Shown here one piece after another: positions 1 through 39,922 of a DNA stretch of 39,922 nucleotides; the first letter of the stretch is position 1, and every line of letters starts with the position of its first letter. This DNA is from an uncultured Clostridia bacterium. GTDB lineage: Bacteria; Bacillota; Clostridia; Christensenellales; Aristaeellaceae. A model generated the notes under the pieces. It was not told the origin of the DNA. It saw only the letters and a list, made by a program, of their open reading frames with translations, and did no database searches. The position numbers and the translations under genes are program-made. Location of the stretch: the NCBI GenBank assembly GCA_947166705.1, contig CAMVFE010000020.1, positions 1 through 39,922 of the forward strand, given 5' to 3'.

Positions 1-55
1 CTGGCAGTGACCGGGCGGAACGTCGGGCAGCTGGCGCTCCGGATCGGGATGACCC
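1..55. repeat. Terminal direct repeat (circular overlap), left copy
   Basis: Bases 1-55 are identical to bases 39868-39922. The coding frame of the gene starting at 39583 continues without a break from 39867 into base 1, so the overlap most simply means a circular or circularly permuted molecule of about 39,867 bp that was cut open at an arbitrary point. An overlap of exactly 55 bases is also a common assembly word length. The same 55 bases occur a third time at 39679-39733 because of a tandem duplication, so the joint lies in a repeat and copy number there is not certain. Confidence 0.85.
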
Positions 56-156
56 GGGAGACCATGTACAGACGGATGAAGGCACCGGGGACGTTCCGGC
101 TGGACGAGTACCGGCGGCTGATGGACGAGATCGGGAAGGCGGTGGTGATGCCGTGA
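1..156 (+). CDS. Tandem helix-turn-helix regulator, C-terminal part
   Basis: Frame 1 is open from the first base to TGA at 154-156. It completes the gene that starts at 39583; joined across the contig ends the product is 146 residues. This part holds the second of two near-identical HTH units, with the segment VGQLALRIGMTRETMYRRMK followed by a conserved FRLDEYRRLMDE tail. The recognition-helix start reads TRET here and TQAT in the first unit. The last eight residues (IGKAVVMP) occur only once. The stop overlaps the GTG start of the next gene by four bases (GTGA), which suggests translational coupling. Small single-domain HTH proteins in early phage operons usually act as Cro-like or activator proteins; the target is unknown. 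Confidence 0.7.
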   Translation: MAVTGRNVGQLALRIGMTRETMYRRMKAPGTFRLDEYRRLMDEIGKAVVMP

Positions 157-422
157 GCTTTGCGAAGAGCGGCGGGAGCAACGTATGGAACAGGAAGCGC
201 TGGCAGAAAAAAATGGAGGCCAAGGAAGCGCCGTGTACGCACATCGGGCTGATGCGGCCGGACGGCGGCGTGATGGTGTGTATCAAGTGCGGGTACCAGC
301 GGCTGCCTTTTGACGGAGAGGACGCGGGCGATCCGCCGATGGTGGCAAAGGCGAGAGGCAGAACCTTTGACGATGTGGACACGGTACAGCCCAGAATGGA
401 AGGAACCGGGACGGATTTTTGA
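153..422 (+). CDS. Small zinc-ribbon-like early protein
   Basis: An 89-residue product starting at GTG 153, chosen because it overlaps the upstream stop by four bases and no better start exists nearby. The middle has a Cys/His pattern, PCTHIG then about 15 residues and CIKCGYQ, so one Cys and His followed by a CxxC knuckle, which fits a single zinc-binding ribbon. The N-terminal third is basic (NRKRWQKKMEAK) and the C-terminal third acidic. No family is recognised. It lies second in the early operon with small regulators, so nucleic-acid binding is a reasonable inference but not shown. Confidence 0.6.
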   Translation: MSFAKSGGSNVWNRKRWQKKMEAKEAPCTHIGLMRPDGGVMVCIKCGYQRLPFDGEDAGDPPMVAKARGRTFDDVDTVQPRMEGTGTDF

Positions 423-431
423 GGGAGCGAG

Positions 432-992
432 ATGGGCATAAAGATGGAACAGCGTAGGATGCCAGTGGATAAAGAAAAGCTGGACAAGATACTGTTTGAA
501 AAGAAGCTGGTGAAAAAACAGCTGAGCCTGGAAATGGCCGGGTACAGGCAGTATTTGAACAACGAAATCACGAGAGGGCTCCGGCATCAGACGATCGTGA
601 TGCTGGATAAGCTGTACGGGATTGCCTACGACGAGATCAAACCGGACGAACCGAAGAAAGAAAAACCGGAGGAAGAGAAGAAACAGACGGAAACACAAGC
701 GCCGGCGACGCAGGCGGACCTGTCCAAACTGGAGGACATGCTGCAGCGGGCGGTACGGCTGCTGAACCAGAACGCTGAATTCGAAGAGATGGTGAAGCAG
801 GGGTTCCGGGTGCGGACGACGCCGCAGATAATGACGCAGGATATCAGCGAGGGCGTGCGGCAGGGCATGGAGGCTTTCTGGCGGAACCAGCAGAAGGATA
901 TCATCGGAAAGCTGAACGGACTGGTGTACGCAGCAACGCTGCAGGCGATCAAAAACGCGTATGAGATGGCACAGAAGGAGGGAGCAAAATAA
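432..992 (+). CDS. HTH-domain protein with coiled-coil C-terminal half
   Basis: A 186-residue protein starting at ATG 432. Residues about 14-65 resemble a Cro/CI-type helix-turn-helix (KKLVKKQLSLEMAGYRQYLN then a tail with MLDKLYGI). A Lys/Glu/Pro linker (EKPEEEKKQTETQ) follows at about 72-92. The remaining 90 residues are predicted long helices with many Gln and charged residues, ending AQKEGAK. This two-part build, a DNA-binding head with a helical oligomerisation or partner-binding tail, suggests a regulator or replication accessory factor. The next gene starts directly after the TAA stop (start at 993), so the genes are co-translated. No specific family recognised. Confidence 0.6.
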   Translation: MGIKMEQRRMPVDKEKLDKILFEKKLVKKQLSLEMAGYRQYLNNEITRGLRHQTIVMLDKLYGIAYDEIKPDEPKKEKPEEEKKQTETQAPATQADLSKLEDMLQRAVRLLNQNAEFEEMVKQGFRVRTTPQIMTQDISEGVRQGMEAFWRNQQKDIIGKLNGLVYAATLQAIKNAYEMAQKEGAK

Positions 993-1313
993 ATGAGCTA
1001 CGAGAAAATGATCCAGGACACGGACCGGATGCTCCGGGGCGTGATGCTGAGGGAGCAGATCGGGGAGTATATCCTGTGGGGCCTGGTGGCGGCGCTGGTG
1101 GGGCTGGTGATCTGGCGCTGGATCCTGATGCGCCGGGCGGCGCGGGCCTGCGAGCAGCTGGCGGAATACACCATGGGGCTGGCCCGGGAGAAGGGCCTTG
1201 GCGGGCCCTGGGTGCCGGTGGTATCGGACGATGTGCAGGTGATCGACGGGATCGAGTTCCGGCGGATGCTGCCGCCGGAGAGGCTGGAGGAGGACGACGA
1301 ATGGACGAACTGA
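993..1313 (+). CDS. Small single-span membrane protein
   Basis: A 106-residue product starting at ATG 993 immediately after the upstream TAA; the upstream reading has GGAGGGA at the right distance. Residues about 26-48 (YILWGLVAALVGLVIWRWIL) form one clear transmembrane helix followed by positive charges (MRRAARA), which predicts a cytoplasmic C-terminal domain of about 55 residues. The N-terminal 25 residues are polar and helical. No family recognised. Membrane proteins inside early operons of temperate phages are sometimes superinfection-exclusion factors, but nothing in this sequence identifies that role, so it stays hypothetical. Confidence 0.6.
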   Translation: MSYEKMIQDTDRMLRGVMLREQIGEYILWGLVAALVGLVIWRWILMRRAARACEQLAEYTMGLAREKGLGGPWVPVVSDDVQVIDGIEFRRMLPPERLEEDDEWTN

Positions 1314-1639
1314 TTTTTGATATTATCGCGGAAGAAAACGCGGAGATGATCCAGGAGATCAACGAAATTGTCAACGATGCCTTCCGCGCGGCGCTGGCCA
1401 GGAGGATGGCGTCGGCGGACGTGACGATCAAAATCGGCGTGGAGATCATGAGCAAAACCCAGGCGGACGGCACGGAGCTGCTGACGCCGGAGTTTGAGGT
1501 CAGGACCGGATACAAGCTGGGCGGGAAATACGAAGGCAGAAAATTTCGGACGACGTGCCAGAAGGGCCTGTGGAAAAACGAGCGCGGCTACTGGGAGACC
1601 AGGTACGCGGACCAGCAGCTGAGCATGACAGGAGGCTGA
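1301..1639 (+). CDS. Hypothetical early phage protein
   Basis: A 112-residue product starting at ATG 1301, overlapping the end of the membrane-protein gene by 13 bases. A GGAGGAGG ribosome site at about 1285-1292 precedes the start. The N-terminal 35 residues are acidic and helical (DELIFDIIAEENAEMIQEIN), followed by an Ala/Arg-rich helix. The C-terminal half alternates beta-like hydrophobic residues with basic ones and ends QQLSMTGG. No catalytic motif or family is recognised. Its tight overlap with its neighbours and typical codon use make it a real gene of the early operon. Confidence 0.55.
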   Translation: MDELIFDIIAEENAEMIQEINEIVNDAFRAALARRMASADVTIKIGVEIMSKTQADGTELLTPEFEVRTGYKLGGKYEGRKFRTTCQKGLWKNERGYWETRYADQQLSMTGG

Positions 1640-1640
1640 C

Positions 1641-1913
1641 ATGATGAACGCAGGCCGGGAGCAACTGCTGGATGACAAATACGCGTTTGAGGAGGCCATG
1701 GCCGCGCGGATCGCGGCCAACCTCCGGGCGCGGCGGCAGCGGGACGGGCTGACCATCGGCGCGCTGGCGGAACGGACGGGCATCCAGTACCATACGATCC
1801 ATAACTGGGAGATGGGGTGCGCGGTGCCATCGGTTCCAAAGCTCTTTTGGCTGTGCAGGGCGGCCGGCTGGAAGGTGAGCGAGATCGTCGGGGAGAGACG
1901 TGATCAAGAATAA
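1641..1913 (+). CDS. XRE-family HTH regulator
   Basis: A 90-residue product starting at ATG 1641 (or the adjacent ATG 1644), two bases after the previous stop. Residues about 26-80 are a canonical Cro/CI-type helix-turn-helix: ANLRARRQRDGLTIGALAER, then TGIQYHTIHNWEMG as turn and recognition helix, then a PSVPKLFWLCRAAGWKVSEI tail. It has no effector domain, so it is Cro-like in build. It is the last gene of the rightward early operon before a gene-poor interval and the opposing operon at 2267-2780, so it may control the divergent promoters near 2829-2900. Confidence 0.75.
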   Translation: MMNAGREQLLDDKYAFEEAMAARIAANLRARRQRDGLTIGALAERTGIQYHTIHNWEMGCAVPSVPKLFWLCRAAGWKVSEIVGERRDQE

Positions 1914-2266
1914 GGATACCGAATGATAATCCCGCCTGCGGGCCCAGGGGCCGGAAGGGACAGCACTTCTTCATGTATCTTCCCTCCTTATTGATTGACA
2001 CAGGCAGACGCACAGAAGCACATTGGACACATGAGTCTAAGCCTCCGCGCTCGTGGCCGAGCCGTGTACGGTGGAATCACGTTAAGCGCGGACGCAGGCG
2101 GGATGTTTTATACCATGGGCAGCGGGGCTGCCCTTTCCATGGCGGCGGCAGACCGGCGCGGCATCCTAAAAAAATAATAAAGAGAGGAGGACCCTTTTTT
2201 GCAAGGGCCCTCATGGACAGGATGTGCCAGCCGCGCAGCCGGTGCAACTCCGGCGGCCGTCAATGT
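1914..2266. other. Gene-poor convergent interval
   Basis: About 350 bases between the rightward early operon and the end of the leftward operon. I see no convincing gene. A rightward open frame at 1995-2177 would start with TTG and has no ribosome site. A leftward frame begins at an ATG near 1975 behind an AAGGAGGG sequence but then runs antisense through the HTH gene. Contents worth noting are the hairpin at 2117-2136, a GAGAGGAGG ribosome-site-like run near 2181-2190 with no frame behind it, and a small GCCGG/CCGGC hairpin near 2239-2255. A small noncoding RNA is possible but unproven. Confidence 0.4.
2117..2136 (+). terminator. Possible rightward terminator hairpin of the early operon
   Basis: GGGCAGC pairs with GCTGCCC around a GGG loop (2117-2133) and is followed by TTT. 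CCATGG on both outer sides can extend the stem with a bulge. The T-run is short, so it may be a weak terminator or just RNA structure. Confidence 0.4.
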
Positions 2267-2289
2267 AAAAAGGCCCGATCATTCGGGCC
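2267..2289 (-). terminator. Rho-independent terminator of the leftward operon
   Basis: On the minus strand GGCCCGA (2289-2283), loop ATGA, TCGGGCC (2278-2272) is followed by TTTTT (2271-2267). The stop codon of the excisionase-like gene lies at the stem-loop junction, which is a compact arrangement typical of phage operon ends. Confidence 0.8.
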
Positions 2290-2488
2290 GGGGATCTTTC
2301 TTCCGCCAGTTTTTGTAGAGGCCGGACTTTACCCGGTGATCCGGGTAGGGCGCGTCCGGCGGGATCAGCCAGTCGCGGCCGAGCTTGACCGCGCCGGGGA
2401 GCGTGCCGCGGAGGCACTTCTGGCGGACAACCGCCGGGTCTTTGCCGAGGGAGGCGGCGTAGTCCTTGATGGGGATCAGGTCAGGCAT
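2279..2488 (-). CDS. Excisionase-like small HTH protein
   Basis: Minus-strand gene; I prefer ATG at 2488 because GAGGTG (2500-2495) stands six bases before it; a GTG at 2497 would add three residues. The 69-residue product begins MPDLIPIKDYAASLGKDPAV and continues with VRQKCLRGTLPGAVKLGRDWLI. This is the pattern of MerR/AlpA-type excisionases: a winged-helix with an (I/W)xxKxYAxxxG start, a recognition helix around VVRQKC, and the G..K.GRDWLIP wing. Such proteins bend DNA at attachment sites or act as small activators. It is second in a two-gene leftward operon far from the integrase, so a regulatory role is as likely as excision. Confidence 0.65.
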   Translation of the reverse strand: MPDLIPIKDYAASLGKDPAVVRQKCLRGTLPGAVKLGRDWLIPPDAPYPDHRVKSGLYKNWRKKDPRPE

Positions 2489-2498
2489 GGCGTGCACC

Positions 2499-2780
2499 TC
2501 ACTCCCGGACGGTCTTGAGCTGGATGGTGTGGTAGCGACGGCCGTCGAACCACCGGAGGGCGGGATGATCGCCCTTGTTCTTCAGCACCTCGCTCAGGAG
2601 CCAGGTGACGCCGTCGATATCGATCAGGGTTTCGCCCAGCTCGTTCCGGGACAGCGGATACTGGTCGGGGATGTCCACGGTGATGACGTCGTAGGCGCTG
2701 CTGGCCGGGATGGTTTCGGAGTAAACGGGGGCCTTCTCGTGGGCGATCACGCCGTAGGATTCGTACAGATTAATCTTCAT
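2499..2780 (-). CDS. Hypothetical protein, first gene of the leftward operon
   Basis: A 93-residue minus-strand product starting at ATG 2780, with AAAGGAGGAC just upstream, so the start is well supported. It begins MKINLYESYGVIAHEKAPVY and has a mixed alpha/beta character with several acidic residues (DVITVDIPDQYP, ETLIDIDGVTWLL). A perfect consensus promoter lies 50 bases upstream. No domain is recognised; proteins of this size and composition are common in Firmicutes phages and conjugative elements next to HTH genes. The stop codon overlaps the ribosome site of the excisionase-like gene, so the two are co-translated. Confidence 0.65.
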   Translation of the reverse strand: MKINLYESYGVIAHEKAPVYSETIPASSAYDVITVDIPDQYPLSRNELGETLIDIDGVTWLLSEVLKNKGDHPALRWFDGRRYHTIQLKTVRE

Positions 2781-2828
2781 TATTTTGTCCTCCTTTGTTG
2801 ATCGGCTGCTCTCTCAACCGTCATCTGT

Positions 2829-2857
2829 ATTATACTACGTTATTGTAGCAATGTCAA
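2829..2857 (-). promoter_or_regulatory. Consensus sigma-A promoter for the leftward operon
   Basis: Minus strand: TTGACA at 2857-2852, a 17-base spacer, TATAAT at 2834-2829. Both hexamers match consensus exactly. Such a strong promoter in a phage is normally repressed; see the operator-like inverted repeats next to it. Confidence 0.8.
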
Positions 2858-2893
2858 CAGGCAAAGCGAAATTTTTTTAAGGAAATTTGCTAC
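2845..2893. promoter_or_regulatory. Operator-like inverted repeats between divergent transcription units
   Basis: GTAGCAA at 2845-2851 lies in the spacer of the leftward promoter. Its reverse complement TTGCTAC at 2887-2893 sits directly before a rightward TATTAT (2894-2899), a possible -10 for the rep operon with only a weak T-rich -35. The leftward copy is itself half of an imperfect palindrome, TACTACG/TGTAGCA, around TTAT (2833-2850). One HTH protein binding these sites could control both directions. Confidence 0.45.
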
Positions 2894-2903
2894 TATTATA
2901 ACA

Positions 2904-3014
2904 GGCGGGCGGATCCCGCCTGGCCGGGCTTGTAATGGATATTAAGTTTAGCCGCACGGGGAGCGGGTGGGCGCCCCGTGGCGGGAGGGAGAGGGGGCGG
3001 CCCCTCTCCCTCCC
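2904..3014. other. Cluster of three hairpins upstream of rep: candidate replication origin
   Basis: Three inverted repeats follow each other. GGCGGG/CCCGCC with a 5-base loop lies at 2904-2920. CACGGGG/CCCCGTG with a 12-base loop lies at 2955-2980. GGGAGGGAGAGGGG with its perfect complement lies at 2983-3014, a 14-bp stem and 4-base loop (GCGG). HUH initiators nick a single-stranded loop or a site next to a hairpin, often beside their own gene, so this cluster is a candidate double-strand origin. The last stem is 20 bases before the rep ribosome site and could instead control rep mRNA. Which site is nicked cannot be read from sequence alone. Confidence 0.5.
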
Positions 3015-3049
3015 TGGAACGTACTGTGCGGAGAAAGGAGCGCCGGGCA

Positions 3050-3886
3050 GTGAAGACGGACCTGGAAGAGGTATTCGAGATCGAGAGCGGGCATGGCGCT
3101 ACCGAGGCGCTGCTGCGGCATAACCGGGTGCTTTGCTACAAAACCCGGACGATCCGCTGCGGGGAGCACGTGACCGAGGTGGAGTGCTACCCGGTATACT
3201 CCAGGGCATACCCGGACGCGGAGCGAATGAAGGAGCGGATCCGGAGCACCAGGGCACAGCAGAAGCTGAACGACAAACGGGCGGAGAACCATTTCCGGAG
3301 GAAGGCGGAGGCGAATTTCGGGCCCAGTGACTATTTTTTAACCCTGACCTACGCAGGGACGGCGCCGGACATGGAGCAGGCGCGGAAGGATTTCAGGAAT
3401 TTCATCGCGCGGGTGAATCGGTACCGGAAGAAGAAGGGCCTGTCACCGGCCCGGTACATGGCGGTATTGGAGGCCGGGAACCGGAACGGGCGGGCCCATC
3501 ATCACGTGCTGATCGACGGCGCCATGACCCGGGAAGAGTACGAAAAAATCTGGCAAAAGGGATTTGCCAACTGCGACCGGCTGCAGCTGGCCAATAACGG
3601 CCTGCTGGCCGTATGCAAATATATGCTCAAGGCCGCCGGATCGGAGGCCAGGGCGAAGGACCAGAAGCGGTGGAGCTGCTCGCGAAACCTGCGGGAGCCG
3701 AGGATCACGGAGAGCGTGCACCGGATCACCAAGCGCAAGGCAGCACGGATCGCCGAGGACGCGGAGCTGCAGGGGGAGGAGATCTTCCGGCGGCTGTATC
3801 CAGGCTGGCAGCTGCAGGATCTGACGGTGCGGCGGTCGGACTATATCGCGGGGGCCTATATTTTCGGGAGGCTGACGCATGTCTAA
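3050..3886 (+). CDS. HUH-type rolling-circle replication initiator (Rep)
   Basis: I choose GTG 3050 (278 residues) because AAAGGAG at 3034-3040 is well spaced; the longer frame from 2978 would read through the hairpin. Motif 1 is FLTLTY at residues 96-101. Motif 2, the metal-binding HUH, is HHH at 150-152 within RAHHHVLIDG. Motif 3 is KYMLK, with the likely nicking Tyr191 and Lys194. This motif order and spacing match rolling-circle replication-associated proteins of plasmids and microvirus-like phages. The enzyme would nick one strand, stay bound through a 5'-phosphotyrosine, and restart DNA synthesis. A single catalytic Tyr is seen, unlike the two-Tyr P2 gpA type. The adjacent hairpins fit an origin. 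Confidence 0.8.
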   Translation: MKTDLEEVFEIESGHGATEALLRHNRVLCYKTRTIRCGEHVTEVECYPVYSRAYPDAERMKERIRSTRAQQKLNDKRAENHFRRKAEANFGPSDYFLTLTYAGTAPDMEQARKDFRNFIARVNRYRKKKGLSPARYMAVLEAGNRNGRAHHHVLIDGAMTREEYEKIWQKGFANCDRLQLANNGLLAVCKYMLKAAGSEARAKDQKRWSCSRNLREPRITESVHRITKRKAARIAEDAELQGEEIFRRLYPGWQLQDLTVRRSDYIAGAYIFGRLTHV

Positions 3887-4136
3887 CAATGCGAGGAATA
3901 CCAACGCGGTCTGCCCGTACTACAAAAAATCCGAAAATAACTATATCGAGTGCGAGGGGCTGATCAAAAACGCCCGGACGCGGGAGCTGTTCGACACCGT
4001 CCAGGATCTGGAGATCTGGATGGTGCGCTACTGCAATCAATTTTCGTGGGACAGCTGTCCACACGCCTGCGTCATGAACAAAATTTACGACGCCAAATGG
4101 AGGCGGGAGAGTGACCAAAACCGCCAGGAAAAATAG
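3879..4136 (+). CDS. Cys-rich, probably zinc-binding small protein
   Basis: An 85-residue product starting at ATG 3879, overlapping the rep gene by eight bases. Cysteines occur as CPYY near residue 12, YIECEG near 25, RYCNQ near 52 and SCPHAC near 60, a spread Cys/His pattern that could bind one zinc. The rest is helical and basic at the C terminus. Similar small Cys proteins are common between replication and terminase genes of Firmicutes phages, with no assigned function. The overlap with rep suggests a role in replication or in the switch to packaging. Confidence 0.6.
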   Translation: MSNNARNTNAVCPYYKKSENNYIECEGLIKNARTRELFDTVQDLEIWMVRYCNQFSWDSCPHACVMNKIYDAKWRRESDQNRQEK

Positions 4137-4147
4137 CGGCCTGCAGC

Positions 4148-4174
4148 GCCGGGGAGAAAACCCCCGGCTTTTTT
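4148..4174 (+). terminator. Rho-independent terminator after the replication module
   Basis: GCCGGGG (4148-4154), an AGAAAAC loop, CCCCGGC (4162-4168), then TTTTTT. It separates the rep transcript from the packaging genes. The same stem and AGAAAA loop recur at 27633-27659. Confidence 0.85.
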
Positions 4175-4210
4175 GTTTATAATCAAATCAGCCGGAAGGG
4201 CGGTGATGAC

Positions 4211-4690
4211 GTGGCGTATGACTGGGACAGGATAGAGCATGAGTATGTGACCGGCAAGGGGACGATGGAGGCCCTGGCGAGGAAGTACGGAATCAAACTG
4301 AGCAGTTTTTACAGGCGTGCAGAGGTACGGAAATTCGCCGAGAAGCGCGAAAAGTATGCGAATCAGGTGCGAGAAAAAGCCCTCACACGCGCGCGTGAGC
4401 GGGAGATCCGGACGCTGACGAACCTGGGCAGCGCCCTGGATAAGGCGGCCAAGAAGCTCAATAACTACATCGCGGACGAGGACACGCTGCACGGGAAAGT
4501 GGTCAACCACATGGATGGCAGCATCGAGGAGATCCGGACGAAAAAGCTGGACACCAAGGCCGTCCGGGACCTGACGGCGGCGATGAAGGAAGTGGCCGCG
4601 GCGCTGAAATTGATCACGCCGGACGAGACGAAGACAGAGGAAACCCAGGCAGGCGTCATCGTCCTGGCGCAGCGGGAGGACGAGACATGA
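4211..4690 (+). CDS. Terminase small subunit
   Basis: A 159-residue product starting at GTG 4211. Residues about 8-40 form an HTH-like DNA-binding head (VTGKGTMEALARKYGIKLSS, then FYRRAEVRKF) typical of small terminase subunits. The middle is a charged helical stretch (EKALTRAREREIR) and the C-terminal part is a further helix pair with TKAVRDLTAAMKEVAAALKL. Small terminases form rings that pick the packaging start on viral DNA and stimulate the large subunit. Identity rests on the HTH plus position: the stop overlaps the ATG of the large subunit (ATGA). Confidence 0.8.
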   Translation: MAYDWDRIEHEYVTGKGTMEALARKYGIKLSSFYRRAEVRKFAEKREKYANQVREKALTRAREREIRTLTNLGSALDKAAKKLNNYIADEDTLHGKVVNHMDGSIEEIRTKKLDTKAVRDLTAAMKEVAAALKLITPDETKTEETQAGVIVLAQREDET

Positions 4691-6135
4691 CCCGGACGGT
4701 ATGGAAACCGCAGCCGAAGCAGGCGGCGTTCATGGCGCGGACCGAGGACGAGGTATTTTTCGGGGGCGCGGCCGGCGGCGGAAAGTCGGACGCCATCGTG
4801 ATCGAGGCACTGCGGCAGGTGCATGTACCGAACTACCGGGGGCTGATCCTGCGGAAGACCTACAAGAATCTGACCGAGCTGATCGACAAGAGCCAGTATT
4901 ATTACCCGCAGGCGTTTCCAAAAGCGCGGTACAACGGGACAATGCATGAATGGCGGTTCCCGAGCGGGGCGAAGATCAGGTTCGGGAACGTCCGGGACAC
5001 CACCTACAAAATCGATTACCAGGGCATGCAGTATGACTATATCGGATTCGATGAGCTGACGCACTTCACATTTGACCAGTACAGCTACATCAGCGGGCGC
5101 AACCGTCCCAGCGGGCCGGGGACGAAATGCTACGTTCGCGCCACCGGGAACCCGGGCGGCATCGGGCACGGATGGGTCAAGGACCGGTTCGTCACCAGGG
5201 CAGAGCCATTGACCACATTCCGGAACGAGCTGGAGGTGGAGCTGCCGGACGGCAGCAGGAAAAAGCTGGTGAAGACCGGGTGCTTTGTGCCCAGCATGGT
5301 GTTTGACAATAAGTATCTGCTGGAGAATGACCCGAACTATCTGGCGCAGCTGGCGTCCCTGCCAGAGGCAGAGAAGCGGGCTATGCTGTACGGGGACTGG
5401 AATTCCTTCAGCGGCCAGGTGTTCCGGGAATTCCGGGATCTGCCGCAGCACTACAAGGACAGGGAATGGACGCACGTGATCGAGCCGTTCCCGATCCCGA
5501 AGCACTGGCAGATCATCCGGAGCTTTGACTGGGGCTTTCATCATCCGTTCAGCGTGGGGTGGTGGGCCGTGGACGAGACAGGGTGCATGTACCGCATCCG
5601 GGAGCTGTACGGCTGCGTGCCGGGGAGCCCGAACACCGGCGTGGAATGGCCGGACCAGAAGATCGCGCGGGAGATCCTGCGTATCGAGAGCGAGGACCCG
5701 AACATCGTTGGGCACCAGATCACCGGGATCGCGGACCCGGCCATCGGGCTGGATAAAGACACCGGCTACGGGGCGGCGGCGAACATGGCCCAGGAGGGTG
5801 TGTACTTCCAGAAGGCAATGAACAGCAGGATCAAGGGCAAGATGCAGTTTCACTACCGGCTGGCCTTTAATTCCGAGGGGCACCCGATGATGCAGGTGTT
5901 CAAAACCTGCGTGAACTTTATCCGGCAGATCCCGGCGCTGGTGTACTCCGAGATCGACGTGGAGGATATCGACACAAAGCAGGAGGACCATATCTACGAC
6001 GAGGCGCGGTACGCCATCTGCAGCAGGATGATCAGCGCGCCGAGGAAAGACCCGGAGGAGATCCGGTATTCGGAGCCGGACGATCCGCTGAACATGATCA
6101 GGGACAAGGACAGGACGAAATATCTGAGCTATTGA
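4687..6135 (+). CDS. terL: Terminase large subunit (packaging ATPase and nuclease)
   Basis: A 482-residue product starting at ATG 4687. The ATPase half has a Walker A loop FFGGAAGGGKS with Lys33 and Ser34, and Walker B YIGFDE with Asp122 and Glu123. The RNase-H-like nuclease half shows its acidic residues in SFDWGF (Asp281), IADPAIG (Asp350) and DEARYAI (Asp438). Length and motif order fit a full-length large terminase of the Terminase_6/Terminase_3 type. It pumps DNA into the prohead through the portal and cuts it. Headful packaging would agree with a circularly permuted contig, but that is inference. Confidence 0.95.
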   Translation: MTRTVWKPQPKQAAFMARTEDEVFFGGAAGGGKSDAIVIEALRQVHVPNYRGLILRKTYKNLTELIDKSQYYYPQAFPKARYNGTMHEWRFPSGAKIRFGNVRDTTYKIDYQGMQYDYIGFDELTHFTFDQYSYISGRNRPSGPGTKCYVRATGNPGGIGHGWVKDRFVTRAEPLTTFRNELEVELPDGSRKKLVKTGCFVPSMVFDNKYLLENDPNYLAQLASLPEAEKRAMLYGDWNSFSGQVFREFRDLPQHYKDREWTHVIEPFPIPKHWQIIRSFDWGFHHPFSVGWWAVDETGCMYRIRELYGCVPGSPNTGVEWPDQKIAREILRIESEDPNIVGHQITGIADPAIGLDKDTGYGAAANMAQEGVYFQKAMNSRIKGKMQFHYRLAFNSEGHPMMQVFKTCVNFIRQIPALVYSEIDVEDIDTKQEDHIYDEARYAICSRMISAPRKDPEEIRYSEPDDPLNMIRDKDRTKYLSY

Positions 6136-6148
6136 GAGGAGCGGGAGA

Positions 6149-8224
6149 ATGAGCGAATTCTGGCGTAGAAACAGGAACGAAGATACGGCGGCGGGGAATG
6201 TGATGCCTGTTGAAAACCTCATCCGGCCATCCGGGCCACGTCTCCAAAAGGGGACGGCCTTTGGGCGTACGGCTGCTGGAGGGGCCGGGATTCCGGGCAG
6301 CGCGCATGCCGTGAACAATGGGCCGGGGGCGCAGGTGGTGCAGACGCCGGGGAGCCAGGCGGACGGGGCCGGGCGGACGGTGCGGAAACGTACCTGGGAG
6401 GAGCGGATCAGCGAGGCGCTGGAGGTGCTGCAGGAGTACAAGGCGGGCAAAGCCAGCCTGGAGCAGCGCGTGATCGAGGCGGAGCGGTACTACCGGCAGC
6501 ACAACTGGGGCCAGAAGCGCAACGACTTCAAGCGCTACGGCGCGAGAAGCAACAGCGCTTGGCTGTTCAACAGCTGCATGATCAAACATTCCGACGCCAT
6601 GGACAATTACCCGGAAGCCAACGTGCTGCCGCGGGAGGATGGGGACAGCGAGGCGGCGAAAGCGCTGTCCGAGGTAATCCCAACCGTGCTGGAGCTGAAC
6701 GACTACGAGGAGATTTATGACCGGGCCTGGTGGGACAAGATCGTCAAGGGGACGGCGGTGTACTGCGTCACCTGGGACCAGGACAAGAGCAACGGCATCG
6801 GGGACGTGAGCATCAACCGGGTGGACATCCTCAACGTATACTGGGATCCGTCCGTGGCCGACATCCAGCAGAGCAGGGACTTTTTCTGCGTCGCACTGAT
6901 CGACAACAAGCAGCTGGAGGAGGACTACGGCGACCTGGTCAAAGACAAGCTGGGCAGCGCGACGTTCGTGCCGGGGCAGTACGCCTATGAGACCACCCAC
7001 AACACGGCAGGAAAGTCCGCCGTGATCGACTGGTACTACAAGCGGGGCGGCGTGCTTCACCTGTGCAAGTTCGTGGAGAACATCGTGCTCTACGCGTCAG
7101 AGGACGACGAGCGGTACGCGGAGCGCGGATACTACGACCATGGCTTGTATCCGTTCGTGTTCGATGCCTATTACCCGATGGAGGGATCCCCCGCGGGGTT
7201 CGGCCAGGTGGATCTGTGCCGGGATGCGCAGGACTATATTGACCGGCTGGACAGCGCGATCCTGGACAGCGCGATGATCAACGCGCGGCCCAAACACTTT
7301 ATTAATAACGCGGGCGGCGTCAACGAAAAGGAGGCGCTGGACCCGGAAGCGCCTTTTGTCCACGTCAACGGCAGCGGCGCGGTGGGGGACAGCGTGTACC
7401 CGTATCCCAAGAGTGAGCTCAACGCCCTGTACGTAAACGTACTGAACAACAAAATCTCGGAGCTGCGGGAGACGTCCGGCAGCACGGCGGCGGCCCAGGG
7501 CGGCGTCGCCGCGGGCGTGACGGCGTACAGCGCCATCGCGGCCATGCAGGAGGCGGCCAGCAAGCCGTCCCGCGACCTGATCCGGGCCGGGTACCGGAAA
7601 TTCCGGGACGTGTGCTACATGATGATCGAACTGTTCCGGCAGTTTTACGATGTGCCCCGCACGATCCGGATCACCGGCGAGGGCGCCATGGGCGGGGACC
7701 AGTATATGCAGTTTGATAACAGCATGCTGGGGCCGCAGATGCAGCCGGGGATCACCGGGGTGGATTTTTCCGAGCGTCTCCCGATCTTTGATATCAAGGT
7801 CAAGGCCGCGAAACAAACGGCGTACAGCCGCATGGCCCAGAACGAGCTGGCAAAGGAATTGTACGGCGCAGGCCTGTTCGCCCCGCAGAACGCAGACAGC
7901 GCCGTCATGGTGCTGGAGATGATGAGCTTTGAAGGCAAGGACAAGATCGTGGAGAAGGTGAAGCAGAACGGCACCCTGTTCCAGATGGTGCAGCAGCTGA
8001 TGATGCAGGTGCAGCAGCTGAGCGCGGCGCTGGGGGCCGTCACCGGGATGCCCGTGGGCGGCGCGCCGGCTGGAGGACCGGCCGGGCCGCAGCCGCCGGC
8101 TGGGGAGATCAAGCCGAACAGCGAGCCCAAGCAGGACAGCCTGGGGAAAGAGCAGCAGAGCGGCACCAGAATTCAAAAACCCCGTGAGCGGGCGCTGAAC
8201 GCCAATTCCGTGGAGGGCGAATAA
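6149..8224 (+). CDS. Portal protein, P22-like
   Basis: A 691-residue product starting at ATG 6149 behind GAGAGGAGCGG. It is the dodecameric ring at the capsid vertex through which DNA passes. The family fit comes from length, position after terL, and segments such as RTWEERISEALEVLQEYKAG, a WWDKIVKGTAV stretch, VDILNVYWDP and the AAGVTAYSAIAAMQEAASKP helix. The last is the long helix of podoviral portals, followed by the SRDLIRAGYRKF segment. The C terminus is Gln-rich and helical, then Gly/Pro-rich (GGAPAGGPAGPQPPAG). Residues 1-75 are an extra Gly/Pro-rich N-terminal segment before the homologous part. A later start is possible but no good ribosome site was seen for one. Confidence 0.85.
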   Translation: MSEFWRRNRNEDTAAGNVMPVENLIRPSGPRLQKGTAFGRTAAGGAGIPGSAHAVNNGPGAQVVQTPGSQADGAGRTVRKRTWEERISEALEVLQEYKAGKASLEQRVIEAERYYRQHNWGQKRNDFKRYGARSNSAWLFNSCMIKHSDAMDNYPEANVLPREDGDSEAAKALSEVIPTVLELNDYEEIYDRAWWDKIVKGTAVYCVTWDQDKSNGIGDVSINRVDILNVYWDPSVADIQQSRDFFCVALIDNKQLEEDYGDLVKDKLGSATFVPGQYAYETTHNTAGKSAVIDWYYKRGGVLHLCKFVENIVLYASEDDERYAERGYYDHGLYPFVFDAYYPMEGSPAGFGQVDLCRDAQDYIDRLDSAILDSAMINARPKHFINNAGGVNEKEALDPEAPFVHVNGSGAVGDSVYPYPKSELNALYVNVLNNKISELRETSGSTAAAQGGVAAGVTAYSAIAAMQEAASKPSRDLIRAGYRKFRDVCYMMIELFRQFYDVPRTIRITGEGAMGGDQYMQFDNSMLGPQMQPGITGVDFSERLPIFDIKVKAAKQTAYSRMAQNELAKELYGAGLFAPQNADSAVMVLEMMSFEGKDKIVEKVKQNGTLFQMVQQLMMQVQQLSAALGAVTGMPVGGAPAGGPAGPQPPAGEIKPNSEPKQDSLGKEQQSGTRIQKPRERALNANSVEGE

Positions 8225-8225
8225 C

Positions 8226-8519
8226 ATGATCACCGTACTGATTGAGCAGGACGGCCTGGAGCACCGCGTCACCGTGGCCGGGCACGCCGGGTACGCGGAA
8301 AAGGGGCAGGACATCGTGTGCGCGGGCGTTTCCTCCCTGTTCGTGGCGCTGTGCGAGGCGGCGGATCGGGAGGGCGCCCTGCGCGATCTCCTGACCGAGC
8401 CGGACGCAAAGCGCGCGTATATCTACCGGACGAAGCCGGCAGGGCATTACCTCACCATGTTCCGGGCGGGGATCCTGGCCATGCAGCGGGAGTATCCGGA
8501 GTATGTGCGGCTCGAATAG
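8226..8519 (+). CDS. prp: Prp-type cysteine protease, probable prohead maturation protease
   Basis: A 97-residue product starting at ATG 8226, two bases after the portal stop. The signature GHAGYAEKGQDIVCAG at residues about 19-34 contains the catalytic His and Cys of the Prp family. That is the ribosomal-protein L27-processing protease of Firmicutes. Overall length and the following VSSLFVALCEAAD helix also match. In Staphylococcus the host Prp is known to remove N-terminal peptides from L27 and from phage 80-alpha capsid and scaffold proteins. Here the gene stands between portal and scaffold, exactly where tailed phages keep their prohead protease, and both downstream proteins carry an LQMF motif near their N terminus. 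No other maturation protease is visible. Confidence 0.85.
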   Translation: MITVLIEQDGLEHRVTVAGHAGYAEKGQDIVCAGVSSLFVALCEAADREGALRDLLTEPDAKRAYIYRTKPAGHYLTMFRAGILAMQREYPEYVRLE

Positions 8520-8552
8520 CCCGGGGAGAAATACAAAAAATATTTTGCTATC

Positions 8553-8585
8553 ATGGATCCAGGCGAGAGCCGGATCCATTTTTTT
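8553..8585 (+). terminator. Terminator-like hairpin between prp and scaffold
   Basis: ATGGATCC (8553-8560), an 11-base loop, GGATCCAT (8572-8579), then TTTTTT. It sits inside the virion operon, so it may act as an attenuator or processing site that sets capsid gene expression apart from the packaging genes. Confidence 0.7.
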
Positions 8586-8616
8586 GACAAGCCGGAGAGA
8601 CGGCGGAGGTGCACAG

Positions 8617-9615
8617 ATGAGCGGAATCATGTTTGCCGATTACCTGCAGATGTTCGCGGACGGCGGCGCCGGCGGAGACGGCGGCGGGGCGACCGGGACG
8701 GCAGGAGAGGCGGGCGCCGCAGCTCAGGCGCAGGGCGCGGGAGCGCAGACCAACAAGGCGGCCGGGAAACCGGAGAACCTCAACGACGTGGTGTACGGCA
8801 GGCAGGCAGCGGATGGTATCCAGGATGGCGTCAAGGACGCCGCCCAGAACGACGCCGGGAAACAGGCGGAGCAAAATCGAACCAACCAGCCGCAGCAGCA
8901 GGCCAAAAAGCCGAGCTTTGATGAGCTGCTCCAGGACCCGGACTACAAAAAAGAGTTTCAGCAGCGATTTGACAAGCAGTTCAACCGTCGGTTCGCCGAG
9001 AACAAGCAGCAGCAGGAGAACTGGAAGGAACTGGCGCCGGCGCTCAATCTGCTGGCGGGGAAGTACGGAACGGAACCGGGCGACCTCAAGGGACTGATCA
9101 GCGCGATCAACGAGGACAACGACCTGATCGAGCGCCAGGCCTACGACAAGGGCATGGAGCCGGACGCGTACCGGGAGTATAACCGGATGCTGGCCGAGAA
9201 CCAGGCGCTCAAAGAGGCCGAGGCCCAGCGCCAGCGCCAGGCGAAGGTGGACAGCCAGTACAATGCCTGGCTGCAGCAGGCGGAGCAGGCACGGGCGATC
9301 TACCCGAATCTTAACCTGCAGCAGGAGGTCAAGAACCCGCAGTTCGCGCAGCTGCTGGGCGCGGGCATCGATGTGGGCACCGCCTATCAGGTCGTGCACA
9401 TGAACGAGCTTTCCACCCAGCTGGTGCAGCGGGCGGCCGCGGATGGGAAAGCCTCCGCGGTGAGGGCGATCCAGGCCAACAGCGGCCGGCCCAGGGAAAA
9501 CGGGAGCGCGCCGCAGAAGGCCGCGACCGTAAAGAGCGACGCTGCGAAACTCAAAGCACGCGACTTTGACGAGATCATCAGACGAGCGGCGAGAGGAGAC
9601 AGCATCAGATTCTGA
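8617..9615 (+). CDS. Capsid scaffolding protein
   Basis: Start chosen at ATG 8617 because GGAGGT lies at 8604-8609; upstream sequence belongs to a terminator. The 332-residue product is highly charged, Gln/Ala-rich and mostly helical, with a Gly/Ala-rich N-terminal linker (residues about 16-45). It has central coiled-coil segments such as KKEFQQRFDKQFNRRFAENK and a positively charged C-terminal region (RPRENGS, KSDAAKLKARDFDEIIRRAA). Scaffolds of tailed phages have this composition and lie directly before the coat gene. The N terminus MSGIMFADYLQMFADGG contains LQMF followed by Ala at residue 14, a likely Prp cleavage site shared with the coat protein. Confidence 0.8.
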   Translation: MSGIMFADYLQMFADGGAGGDGGGATGTAGEAGAAAQAQGAGAQTNKAAGKPENLNDVVYGRQAADGIQDGVKDAAQNDAGKQAEQNRTNQPQQQAKKPSFDELLQDPDYKKEFQQRFDKQFNRRFAENKQQQENWKELAPALNLLAGKYGTEPGDLKGLISAINEDNDLIERQAYDKGMEPDAYREYNRMLAENQALKEAEAQRQRQAKVDSQYNAWLQQAEQARAIYPNLNLQQEVKNPQFAQLLGAGIDVGTAYQVVHMNELSTQLVQRAAADGKASAVRAIQANSGRPRENGSAPQKAATVKSDAAKLKARDFDEIIRRAARGDSIRF

Positions 9616-9640
9616 TCCTCTCACCGGAGAGGAGAAAACC

Positions 9641-10687
9641 ATGGAAATCATTTTCAAGAAATTCCTGCAGATGTTCGGCACCGTCAACGGCAATATCGGC
9701 GCGGACGGCCCGCTGAACGTCACCACCGACACCGGCATGACGCCGGAGATGAAAACGTTTTACAAGACGGAGCTCCTGCAGTTCGCGGAACCGGAGCTGC
9801 TCTTTGAGCGATTCGGCAAAAAGGTGCCGATCCCGCAGCACAACGGCAACAGCGTGGAGATCCGCTACATGGATCCGCTGCCCGTGACCACCACCGACCT
9901 GACCGAGGGCGTGACGCCGGCCGGCAACCTGGTGACGTTCCACGCGATCAACGAGAGCCTGCACCAGATCGGCTACTGGGTGGGCTACAGCGACAAGTTG
10001 CAGTGGGAGACCGTGGACCCGGTCATCGCCGAGATCACCAAGGCCGAGGGCCGGCAGGCGGGCAAATCCATCGACACCCTGGTGCGCGACGTGGTCAGCG
10101 CCGGCAGCAACGTGCTGTACGCGCCCAACTATGCCGCCGGCGCCTACACCGAAAACACCGCCCGCGGCACCATGGACGGAACCGCCATGCTGACCATTGA
10201 CCTGCTGTTCCAGGCGGCGGCCATCCTGCAGGGCCAGGACGCCCCGCCCATCGACGGGGAGTATGTGGCCATCGTGCACCCTTATGTGGCGTGCGACCTC
10301 AAAAAGAGCACCGCGTGGCAGGACCTGCAGCGCTACGTGCATCCGGAGAAAATCTACAAGGGCGAGATCGGCAGCGTGGGCAACATCCGTGTAATCGAAA
10401 ACACGAGGGCGAAAATTGTCGCTGGCGCGGGCGCGACCATCAGCGGCAGCGACAAGTACTCCATTTACTGCACCATGGTGCTGGGCGCGGACGCCTACGC
10501 CGTGAGCGAGCTGGAGGGCGCCGGGCTTGAGCATATCGTCAAGCCCCTGGGCAGCGGCGACGACCCCCTGAACCAGCGCGGGACCATCGGCTGGAAAGCC
10601 ATGCGTCTGGCCAAGCGGCTGATCGAGCAGTACATGGTGCGCATCGAGACCACCTCTGCCACCATGCCCAAGGCGGCCGCGAACTAA
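9641..10687 (+). CDS. Major capsid protein, N4-gp56-like
   Basis: Start at ATG 9641 behind GAGAGGAG; 348 residues. Segments FGKKVPIPQHNGNSVEIRYM, LTEGVTPAG, and the helix ITKAEGRQAGKSIDTLVRDV fit the N4-gp56 family of HK97-fold coat proteins. The C-terminal part shows a P-domain-like stretch with EHIVKPLGSGDDPLNQRG and GWKAMRLAKRLIEQYM. It builds the icosahedral shell. The N terminus MEIIFKKFLQMFGTVNG carries the same LQMF motif as the scaffold, so removal of about 12 residues by the phage Prp is predicted. The coding region lies between two intergenic hairpins. Confidence 0.85.
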   Translation: MEIIFKKFLQMFGTVNGNIGADGPLNVTTDTGMTPEMKTFYKTELLQFAEPELLFERFGKKVPIPQHNGNSVEIRYMDPLPVTTTDLTEGVTPAGNLVTFHAINESLHQIGYWVGYSDKLQWETVDPVIAEITKAEGRQAGKSIDTLVRDVVSAGSNVLYAPNYAAGAYTENTARGTMDGTAMLTIDLLFQAAAILQGQDAPPIDGEYVAIVHPYVACDLKKSTAWQDLQRYVHPEKIYKGEIGSVGNIRVIENTRAKIVAGAGATISGSDKYSIYCTMVLGADAYAVSELEGAGLEHIVKPLGSGDDPLNQRGTIGWKAMRLAKRLIEQYMVRIETTSATMPKAAAN

Positions 10688-10706
10688 GGAATAACACAAT
10701 GACACG

Positions 10707-10738
10707 GGGGCGCCGCTTAGCCGGCGGCGTCCCCTTTG
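10707..10738 (+). terminator. Terminator-like hairpin after the capsid gene
   Basis: GGGG-CGCCGC (10707-10716) pairs with GCGGCG-T-CCCC (10724-10734) with one bulged T, followed by TTTG. The T-run is short; attenuation or mRNA 3' stabilisation of the coat transcript is possible. Confidence 0.55.
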
Positions 10739-10757
10739 AAAAAGAAAGGCGGATTGT

Positions 10758-11126
10758 ATGACGAGTAAAGAAATGGAAGCCAGGATCAGGGAACTGGAGC
10801 AGGAAAACGCGAACCTGAAGAAGGCGGAGGCCGCACCGGTCAACGCGCCGCTGCAGTTGCCGGACCCGAGCATCACCCCGATAATTCCCTACGAGGAGAC
10901 GCAGACGGTCACCGTCCGGCTGTTCCGGGACGAGTACCGGTACAAGGCGCCGCTGTACGTATCGATCAACGGCAAAAACTGGCTGATCAAGCGCGGCGTG
11001 GAGGTGCAGCTGCCCAAGTACGTGGCCGATTTCATCGAGCAGCAGATGCGCGAAGAAGCGGCCATCTGGGAGCGCGTGGAAAAAGAGGAACGAGAGTACA
11101 GGGATCAGACCGCCAAACTGGGCTGA
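10758..11126 (+). CDS. Hypothetical virion-block protein with coiled-coil N terminus
   Basis: A 122-residue product starting at ATG 10758. Residues 1-24 form a coiled coil (SKEMEARIRELEQENANLKK). A Pro-rich linker with PLQLPDPSITPIIPYEE follows. A small beta-rich domain (VTVRLFRDEYRYKAPLYVSI, then NGKNWLIKRGVEVQLPKYVA) leads into a C-terminal helix. The phrase around NGKNWLIKRGVEVQLPK resembles capsid-associated proteins found after coat genes in many Firmicutes phages, but no function is established. It could be a minor head or head-completion protein. Hairpins on both sides suggest separately tuned expression. Confidence 0.65.
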   Translation: MTSKEMEARIRELEQENANLKKAEAAPVNAPLQLPDPSITPIIPYEETQTVTVRLFRDEYRYKAPLYVSINGKNWLIKRGVEVQLPKYVADFIEQQMREEAAIWERVEKEEREYRDQTAKLG

Positions 11127-11135
11127 TCATGCAAG

Positions 11136-11160
11136 GCCCGGCGGCTGCCGGGCTGTTTTT
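11136..11160 (+). terminator. Terminator hairpin before the adaptor gene
   Basis: GCCCGGC (11136-11142), GGCT loop, GCCGGGC (11147-11153), then TGTTTTT. A good Rho-independent terminator shape inside the virion operon. Confidence 0.75.
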
Positions 11161-11177
11161 GTTTGAGGGGGAAGACG

Positions 11178-11513
11178 ATGACCAGGAACGAGGTGCTGGC
11201 GCAGATCCGGGAGATCCAGCCGGGGGAGTATTCGGACGCGCGGCTGCTGCAGCTGGTGGACGAGTGCGACCAGAAGATCTACCGGGAGCTGCTGGACGGG
11301 TATCTGATCCGCGAGAGCCAGGGCGAGCTGGTGGCCCCGCCGCCGTATGATAAGCTGTACGTATGGTACGCGCTGAGCCAGATCTATCTGATGCAGCAGG
11401 ATATCGGAGGGTACAACAACGCCATGATGTATTTCAACGCCCTGTGGGACGAGTACGGGCGGATGATCTCCAGGACGTATGACCGGGAGAAGCCCAGCAG
11501 ATACTACATTTGA
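11178..11513 (+). CDS. Head-tail adaptor (gp4/gp6-like connector)
   Basis: Start at ATG 11178 behind GAGGGGGAAG; a TTG at 11163 would give a longer frame but overlaps that ribosome site. The 111-residue product is all-helical: MTRNEVLAQIREIQPGEYSD, a long helix LLQLVDECDQKIYRELLDGY, then YVWYALSQIYLMQQDIGGYN and NAMMYFNALWDEYGRMIS. This four-helix layout with a YxxYW/Y..A..D..RYN-like core is typical of adaptors that bind below the portal ring and receive the tail nozzle. Position between coat block and nozzle gene supports this. Confidence 0.7.
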   Translation: MTRNEVLAQIREIQPGEYSDARLLQLVDECDQKIYRELLDGYLIRESQGELVAPPPYDKLYVWYALSQIYLMQQDIGGYNNAMMYFNALWDEYGRMISRTYDREKPSRYYI

Positions 11514-11525
11514 GGAGGGACGCGC

Positions 11526-13253
11526 ATGCTGCCACCGCTGCAGCCGGCGAGGGAGAAACGGGAGACGCAGAACAATTTCCGTGGCTACGTGGACCGCCTG
11601 AACGCCGGGAACGAGGAATTTACCGCCATGATCAACATGTCCAGCGACGAGGCCCCGATGCTGGCCCCGCGCAAAAAGCGCCGCAGGATCCGGCAGATCA
11701 CCGGGCAGACCCTGCTGGGCGGCGCGGCGCTGTCCTGGGTGGACGAAGGACAATTGTATTTTAACGGCCAGGCCGTGGCGCAGGGCGTGAGCGCGGACGC
11801 GCAGCTGGTCCGGATGGGCGCGTACCTGATCGCCTGGCCGGACCGGATCATCTACAACACGCACACCGGGGAGCTGATGGACATGGACTGCACGTGGACG
11901 GGCAGCGGCGTCCGGGTGCGGCCCTGCACGCTGAGCGGCGCGGAGCTTTCCTACGTGGCCGGGGACGACGAGCCGGAGAACCCGGCGGACCAGATGTACT
12001 GGCTCAACACCGCGGTCAACGCCATGTACCAGTATCTGGGCGGCGTCTGGACGGGGATTGACTCCATCTATTCCAGGATCGAATGCCTCAATATCGGCAA
12101 GGGGTTCAAGGACTACGATGTGGTATCCATCGCGGGGATGGAGGACGAGCATTTCAACCTGGACGCGGCGACCGTCTACACCCGCGGGGACGATTACCTG
12201 GTGATCTCGACCGGGATCATCACCGATTTTGTGAACGAGGGCCCGGTCACCATCACCCGGGAGGCCCCGCAGCTGGACCGGATCGTAGAAAATAATAACC
12301 GCCTCTGGGGCTATTCGAACCTCACGCACGAGATCCGCTGCACCAAGCTGGGAGACCCCACCAACTGGAACGCCTACTTAGGGCTCAGCTCCGACAGCTA
12401 CGCGGCCACCGTGGGCAGCCAGGGGGATTTTACCGGGATCTGCAACTACATGGGGTACGTGCATTTTTTCAAGGAGAACCGGGTCCACCGGCTGTACGGA
12501 ACGCAGCCCAGCAACTTCCAGCTGGTGGAGCTTTCGATGCGCGGGGTCAAAACAGGATGCGAAAAGAGCCTCTGCGTGGTCAACGAGCTGCTCTACTATA
12601 TGAGCCGGGACGGGATCATCCGCTACGACGGAAGCGCCCCGGTGGGCATGAGCGAGCCGCTGGGCGAGCACGATTTCAGCGCGGCCGTCTGCGGCGCGCA
12701 CGGGGATAAATTGTACCTGTCCATCCTGTCGGACGGATCGCCCAGACTCTTTGTGCTGGACACCCGGGTATACCTGTGGCACGCGGAGGATAATCTCCGG
12801 GCCGTGGCCATCGCGGGGACGCCGGAGGGGGATTTTATCCTGGACGATACCGGCGTGATCTGGGGGATCGACGGGGCGAGCACCCCGCTGGAGGACGCGG
12901 ACGCGGACGAAGAAGCGGACTTTGCCTGGATGGCCGTGACCGGGGACATGACGGCGGACAGCAGAAAGATCCATACCACGATGACCATGCACCTGCGTAG
13001 GCTGGAGGTGCGGCTGTCGATGGAGCGCGGCGCGAAGATCGATATAGACATCCAGTTTGATTCTCAGGGGCCGTGGAAGCGGGTCCTGAGCTACCGGACG
13101 GAGATCAAGAAAACCATCGTCCTGCCGATGGCGGCGAGGAGCTGCGACCATATGCGGCTCCGCTACAGCGGCACGGGCCGAGCGGTGGTGTACGCCGTCA
13201 CCAAGCTATATGCCAGCGGGGAGGAAAAGCCATGCTTGAATTACCGGGCCTGA
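11526..13253 (+). CDS. Tail nozzle/hub protein, P22 gp10-like
   Basis: A 575-residue product starting at ATG 11526 behind GAGGAGGG. It is beta-rich throughout with repeated short hydrophobic strands. Segments such as NNNRLWGYSNLTHEIRCTKL, LGDPTNWNAYL, GYVHFFKENRVHRLYG, and SRDGIIRYDG are characteristic of the beta-propeller nozzle proteins of short-tailed phages, where the DPTNW stretch is especially common. The nozzle extends the tail below the adaptor and closes the DNA channel. The N-terminal 50 residues are basic and disordered (PRKKRRRIRQ). Its last 22 bases overlap the next gene. Confidence 0.7.
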   Translation: MLPPLQPAREKRETQNNFRGYVDRLNAGNEEFTAMINMSSDEAPMLAPRKKRRRIRQITGQTLLGGAALSWVDEGQLYFNGQAVAQGVSADAQLVRMGAYLIAWPDRIIYNTHTGELMDMDCTWTGSGVRVRPCTLSGAELSYVAGDDEPENPADQMYWLNTAVNAMYQYLGGVWTGIDSIYSRIECLNIGKGFKDYDVVSIAGMEDEHFNLDAATVYTRGDDYLVISTGIITDFVNEGPVTITREAPQLDRIVENNNRLWGYSNLTHEIRCTKLGDPTNWNAYLGLSSDSYAATVGSQGDFTGICNYMGYVHFFKENRVHRLYGTQPSNFQLVELSMRGVKTGCEKSLCVVNELLYYMSRDGIIRYDGSAPVGMSEPLGEHDFSAAVCGAHGDKLYLSILSDGSPRLFVLDTRVYLWHAEDNLRAVAIAGTPEGDFILDDTGVIWGIDGASTPLEDADADEEADFAWMAVTGDMTADSRKIHTTMTMHLRRLEVRLSMERGAKIDIDIQFDSQGPWKRVLSYRTEIKKTIVLPMAARSCDHMRLRYSGTGRAVVYAVTKLYASGEEKPCLNYRA

Positions 13254-13915
13254 CGAATACGGGCGACACCAGGCGGGACATCGACACGATCCGCCGGTAT
13301 CTGGCCAGGCTGGTGCCGCAGCTGGAGATGGAGCTGACGGCGGCCCGGCAGGACGGCTACCAGGACGCCTACAACGCCCTGTCCCAGGAGCTGGGCAGCG
13401 TCAACAAAAATACCACCGCGGGGGCGCTGGCCCAGCACGTGCTGGACAAGGCCAACCCACACGGGGTGACGCTGGCGCAGCTGGGGTACAGCGCGGACAA
13501 CCTGGCCCCGGTGGAGCTGACGCCAAACGGCATGACCGTGCGAGTCGGGGGGAAGCGCGGCCTGCAGATCAACGTGCAGGACGTTACGATCGAGCTGAGC
13601 CAGTGGCACCGCGTCTACCAGCATGGCAGCGCCGGGGAGGAGCAGTGGCAGAGCCTCGACCCGGTGTGCTACGCGGACGCGGAGCTGGGCGGCTGGGAGC
13701 GGGAGATCCCGCTGCCGTTTTACGCAGCGGCCACATTGGCCGCGCCGACGGACAGGGACTGCTGGGCGGGGAACCTGTCCGGCATGACAAAGGACCAGGC
13801 GGGGACCCTCCGGGTGTACCGCCTGGCGGAAACGGGCGAAGGGGCGCAGACGGAGGTGGCCAGGACCATCACCGCGCGCGTCATCGGATTGGGGGTATAT
13901 GGATATGGCGGTTAA
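13232..13915 (+). CDS. Tail fibre or needle-like protein
   Basis: Start at ATG 13232 behind GGGGAGGAAAAG, overlapping the nozzle gene by 22 bases; 227 residues. The N-terminal 55 residues are helical (DIDTIRRYLARLVPQLEMEL). The motif HVLDKANPHGVTLAQLG at about residue 70 is the fibre phrase with NPHGVT that recurs in phage tail fibres and needles. The C-terminal half is beta-rich and Trp-containing (ELSQWHRVYQHGSAGEEQWQ). Order after the nozzle fits the P22 needle (gp26) position, but no sequence evidence separates needle from fibre. It likely closes the tail or supports receptor contact. Confidence 0.6.
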   Translation: MLELPGLTNTGDTRRDIDTIRRYLARLVPQLEMELTAARQDGYQDAYNALSQELGSVNKNTTAGALAQHVLDKANPHGVTLAQLGYSADNLAPVELTPNGMTVRVGGKRGLQINVQDVTIELSQWHRVYQHGSAGEEQWQSLDPVCYADAELGGWEREIPLPFYAAATLAAPTDRDCWAGNLSGMTKDQAGTLRVYRLAETGEGAQTEVARTITARVIGLGVYGYGG

Positions 13916-14993
13916 TTACCAGGACATCGTCGCAAAACTGCAGCGGGCGGGGAAGCTCCGGGATACGGAGGTATCCAGCCAGCCCACGGACACGGGAACC
14001 ATGAGCGCCCAGGAGGTGCAGAAGGTGGTGGGCGCGAACCAGCAGGCGGCCCAGATGGGCACCGAGGGGCTTTTTACCGGGGGCCTTGGGCAGACGGGCC
14101 GCGGGGCCTGGTACTCGATGCTGGGCCCCGGCAACGCAGTGACGGACTACGGCGCCCTGGCGCAGGCGGCGCCCGGCCCGTACGTTAACACCTACAGGGA
14201 CGCGATCAACCGGACCATGAACGGGCTGCTGAACGCGCAGCCGTTTTCCTACGACGTGAACGCCGACGGCCTCTACCAGCAGATCAAGGACAATTATCTC
14301 AAAGCTGCGCGCCAGGGCATGATGGACACCCAGGCGCAGAGCGCGGCGCTGACCGGCGGGTATGGGAACTCCTACGGCGCGCAGGCCGGCCAGCAGGCGT
14401 ACCAGGAATCCCTCGGGAACCTGACGGCCATGGTGCCCGAACTGTACCAGCTGGCCTACCAGCGCTACCTGCAGGGCCAGGACGACCAGCGCAACAACCT
14501 GGAGGCTATGTACAAGCTGGAGGGCCAGGATTACAGCCGCTGGCTGGAGGAGGCCCAGAACTATCAGCAGCTGATGGCGAGCCTGCCGGCAGCCGTGCGC
14601 AGCGGCGGCATGGCCGCAGGCGGCGGCGGATACATGGGGCCGAGCGTGATCTATCCGACGGGGAGCGGGGCGACAGGTACGACAATCGACCCGAACGGCG
14701 TCATAGCGTTGACAGATTACGTGAATGGCGGATATGGAACCTGGGAGGGCCTTTATAATCTGTATGAAGCCGGTGGAAATCTTGGGAATATCAACCGGGC
14801 AACCTTTGACGCAGCCCTGTATAACGCCTACGGTCTGGGACAGCAGAGCCCGGGCGTGAGTTATGCGGATCCTGGCACGCTCAGGCAGGGAAGCAGGACG
14901 AGCACCGGCACCGGCACCGGAACCAGAAGGGGCACAGGCAGCGTAATTGACAGGAATAGAGAATTCAGGAGCGCTTTGGCTTCAGGAACCTAA
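13905..14993 (+). CDS. Probable internal virion / DNA-ejection protein
   Basis: I prefer ATG 13905 over 13899 because GGGGG at 13891-13895 is then nine bases away; 362 residues. The protein is rich in Ala, Gly, Gln and Tyr. It has the segment MDTQAQSAALTGGYGNSYGA followed by a helix with QQAYQESLGNLTAMVPELYQ, a pattern recurring in ejection proteins of short-tailed phages. The last 110 residues are Gly/Thr-rich with a TGTGTGTRRGTG run. It lies directly before the giant gene, where P22-like phages place their gp7/gp20/gp16 set. Expected role: leaves the capsid with the DNA and helps it across the envelope. Part of the C-terminal region (14660-14990) is less GC-rich than its surroundings. Confidence 0.6.
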   Translation: MAVNYQDIVAKLQRAGKLRDTEVSSQPTDTGTMSAQEVQKVVGANQQAAQMGTEGLFTGGLGQTGRGAWYSMLGPGNAVTDYGALAQAAPGPYVNTYRDAINRTMNGLLNAQPFSYDVNADGLYQQIKDNYLKAARQGMMDTQAQSAALTGGYGNSYGAQAGQQAYQESLGNLTAMVPELYQLAYQRYLQGQDDQRNNLEAMYKLEGQDYSRWLEEAQNYQQLMASLPAAVRSGGMAAGGGGYMGPSVIYPTGSGATGTTIDPNGVIALTDYVNGGYGTWEGLYNLYEAGGNLGNINRATFDAALYNAYGLGQQSPGVSYADPGTLRQGSRTSTGTGTGTRRGTGSVIDRNREFRSALASGT

Positions 14994-15016
14994 TCGCGAT
15001 CGCGGAGGGAAAAAGC

Positions 15017-18000
15017 ATGGCAAATCAATTGAATCCGGGCGGGATCACCTTTTCTTCCAAGGGGAACGCGGGGACCGGGGGAATCACCTTCGGCCAGAAA
15101 AAATTTGGGTCGAACACGTTCGGCCAGGGGGGCGGCGCAAGCCGTACCCCCATCGTTCGTTTGGAGAACCTGGACGAGGAGCGCCAGAAGATCTGGATCG
15201 GCGCCTACGACGAGTACAAGAAAAACAACGAGCAGGGGGAAATGGACGAGGAATCCTGGGAGAGGGAGGCGCAGCTTTTTGCGCAGGACAAGCTGTTTTC
15301 CTGGGAAAATGAGAACCAATACCCTCTGCTGGGCGGCCTGGGCGAGGCGGGCAAACAGCTGGAGAACCACCCGTGGAAGCCGTCCATCCTGATCGAGGAC
15401 CTGCCGGACGAACTGCAGCGCGTCTATCTGGACGAATATGACAAGCGCAAAGCAGACGGCGCGGACGAAATGCTGTCCCAGCAGGCGGCGCAGGAGGCCG
15501 TCATCCACCAGTATACCGGCGACCCGGCGGAGAACGCTTACCAGCAGGTGCTCCAGGAACAGCTGGAGATCGCCGGCTTCACCATGGACGAGTACAACAG
15601 CTTCCCGGATGACGATAAGAAAGCCCTGCGGGACGCTTACGAAAACGGCGTCAGCGCCGTGGACAGCGTGGCGGCCTACCTGTTCAACAACAAAGCGCTC
15701 TTGAAGTTCCGCAGCGGCACAGCGCTGAAGGAAGGGCTGGCGAAAAGAGATGAGCGCCAGCAGGGCTATGACGCGCTGATCGACGAATACAGCAAAGAAC
15801 AGAGCGCCATCGGCGTACCCGTAGAACAGGTGCTGGGGATGAAGGACGGCGCCCTGAACCGGGAATACGACGCAGAGAACGAGCAGATCATGCGCGACGC
15901 CCTGGAGAAGCTGGGCGTGCGCCGGCAGGAATGGAGCGACCGCTACGATCTGGAGCAGGAATATTACAACCAGACCGGCGTGACGGCGGAGGAGCTGGAG
16001 GGCGCCCTGAATTACCAGAACCGGCAGCTGGAGGAAGAGAACGCCGGCTGGACGGACGTGCAGCGGGAAGTGGACGAAACAATCCGGCGGGGCGCGAAGC
16101 AGTACCGCGATACGGCGCTCGTGCGCCAGGTGATGGAGGACAGGATCGCGCAGGAGGAGGCTGCGCTCAACGCCATGCTGGACAGCAGCATGCCCACGGC
16201 GGACAGGCTCAAGGCGCTGGAGGGGTCCAGGTTCGCAGCCGCCAACCAGGGATATTCAGAATTTGGAGCGTTTAACCCGCTGGCGCTTCAGGGCGAGGCC
16301 ATGCCGGCTCTGACGCAGAAAGACCTGGAAAAATACCTCAAAAACCCGGATGAATACGTATACGAGTTCCGCGAATACATCCAGAGCATGAAGGACCAGC
16401 TGGCCGTCTTCAACGGAGAAATGACGGAGGAGCAGCGCGTGGCCGCGCAGCAGGCCAGGAAGGACGAGCGGGACCAGGCCAAGCAGGACGCTGTATACCA
16501 GAATCTTTCCGACCGCTACCGGCAGACCGGAGGAGATCCGGACGCGGCGGCGGAGGAGGCGATGCGCCGCAGGAATGATAACGCCTATTCCGTATACATG
16601 GAGTTTTCCAATCCGGAATTCAAGCGCGCCATGGATAGCATCGGCGTGACGCAGGAGCAGTTCGCCAGGATGCGGGACGAGGAGCAGGAGATGCTCCGGA
16701 AGGTGTACCGGGAAGGCCCTGGGGCGCTGCGGAATTTCCAAATGATGTATTTCCGGGACGGCGAGGACATCCTTGCGCAGCGCGGGGAGCGGGACGATAC
16801 CGCGGAAGGCGTGATGCGGGAGGGCATCTACGAATACAACAAGGAAAACAGCCCGGCGGAGCTGTACAATAAGGCAAAGCAGCGCGAGCTGGAGCTGGAG
16901 AAACAGCTGAGAAGCATGCATCCCATGCTCCCCGGCTATGACAAAGAAAAGGCGCAGCAGCTGCAGGCTGAGTACGAAGAAGCGAAAAAGGAAACGGCGG
17001 AAGCGTATAAACATACCCTGGGCTATAACGTGCAGCATTTGCCGGAAGCTGTCGGAAATCTGGCGCTGGGCATGGGCGAGAACATCGCTGCCGGCGTGCT
17101 GGGCAACGTGGAGAGCACGCTTTCATTCATGCGCACAGTGTCGGAAGTGCTGCACCTGGAAGATGCGGCGGAATGGGCGACGTATGGCATCGACAAACTG
17201 CTGTACGGCGAAGAAAGAGCCAACCAGAAGCGTGATACGCGGCAGGCGTTATTTAAAGCGTTCGGGACCCCAACACAGTGGACCACGGACAACAGCTTTG
17301 TCGATTTTACACGCGGCCTGATCGGGAACCTTCAGAGCGACGCAACGCAGCGTGGCAATGAAAAGGCAATCCCACAGCTGACCGACCTGATCCGCAACTT
17401 TAACCCGCAGATCGACCAACAGACAGCAGAAGCGGCAGCAAAAACGGTTGTCGAAAAGATGGCGTACAGCGGCAGCGAAAACTTCGGCCATATGGTCCCA
17501 AGCATGCTGATGATGTGGGCGTCCGCGGGCCTTGGAGCCTGGACAGGGCCGGCGGAAATCGGCACAGACAGCATGATCAAACATTTCGGGAAGTCTGCCC
17601 TGGAGGCGATGAAAACCCCGGGCTTCCTGCAGATTTTCATGGACGAAACCGGCCGCTATTACCAGGAGCAGCTGGCCGATCTGGGCGATAAGATGACGGA
17701 CGCGGACCGCTGGGCGGCGCTTGTGGTCGGCTGGTTCAACGCAGTGGTCGAATACCGCGAGACGGCGCTGGGCGTGCAGTTCCAGAGCATTGCCAGCGGC
17801 AGGGTGCCGCTGAACTTGAGAACTTTCGTCGGAACAATGGTCGGTGAAACCAGCGAGGAGCTGCGGCAGCTGGCCTATCACGACATCGGTGAAAACTTCG
17901 CGGACATGATCAGCGGCCGTGCTGTCCGGCACGAGCTGGACAACAAGGATTATGAGGACCTCTTTTACTGGGCAAAATATCTGGACACAGCGAAGGACAC

Positions 18001-21000
18001 CATGCTGTCCACCGCCGGCATGACGGCGATCCAGGGCGGCGTGAACCGGTTTACCAGCGCGGTGCAGGCCGTCCAGAACGGCACGGCGACCCAGGAACAG
18101 CAGGACGACGTCGTGCGCCTGGGCGTCATGGCGGACGAAGCAAACCTGCTGGGACAGGACGTGCAGAACAACCCAGGCGAAGATCAGCAGCACGCCGCCT
18201 TCGCCGAGGGGCTGGGGCAGACGCAGGGGCAGCAGCAGGGGCAGCGGCAGACGGCGGCGCCGTCCCCGACACAGGCGCAGGTGGAGCAGGCGCAGAACGA
18301 GCAGGAGCTGCGGGAGATCTACCTGGGCGCCCTGCAGAAAACCGGCGTGGATCCGCTGACCATCCAGATGATGCGGGAGGCGCCGACCCCGGAGGCCGTC
18401 CAGCAGATCATGAGCACCATGCGTGCCCAGCAGGACCAGCGGGACACCGAACAATTTGAAACCAGGCTGCGCGAGCTGCAGGACAACCCGGAGCAGATCA
18501 ACCAGCTGACGCAGGAGCACCAGCAGCAGGAGGAGCAGAAACAGCGGGAGCGCCAGACGCAGGACGAGGCGCTGCGGCAGGCCCGGGAGGAGGCGGACCA
18601 GCGCGCGCGCCAGCGGGCGGAGCAGAAGGAAGACGAAATCCAGGAAGCCAGGGCGCGGGAGCTGACCCAGGCGGACGAGGAGCTGGCCCGGCAGATGGAG
18701 GCCGACCGGGAAGAGGCCAGAGCAGCGGAGGCCGAGGAGGCAGGCGAACAGCAGGCCGTCGAGGGAGCCGCCGCCAGGCAGCGGGAAGATGAGGCGAGGG
18801 CTGCGGAGCAGGAGCGGATCCGAAATGGATACGGGGACTTGATCGCGGAATACAAGGCAGGCAGGATCACCCTGGATACCCTGCGCCAGCGCTATGAGGA
18901 ACTGGTGAACAACAAAACGCAGGAACAGGAAACCGAGAACGAAGCCCGCGCCGCGGAAGCGGAGGAAGCCGCCGAGCAGGAGGACGTGGAGGCAGAGGCT
19001 ACCCGGCAGCGTACCGAGAACGAAGCCCGCGCCGCGGAAGCGGAGGAAACCGCCGAGCTGGAAGAAGTGGAGGCAGAGGCCACCCGGCAGCGCACCGAGG
19101 AGGAAGCCCGCGCCGCCGAGCGCGAGGAAGCCGCCGAGCAGCCGGCCGAGATGACGCTGGAGCATAAGCGCGCGCGCGCGGAGGAGCTGAGGAAGCGGAT
19201 CCGGGAGTTTGACGCCAGATGGAAAGGGAAACTGGAACAGAATAATCAGCTGGCCGAAAAATGGCAGGAAGCGGCAGACGCGATGGACGCAGCCCTGGAA
19301 AATGACCAGACTGACCCCAGGACGATGAAACAGCTGGAAAAGAGATTAAAAAAGGCCGAAGCGGATGTCAACCGCTTTAAAAAAAGATACAGCGCATTTT
19401 ATGACAGAATCGATGAGATGAACGGCTATTGGAATGAGCTGCAGCAGCTGGAAAACGAAATCGACGAAGAAGAGACCCGTCAGGAAGCGCTGAAGCGCAT
19501 GCGCGAAGCGGAAGCCGAGGAAGCCGCCGATCAGCAGACCGTGGAGACAGAAGCGAACCGGCAGCGGACAGAGGATGAGGCCAGGGCCGCGGAAACCGAG
19601 GAGGCCGCCGATCAGCAGGAGGTGGAGGCCGCCGCGCGTCAGGCCCGGGACGAGGCCAACGCCCGCCGCGGGGAAATCAAAAAGCAGTTCAAGGCCAAGG
19701 CCAGGGAATACAGCCGGCTGGAGGCCGAGCTGGATCGCGCGCAGAAATCGCTGAAGCTGGCAAAAGACAACGCCCGCGGCGGCAACGTGGTCAATCAGCT
19801 CCAGAAAAAGGCGGACGACGCGCAGGCGGCCATCGACCGTTTCACGAGGAACAATCCTGATTTTGCCCGGGAGCAGAACGAGCTGGACGACCTGGAGGAG
19901 ATCGCCGAAACGCTGGAAAACCCGTCGGAGGACGCGGCTGTCCGCCAGGAAGCGCTCCGTCGCCTGCGTGAGAAAGAAGATGGGATCCAGAGCCAGCTGC
20001 GCGACGAACAGGCCGCGGAGGCGGAAGAGGCAGAAGCACGGACGCTGGCGGAGGAGCAGCGCGCAAACCGGGAGCAGTACGCGCAGGACGAGGAGGCGAA
20101 GAAGGAAGACCTGCGCCGGGCGAACGAGCAGGGCGAGCGGGAAAACGCCCGTCAGGCCGAGCGCGAGGAGGCCAGGGAGCAGCTGGACGTGGAAGGCTTT
20201 GCGCGGATGCGCAGGCGCATGGAGGAAGCGAAAAAGAAGGCCCAGGAGTATGAGGAGAAATGGGGCCCTCAGATCAAGGAGCACAACCGGCTATACGACA
20301 GGCTGAGCGACGCGGCCGCCGAGCTGAAGCACGCGATTGACAAAGACGTCAATGACACGAAAACAATTGACCGGCTGGAAAAGGAATACAAAAAACGCGG
20401 AAATGAATACAAGCGGTTCATAGATAAAAACCGCGAATTTTCAGAAGCGCGTGACATGGCAAATGAAACCTGGAAAGAGATCGACGGGATCGAAAAGGAG
20501 CTCGAAGGGTATCAGTCCAGACTGAATGAACTGGAGCGCCTGCGCGACGAAAGGAGGGCCGCCCGCCAGGCCGAGCGCGACGAGGCCGGGGAACAGCAGT
20601 CCGTGGAGGACGAGGCCGCCAGGAGGCGCAGGGAGGAAGAGGCCAGCGCCGCCGAGCGCGAGGAGGCAGACGAGCGGGCCTGGGCGCTGAGCGGGCTGGA
20701 GGAGACGCCGGTTAACCGTCCTTCCGAAGGGCCGGAGGGCGAGACCAGGCCGGAAACACAGGAGACGGAACCCAGGGCCGAGGAGACCCCGGCGGTGGTC
20801 ACCCCGCAGGAGCCGGAGACGGAACCCAGGGCCGAGGAGGAACCGACGGCCATCACCCCGGAGAACAAGGGCACGGAGACGCCGGAGGAGGAGCAGAATC
20901 CGAAGGCGCCCGAGAACCCGGCCACGGCCACCCCGGAGAACCCACAGGCGGAAACGCCGGAGACGGAGCCGGCCAAAGAGATCCCGACGGAAGCGACCCC

Positions 21001-24000
21001 GGAGAACCCGGCGACGGAGACACCGGAAGCGGAGCCGACCAAAGAGACCCCGACGGAAGCGACCCAGGAGAACCCGGCGACGGAGACGCCGGAAGCGGAG
21101 CCGACCAAAGAGACCCCGACGGAAGCCACCCCGGAGAACCAGGCGACGGAGACACCGGAAGCGGAAACCCAGAAGACGGAGCCCAGGGCCGAGGAAACCC
21201 CGACGGAGGCGACGCCTGAGGAAACGGACGAGCAGCGGCGGCAGAACGCGAAGCAGATCGCCCAGAATTACGGATTCCATTTTCTCGACAATAACCAGTC
21301 TTCGACGCCCAGGGCGGGCGTCAACATGCGCTCCTGGTCCGGATCAGCGCGGACGGGGACGGCGCAGATCCAGTACAAGAACAGCGGACGCACGGCGATG
21401 ATCGACCTGGCGGATCTCAAGTCCATCGACGAGTGGGGCAAGCGCAGGGGCGTGGCCATCGTCGTCGATCACAGCCTGCAGAACGGACGCGTCAACGGCG
21501 AGTACCGACAGGGCGAGGGGCTGACCGTCCACATCGCCCAGGACGCGGAGAACCCGCTGCGCACGGTGTTCGGCCATGAGCTGTACCACGCCATCGCCGC
21601 CACCAACGCGCGGGCCGCCGCGAGGATGCAGCAGGCATGGCTGGACTACGCCCAGCGCGCCGGCCTGGACATGACCCACGAGGTAGAGAAGCTCAAAACC
21701 CAGTACCGGGAGCATGGCTTCGCGGTGCCATCAGACAGCGTGCTGCGCGAGGAGGTCGTCGCCGACAGCCTGTACGACGTCATCGGCGACCAGCGGACCA
21801 TCCAGGTCCTGGCCGCACAGGACCGCGGCCTGGTGCAGCAGATCCGGAACTTCGTGTCCAAGGTGATGCAGGATATCCGGGCGATCACATCCAAGTACGC
21901 GGACCGCAACGCCGGCGCGCGGATGCTGCGGGACACCGAGGGCGCCATGCAGGCCATGCGCGACATGATCGACCAGGCGCTCAAGGAAAGCGAGCCGGTG
22001 GTCAAAAGCAAGCAGGCGGTCAAAGCCCTGGGGGAAAACGGCGTGATGACGAAGCGCTACCAGGACCGGATGGAAAAGGCGTCCAACCGTCAGGAGGCGA
22101 ACCGGGCCACCCGGCAGCTGGCGCAGGACCTGCTCAGAAGGATGGGCGTGGAGGCAAGCGAAGAGAACGTCCGGAACCTTCTGGGCGCGGCCCTGGACTT
22201 CAACGCCAACGGAAAGACCATGTCCTGGGCGCTACAACGCGCGGGCTTTGAGCGCGTGCAGATGGACGCGGAGATGAACCGGGCGTTCGGGATGCTGGCC
22301 AAGTACATGGACAGCATCATCGGCCAGGACACGAAGGGATACATGGACCTGATGAAGGGCGAGACGGAAACGCAGGAACAGCAGAAGCCGCAGAAACCCA
22401 GGGAACCGGCCGTGCGGAAGCTCAAGCGCGGGGATGATGTGAAGCTGTCGCTGAAGACGACGGCGGCACAGGACGCCGCGTACATGGAGGCCGTGGAGAA
22501 AGGGGACATGGAAACGGCACAGGAGATGGTGGACGAGGCGGCGAAGGACGCGGGGTATAATGTGCGCGCATATCATGGTACTCCGGTAAGTTTTACAACG
22601 TTTGACAAAAAAACACAAGGCAATAACTATTGGCAATCTGAAGGGTTCTTCTTTTTCACAAATAAAAAAAAGACCGCTGAAAGTTATGCTGGCGCTCAAG
22701 GGTATGTAATGCAATGCTTCATAAAATTAGATAGCCCTTATACAGTAAACGCGCCGAACGCAATTCATCCTGTACAGTTTTATGACGCTCATACTGAAGA
22801 TATATTAAGCGAGGTGAGAGCGGGAGAATATGATGGTTTTGTTATAACAAACGGTGGTGAATACAAAAATAATACTGTTTATGGAGTATTAGAACCAAAC
22901 CAAATCAAATCCGCTGATCCTGTAGTCTACGACGACCAGGGCCGGGTGATCCCGCTGTCCGAGCGGTTTGACCCGTCGAAGGAGGACATCCGGTGGAGTC
23001 TCAAGGACACTGCCACCGTAGAGCAGGACGCCGCGTACATGGAGGCCGTGGAGCGCGGGGACATGGATACGGCGCAGGAGATGGTGGACCGGGCGGCGAA
23101 GGCGGCGGGGTATGATCCGAGCGTAAAGCTGTACCACGGAACAAATCGGAATGGATTCACCGTGTTCAATACGGACGCCATATTCACGACGACGAACCAG
23201 ATCGTGGCTTCCGGCTATGCGAACAAAAGCCTGAACGGAGGGACCGAATTCCGGGCGGTGGAAGACAACGGCAACTCGGACATCATCATCAAAAACGCGG
23301 AGAATGTCCTGAACAGGAAGTTTACCTACGAAGGAGACGGAAGATACAGGGAAGAAAACCACAAGGACACAATCTCCGAAAAGGATCTGAAAGCGTGGAT
23401 CGGTGAAGCAAGCCGGAACGGCGTATACGAAGGATACGGCAGACTGGGCAGCGATCCGCTGATCATCGACGCGAAGGGCGCGTCCTGGAAGAACATCCAG
23501 GTGGGAAGACGGACGCTGAGTACAGACCAGATTGTGAACGCAGCGAAAAAGAGCGGATATACTTCCGTTGTCATCAAAAATGTGATGGATCCGGCGAACG
23601 TAGACCAGATCGGTGACGACTATATCTTCTTTGAATCCAACCAGTTCAAAACGTCGGAACCGGTGACCCACGACGGCCAGGGCAGGGTGATCCCGCTGTC
23701 CGAGCGGTTTGACCCGTCGAAGGAGGACATCCGGTGGAGCGCGAAAGAAAGCATAACGCCGGAAGAAGCGGAGAAGCTGCAGAAGGAACTGGCGGACAAG
23801 ACCAAAGCGGTGGACGACCTGACGGAACGGCTGACGAAGCAGGCGGAGGAGATCAAGCGGCTGCGGAAGCAGGGGCAGCAGGTGCGGGACCAGCAGACGG
23901 AGAACCTGCGGAACCTGACGCAGCAGCTGAACCTGGCCATCGCCGGGCAGCTGGAAGCGGAACACCGGCTGGAGGTGGCCGGGCTGGAAATCAGCAGCGA

Positions 24001-27000
24001 CCGGAACGTGATCCAGAACCTGCGGGCGCAGAAGAACGAGTACCAGCGCAAGTACGAAGAACAGAAGGCGGAGAACCGGCGGGAGTTCAGCGCGTGGAAG
24101 CATGATTACCGGGAAAGCAGGCAGCAGGCCGAGCGCCGGGAGAAGAACCTGAAGAACATCAACAAAGCGGCGGTGGATCTGAACCGCATGATCGAGCACC
24201 CGAGTAAAAAGAAGGGCTATGTGCCGCAGGAGATGATGGAGGCGGCCCGGGTGATGGCGGACGCCGTGAACGCAGGCCGCGGCATGCAGGACGCGATGGA
24301 GAGCTTCGCGCGGGCGATGAGCCTGGCCAAGTACGACGAGGGCCAGTGGCAGGGATTCAGCGTGGCTACCCAGGCTTATGTCCAGGAGGCGCTGAACGTC
24401 ATGGAGGAGGCACGGCAGAAAAACGGCGGTGAGGCGGAGTTGACCAGGAACTTAAAACCGGAGGACATTGACATCATCGCAGCGGCCGTACAGGGCGTTG
24501 TGCACGACATACGGACCGCCGGGCAGCTGATCGGACAGGAGCGGGCCAGGGACGCGCAGGAAGAAGCGGCCGAGGCCATCCGGGACGCGAACAAGCACCC
24601 GCGGGTCAAGAAAGGCGCAAAAGAACTGGCGCGGCTGTTCTTCATGAACCAGACCAACCCGAAGACCATGTTCGATGTGCTGGACGGCGGGCGGAATACC
24701 GTCTGGGGACGCATGGGGGATGAGATGCAGGGAGCGCAGCGGAAGTGCGAGTTCAACCTGATGAAATACGAAAAGGTCTTTAACCCCCTGCTGGAAGGAA
24801 AGGACAACGCAAGGAAGTACAAGCGGTTCACCGGGAAGAACGCAGTGCTGATCGAGACCGGGATGGCCCTGCTGGATGAAAACGGGGAACCGACAGGAAG
24901 GAACGCCGAGATCAGCCACGCGCAGTTGTGCTCGCTGTATATGAACCGGCACATAGCGGAAAACCTGGAAGCCATGCGGGTGCAGCAGACGGACGAGCAG
25001 ATCATGAAGAACGGGGAAAGGTACCAGATGTCCGTCCCGGACGCGGAACTGCTGAAGAAGGGCAAGCTGAAGGAAGCCGTGCAGCACAGCCACCGGGTAA
25101 TCATGACGCTGTCGGAGATCGACACGCTACTGGAAGAAATGACGGATTACGACAAGAAATTCTGCGAAGCGTGGCGGGAAGCGGCGAAAATCTGGCGGGC
25201 GGACCTGAACGAGGCGAGCAACAAACTGGTAGGTTTTGACATCGCCAGGGTGGACGATTACTTCACCATCACCCGCGACCAGAATTACGTAAACGGCAAC
25301 TTTGAATCCGTAGTTGTGGACAACCGGATCGCGAACATGGGCATCACGCATGAACGCGTCAAATCCACCAAGCCGGTGGTGCTGATGCCGATCGTGGACA
25401 TGATCAAAAAGCAGAATGCGGATGTTTCCGTATATTCGGGGTGGGCGGTCGCCATGCGCGACTTCCAGACGCTGTATTTCTCCAACGCGGCGGGATATGA
25501 CACCAGCTTCCGGGAGGCTATCATCCGGAACTTCGGAAGCCAGATGGCACAGTACTTTGAAGACCTGGCCAGGGACATCAACGGGGACGGCAAGGTGCGG
25601 AACACGGTCATCGACGCGCTGCGGTCCAACATCGCAAAAGGTTTGCTGGCCGGAAACATGGCCGTCACCGTGAAGCAGGCGGCGTCCATCGCCAACGCGA
25701 TCGGCGTACTGGATCCGGACTGCGTGATGAAAGCACTGCCATACTATGCGACCCTCAAAAAGATCAATGCGGAAAAGCTGAGCGAGTACACGGCGGCGTT
25801 CTACATGCGTCAGACCGGCACGATGGCCAGCCTGGAAGCGAACGCGAACCGGGAGAGCATGGCTGCGAAGGGCGTGTACGCGGCGCTGGATACGATCCGG
25901 GCGATGGATGAAGCGACGACGAGGGTACTGATCAAGGCGTGCGAATTCCAAGTACAGAAGAACAACCCGGAGATGGAAGTCGGATCGGACGCGTACTGGA
26001 AGGAAGTGGCAAAAAAATACGACCCGGTGATCGAGGAAACGCAGCCTTCCAGTGGCGTCATGCAGAAAAACCCGCTGCAGAGGAACAAGAGCACGGCGGT
26101 GCAGGCCATGATCATGTTCCGGACGCAGCTGTGGAAGAACCTGAACCGGGTCATCAAGGTGACCAACGACGTAGGCATGGCCAGGGAAATGCTGAAGGAA
26201 AACCCAAACAGCGAAGAGGCAAAGCAGAACCTGAAGGCCAAGCAGCGCACTATGGCCCTGACGATCAGCGGCCAGGTAGCATCCGCTGTCATGATCGCTG
26301 TGCTGAATATGCTTGGAAAGATGCTGCTGCACAAGACGGACGACTACAAGGACGAAAAGGGCGACATCACGATGGAAGCCGCCGGCGGCAGGCTGGCGAA
26401 GGATACCATCAGCAGCATGGCCGGCATGGTGCTGGGCGGCAGCGAACTGTTCGACTTTATCAACGGTGTGACCGAAGGAAAAGCGCCGTATGACATCGAG
26501 GCGGTGGGCGTCAGCACGATCAACGACCTGCAGCAGAACCTGTTCGGCGTGATCAACGCGGGCGACACGCTGGCGGACAGCAGCCTGAGCGCAGGGGAAA
26601 AGGTAGAGAAGCTGAGACCGCGGGTATGGAAACTGGCGGGAACCATCGGGGAACTGTTCGGCGCGCCTGTCAATAACATCCGGAACCTGCTGGACGGCCT
26701 GATCGCAAACGGCAAGGACCTGGCTGCGGGGAAACCGCTCAGCTTTGAATCGGCCGGGTGGGATTTCCTGGGAGCAGCCAGGGGCAGAAATACCAGCAAC
26801 GCCGACGTGGCCGGGTACATCGCCAGGGCCATGGCCAGCGGGGATACCGCGGAGGCGGAGCGGCTGTACAACGGGCAGCTGGCCCAGGGGAAAACGTCGG
26901 AGTCCATCAATACCGCCATCGCCAATTGGCAGAAGGCGAACATCCCGCAGATCCGGCAGGCCGCGGAGGCCATCGAGATCAGCGGCGACATCGACCTGTA

Positions 27001-27625
27001 TAACCGGCTGATCAAGGAGATCACCGAGCAGGGGATCTCTACCGCGAACGCGGTCAAGTACGTCGAGAGCGAAAGGCAGAAGATTAAGAAGGCGGAGAAG
27101 GCGGAGAAGGAGGCGAAGGAACAGAAAGAGGCGCAGCCGGCCGCCGGACCGCAGCGCATGACCTACGAACAGATCACCGCCAGCATGACCAAGGAAGCCA
27201 GCGATCAGATCTACACCAACGGCATGATGAACAGCCTGCTGGAGGACGGGAACGTAGCCCAGGCCGTCGCGGTCAAGAACGCGATGCTGGAATCCGGAAA
27301 GAAGCAGAGCGCGATCAACAGCTCTCTTACCAGCTACTGGAAGCCCATCCTGCAGGCGGCCTACGACGCCGGGGACATGCAGACGGTCCGGCAGATCACC
27401 GAGATGCTGATGGAGATGGGCATGAACCGGAGCACCATCCAGGGATGGACGGGCACCAAGTCGTCCGGCTCCAGCGGATTCGGGAGCAGATCCTTCGGGA
27501 GCGGCTCTTTCGGCTCCGGCTCCTTTGGATCCGGTGCATTTGGCAAAAATACCTTTGGCAGCGGCTCCTTCGGGACGACTGCGGGCAAGAAAAAGACGAA
27601 CAGCAAAAAGAGATCCTCCTTCTGA
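15017..27625 (+). CDS. Giant 4202-residue multidomain polyvalent (probable ejected effector) protein
   Basis: ATG 15017 follows GGAGGG at 15004-15009; no stop occurs for 12.6 kb. Seen in order: FG-motif head (residues 10-40); helical region with a hydrophobic stretch near 826-842; charged coiled coils about 1075-1895 containing tandem repeats; Pro/Glu/Thr linker 1894-2070; zincin-like peptidase with HELYH at 2187-2191 and EEVVAD at 2245-2250; two ADP-ribosyltransferase-like cassettes with YHGT at 2519 and 2706; a second coiled coil about 2910-3045; a long helical domain resembling large polyvalent-protein domains (3100-3900) with a hydrophobic segment near 3750; helical repeats; and an FG-repeat, Lys-rich tail (4150-4202). 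Position after ejection and nozzle genes suggests packaging into the capsid and injection. No single-subunit RNA polymerase motifs were recognised. Polyvalent proteins of phages and conjugative elements are known to combine such toxin-like domains. Confidence 0.8.
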   Translation: MANQLNPGGITFSSKGNAGTGGITFGQKKFGSNTFGQGGGASRTPIVRLENLDEERQKIWIGAYDEYKKNNEQGEMDEESWEREAQLFAQDKLFSWENENQYPLLGGLGEAGKQLENHPWKPSILIEDLPDELQRVYLDEYDKRKADGADEMLSQQAAQEAVIHQYTGDPAENAYQQVLQEQLEIAGFTMDEYNSFPDDDKKALRDAYENGVSAVDSVAAYLFNNKALLKFRSGTALKEGLAKRDERQQGYDALIDEYSKEQSAIGVPVEQVLGMKDGALNREYDAENEQIMRDALEKLGVRRQEWSDRYDLEQEYYNQTGVTAEELEGALNYQNRQLEEENAGWTDVQREVDETIRRGAKQYRDTALVRQVMEDRIAQEEAALNAMLDSSMPTADRLKALEGSRFAAANQGYSEFGAFNPLALQGEAMPALTQKDLEKYLKNPDEYVYEFREYIQSMKDQLAVFNGEMTEEQRVAAQQARKDERDQAKQDAVYQNLSDRYRQTGGDPDAAAEEAMRRRNDNAYSVYMEFSNPEFKRAMDSIGVTQEQFARMRDEEQEMLRKVYREGPGALRNFQMMYFRDGEDILAQRGERDDTAEGVMREGIYEYNKENSPAELYNKAKQRELELEKQLRSMHPMLPGYDKEKAQQLQAEYEEAKKETAEAYKHTLGYNVQHLPEAVGNLALGMGENIAAGVLGNVESTLSFMRTVSEVLHLEDAAEWATYGIDKLLYGEERANQKRDTRQALFKAFGTPTQWTTDNSFVDFTRGLIGNLQSDATQRGNEKAIPQLTDLIRNFNPQIDQQTAEAAAKTVVEKMAYSGSENFGHMVPSMLMMWASAGLGAWTGPAEIGTDSMIKHFGKSALEAMKTPGFLQIFMDETGRYYQEQLADLGDKMTDADRWAALVVGWFNAVVEYRETALGVQFQSIASGRVPLNLRTFVGTMVGETSEELRQLAYHDIGENFADMISGRAVRHELDNKDYEDLFYWAKYLDTAKDTMLSTAGMTAIQGGVNRFTSAVQAVQNGTATQEQQDDVVRLGVMADEANLLGQDVQNNPGEDQQHAAFAEGLGQTQGQQQGQRQTAAPSPTQAQVEQAQNEQELREIYLGALQKTGVDPLTIQMMREAPTPEAVQQIMSTMRAQQDQRDTEQFETRLRELQDNPEQINQLTQEHQQQEEQKQRERQTQDEALRQAREEADQRARQRAEQKEDEIQEARARELTQADEELARQMEADREEARAAEAEEAGEQQAVEGAAARQREDEARAAEQERIRNGYGDLIAEYKAGRITLDTLRQRYEELVNNKTQEQETENEARAAEAEEAAEQEDVEAEATRQRTENEARAAEAEETAELEEVEAEATRQRTEEEARAAEREEAAEQPAEMTLEHKRARAEELRKRIREFDARWKGKLEQNNQLAEKWQEAADAMDAALENDQTDPRTMKQLEKRLKKAEADVNRFKKRYSAFYDRIDEMNGYWNELQQLENEIDEEETRQEALKRMREAEAEEAADQQTVETEANRQRTEDEARAAETEEAADQQEVEAAARQARDEANARRGEIKKQFKAKAREYSRLEAELDRAQKSLKLAKDNARGGNVVNQLQKKADDAQAAIDRFTRNNPDFAREQNELDDLEEIAETLENPSEDAAVRQEALRRLREKEDGIQSQLRDEQAAEAEEAEARTLAEEQRANREQYAQDEEAKKEDLRRANEQGERENARQAEREEAREQLDVEGFARMRRRMEEAKKKAQEYEEKWGPQIKEHNRLYDRLSDAAAELKHAIDKDVNDTKTIDRLEKEYKKRGNEYKRFIDKNREFSEARDMANETWKEIDGIEKELEGYQSRLNELERLRDERRAARQAERDEAGEQQSVEDEAARRRREEEASAAEREEADERAWALSGLEETPVNRPSEGPEGETRPETQETEPRAEETPAVVTPQEPETEPRAEEEPTAITPENKGTETPEEEQNPKAPENPATATPENPQAETPETEPAKEIPTEATPENPATETPEAEPTKETPTEATQENPATETPEAEPTKETPTEATPENQATETPEAETQKTEPRAEETPTEATPEETDEQRRQNAKQIAQNYGFHFLDNNQSSTPRAGVNMRSWSGSARTGTAQIQYKNSGRTAMIDLADLKSIDEWGKRRGVAIVVDHSLQNGRVNGEYRQGEGLTVHIAQDAENPLRTVFGHELYHAIAATNARAAARMQQAWLDYAQRAGLDMTHEVEKLKTQYREHGFAVPSDSVLREEVVADSLYDVIGDQRTIQVLAAQDRGLVQQIRNFVSKVMQDIRAITSKYADRNAGARMLRDTEGAMQAMRDMIDQALKESEPVVKSKQAVKALGENGVMTKRYQDRMEKASNRQEANRATRQLAQDLLRRMGVEASEENVRNLLGAALDFNANGKTMSWALQRAGFERVQMDAEMNRAFGMLAKYMDSIIGQDTKGYMDLMKGETETQEQQKPQKPREPAVRKLKRGDDVKLSLKTTAAQDAAYMEAVEKGDMETAQEMVDEAAKDAGYNVRAYHGTPVSFTTFDKKTQGNNYWQSEGFFFFTNKKKTAESYAGAQGYVMQCFIKLDSPYTVNAPNAIHPVQFYDAHTEDILSEVRAGEYDGFVITNGGEYKNNTVYGVLEPNQIKSADPVVYDDQGRVIPLSERFDPSKEDIRWSLKDTATVEQDAAYMEAVERGDMDTAQEMVDRAAKAAGYDPSVKLYHGTNRNGFTVFNTDAIFTTTNQIVASGYANKSLNGGTEFRAVEDNGNSDIIIKNAENVLNRKFTYEGDGRYREENHKDTISEKDLKAWIGEASRNGVYEGYGRLGSDPLIIDAKGASWKNIQVGRRTLSTDQIVNAAKKSGYTSVVIKNVMDPANVDQIGDDYIFFESNQFKTSEPVTHDGQGRVIPLSERFDPSKEDIRWSAKESITPEEAEKLQKELADKTKAVDDLTERLTKQAEEIKRLRKQGQQVRDQQTENLRNLTQQLNLAIAGQLEAEHRLEVAGLEISSDRNVIQNLRAQKNEYQRKYEEQKAENRREFSAWKHDYRESRQQAERREKNLKNINKAAVDLNRMIEHPSKKKGYVPQEMMEAARVMADAVNAGRGMQDAMESFARAMSLAKYDEGQWQGFSVATQAYVQEALNVMEEARQKNGGEAELTRNLKPEDIDIIAAAVQGVVHDIRTAGQLIGQERARDAQEEAAEAIRDANKHPRVKKGAKELARLFFMNQTNPKTMFDVLDGGRNTVWGRMGDEMQGAQRKCEFNLMKYEKVFNPLLEGKDNARKYKRFTGKNAVLIETGMALLDENGEPTGRNAEISHAQLCSLYMNRHIAENLEAMRVQQTDEQIMKNGERYQMSVPDAELLKKGKLKEAVQHSHRVIMTLSEIDTLLEEMTDYDKKFCEAWREAAKIWRADLNEASNKLVGFDIARVDDYFTITRDQNYVNGNFESVVVDNRIANMGITHERVKSTKPVVLMPIVDMIKKQNADVSVYSGWAVAMRDFQTLYFSNAAGYDTSFREAIIRNFGSQMAQYFEDLARDINGDGKVRNTVIDALRSNIAKGLLAGNMAVTVKQAASIANAIGVLDPDCVMKALPYYATLKKINAEKLSEYTAAFYMRQTGTMASLEANANRESMAAKGVYAALDTIRAMDEATTRVLIKACEFQVQKNNPEMEVGSDAYWKEVAKKYDPVIEETQPSSGVMQKNPLQRNKSTAVQAMIMFRTQLWKNLNRVIKVTNDVGMAREMLKENPNSEEAKQNLKAKQRTMALTISGQVASAVMIAVLNMLGKMLLHKTDDYKDEKGDITMEAAGGRLAKDTISSMAGMVLGGSELFDFINGVTEGKAPYDIEAVGVSTINDLQQNLFGVINAGDTLADSSLSAGEKVEKLRPRVWKLAGTIGELFGAPVNNIRNLLDGLIANGKDLAAGKPLSFESAGWDFLGAARGRNTSNADVAGYIARAMASGDTAEAERLYNGQLAQGKTSESINTAIANWQKANIPQIRQAAEAIEISGDIDLYNRLIKEITEQGISTANAVKYVESERQKIKKAEKAEKEAKEQKEAQPAAGPQRMTYEQITASMTKEASDQIYTNGMMNSLLEDGNVAQAVAVKNAMLESGKKQSAINSSLTSYWKPILQAAYDAGDMQTVRQITEMLMEMGMNRSTIQGWTGTKSSGSSGFGSRSFGSGSFGSGSFGSGAFGKNTFGSGSFGTTAGKKKTNSKKRSSF
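18932..19174 (+). repeat. 81-bp tandem repeat in the coiled-coil region
   Basis: Three copies of a 27-codon unit begin at 18932, 19013 and 19094, each opening TE(N/E)EARAAE and continuing with EE(A/T)AE; the third diverges after about 45 bases. Related single copies of the EARAAEAEEA phrase recur near 18715, 19575 and 20640, so the unit has spread within the gene. Confidence 0.85.
20941..21138 (+). repeat. 66-bp repeats encoding a Pro/Glu/Thr linker
   Basis: Three consecutive 22-codon units start at 20941, 21007 and 21073, reading roughly PATETPEAEPTKETPTEAT; a partial fourth follows at 21139. Low complexity and Pro-rich, so probably an extended flexible linker between the coiled coils and the peptidase domain. 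Confidence 0.85.
21226..22000 (+). other. Zincin-like metallopeptidase domain of the giant protein
   Basis: HELYH (codons at 21575-21589) is an HExxH zinc site: His2187 and His2191 bind zinc and Glu2188 is catalytic. EEVVAD about 58 residues later offers a third Glu ligand. Polyvalent phage proteins often carry such a metallopeptidase. It could cut host targets or release effector domains from the giant chain; the substrate is unknown. Confidence 0.65.
22469..22998 (+). other. ADP-ribosyltransferase-like cassette 1 of the giant protein
   Basis: The cassette is bounded by a 90-bp upstream flank (22469-22558, AAYMEAVEKGDMETAQEM...) and a 68-bp downstream flank (22931-22998, GRVIPLSERFDPSKEDIRW). 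Between them lie YHGT (NAD-binding His2520), SEGFFFFTNKKKTAESYA, and LEPNQIKSADPV, the three signature stretches of the ART-PolyVal type of ADP-ribosyltransferase. The core is strikingly AT-rich compared with the rest of the gene. Confidence 0.7.
22559..22926 (+). other. AT-rich segment with foreign codon use inside the giant gene
   Basis: The bases between the two flanks of cassette 1 are rich in A and T and use codons such as TTA, ATA, AAA and GAA, while neighbouring sequence strongly prefers G/C-ending codons. The boundaries coincide with the duplicated flanks. This indicates a recent replacement of the cassette core from an AT-richer source. Confidence 0.75.
23024..23739 (+). other. ADP-ribosyltransferase-like cassette 2 of the giant protein
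   Basis: The same flanks recur: 23024-23113 matches 22469-22558 and 23672-23739 matches 22931-22998 with few changes. The core starts LYHGTNRNGFTVF (His2707), has TTTNQIVASGYA, and ends FFESNQFKTSEPV, equivalent to the EPNQIK stretch of cassette 1. It is about 60 residues longer and has normal GC-rich codon use, so the two cores are only distantly related. Confidence 0.65.
24600..26760 (+). other. C-terminal helical domain resembling large polyvalent-protein domains
   Basis: Residues about 3195-3915 are helical with phrases LLAGNMAVTVKQAASIANAI (near 3541) and NPLQRNKSTAVQAMIMFRTQ (near 3690), which resemble a conserved C-terminal domain seen in large polyvalent phage proteins. A hydrophobic stretch SGQVASAVMIAVLNMLGKML lies near 3751-3770. 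Suggested role: virion packaging or membrane passage; recognition is by pattern only. Confidence 0.45.
27475..27622 (+). repeat. FG-repeat tail at the C terminus of the giant protein
   Basis: Eight phenylalanine-glycine pairs spaced five residues apart (SFGSGSFGSGSFGSG...), followed by a basic end KKKTNSKKRSSF. A matching FG-containing segment (ITFGQKKFGSNTFGQGGG) is found at residues 24-41 at the other end of the protein. Confidence 0.8.
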
Positions 27626-27632
27626 GGAGGGA

Positions 27633-27665
27633 CGCGCCGGGGAGAAAAGCCCCGGCGCGCTTTGT
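27633..27665 (+). terminator. Terminator after the giant gene
   Basis: CGCGCCGGGG (27633-27642), AGAAAAG loop, CCCCGGCGCG (27650-27659), then CTTTGTT. A 10-bp perfect stem with the same core and loop as the terminator at 4148-4174. Confidence 0.8.
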
Positions 27666-27691
27666 TATAATCGGGAACAGGAGGTGACAGC

Positions 27692-28360
27692 ATGAGCGTA
27701 TTGATTACGACCACCGTCGGGCTGGACGCGGACGTCGCCGAGCCGCAGAAAACGATCCACCTGGTGGCGGGGGACAGCGGCACGCGGGCGCTGCGGCTGA
27801 TCCCGGTGAGCGGCGGGCAGCTGCTGAATATGGAGGATTACGCAGCGGCGAAGATGCGGCTGCACTGCGCCGGGCATGAGGACCTGCTGATCGACTGCAC
27901 GATGGGCGACCATTACGCCGACTTTGTACCGACCCCCGCGGTCGTCGTACAGGCGGACGAGTGGGACGCCCAGCTGGTGCTTTTGGATACGGAGGGCCAG
28001 ACCGTGAGCGCAGCGCCCTTTACCGTGATCGTCCACGGGACGGTCTACCAGGGGGACGCGGTGGAGCACACGGACAGCAGCGTGGCCTCCGTGGCCTACG
28101 ACGAGCAGGGGCGGATCGTGCTGGTGACCAGGGCGGGCGAGATCCTGAAAACGGACAGCTACTGGCACCATACCCACGACGCCGTGAGCGAGACGGAGGC
28201 AGGCATGATGACGCCCGCGCAGGCCGCGGCCATCGAGGAGCTGTCCGGCCATCTGGACCAGGACGTGAAGGCCGCGTCTTCGCCCACGTTTGCGGGGCTG
28301 ACCGTGGGCACGCTGGTGATCAACGCGGACGGGACGATTGAGGGAGCGAGGTTTACCTGA
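27692..28360 (+). CDS. Tail fibre / baseplate-upper-type protein
   Basis: A 222-residue product starting at ATG 27692 behind a strong AGGAGGTGA site. The N-terminal 130 residues are beta-rich (QKTIHLVAGDSGTRALRLIP, DAQLVLLDTEG, SAAPFTVIVHGTVYQGD), like the immunoglobulin-like heads of BppU-type baseplate proteins. The C-terminal part has HHTHDAVSETEAGMMTPAQA and SSPTFAGLTVGTLVINADG, the collar and triple-beta phrases that recur in trimeric tail fibres. It starts the receptor-binding block. Likely role: attaches the distal fibre to the tail. The stop overlaps the next start (TGATGG). Confidence 0.65.
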   Translation: MSVLITTTVGLDADVAEPQKTIHLVAGDSGTRALRLIPVSGGQLLNMEDYAAAKMRLHCAGHEDLLIDCTMGDHYADFVPTPAVVVQADEWDAQLVLLDTEGQTVSAAPFTVIVHGTVYQGDAVEHTDSSVASVAYDEQGRIVLVTRAGEILKTDSYWHHTHDAVSETEAGMMTPAQAAAIEELSGHLDQDVKAASSPTFAGLTVGTLVINADGTIEGARFT

Positions 28361-29787
28361 TGGCCACCACGGACGTAAACAGCACCGGCGTCTGGTATCA
28401 CCTGAGCCGGGCGGACAGGGACAGCGCGGCGCGCTGGGCGCAGGGCGCGGCGAGGAAGGGCGTCTATGACGCCAAGCGCTCCCTGTCCATCATCGCGTTC
28501 AGCGCCGAGGAGATCGCGGAGGCCATCGGGGACAGCCCCCTGCCGCAGGCCCAGCTGATCCTGCGCAGGGACGCGGCCTACGGGGAGGCGGAGGTCACCG
28601 TCTCCGTAGCGCCGCTGCGTATCTCCGAGATGCCGACGGGCTACATGACGTACAGCCAGTGCATGGAGCTGGCCCGGCGGGAGATCCACCGCTGCATATC
28701 CACCAGCGGCACGACGGCCCTGCTGGACCTGCCCGGCTCCATGCTCCGGGCGCTGAAAAACGGGGAAGTCAACGCTTTTATGATCTATCAGGAGGAGGAC
28801 GGCGCGTCCTCCTACGCGCGTTTTTCAACCAGCGCGGCCCTGCGCATCTACGCGGATACGGACTGGCACACCCCCGTCTGGACGCGCGCCGTCTCCGCGG
28901 GGGACGTCATCAGCAGCAAAATCTTTTCCCACGTCGCGGAGCTCCGGGAAATTGAATACTATATCAACGTGCGCCTGACGCACGACAGCCTGCCGGAAAT
29001 GGATGACATCGGGGACGGGATCGACCTGGGCGCGTACAGCGACTGGCATACCGTTATCGCAAGGCTGCGGGCCGGGGTGGATACCTACAAGGCCGAGGAG
29101 AGCCAGGACCCGGTCGAGTGGATCCCGCTGACCGCGGGAGCGCTCCCCAAGGCGGAGGCGGTGGAGCAGCTGCGCTCCGTCATCCGGGGGGACGACCGGG
29201 AGCGCATCGAGAGCCTGCCGGGCTTCACTGCCACCCAGCGCGCGACGACGTCGGCAAAGGTCTGGAACCTGCAGGCGGGCGTCAAATGGCCGTACGACGA
29301 AGCGCCCCAGGCGGGGCAGACCCAGGGGCAGGTGGAGGTGAGCGGCGAGGGCGGAAGGCCCACCGTCGTCACCATGTACGACAATCACTGCTGCGGCTGG
29401 ATCTTCGAGCGGGACGAGGAAGTAGCCGTCACCGCGGCGACGGTGGAGATCAAGGTAACAGAATCGGAGGCCGAGCATAACCCGCATATCACCCTCTATG
29501 GCGTCAAATTGAGGGAGAACACGGACGGCTACAAACGGTATACCGAGGTATTCGACGATACCGTGATCGGCGAGGCGGACTGCGTGGTGGGCGACGTCAC
29601 CTATATCCTGATCAACGCGGCCGGCAAACAGCTAATGAACAGCAGGACGATCCACGGCATAGGCGTGAGGTACGACAGCGAGCACGTGGTGTTTGCCAAA
29701 ACCGCGGCGCTGCTCATCAACAACGAGGCGGAGGAGACCACGCCGGCGGACGAGCCGGCAGAACAGGGAGAGGAGAATAGCCCATGA
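28360..29787 (+). CDS. Putative tail structural protein
   Basis: A 475-residue product starting at ATG 28360, which overlaps the upstream stop by one base. The first third is mixed, with VNSTGVWYHLSRADRDSAAR and a Tyr/Met-rich helix; from residue 120 on it is beta-rich with several Trp (DWHTPVWTRAV, YSDWHTVIARLR, VKWPYDEAP). The C terminus is acidic (EEETTPADEPAEQ-like). I do not recognise a family. Placement between two fibre genes and coupling to both makes a tail or receptor-binding role likely. One Cys-Cys pair (HCCGW) near residue 344 is unusual for the protein. Confidence 0.5.
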   Translation: MATTDVNSTGVWYHLSRADRDSAARWAQGAARKGVYDAKRSLSIIAFSAEEIAEAIGDSPLPQAQLILRRDAAYGEAEVTVSVAPLRISEMPTGYMTYSQCMELARREIHRCISTSGTTALLDLPGSMLRALKNGEVNAFMIYQEEDGASSYARFSTSAALRIYADTDWHTPVWTRAVSAGDVISSKIFSHVAELREIEYYINVRLTHDSLPEMDDIGDGIDLGAYSDWHTVIARLRAGVDTYKAEESQDPVEWIPLTAGALPKAEAVEQLRSVIRGDDRERIESLPGFTATQRATTSAKVWNLQAGVKWPYDEAPQAGQTQGQVEVSGEGGRPTVVTMYDNHCCGWIFERDEEVAVTAATVEIKVTESEAEHNPHITLYGVKLRENTDGYKRYTEVFDDTVIGEADCVVGDVTYILINAAGKQLMNSRTIHGIGVRYDSEHVVFAKTAALLINNEAEETTPADEPAEQGEENSP

Positions 29788-31820
29788 AAACCTATCTGAT
29801 CAAACCCGGCATCCGGCAGGCCATCGCCAAGGCCGGGGAAACGGACGTGGCCGTGGCCTTTGACGGCCGGGCCTGGAAAACGGAATACCCGGCCGGCCGT
29901 CCGCAGCTGCTGGTGACCGCGCCGGGCGGGCAGAGGACGCCGGTCACCGTCACGGAAGAGGACGGCATGATCGAGGGCCAGGTGCCGGCGGAGCTGCTGA
30001 GCGCGCCAGGCGCCTATGTCTATCAGTTTGTCTGGACGCAGGGCACCACCCAGCAGGAGTCCAACGTGTGCGACGTGATCATCCTGGCCAGCCAGCTGGC
30101 CGATACCTGGGCCAACCGCCGGCACACGCCGGAGTGGGCAGAGCGGATCTTCCAGGCGGCCGAGGTGATCGAGGGCGCCATGGACGGCACGCTGGAGGCC
30201 AGGCACACGGCGCTCAGCGCGGCGGAAAGCGCGGCGGAAAGCAGGGACGCGGCGGCGGCAAGCGCGGAAAGAGCTGCGGAGGACGCGGAAAGCGCGGCGG
30301 ACAGCAGGGACGCGGCGGCGGCGATCGCGGCCAGCATCCCGGAGGATTACACGGCCCTGTCAAACCAGGTCAAATCCAGACGGTACAACGCTATTTTCTA
30401 CGCGGCGGATGGCGCGGACATCGTTTACAGCGGGCTGGATGTTTCGACGCCGAGCTATCATGCCGGCACGAAAAACCTGATCATCAGAATGGACGGGACG
30501 ACCTATACCGTCACGCCGCAGATGATCATCGACGCGGCGACGGCGGCCGAGGTGCCCGTCGATGGAAACGGCGTTATCACGAGAAGCTCGTTCGCCATTT
30601 ATCTGGACGAAACGGACGGGACGGTCCATTGCACAACGAACGCGGGCACCGGCCCGACGGCGATTGCGGCCCTGTCCAAGCACCCGGTAATCTTCGCGGC
30701 GCATTACGCCTCCTTCCGTTCCGGTCTGGCCGTCGAATATATGACGGCGCGCCGCGCGGAGAAGATCCCGGGCCTGCTGAATGACGTCCAGGCGCTCCAA
30801 ACAGATGACCAGGCACTCCAGACGGATGTCCAGGCGCTCAAAACAGTCACGCCCACCGTGCCCGCGTACTTTGAGGAGAAACTGGCCGAGAAAATCCCGC
30901 TGATCATCGCCAACATGAACGAGGCCGGCGCGAACGGCACCACGTTTGTATTCATCACAGACCTGCACTGGGAGACGAACTACAAGAATTCCCCGGCGCT
31001 GGTCAGGCGCGTCCTGTCCAAAACGAACGTGAAAAACGTGTTCTGCGGCGGGGACCTGTTCAACCAGGGCGAAAAGGGCGCGATGGCGGAGGTGCTCCTG
31101 GACTGCGTCAACCATTTCCGCTTTGTGCAGACCAACGGCTTTTTCCCGGTCGCCAGGGGCAACCACGACGACAACAGCAACTGGTCGAGCAGCGCGGATG
31201 TTACGGCCCACGCATACGACGCCAACACGCTCTACAGCCTGCTGCTGTCCCCGGTCGCGGACCGCGTCACGCGCATCGGCAGCAACTGGACGTTTTATTT
31301 TGATCAGGCAGAAATCAAGACGCGGTATATCTTCGTGGATACCAAGCGCAACGGCATGATCATAGACAAGGACCAGATCCTCAGCTGCCTGAACAGCGTC
31401 GCGTCCGGCTGGCACGTGGTGATCGTGATGCACTTCACCCTGAACAGCGCGACCGCCCTGTTTGCCGGGTGCGACCTGATCGCGCATATCGTCAGCGCGT
31501 ACAACAACCGGGAAAGCGGCAGCTATTCCGGCAGCCAGCAGACGGCGACGTATGATTTCACGGCCGCGGCAGGAACGGTGGATCTGATCATCGGCGGCCA
31601 TAAGCACGCAGATCTCGCGATGGGCGCAAACGATCCGAACAACCCGTCCGGGGTCCCGATCATCGCGACGGACACGGACAGCTACAGGGATCATGCCGGG
31701 ACAGAGGGGACGGTCAACTCCCAGTGCTTCGACGTCGTCACCGTCAACTATTCGGCGAAAACCGTCAAGTGCGTGAGAATCGGCAGAGGCTCCGACCGGG
31801 AATTCAGCTACGGATCGTAA
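29784..31820 (+). CDS. Tail fibre with calcineurin-like metallophosphoesterase domain
   Basis: A 678-residue product starting at ATG 29784 (ATGA overlap with the previous stop). Residues 1-130 form a BppU-like beta head (TEEDGMIEGQVPAELLSAPG, YVYQFVWTQG). An Ala/Glu/Ser-rich coiled coil with repeated AAESRDAAAA follows at 135-190, then a beta region and a second short coiled coil (VQALQTDDQALQTDVQAL). The C-terminal enzyme domain shows the full metallophosphoesterase set: DLH (Asp393, His395), GGD (Asp424), GNHD (Asn460, His461), MH (His550) and GHKH (His606, His608). All metal ligands are present. It probably hydrolyses a phosphoester in a cell-surface polymer such as teichoic acid or lipid during adsorption; the substrate is unknown. 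Confidence 0.85.
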   Translation: MKTYLIKPGIRQAIAKAGETDVAVAFDGRAWKTEYPAGRPQLLVTAPGGQRTPVTVTEEDGMIEGQVPAELLSAPGAYVYQFVWTQGTTQQESNVCDVIILASQLADTWANRRHTPEWAERIFQAAEVIEGAMDGTLEARHTALSAAESAAESRDAAAASAERAAEDAESAADSRDAAAAIAASIPEDYTALSNQVKSRRYNAIFYAADGADIVYSGLDVSTPSYHAGTKNLIIRMDGTTYTVTPQMIIDAATAAEVPVDGNGVITRSSFAIYLDETDGTVHCTTNAGTGPTAIAALSKHPVIFAAHYASFRSGLAVEYMTARRAEKIPGLLNDVQALQTDDQALQTDVQALKTVTPTVPAYFEEKLAEKIPLIIANMNEAGANGTTFVFITDLHWETNYKNSPALVRRVLSKTNVKNVFCGGDLFNQGEKGAMAEVLLDCVNHFRFVQTNGFFPVARGNHDDNSNWSSSADVTAHAYDANTLYSLLLSPVADRVTRIGSNWTFYFDQAEIKTRYIFVDTKRNGMIIDKDQILSCLNSVASGWHVVIVMHFTLNSATALFAGCDLIAHIVSAYNNRESGSYSGSQQTATYDFTAAAGTVDLIIGGHKHADLAMGANDPNNPSGVPIIATDTDSYRDHAGTEGTVNSQCFDVVTVNYSAKTVKCVRIGRGSDREFSYGS

Positions 31821-31841
31821 ACCGGGAAAGGTGTTGACGCG

Positions 31842-32750
31842 ATGGTTACCGCGAAATCATTTGTAGAGAAGGTATACATCCCGCTGCTGGAGGGCTGGGG
31901 GTACATCTGGGGCACGGCCGGCGTCGTCTGGACCTGGGAAAAGCAGGAGAAGATGAACGGGACGACGGACGAGAACCGGGCCATGTCCAGGAAGTACGGC
32001 GCCCAGTGGATCGGGGACAGGGTGACGGACTGCAGCGGGCTCCCCATGTGGGCCCTAAAGCAGCTGGGGGAGACCATCTGCCACCACGCCCGCTACCAGT
32101 ACACGGACTACAGCGCCCGCAAGGGGAAGCTGACAGGCGGCGCCCGGGAGGACGGGCAGCCCGTCCTGCCGGGCACGGCGGTGTTCCTGCAGGGCAGCAA
32201 GGACCGGATCCACCACGTGGGCGTATACGTGGGGCACGGCGTCTGCATCGAGGCCAAGGGCGCCAAGTACGGCGTGGTCACGTCCGAGCTTTCCCACTGG
32301 GACCATTGGGGGGAACTCAAAATGGTGGATTATACGGACGCCGCGGAGATCGAGAACGAGCCGGCGCCGGAGATCCCGGAGAGAGAGGAGAAACAGGACG
32401 TGCTGTACCGCGCGATCGTTGACAATCCTGGCGCATGGCTGAACGTCCGCAGCGGGCCGGGCACCAAGTACAGCGTGCTGTTCCGGCTGGAAAAGGGGGA
32501 CGGGGTGGATGTGCTGGCAGAATCAGATGACGGCAAATGGGACCAGATCCGTTTCGGCAGTCGCGTCGGCTGGGCGGTGGCGGAGTATCTGCAGCGCACG
32601 GACGAGCAGCCGGAGGAACCGCCGGAGGACGACGACGGGGACAAGGGCGAGGAGGACGGCACAGACCAGCTGCGGTCCGTGATGGACGAGCTGCTGGAGA
32701 TCCGGAAAAAACTGGACGATGTGATCCGCAGGGTGGGGGGTACGCCGTGA
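31842..32750 (+). CDS. Endolysin: NlpC/P60-type amidase with SH3 domain
   Basis: A 302-residue product starting at ATG 31842. The catalytic domain (about 1-160) has TDCSGLP with Cys64 and HHVGVYVG with His125, the Cys/His pair of NlpC/P60 or CHAP-type peptidoglycan hydrolases. Residues about 185-248 form a bacterial SH3 domain for wall binding (LNVRSGPGTKYSVLFRLEKG, GWAVAEYLQ). An acidic linker (EEPPEDDDGDKGEED) and a short coiled coil end the protein. Its position before holin genes marks the lysis cassette. The C-terminal coiled coil is not typical of endolysins and may drive oligomerisation. Confidence 0.9.
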   Translation: MVTAKSFVEKVYIPLLEGWGYIWGTAGVVWTWEKQEKMNGTTDENRAMSRKYGAQWIGDRVTDCSGLPMWALKQLGETICHHARYQYTDYSARKGKLTGGAREDGQPVLPGTAVFLQGSKDRIHHVGVYVGHGVCIEAKGAKYGVVTSELSHWDHWGELKMVDYTDAAEIENEPAPEIPEREEKQDVLYRAIVDNPGAWLNVRSGPGTKYSVLFRLEKGDGVDVLAESDDGKWDQIRFGSRVGWAVAEYLQRTDEQPEEPPEDDDGDKGEEDGTDQLRSVMDELLEIRKKLDDVIRRVGGTP

Positions 32751-32836
32751 ACGCGCTGGGCATCGTGATCCTGTGCGCGCTGTGTGCGGGGACTGCCTGG
32801 ATCCTGCTGATGATCAGTAAAGGAGAAAAGAAATGA
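32747..32836 (+). CDS. 29-residue membrane peptide in the lysis cassette
   Basis: GTG 32747 overlaps the endolysin stop (GTGA) and reads VNALGIVILCALCAGTAWIL followed by LMISKGEKK to the stop at 32834-32836, itself overlapping the next ATG. One transmembrane helix with a short basic tail. Coupled translation on both sides argues it is real. It could be a small holin-like or antiholin peptide; no family recognised. Confidence 0.6.
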   Translation: MNALGIVILCALCAGTAWILLMISKGEKK

Positions 32837-33105
32837 CGAGTTATGAATTTGAAGTGGCGGCCAAGAACGCGATTGTCAGATTTGTGGAAGCAAGATACAG
32901 GGAAACATATCGTATCCAGGATATCAACATGGTCTGGTTTGCGCATGTGCTGGGCCATAAGAAGGGAATTTTCATCGATAACGGGGAAAACCGTAGGCTG
33001 TACGAGGTGACCTATCATTCCGGGAAAGACGAAATGTATGTGGATGTCTATGATAAGGTGATCAATTATGTCGCGGAGATCGACAAAGAGGTGAAATCGG
33101 AATGA
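32833..33105 (+). CDS. DUF6275-like small protein
   Basis: A 90-residue product starting at ATG 32833 in an ATGA overlap. The layout resembles the DUF6275 family of Firmicutes phages: an N-terminal helix ending in VRFVEARY, a VWFAHVLGHKKGIFI strand region, and YEVTYHSGKDEMYVDVYDKV near the C terminus. Family function is unknown; it is often found in lysis or late accessory positions. Codon use here is somewhat less GC-rich than in the virion genes. Confidence 0.6.
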   Translation: MTSYEFEVAAKNAIVRFVEARYRETYRIQDINMVWFAHVLGHKKGIFIDNGENRRLYEVTYHSGKDEMYVDVYDKVINYVAEIDKEVKSE

Positions 33106-33542
33106 AAGACAAAATCCTGCAAATGCTGGCCGCCGTGGGCGGCGCGATCCTGTCATTCTTCTGCGGCATCCCGCCGATCATGTGGGTGCTGGTGGCGGTG
33201 ATGAGCCTGGACTATCTGACCGGGATCATCTGCGGCATCATGGGCGTGAGCGAAAAGACGCCGCACGGACACCTGGACAGCAGCGCGGCCTTCCGGGGCT
33301 TGATGAAAAAGGTGCTGATCATCATCGTGGTGCTGCTGGCGGCCCTGCTGGACAAGGCGGTGGCCATGGGCGCCGGCATCGAATTCGCCGCGGTGACCGG
33401 GGCGACATGCCTGTGGTTCATCGCCAGCGAGGGCATCAGCGTACTGGAGAACGTGATCAAGCTGGGCGTGCCCGTGCCGGTGATCCTGACAAAGGCCCTG
33501 GAGCTGATGAAGAGCAAGGGCGGGGATGATCAGAAACAATGA
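33102..33542 (+). CDS. Holin, toxin-secretion/phage-lysis type
   Basis: A 146-residue product starting at ATG 33102 (ATGA overlap). Three hydrophobic segments at about residues 8-42, 67-88 and 92-112. The motif VLVAVMSLDYLTGIICGIMG, followed by SSAAFRGLMKKVLIIIVVLL, is the hallmark of the phage_holin_4 family. Holins pore the inner membrane at a set time and let the endolysin reach the wall. It overlaps the following gene, so the small protease may be made together with the lysis proteins. Confidence 0.9.
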   Translation: MKDKILQMLAAVGGAILSFFCGIPPIMWVLVAVMSLDYLTGIICGIMGVSEKTPHGHLDSSAAFRGLMKKVLIIIVVLLAALLDKAVAMGAGIEFAAVTGATCLWFIASEGISVLENVIKLGVPVPVILTKALELMKSKGGDDQKQ

Positions 33543-33934
33543 GCAGATGGCAGTACTTCAACCCGTCGCCGGACGGAAAGCATGTGGGCGATTGCGTAGT
33601 TCGAGCAATCGCCTGCGCGCTTGAAACGGACTGGGCGACGGCATACGCCATCCTTTGCACAAAGGGCATGGAACTTTCGGACATGCCATCAGCGAATCAC
33701 GTCTGGGGAGCGGTGCTGCGGGATCACGGATTCCGGTCCAGGGCGATTCCGGACACGTGCCCGGCGTGCTACACGGTAGCGGATTTCGCCAGAGACCACA
33801 AAAACGGAACGTATGTGCTGGGGACAGGCTCACACGCGGTGACGGTGGCGGACGGCGGGACGATCTACGACAGCTGGGATTCATCCGGCGAGGTGCCGAT
33901 TATATATTTTTATAAGGAGGATGCGGAAAAATGA
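33539..33934 (+). CDS. Small papain-like cysteine peptidase homologue
   Basis: A 131-residue product starting at ATG 33539 (ATGA overlap with the holin). GDCVVRAIACAL near residues 17-28 is a papain-like Cys helix (Cys19). GTYVLGTGSHAVTV near 91-104 holds a candidate catalytic His, and IYDSWDSSG further on a candidate Asp. The order Cys-His-Asp fits a C39/papain-like fold. Similar short proteins are frequent in gut Firmicutes phages and prophages, without a known target. It may process a virion or surface protein, or act in host interaction. Confidence 0.6.
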   Translation: MSRWQYFNPSPDGKHVGDCVVRAIACALETDWATAYAILCTKGMELSDMPSANHVWGAVLRDHGFRSRAIPDTCPACYTVADFARDHKNGTYVLGTGSHAVTVADGGTIYDSWDSSGEVPIIYFYKEDAEK

Positions 33935-34317
33935 TTGATCAGTACGGCGGATGGATCCCGGATTATCCGGGGCAGCAGCCCTACCAGGATCCTGCGTACA
34001 TGCGGGCGCGGAATATGCCGCAGCAGGGACAACAGCAGGCGTCCAGGATGGTGGAAGCGGTGCAGGTGCAGAACGAAAAGGCGGTGCTGGACTTCCCGGT
34101 GGGGGCCGGCGCGACCAAGATCTTCATGGCGGCGGACGACAGCTTCCTGGCGGTAAAGTCTGTGACGGTGGCAGGCCAGGTGATAATCGACATGTATGAC
34201 AAGAGGCCGCCGGCACCGCCGGTACCGGAGATCAATCCGAGCGACTATGTGCGCAGGGACGAGATCGGTCAGCTGATCGAGGAGACCATCAAAAAATATA
34301 AGGAGGCACAGCAATGA
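33931..34317 (+). CDS. Hypothetical protein, small accessory gene
   Basis: A 128-residue product starting at ATG 33931 (ATGA overlap). N-terminal 45 residues are Pro/Gln/Tyr-rich (GGWIPDYPGQQPYQDPAYMR). A compact beta domain follows (AVLDFPVGAGATKIFMAADD, FLAVKSVTVAGQVIIDMYDK). A Pro-rich stretch and a C-terminal helix end it. No family recognised. It belongs to a tightly overlapping accessory operon with the holin and the papain-like gene, and its disordered N terminus resembles the two genes that follow. Confidence 0.55.
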   Translation: MIDQYGGWIPDYPGQQPYQDPAYMRARNMPQQGQQQASRMVEAVQVQNEKAVLDFPVGAGATKIFMAADDSFLAVKSVTVAGQVIIDMYDKRPPAPPVPEINPSDYVRRDEIGQLIEETIKKYKEAQQ

Positions 34318-34550
34318 GCCTGTTTGACAGAATAGCCCAGCAGCCGCAGGAGCAGCAGGGGATCACGCCGGACATGATGCGGGCGGAGATGGGACGCATC
34401 CAGGCGAACCCGGCAGCGTATCTGCAGCAGCGGGGCTTTAACATTCCGCAGGGGATGACGGACCCGAAACAGATCACGCAGTACCTGCTCCAGAGCGGGC
34501 AGGTGGGAAGCGGAAGGCTCCAGCAGGTCATGAGGATGCTGGGGCGATGA
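34314..34550 (+). CDS. Hypothetical small Gln/Met-rich protein
   Basis: A 78-residue product starting at ATG 34314 (ATGA overlap with the previous stop). It is Gln-rich and helical (SLFDRIAQQPQEQQGITPDM, then IQANPAAYLQQRGFNIPQGM and YLLQSGQVGSGRLQQVM), with a basic end. No catalytic motif is seen. Composition and overlap tie it to the preceding gene, so the two products may work together. Confidence 0.5.
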   Translation: MSLFDRIAQQPQEQQGITPDMMRAEMGRIQANPAAYLQQRGFNIPQGMTDPKQITQYLLQSGQVGSGRLQQVMRMLGR

Positions 34551-34619
34551 ATTGCGGCATAATCGCTCAGCGCGCGGAGCGATGTGCAATATATTATTTA
34601 TTTGAAAGGAGCATGATAT
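34551..34619. promoter_or_regulatory. Short AT-rich interval, possible promoter or operator
   Basis: A 69-base gap with an AT-rich run (GTGCAATATATTATTTATTT) before the ribosome site AAAGGA. GTGCAATAT is also found on the minus strand within the repressor upstream region (38096-38088). No convincing -35/-10 pair was found, so this is a weak candidate for separate control of the following genes. Confidence 0.3.
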
Positions 34620-35447
34620 ATGCTTACGGATCAGAATGGCGGCAATGGCATGGTGATGCCCGTCTCTCCCATGTATGGCGGGAACGGCGGCAGCGGATTT
34701 TTCGGCGGCGACTGGGCCTGGATCATCCTGCTGCTGCTCATCGGCGGCAATGGCTGGGGATTCGGCGGATTCGGAGGTGCTGGCATGATGATGCCCTGGA
34801 TGATGGGCGGCATGGGCGGTTTCGGCATGGACTACCTGTACCCGTGGCTCAATAACAGCCAGCATATCTCCGATGGTTTCCGAGATCAGCAGCTCAATAC
34901 CCAGATCGCCGGCCTTGGAAATCAGCTGAACACGCTGCAGCTGGGCCAGTGCCAGACGGGCAATGCCATTACAGGCGCTGTGCGGGATGGGACCTACGCA
35001 CTGAACAACACCATGCAGGGCGGTTTTGCCAACCTGGCCGCCGGCACGGCCGATCTCAAATACACTGTGGCTCAGGAAGGCTGTGCGGACCGGAATGCCC
35101 TTTCGATGGGCATCAGGGACATCATGGAAAACTGCAACCGCAACAACCAGGCTGTGCTGGACAAGCTGTGCCAGCTGGAGCTGGATGGCGTCAAGGGTCA
35201 GCTGGCTCAGGCGCAGCGTGATAACGTGGGCCTGCAGAATCAGCTCAACATGGCGACGATGCGGGAAAGCCAGATCGCGCAGACTGCCGCCATCAAGGAC
35301 GGCCAGGCCGCGCAGACGGAAGCCATCTATAACAGACTTTCCCAGTGCCCTGTCCCCAGTACGCCCGTATATGGACGGACCCCGATTTTTAGCTGCAATA
35401 ACAACGGAGGCTGCGGCTGCAACGGCAATGGCTTTGCCTACACCTGA
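34620..35447 (+). CDS. Gly-rich protein with hydrophobic segment, unknown function
   Basis: A 275-residue product starting at ATG 34620, nine bases after AAAGGA. Residues 20-75 are extremely Gly/Met/Trp-rich with a hydrophobic core (GDWAWIILLLLIGGNGWGFG, then GGAGMMMPWMMGGMGG). A long helical region follows (ITGAVRDGTYALNN, QLAQAQRDNVGLQNQLNMAT), and the end is Cys/Asn/Gly-rich (FSCNNNGGCGCNGNG). Proteins with this layout recur in Clostridia phages and prophages but no function is known. Possible roles are a membrane-inserted or aggregating surface protein. The next two genes are its usual company. Confidence 0.55.
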   Translation: MLTDQNGGNGMVMPVSPMYGGNGGSGFFGGDWAWIILLLLIGGNGWGFGGFGGAGMMMPWMMGGMGGFGMDYLYPWLNNSQHISDGFRDQQLNTQIAGLGNQLNTLQLGQCQTGNAITGAVRDGTYALNNTMQGGFANLAAGTADLKYTVAQEGCADRNALSMGIRDIMENCNRNNQAVLDKLCQLELDGVKGQLAQAQRDNVGLQNQLNMATMRESQIAQTAAIKDGQAAQTEAIYNRLSQCPVPSTPVYGRTPIFSCNNNGGCGCNGNGFAYT

Positions 35448-35462
35448 TAAGGGGGTGAGCAA

Positions 35463-35942
35463 ATGGCTATGGAATTGAGCGCCAACGAGCTGCAGACAGT
35501 ACAGGCGAATGCCGCAGTGATCTGGGAAGAGCGGCCGGTCCCCTGCTCCCGTGGCCTGGTGTACCACCGTGATGGATCCGGACTGGTACGTCTGGCGTCG
35601 CCCAGCGCCATCGGGGCGAATTGCAGACGCCGCTGCTGCTGTCAGGATTACCCGAACGCAGACTACCTGGTAGAGTACGGAGCGAACATCCAGATCCCGG
35701 ACGGAGGAACCGTGGGCCCGATCAGCCTGGGGCTGTTTATTGACGGAGAGCTGGATCCGTCGACGGTCCGCACCATCACGCCGGCAGCTGTGCAGCAGCT
35801 GGGGAACGTGAGCGCGGCGGCCATCGTATCTGTGCCGTGCATCTGCCGGTGCGCATCGATCTCCGTGCGGAACGTATCCGATCAGGCCATTGAGGTGGTT
35901 AACGCCAACGTGGTGATCAGCTTTAACGGCATCCGCCGGTAA
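35463..35942 (+). CDS. Beta-rich protein with Cys cluster, unknown function
   Basis: A 159-residue product starting at ATG 35463 behind AAGGGGGTGAG. It has a Cys cluster NCRRRCCCQDYP near residues 53-64 and a second cysteine pair VPCICRCAS near 121-129. The rest is a jelly-roll-like run of beta strands (VEYGANIQIPDGGTVGPISL, AAIVSVPCI, EVVNANVVISFNG). The build is that of a trimeric beta capsule or decoration domain, as in many small phage surface proteins. No enzyme motif. Function unknown; it probably acts with the Gly-rich neighbour. Confidence 0.55.
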   Translation: MAMELSANELQTVQANAAVIWEERPVPCSRGLVYHRDGSGLVRLASPSAIGANCRRRCCCQDYPNADYLVEYGANIQIPDGGTVGPISLGLFIDGELDPSTVRTITPAAVQQLGNVSAAAIVSVPCICRCASISVRNVSDQAIEVVNANVVISFNGIRR

Positions 35943-35957
35943 GGGAGGGGGGATAAT

Positions 35958-36389
35958 ATGGACTATGTATTCGATTTTGCATGCCAGGAATACGAGGAGA
36001 TGCAGGAGAAAGCCAAGCAGGGCAAGATGACCATGGCGGATATGCAGTACGCAGACCTGCTGATGCATTATAAAAAAAGCGCTCTGACCGCTGAGGCTAT
36101 GGAGCGGCAGGAAGGCCAGAACAGAGCAGGCAGATCCTACGACGACTACGCCGGGCGCCGGAGCATGGATGACCGGGACGACCGTTACAGCGGCGCCTAC
36201 AGTATGAGATCCTACGACGAGCGCGGCGGATCGTATCGCTCCATGATGGACGGACGATCCGGGAATGTCCGCTACTCCGGGAACGGAGCAGCGGAACACC
36301 TGCGAAAAGCCATCGATCACACGAGCGATGACGAGGCCAGGCATGAGCTGATGAAAGTACTCGAAAAGCTCGAAACCAATAATCGATAA
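35958..36389 (+). CDS. Hypothetical Tyr/Arg/Ser-rich protein
   Basis: A 143-residue product starting at ATG 35958 behind AAGGGAGGGGGG. Residues 1-50 are helical (FACQEYEEMQEKAKQGKMTM). Residues 55-105 are a disordered Tyr/Arg/Ser/Gly stretch with repeated R(S/D)YDD-like phrases. A C-terminal helix (EARHELMKVLEKLE) ends it. It closes the rightward late/accessory operon just before a strong terminator. Function unknown. Confidence 0.55.
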   Translation: MDYVFDFACQEYEEMQEKAKQGKMTMADMQYADLLMHYKKSALTAEAMERQEGQNRAGRSYDDYAGRRSMDDRDDRYSGAYSMRSYDERGGSYRSMMDGRSGNVRYSGNGAAEHLRKAIDHTSDDEARHELMKVLEKLETNNR

Positions 36390-36397
36390 AGCAAACG

Positions 36398-36420
36398 GCC
36401 CGCCCTTTAGGGCGGGCTTT
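36398..36420 (+). terminator. Strong terminator at the end of the rightward late operon
   Basis: GCCCGCCC (36398-36405), TTTA loop, GGGCGGGC (36410-36417), then TTTCG. It separates the late operon from the attachment region. Confidence 0.85.
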
Positions 36421-36451
36421 CGTGTTGCATTTCGTGTTGCATCGTGTTGCA
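36421..36451. repeat. Left arm-type repeats of attP
   Basis: CGTGTTGCA is repeated at 36421-36429, 36433-36441 and 36443-36451. Two more copies of GTGTTGCAT lie on the other side of the att core, at 36640 and 36652 inside the end of the integrase gene. Flanking short direct repeats of this kind are typical arm-binding sites of lambda-type integrases. Confidence 0.6.
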
Positions 36452-36526
36452 AAAGATGATAAATATTAGTCAAATGTGGTAAAAGAGCGTAACGGGTGAC
36501 AATGCGAAAACGCCGACAGCACCGGG

Positions 36527-36560
36527 AAAAAGAAGGAAACCGCGATATATCGCGGTTTCC
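36527..36560 (-). terminator. Leftward terminator: 26-bp perfect palindrome plus T-run
   Basis: GGAAACCGCGATA followed by its exact complement at 36535-36560. On the minus strand it runs into TTCTTTTT (36534-36527). It ends integrase transcription. Because it stands directly behind the tRNA-like att core in the same direction, it would also terminate the host tRNA after integration. Confidence 0.8.
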
Positions 36561-36565
36561 ATGTT

Positions 36566-36589
36566 TGGTCGAGGTGGCAGGATTTGAAC
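36566..36589 (-). other. attP: attP core: copy of the 3' end of a tRNA gene
   Basis: Read on the minus strand this is GTTCAAATCC then TGCCACCTCGACCA. It has the T-loop TTCAAAT, the 3' half of the T stem, a seven-base acceptor strand (CACCTCG), discriminator A and encoded CCA. The 5' part of a tRNA is absent: the bases before it do not complete the T stem. A partial tRNA 3' end next to a tyrosine integrase is the classic attP of tRNA-integrating phages. The amino-acid identity of the tRNA cannot be read from this part. Confidence 0.85.
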
Positions 36590-36604
36590 ATGTTGGCGGG
36601 GAGG

Positions 36605-37663
36605 CTATGATGGCTGAATATCGGCGTTTTCATTTTTTTGTGTTGCATTACGTGTTGCATAGTAGGCGTCGATGGTGTCGGTGATCTCCTTGTCTTTGTC
36701 GGCCATGAGGTGCTGGTAGACGTTTTTGATCATGTTCGGGGTGGCGTGGCCCATGCGGGCCATGGCGTATTTATCGGGGACGCCGAGGGACAGGAGAACG
36801 GAGGCGTAGTAGTGGCGGAGGGCGTGGAAACGGAGGGAAAGGCCCAGGGACGCGCAGAGACGCTCAAAGCGACGGGTGAGGGCGTCGGGCGTCAGGGGGA
36901 CGATGCGGTCGCCGGGGGCGGCGTCCTGGGGTTTGGTGAGATACGGGAGCGCAGGCAGCGGGATCGGGAGGGTGCGGAAGCCGGCGGTGGACTTCGGGGC
37001 TTTGGTGACGAACTCATGGTGCTCATCTTTGACCAGCGCCTGGGAGATGCGGAGGCCTTCCTTGCGGACGCAGGACCAGGTGAGGGCGCAGATCTCCGAG
37101 CGGCGCAGGCCCATGGTGGAGGCCAGGACGATGGCGGGACGGAGGACGGCATCCGCGCTGGAGGTGAGCAGATCCACCTGGTCTGCGGTGGGGATTTCGA
37201 TCTCCGTCTTTTGCTTTTTGGGCAGCTTGATGTTCAGGCGGCGCTCCGGGTTCCAGGCGCGGAGGGCGGCGGTCAGCAGGCCGTAGACGTTGCGGACGGT
37301 CTTCGGGGAATGGTCCAGGGCCAGGGTGGACACCAGGCGCTGCACTTGATCGGACGTCAGGCGGTTGAGACGGACGGACGCGATCGTCTCATAATAGCGG
37401 GCGGCGAGCTTGCGGTACTCCGCTACGGTGCGCGGGGACAGGACGCCGGAGCAGGAATCTATGTAATTTTTCAGCTGCTCTTCGACGGTGGGCGCCTGGG
37501 TGGAACGCTCTTCCAGGGTGAGCTGCCACTGGGCGGCCAAACGTTCCGCCTCCCGTTTGGTGGGGGCGGTGAATGATTCGTATTTCCGCTTGCCCTGGGC
37601 GTCCTTGCCGGCGTAGGCCAGGACGCGCCAGGAGCCGGAGGGGAGCTTTTTTGCGGTGGGCAT
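36605..37663 (-). CDS. int: Tyrosine recombinase integrase
   Basis: Minus-strand gene; ATG 37663 chosen because AGGTGA stands just upstream; a TTG at 37681 would add six residues. The 352-residue protein has an N-terminal AP2-like arm-binding domain (SGSWRVLAYAGKDAQGKRKY), a SAM-like core-binding domain (about 58-145), and a catalytic domain. The catalytic residues are Arg187 (GLRRSE), His280 and Arg283 (HALRHYYAS), His306 (GHAT) and the nucleophile Tyr316 (NVYQHL). It joins phage attP to a host tRNA gene and, with an excisionase, reverses this. Its last 20 residues are encoded by the right-hand arm repeats, so gene end and attP overlap. Confidence 0.95.
   Translation of the reverse strand: MPTAKKLPSGSWRVLAYAGKDAQGKRKYESFTAPTKREAERLAAQWQLTLEERSTQAPTVEEQLKNYIDSCSGVLSPRTVAEYRKLAARYYETIASVRLNRLTSDQVQRLVSTLALDHSPKTVRNVYGLLTAALRAWNPERRLNIKLPKKQKTEIEIPTADQVDLLTSSADAVLRPAIVLASTMGLRRSEICALTWSCVRKEGLRISQALVKDEHHEFVTKAPKSTAGFRTLPIPLPALPYLTKPQDAAPGDRIVPLTPDALTRRFERLCASLGLSLRFHALRHYYASVLLSLGVPDKYAMARMGHATPNMIKNVYQHLMADKDKEITDTIDAYYATRNATQKNENADIQPS
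36639..36660. repeat. Right arm-type repeats of attP
   Basis: TGTGTTGCAT at 36639-36648 and CGTGTTGCAT at 36651-36660, with the same 12-base period as the left set. They encode the ATRNAT stretch near the integrase C terminus. Confidence 0.55.
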
Positions 37664-37687
37664 AATATCACCTGCTATCAATGATAA

Positions 37688-38044
37688 TCAGATTGCCTTC
37701 CCGGCGGTATCTTTTTGCAAAGCCGGGTTCCCGGCGTAGCTTTGGGCGGTGGTCAGGAGCAGCTGCTGCCCCTGGGCGTTGAGGGAACGGTAGACGGAGA
37801 GAAGCTGGCACTCATCGTCAGACAGGGCGCTGCCGACCGTCTCGTGCCAGCCGAGCAGCCAGGCAGGAGCGACTCCGAGGTATTCAGCGATACGGACTAC
37901 GCGATCCATCGGGATGTTGGTGATGATGCCCTTTTCGTACTTGTAGATATTCTGCTTGGACGTGCCGACGGCGGCGGCGAGCTCTTCCTGGGTCGCGCCT
38001 TTTTCTGTCCGTGCGTGGCATATCCGGTCGCCGATCGTTGCCAT
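37688..38044 (-). CDS. CI-like repressor (XRE family)
   Basis: A 118-residue minus-strand product starting at ATG 38044. Residues 1-65 are a textbook XRE helix-turn-helix: IGDRICHARTEKGATQEELA, then AVGTSKQNIYKYEKG, then the VVRIAEYLGVAPAWLLGW tail. The remaining 50 residues are helical with no S24 peptidase, so there is no RecA-dependent self-cleavage; induction must work another way. It forms a two-gene leftward unit with the integrase (25-base gap), so lysogens keep both expressed. It should bind the switch region at 38045-38198 and repress the rightward early promoter. Confidence 0.85.
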   Translation of the reverse strand: MATIGDRICHARTEKGATQEELAAAVGTSKQNIYKYEKGIITNIPMDRVVRIAEYLGVAPAWLLGWHETVGSALSDDECQLLSVYRSLNAQGQQLLLTTAQSYAGNPALQKDTAGKAI

Positions 38045-38198
38045 GTTCAGGCACCTGCCTTTCTGTTGCTTCTATTATAGCGCGGCAATATTGCACGCCG
38101 GTTTCAACGCTGTTAAATAAATTTCAAAAATATCTTGACAAGTTCTGAAAATGGAATTATTATTTAGTAAACCTGTAAGTTACTGAGGAGGTGATGAG
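38045..38198. promoter_or_regulatory. Genetic switch between repressor and Cro-like gene
   Basis: Contains the rightward promoter (38135-38163), a leftward -10 TATAAT on the minus strand at 38079-38074 for the repressor (without a good -35), and GCAATATTGC, a 10-bp palindrome at 38085-38094, next to it. TAAGTTACT near 38177-38185, between the rightward promoter and its gene, matches in reverse an AGTAACTT near 38396. These are operator candidates. Confidence 0.55.
38135..38163 (+). promoter_or_regulatory. Rightward early promoter
   Basis: TTGACA (38135-38140), 17-base spacer, TATTAT (38158-38163). One mismatch to consensus. It lies 35 bases before the Cro-like gene and faces away from the repressor, so it is the lytic early promoter. 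Confidence 0.8.
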
Positions 38199-38429
38199 AT
38201 GCTGAATAAAAACTTGCTGAGAGCGGCCATGGCCAGGAATGGTTATAACCAAAAGCAGCTGTGTGCAGAGATTAAAATGGCGCAGCCAACATTTTCCAGA
38301 AAGCTGCGGAAAGGCGTATTCGGGACGGACGAAGTTGAGGCGATCTGCAAAGTACTTTTGATCGAGGATCCGGTGCCAATTTTTTTAGCCCGAGAAGTAA
38401 CTTGCCAAGATACTTTGAATCAATCGTAA
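38199..38429 (+). CDS. Cro-like HTH protein
   Basis: A 76-residue product starting at ATG 38199 behind GAGGAGGTGATGAG. Residues 4-55 are a compact helix-turn-helix: LLRAAMARNGYNQKQLCAEI, then KMAQPTFSRKLRKGVFGTDE and a hydrophobic cap. It is the first gene right of the switch, divergent from the repressor, so it is the Cro or antirepressor counterpart. AAGTACTTTT and AGTAACTT-like sites fall inside or at the end of the gene and may be extra operators. Confidence 0.75.
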   Translation: MLNKNLLRAAMARNGYNQKQLCAEIKMAQPTFSRKLRKGVFGTDEVEAICKVLLIEDPVPIFLAREVTCQDTLNQS

Positions 38430-38461
38430 CAATTCGTAACAACCAGAAGGAGGACGGAAAC

Positions 38462-38653
38462 ATGTGGGTAGATTGCAAGGATCGTCAGCCGGAGAAGGGC
38501 GGCGAATACCGCGTGATGCGGCGGGGACTGAGAAAGCGCGGGCAGTATGAGGACCGTTGCAAATGGACTCCGCCGATCAACGCGAGCAACGGCTACTGGA
38601 TCAACAGCAGGAGCGTGATCATCCAGACGGTGGAAGCCTGGTGGGAGGAGTGA
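38462..38653 (+). CDS. DUF551-like small protein
   Basis: Start at ATG 38462 behind AGAAGGAGGACG; 63 residues. MWVDCKDRQPEKGGEYRVM resembles the W(I/V)xxxDRLPExGGxYLV opening of the DUF551 family found in many phages, and the C terminus VIIQTVEAWWEE keeps the family's Trp-rich end. Function unknown. It is coupled to the next gene by a GTGA overlap. Confidence 0.6.
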   Translation: MWVDCKDRQPEKGGEYRVMRRGLRKRGQYEDRCKWTPPINASNGYWINSRSVIIQTVEAWWEE

Positions 38654-39036
38654 ACCGGCAGAAATGCGCGGAGTGCGGCAAGGAATTCGAGATCGGCCCG
38701 GCGGGCTGGGGATACGGATACGGATCGCTGTACACGTGCAGCTATAAGTGCATGCGGGACATGAAACGAAGGGAGGCAATCAAGAACGTGACGACGGAAG
38801 AAAAACAGCGGGCGGACGAGCTGTATGCCCAGGGAAAGAACCTGGACGAGATCGCGCAGGACATCGGCGTAAACAAGATCGGAGTGAGCACGTACCTGAG
38901 GAAGAAGGCGGAACGGGAACAGCAGAGGGCCGCGGAGAAACCGGCGTCGCCGGAAGGGACGAAGAAGGACAGCAGGGACACGGTGCTGGAGATCCTCAGG
39001 GGCGTCGTGGAGATCCTGATGCGGTATACGAGGTGA
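38650..39036 (+). CDS. Zinc-ribbon plus HTH early regulator
   Basis: Starts at GTG 38650, which overlaps the previous stop (GTGA); a longer in-frame reading from 38557 lies inside the DUF551 gene and is not used. The 128-residue protein has two CxxC-like knuckles, KCAECGKEFE and TCSYKCMRD, forming a zinc ribbon at residues 4-40. An HTH follows (RADELYAQGKNLDEIAQDIG, then VNKIGVSTYLRKKAE), typical of resolvase or sigma-like HTH domains. A basic linker and a helix end it. A likely DNA- or RNA-binding early regulator. Confidence 0.65.
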   Translation: MNRQKCAECGKEFEIGPAGWGYGYGSLYTCSYKCMRDMKRREAIKNVTTEEKQRADELYAQGKNLDEIAQDIGVNKIGVSTYLRKKAEREQQRAAEKPASPEGTKKDSRDTVLEILRGVVEILMRYTR

Positions 39037-39100
39037 CCTCAAGATGATCCAATTTGCCGGGTACATCAATTTGAACGAAATAGAATTGGAGGAAATGAGC

Positions 39101-39583
39101 ATGGAAAAGGTAATCAACGAGGCGATGTTTGATGCGGCGGTGGCAAAAGCGGTCGAGCAGATTGAGAAGAGAGATTATAATGTAAAAATTCTGGGGTTTT
39201 TGCCAGTAGGCGGAATGTTGGTGGGCCTGATCAAAAAGAATCTGTTCAAAAATGAGGATGAGGTACAGGCAGCACACGCCGAGCGCGAGGATGATACGAA
39301 GCGGCCTGAGGAAAAAGAGCATCTGACATTCGGGCAGGCGCTGGAGGCTGCGAAACGTGACAGAAGAATCAGCAGAGCGGGCTGGGATGAGCATGACGCA
39401 TATGTGATCATGGGCCATGATATGTATTTCCGGACTGGAGAAAATTGGCCGGGCGAATATAATGCTGTGAAAAGCGACAACAAGATCTTTGTTTTCGACG
39501 GGAGGAGAGGGCCGCGGCTGGGATGGCTGCCGAACATGGAGGATCTGCTGGCGAGCGACTGGTACATTTTGCCGAAGGAGTGA
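39101..39583 (+). CDS. Tad2-like (DUF2829) protein, putative anti-Thoeris
   Basis: ATG 39101 is chosen because GGAGG at 39088-39092 is eight bases upstream; starts at 39044 and 39095 fit less well. The 160-residue product has an N-terminal helix pair with a hydrophobic stretch (ILGFLPVGGMLVGLI). The C-terminal 80 residues match the DUF2829 pattern: LTFGQALEAAKRDRRISRAG followed by W, a beta core, and MEDLLASDWYIL at the end. Tad2 proteins of this family are known to sequester the signalling nucleotide of the Thoeris defence system. The N-terminal half here is longer than usual. Immediate-early position fits an anti-defence role, which remains an inference. Confidence 0.65.
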   Translation: MEKVINEAMFDAAVAKAVEQIEKRDYNVKILGFLPVGGMLVGLIKKNLFKNEDEVQAAHAEREDDTKRPEEKEHLTFGQALEAAKRDRRISRAGWDEHDAYVIMGHDMYFRTGENWPGEYNAVKSDNKIFVFDGRRGPRLGWLPNMEDLLASDWYILPKE

Positions 39584-39922
39584 TGGGTGTGCCGAAGGTG
39601 TACCTGACGGCGGAGCAGCGGGCGGCGGAGCGCTGGCGGAATGAGGATAAGGAGATCCGGGGACGGATCGGGGCGTATCTGGCAGTGACCGGGCGGAACG
39701 TCGGGCAGCTGGCGCTCCGGATCGGGATGACCCAGGCGACCATGTACAGACGGATGAAGGCGCCGGGGACGTTCCGGCTGGACGAGTACCGGCGGCTGAT
39801 GGACGAGAGGGCGGCGGAGCGCTGGCGGAATGAGGATAAGGAGATCCGGGGACGGATCGGGGCGTATCTGGCAGTGACCGGGCGGAACGTCGGGCAGCTG
39901 GCGCTCCGGATCGGGATGACCC
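39583..39922 (+). CDS. Tandem helix-turn-helix regulator, N-terminal part (gene continues at base 1)
   Basis: ATG 39583 overlaps the previous TGA by one base. The reading frame stays open to the contig end and continues at base 56 to the stop at 154-156, giving 146 residues on the circular map. After a short head (MGVPKVYLTAEQR) there are two copies of a 63-residue unit that begins AAERWRNEDKEIRGRIGAYL and contains an HTH (VGQLALRIGMT...TMYRRM). The units differ in only two residues, both at the start of the recognition helix (TQAT in copy 1, TRET in copy 2). Two HTH heads on one chain would let a monomer bind two adjacent half-sites. Confidence 0.7.
   Translation, partial: MGVPKVYLTAEQRAAERWRNEDKEIRGRIGAYLAVTGRNVGQLALRIGMTQATMYRRMKAPGTFRLDEYRRLMDERAAERWRNEDKEIRGRIGAYLAVTGRNVGQLALRIGMT
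39620..39922 (+). repeat. 189-bp in-frame tandem duplication
   Basis: Copy 1 spans 39620-39808. Copy 2 starts at 39809, runs to the contig end and continues to about base 130. The period is exactly 63 codons. Within the copies I find three base differences, in the recognition-helix region and a following Ala codon. Confidence 0.8.
39868..39922. repeat. Terminal direct repeat (circular overlap), right copy
   Basis: Identical to bases 1-55; see the left copy. Confidence 0.85.

Follow-up and report, generated by a model that had tools for sequence, protein, structure and literature searches.

We found that the window (the whole stretch of 39,922 nucleotides analysed here) very probably belongs to a phage with its own gene for a Prp-family prohead protease, judging from its genes and their sequences; its portal is P22-like and its coat belongs to the Phage_capsid_3 family. 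That this Prp would serve the phage as prohead protease, as originally predicted, is well supported by gene position, by sites on two proteins, by co-evolution of enzyme and sites, by gene fusions and by the precedent of Streptococcus phage Cp-1. Phage-borne Prp is already known, in Cp-1 and in phiFL3A; new, as far as our searches reach, are the enzyme-site co-evolution, the Prp-scaffold fusion and the link with a gene transfer agent (GTA). The features concerned are the following, a slash marking the predicted cut:

4687 to 6135, plus strand: terminase large subunit, 482 aa (Terminase_6N, E = 1e-10; phrog_979)
6149 to 8224, plus strand: portal protein, 691 aa, lying just upstream of prp (P22_portal, E = 2e-29; phrog_156)
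8226 to 8519, plus strand: prp, Prp-family cysteine protease, 97 aa (PF04327, E = 2e-15)
8617 to 9615, plus strand: scaffold gene, 332 aa, N-terminus MSGIMFADYLQMF/ADGG (phrog_13908)
8644 to 8658, plus strand: predicted Prp site on the scaffold, LQMF/A, cut after residue 13, position inferred from S. aureus Prp specificity
9641 to 10687, plus strand: major coat protein gene, 348 aa, N-terminus MEIIFKKFLQMF/GTV (Phage_capsid_3; phrog_1357)
9665 to 9679, plus strand: predicted Prp site on the coat, LQMF/G, cut after residue 12, position likewise inferred

The prp gene and the predicted sites on scaffold and coat

As the original prediction had it, a Prp-family gene lies between portal and scaffold, running from an ATG at 8226 to a stop that ends at 8519. 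Its product scores 57.2 bits against Pfam PF04327 (cut-off 27) and matches the PHROG profile phrog_4478, labelled "peptidase". Residues Gly19, His20, Gly27, Asp29, Cys32 and Ser36 correspond to Gly21, His22, Gly29, Asp31, Cys34 and Ser38 of S. aureus Prp, where PMC9405229 names the catalytic His and Cys together with these Gly, Gly, Asp and Ser residues, and in a PDB profile comparison our alignment A3 matched 4peo/7kld with the active site aligned (E = 2e-17). The score above the curated cut-off and the conserved catalytic residues together place the product in the Prp family (MEROPS C108). A ribosomal, L27-processing Prp gene is recognised by its position between rplU and rpmA; the window prp sits instead in the head cluster beside scaffold and coat genes that both carry sites, as a phage prohead protease gene does.

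The scaffold ORF begins at an ATG at 8617 preceded by a GGAGG Shine-Dalgarno sequence, with a stop ending at 9615, and the coat ORF runs from an ATG at 9641 to a stop ending at 10687; the name scaffold for the phrog_13908 protein, whose function is unknown in PHROGs, comes from its position and from relatives. The two sites were confirmed as described, LQMF then Ala after scaffold residue 13 and LQMF then Gly after coat residue 12, and the claim that no other N terminus has the motif also held, since LQMF followed by a small residue occurs only at scaffold and coat among stop-to-stop frames of at least 60 aa. With the looser pattern [LIVMF]Q[LMFWYHIVTRQ]F[AGSTDN], three further matches appear, at residues 39, 124 and 297 of three frames on the minus strand. 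We rejected extra Prp sites in the 4202-aa protein of the window, which has two internal A-Q-x-F matches only and no LQMF.

Chance occurrence of the motif was rejected by two gene-set controls, with gene calls that are crude (ATG plus Shine-Dalgarno). Within the first 35 residues, [LIMVF]Q-x-F followed by a small residue occurs in 2/402 other plus-strand genes of related loci, and in the 127 dereplicated loci those with canonical loop L2 have the same motif in 77/83 coats and 73/83 scaffolds vs 3/437 other genes. The loosest pattern of the site caller is common in other genes (88/437 and 42/235), therefore only tighter patterns were taken as evidence for a site. Phe at P1 is no evidence for cutting because the site search demanded it there.

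Joint change of loop L2 and the P3 residue

In the S. aureus Prp structure 7KLD, the P3 Gln of the substrate bonds Gly29 and Asp31 of loop L2 (PMC9405229, section 3.4). By analogy, the window Prp would cut after scaffold Phe13 and coat Phe12 during procapsid assembly, the P3 Gln of each site bonding Gly27 and Asp29 and so closing the flexible L2. Since coat and scaffold cleavage is reported to be dispensable for viability in 80alpha (PMC5744158), the step may be non-essential.

L2 and the P3 residue of the sites shift jointly across relatives, which ties Prp to its sites; co-evolution is proposed because an altered L2, in length or by loss of the Asp, goes with LTLF, LNLF, LRLF or IDLF sites followed by Asp, Gly or Glu. 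Among 77 dereplicated viral loci, the coat P3 is Gln in 49/49 readable loci with canonical L2 (1 more was unreadable) and in 1/27 with variant L2 (Fisher p = 2e-19), and for the scaffold the counts are 47/48 (2 unreadable) and 1/27 (p = 7e-18). The held-out bacterial contigs (50 dereplicated) gave 29/33 and 1/17 for the coat (p = 1.5e-8), and 23/31 and 0/14 for the scaffold (p = 2e-6, 5 unreadable). The non-Gln sites of variant-L2 loci are themselves real, as the strict motif [LI]-notQ-[LMAF]-F-[DGNE] is present in 35 coats and 34 scaffolds of 44 such loci vs 1/235 other genes.

These counts depend on several choices. The first site caller favours a Gln motif where several are present, while the second, used for the Fisher tests, does not; the second caller's scaffold picks of L034, L253 and L256 and the scaffold start of L259 look wrong and were left in. 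Dropped before counting were loci without a Prp within 3.5 kb or without a coat start, the partial Prp L187, coat cores below 200 aa (below 240 in the tree-corrected and one close-relative analysis) and duplicates with more than 95% coat-core identity and the same L2. L090 and L109 were additionally dropped from the tree-corrected test, and one close-relative analysis used hand-set picks for the coats of L049, L064, L193, L197 and L200 and the scaffolds of L054, L193 and L197. The DNA of L172 gave no match to phages by megablast.

When each coat cluster was given a single vote for each state, p was 7e-5 at 70% identity, 0.07 at 60% and 0.23 at 55%. Correcting for the tree left 12 changes of L2, with 7 independent contrasts that are supported; on average the coat site changes along with L2 in 5.2, never in reverse (median sign-test p = 0.06), a modest support for the link. 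L2 and site switch together in close relatives, namely in the window and L008 vs L007 (98% coat identity), L009 and L011. In the relative whose coat is 98% identical, a short L2 goes with the sites LTLF and LTMF; the Prp of the short-loop L007 is 59% identical to the window Prp and was modelled with a pLDDT of 95.8 and the secondary-structure order E E H E E H E.

The link is not a strict rule, which was rejected by held-out exceptions: canonical L2 with a non-Gln coat site (L204, L205, L279, L282), variant L2 with a Gln coat site (L283) and non-Gln scaffold sites (L207, L247, L260). The L2 Asp as sole determinant was rejected as well, as 11/44 variant loops keep an Asp three residues before the Cys and 10 of these 11 go with non-Gln sites. 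L183 is the only Asp-keeping variant loop with a Gln site, and L157 (loop of 12, no Asp) has a non-Gln site. Length and Asp together mark the canonical L2 class.

The residue after the cut also varies by loop class, being Ala in 77/82 canonical-L2 coats and mostly Asp with variant L2. This is how a scissile site behaves, and it argues against the reading in which Prp is no protease but an assembly chaperone, with the shared N-terminal motif as an uncut binding tag. That reading could draw on 80alpha, where the scaffold N-terminus is needed and its cleavage is not (PMC5744158), and on a section of PMC9405229 entitled "Prp as a Ribosomal Protein Chaperone", but the catalytic Cys is kept in 173/173 Prp domains and the His in 172, the exception being a partial domain, and we consider it highly improbable. 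The relatives supply a naturally occurring set of protease-substrate pairs, across which a contact known from a crystal structure, that of L2 with the P3 Gln, can be followed as co-evolution. Prp is also a proposed antibiotic target (PMC9405229), and its specificity becomes testable with natural proteins.

Host Prp, L27 and the fused Prp-scaffold gene

The contig looks like a closed 40-kb phage genome that was binned with a host, which leaves the host of the window phage unsure. A Prp gene linked to L27, separate from the window prp, is present in this binned host, whose L27 site is MNLQLF/A. As this site is close to LQMF, the L27-processing Prp of the host could cut the capsid proteins, as for 80alpha, leaving the phage prp redundant or otherwise employed. 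In 13 coat relatives (not dereplicated) whose upstream sequence extends for at least 4 kb, no Prp was detected within 3.5 kb; 12 of them are readable and all 12 have a Gln site, the expectation if those borrow the host Prp. We nevertheless regard cutting by the host enzyme as quite unlikely for the window phage. Its prp is intact and holds the same place in most relatives with upstream sequence, and 12 variant-L2 elements with non-Gln sites are found in genomes whose L27 site has Gln; genomes were searched for 26 loci hand-chosen, mostly for unusual sites, from 80 on held-out bacterial contigs. Moreover, among 31 Faecalibacterium genomes 28 have exactly one Prp, and 25 of the 30 Prp loci read are of the fused phage type described below. 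With its own Prp, the window phage would be independent of the host enzyme on which 80alpha relies, so that a phage head cluster need not depend on borrowing it.

The original prediction had added that the phage Prp might also cut host L27 and act on ribosome assembly, a proposal that has no support and that we judge unlikely. The LQLF/A of the L27 in the same assembly and the canonical, Gln-type loop of the window Prp speak for it; against it are the uncertain host of an apparently closed phage genome, the related phage Prps, whose sites have drifted away from the L27 type and which are kept even where L27 lacks the extension, and the species-specific selectivity of Prp reported in PMC9405229.

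In 23 viral loci, which lie on 21 contigs, a single frame covers both Prp and scaffold and has LQxF at their joint, and in 13 of these 23 an internal ATG with a Shine-Dalgarno sequence lies within 15 residues of the site. The fused gene is also present in a Faecalibacterium locus that we equate, by its gene order and by strain accessions, with FpGTA I, the published gene transfer agent of this genus. L27 has no extension in 24/24 readable Faecalibacterium cases. The authors of FpGTA could not exclude further maturation genes still to be identified (PMC12946183, section 9), and the fused gene offers a candidate for the maturation protease in a genus whose L27 is ruled out as substrate. The window phage itself as a GTA was rejected, since its 40-kb genome looks closed and includes genes for replication and lysis.

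On balance, we somewhat favour a broader proposal, that the Prps carried by phages form an autonomous clan of cysteine prohead proteases with sequence specificity, in which L2 and the P3 and P1' residues of the sites evolve as lock and key and the pairs mismatch host L27; one lineage, fused to scaffold with a self-cleavable joint, would be the unrecognised maturation protease of FpGTA I, usually the sole Prp of a genus without the L27 extension.

Comparison with known systems

The coat gp47 and the scaffold gp46 of 80alpha are cut by the host S. aureus Prp (PMC5744158; PMC9405229). As in the window, a short N-terminal LQxF site is present on both proteins, and 13 (coat) and 14 (scaffold) residues are removed, vs a predicted 12 and 13 in the window. 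The published accounts of 80alpha describe a host enzyme that is required and no protease gene of the phage, whereas the window phage has a prp gene of its own, placed between those for portal and scaffold.

The Faecalibacterium locus taken as FpGTA I (PMC12946183) has TerL, portal, Prp-scaffold and a phrog_1357 coat in the same order as the window, and its coat core is about 48% identical to the window coat. Unlike in the window, where the genes are separate, Prp and scaffold form one frame, and inheritance is apparently vertical.

Cp-1 is a precedent for a phage with its own Prp that the original prediction had not named. Its protease has been assigned to clan CR / C108, and 48 residues are removed from its major head protein (PMC12445089). 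With the profile built in this analysis, orf13 was the only Prp-like ORF in Cp-1 (E = 6.6e-6). We take orf13 to be the Cp-1 protease, on the homology seen here. Cp-1 resembles the window phage in carrying a Prp relative and, as predicted for the window phage, in trimming its major head protein at the N-terminus, but orf13 has a short L2 (GHGDDTDQSC) and stays below the PF04327 cut-off (18.5 bits), and the cut after residue 48 reads RINH/AT, not LxxF as in the window.

Enterococcus phiFL3A, Lactococcus PLgT-1 and Dorea DO134P1, the 3 records fetched of 17 matched, all have L-Q-x-F sites on presumed scaffold and coat. Like the window, they have a Prp with canonical L2 whose gene precedes those for scaffold and coat in the head cluster, but their coats lack a match to the window coat profile. 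In GenBank, prp is labelled "ribosomal protein" in phiFL3A and "peptidase" in PLgT-1 and is unannotated in DO134P1, where scaffold and coat, annotated as hypothetical, were assigned by position.

In lambda (C / Nu3) and in other phages with serine prohead proteases, the protease gene occupies the same slot of the late operon. The genes are separate in the window, while the 23 fused viral loci resemble the nested C/Nu3 arrangement, the scaffold forming the in-frame 3' portion of the protease gene. Unlike these serine proteases, Prp is a cysteine protease that belongs to another clan and whose short N-terminal site is sequence-specific.

Prp gene and predicted cleavage sites of the window

The original prediction had a prp gene lying between the portal and scaffold genes, and LQMF plus a small residue at the N-termini of the scaffold and coat proteins only. 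Gene coordinates agreed with this placement, and among window frames of at least 60 aa the motif was indeed restricted to these two N-termini (a slash marks the predicted cut):

6149-8224: portal gene, upstream of prp
8226-8519: prp, 97 aa, PF04327 at 57 bits against a cut-off of 27
from ATG 8617: scaffold gene, GGAGG ahead of the start, N-terminus MSGIMFADYLQMF/ADGG
from ATG 9641: coat gene, N-terminus MEIIFKKFLQMF/GTV

As a control, [LIMVF]Q-x-F-small was found within the first 35 residues of 2 of 402 other plus-strand genes of related loci.

A profile built from the window Prp and 24 relatives gave Staphylococcus aureus Prp (SaPrp; 4peo, 7kld) as top match (E=2e-17), followed by 7jvs, 2g0i, 2idl and 1s12. 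Window residues G19, H20, G27, D29, C32 and S36 align with SaPrp G21, H22, G29, D31, C34 and S38. In SaPrp, His22/Cys34 is the catalytic dyad, G29 the presumed hinge of loop L2, which lies between them, and mutation of G21, D31 or S38 abolishes activity (PMC9405229). Across 201 loci, the catalytic Cys was present in 173/173 Prp domains and the His in 172/173, the sole exception being a partial domain.

We propose that Prp, most likely produced together with the head proteins, would have its L2 loop closed by the N-terminal peptides of scaffold and coat, and would cut after Phe13 and Phe12, respectively. The genes, motifs, conservation and co-variation are direct observations; that cutting occurs, when, and that it is needed, we infer. 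Phage 80alpha requires an intact scaffold N-terminus but not the cleavage of it (PMC5744158), so by analogy the peptide may itself guide assembly.

The window ends in a 55-bp exact direct repeat (1-55 and 39868-39922), its start sequence being found again near 39679, and it probably represents a closed phage genome, ~39.9 kb long. Its placement in a metagenome bin is therefore no proof of host, which stays uncertain. One third of this genome (15017-27625) is taken up by a single 4202-aa open frame, in which residues 2513-2634 form an ART-PolyVal ADP-ribosyltransferase domain. The gene at 2978-3886 encodes, here in a tailed phage, a replication initiation protein (phrog_3584, E=2e-62) and matches the rolling-circle type phrog_3419 more weakly.

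Co-variation of loop L2 and the predicted site

Related loci were collected with the window coat (59 viral contigs), a Prp alignment (best 80 of 356 loci, one already in the set), a coat alignment (best 80 of 561, many already in the set) and a single scan over bacterial contigs (best 80 of 173). In loci whose upstream sequence was available, Prp usually lay ~1.0-1.7 kb ahead of the coat core, the distance being 3.1 kb in L058 and L150. Thirteen loci with at least 4 kb upstream, counted before dereplication, had no Prp detected within 3.5 kb; all 12 readable coats among them carried Gln at P3, the third residue before the cut, and the coat start of L025 was unreadable. One of these 12 (L158, site LQQF/A) shares its viral contig with a Prp ~12.5 kb away (L089). 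In four members of the wider coat family fetched from 85 records (Bacillus phage Pony, Streptomyces phage Immanuel3, Stenotrophomonas phage StenR_269 and Paenibacillus phage API480), we found neither an adjacent Prp nor [LI]-x-x-F at the N-terminus of the coat; the loose site caller does pick ANAFT in Immanuel3.

The canonical L2, with 11 residues between His and Cys and Asp three before Cys, was seen in 83 of 127 dereplicated loci, and the other 44 had variant loops of 5-8, 10 or 12-14 residues, 33 of them without that Asp. Canonical loops pair with LQxF or IQxF, then Ala, and variant loops with LTLF, LNLF, LDLF, LRLF or IDLF, then Asp, Gly, Asn or Glu, on coat and scaffold alike. The P3 Gln is bonded to L2 residues Gly29 and Asp31 in structure 7KLD (PMC9405229), and therefore loss of Gln with an altered L2 is what would be expected.

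We counted P3 Gln by loop class with a caller that has no Gln preference, in 77 viral loci and in a held-out set of 50 bacterial loci dereplicated against them.

P3 Gln by class of loop L2 (canonical; variant)
Viral coat: 49/49; 1/27 (one unreadable)
Viral scaffold: 47/48; 1/27 (two unreadable)
Held-out coat: 29/33; 1/17
Held-out scaffold: 23/31; 0/14 (five unreadable)

The only viral exception is L183, whose loop is 8 residues long and keeps an Asp. The Asp alone was ruled out as determinant, as 10 other variant loops with Asp have non-Gln sites. Held-out exceptions were L204, L205, L279, L282 and L283 for the coat and include L207, L247 and L260 for the scaffold; L253 and L256 were also scored as scaffold exceptions, though LQLF and VQLF can likewise be read in their scaffolds. 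In the 44 variant loci, the strict pattern [LI]-notQ-[LMAF]-F-[DGNE] occurred in 35 coats and 34 scaffolds versus 1/235 other genes from these loci, and in the 83 canonical loci in no coat and 5 scaffolds, while the Gln motif occurred there in 77 coats and 73 scaffolds versus 3/437 other genes.

Shared ancestry was weighed on coat-core trees built without the N-terminus. For 74 viral loci there were 8 loop changes, 7 coat-site changes and 3 supported independent contrasts, none reversing; for 119 loci, 12 loop changes and 13 coat-site changes, with 7 contrasts supported, the site following the loop in 5.2 on average and no reversal (sign-test median p=0.06). When each coat cluster contributed each state only once, p was 9e-19 at 90% identity, 8e-13 at 80%, 7e-5 at 70%, 0.07 at 60% and 0.23 at 55%. 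The association of L2 and site is strong, and its tree-corrected significance modest.

The clearest case of a co-switch is the window's own clade: 11-residue loops accompany LQxF sites in the window and L008, and 6-residue loops accompany LTLF or LTMF, in coat as well as scaffold, in L007 (coat 98% identical to the window), L009 and L011. The Prps of the window and L007 are 59% identical, and their DNA 72% over 194 bases past L2, which looks like a change inside one gene lineage. The coat gene of L009 is interrupted by ~600 bp relative to the window (L009:5928-6527), perhaps an intron, and the coat frames of L061 and L063 as matched are also short; all were left unaltered.

Prp-scaffold fusions and the Faecalibacterium block

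Prp and scaffold share one open frame in 23 viral loci on 21 contigs (not dereplicated), with an LQxF site 12-28 residues past the Prp domain. In 13 of these an internal ATG with a Shine-Dalgarno lies at most 15 residues from the site, as in ..RGEEGMIDLQLFA, which would also allow free scaffold to arise by internal initiation, as in lambda C/Nu3. The other 10 have no such ATG (in some there is an ATG that lacks a weak Shine-Dalgarno, or a GTG that has one), and release of their scaffold may need the cut itself. A protease within the scaffold, with a cleavable joint, is hard to explain other than as a capsid-maturation enzyme.

Among 31 genomes of the genus of Faecalibacterium sp. I4-3-84 (G016), Prp was found in 30, with exactly one copy in 28. 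Of 32 places, 30 Prp loci were read, and in 25 of these an LQxF joint followed Prp; in the other five (L342, L343, L361, L364, L366) Prp stood alone in a short frame. In six genomes (L367-L384) the TerL, portal, Prp-scaffold and coat block lies within ~5-18 kb of a common chromosomal neighbour, a frame of 931 aa. The genomes rank in much the same order by coat identity to G016 (88-99%) as by identity of this neighbour (79-99%). Readings of the block:

L370:6809-18000: phage-like block, the scaffold gene being a Prp-scaffold fusion
genome G042 (PHROG): TerL, portal, peptidase plus phrog_13908, coat, internal virion protein

The published gene transfer agent FpGTA I was present in 12/12 Faecalibacterium genomes examined by its authors, the majority of proteins in 40-nm particles of F. 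prausnitzii ATCC 27766 were FpGTA I proteins, and a head scaffolding gene is named (PMC12946183); the word "protease" is absent from the main text of that paper. Gene order suggests that our block is FpGTA I, as do strains APC923/51-1 and APC923/61-1, whose record prefixes are among our loci (L227; L218 and L263).

Host L27 and comparison with known systems

The original prediction also had the phage Prp possibly cutting host L27. The L27 of the binned host reads MTMLKMNLQLF/AHKK and by its sequence might suit the phage enzyme; no result here points to such action. From the 80 bacterial loci we picked 26, chiefly ones with unusual sites, in 25 genomes. The L27 extension was readable in 18, all with P3 Gln and an adjacent canonical-L2 Prp; it was absent in five, L27 was a fragment in one and none was found in one. 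Twelve of the 18 also bear a variant-loop element with a non-Gln coat site (L220, L230, L232, L234, L235, L242, L243, L246, L252, L261, L262, L270), which thus differs from the host's own. Most of these twelve come from metagenome bins; the genome of L262 (Flavonifractor sp. An100) does not carry that label. In Faecalibacterium, 27 genomes had an L27 match and the extension was absent in all 24 readable ones (L304, L305, L385-L406), whose L27 begins MAHKK with the ATG 9 bases past AGGAGG.

In a partial coverage of the literature we found no paper on L2-site co-evolution, the Prp-scaffold fusion or Prp in FpGTA; parts of these findings may already be in print. Coat and scaffold cutting by Prp is already known from 80alpha, where the enzyme is the host's, whereas the window has its own prp gene. 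In phiFL3A, PLgT-1 and DO134P1 as well, a canonical Prp goes with matching sites on the proteins presumed to be scaffold and coat. For Cp-1, a phage-borne Prp relative and coat cutting are known (PMC12445089). Its sole Prp-like ORF, orf13 (L338:8805-9119), is below the PF04327 cut-off and has a short L2 (GHGDDTDQSC), and the reported cut after residue 48 of the head protein would read RINH/AT, non-Gln, in line with the loop-site pattern.
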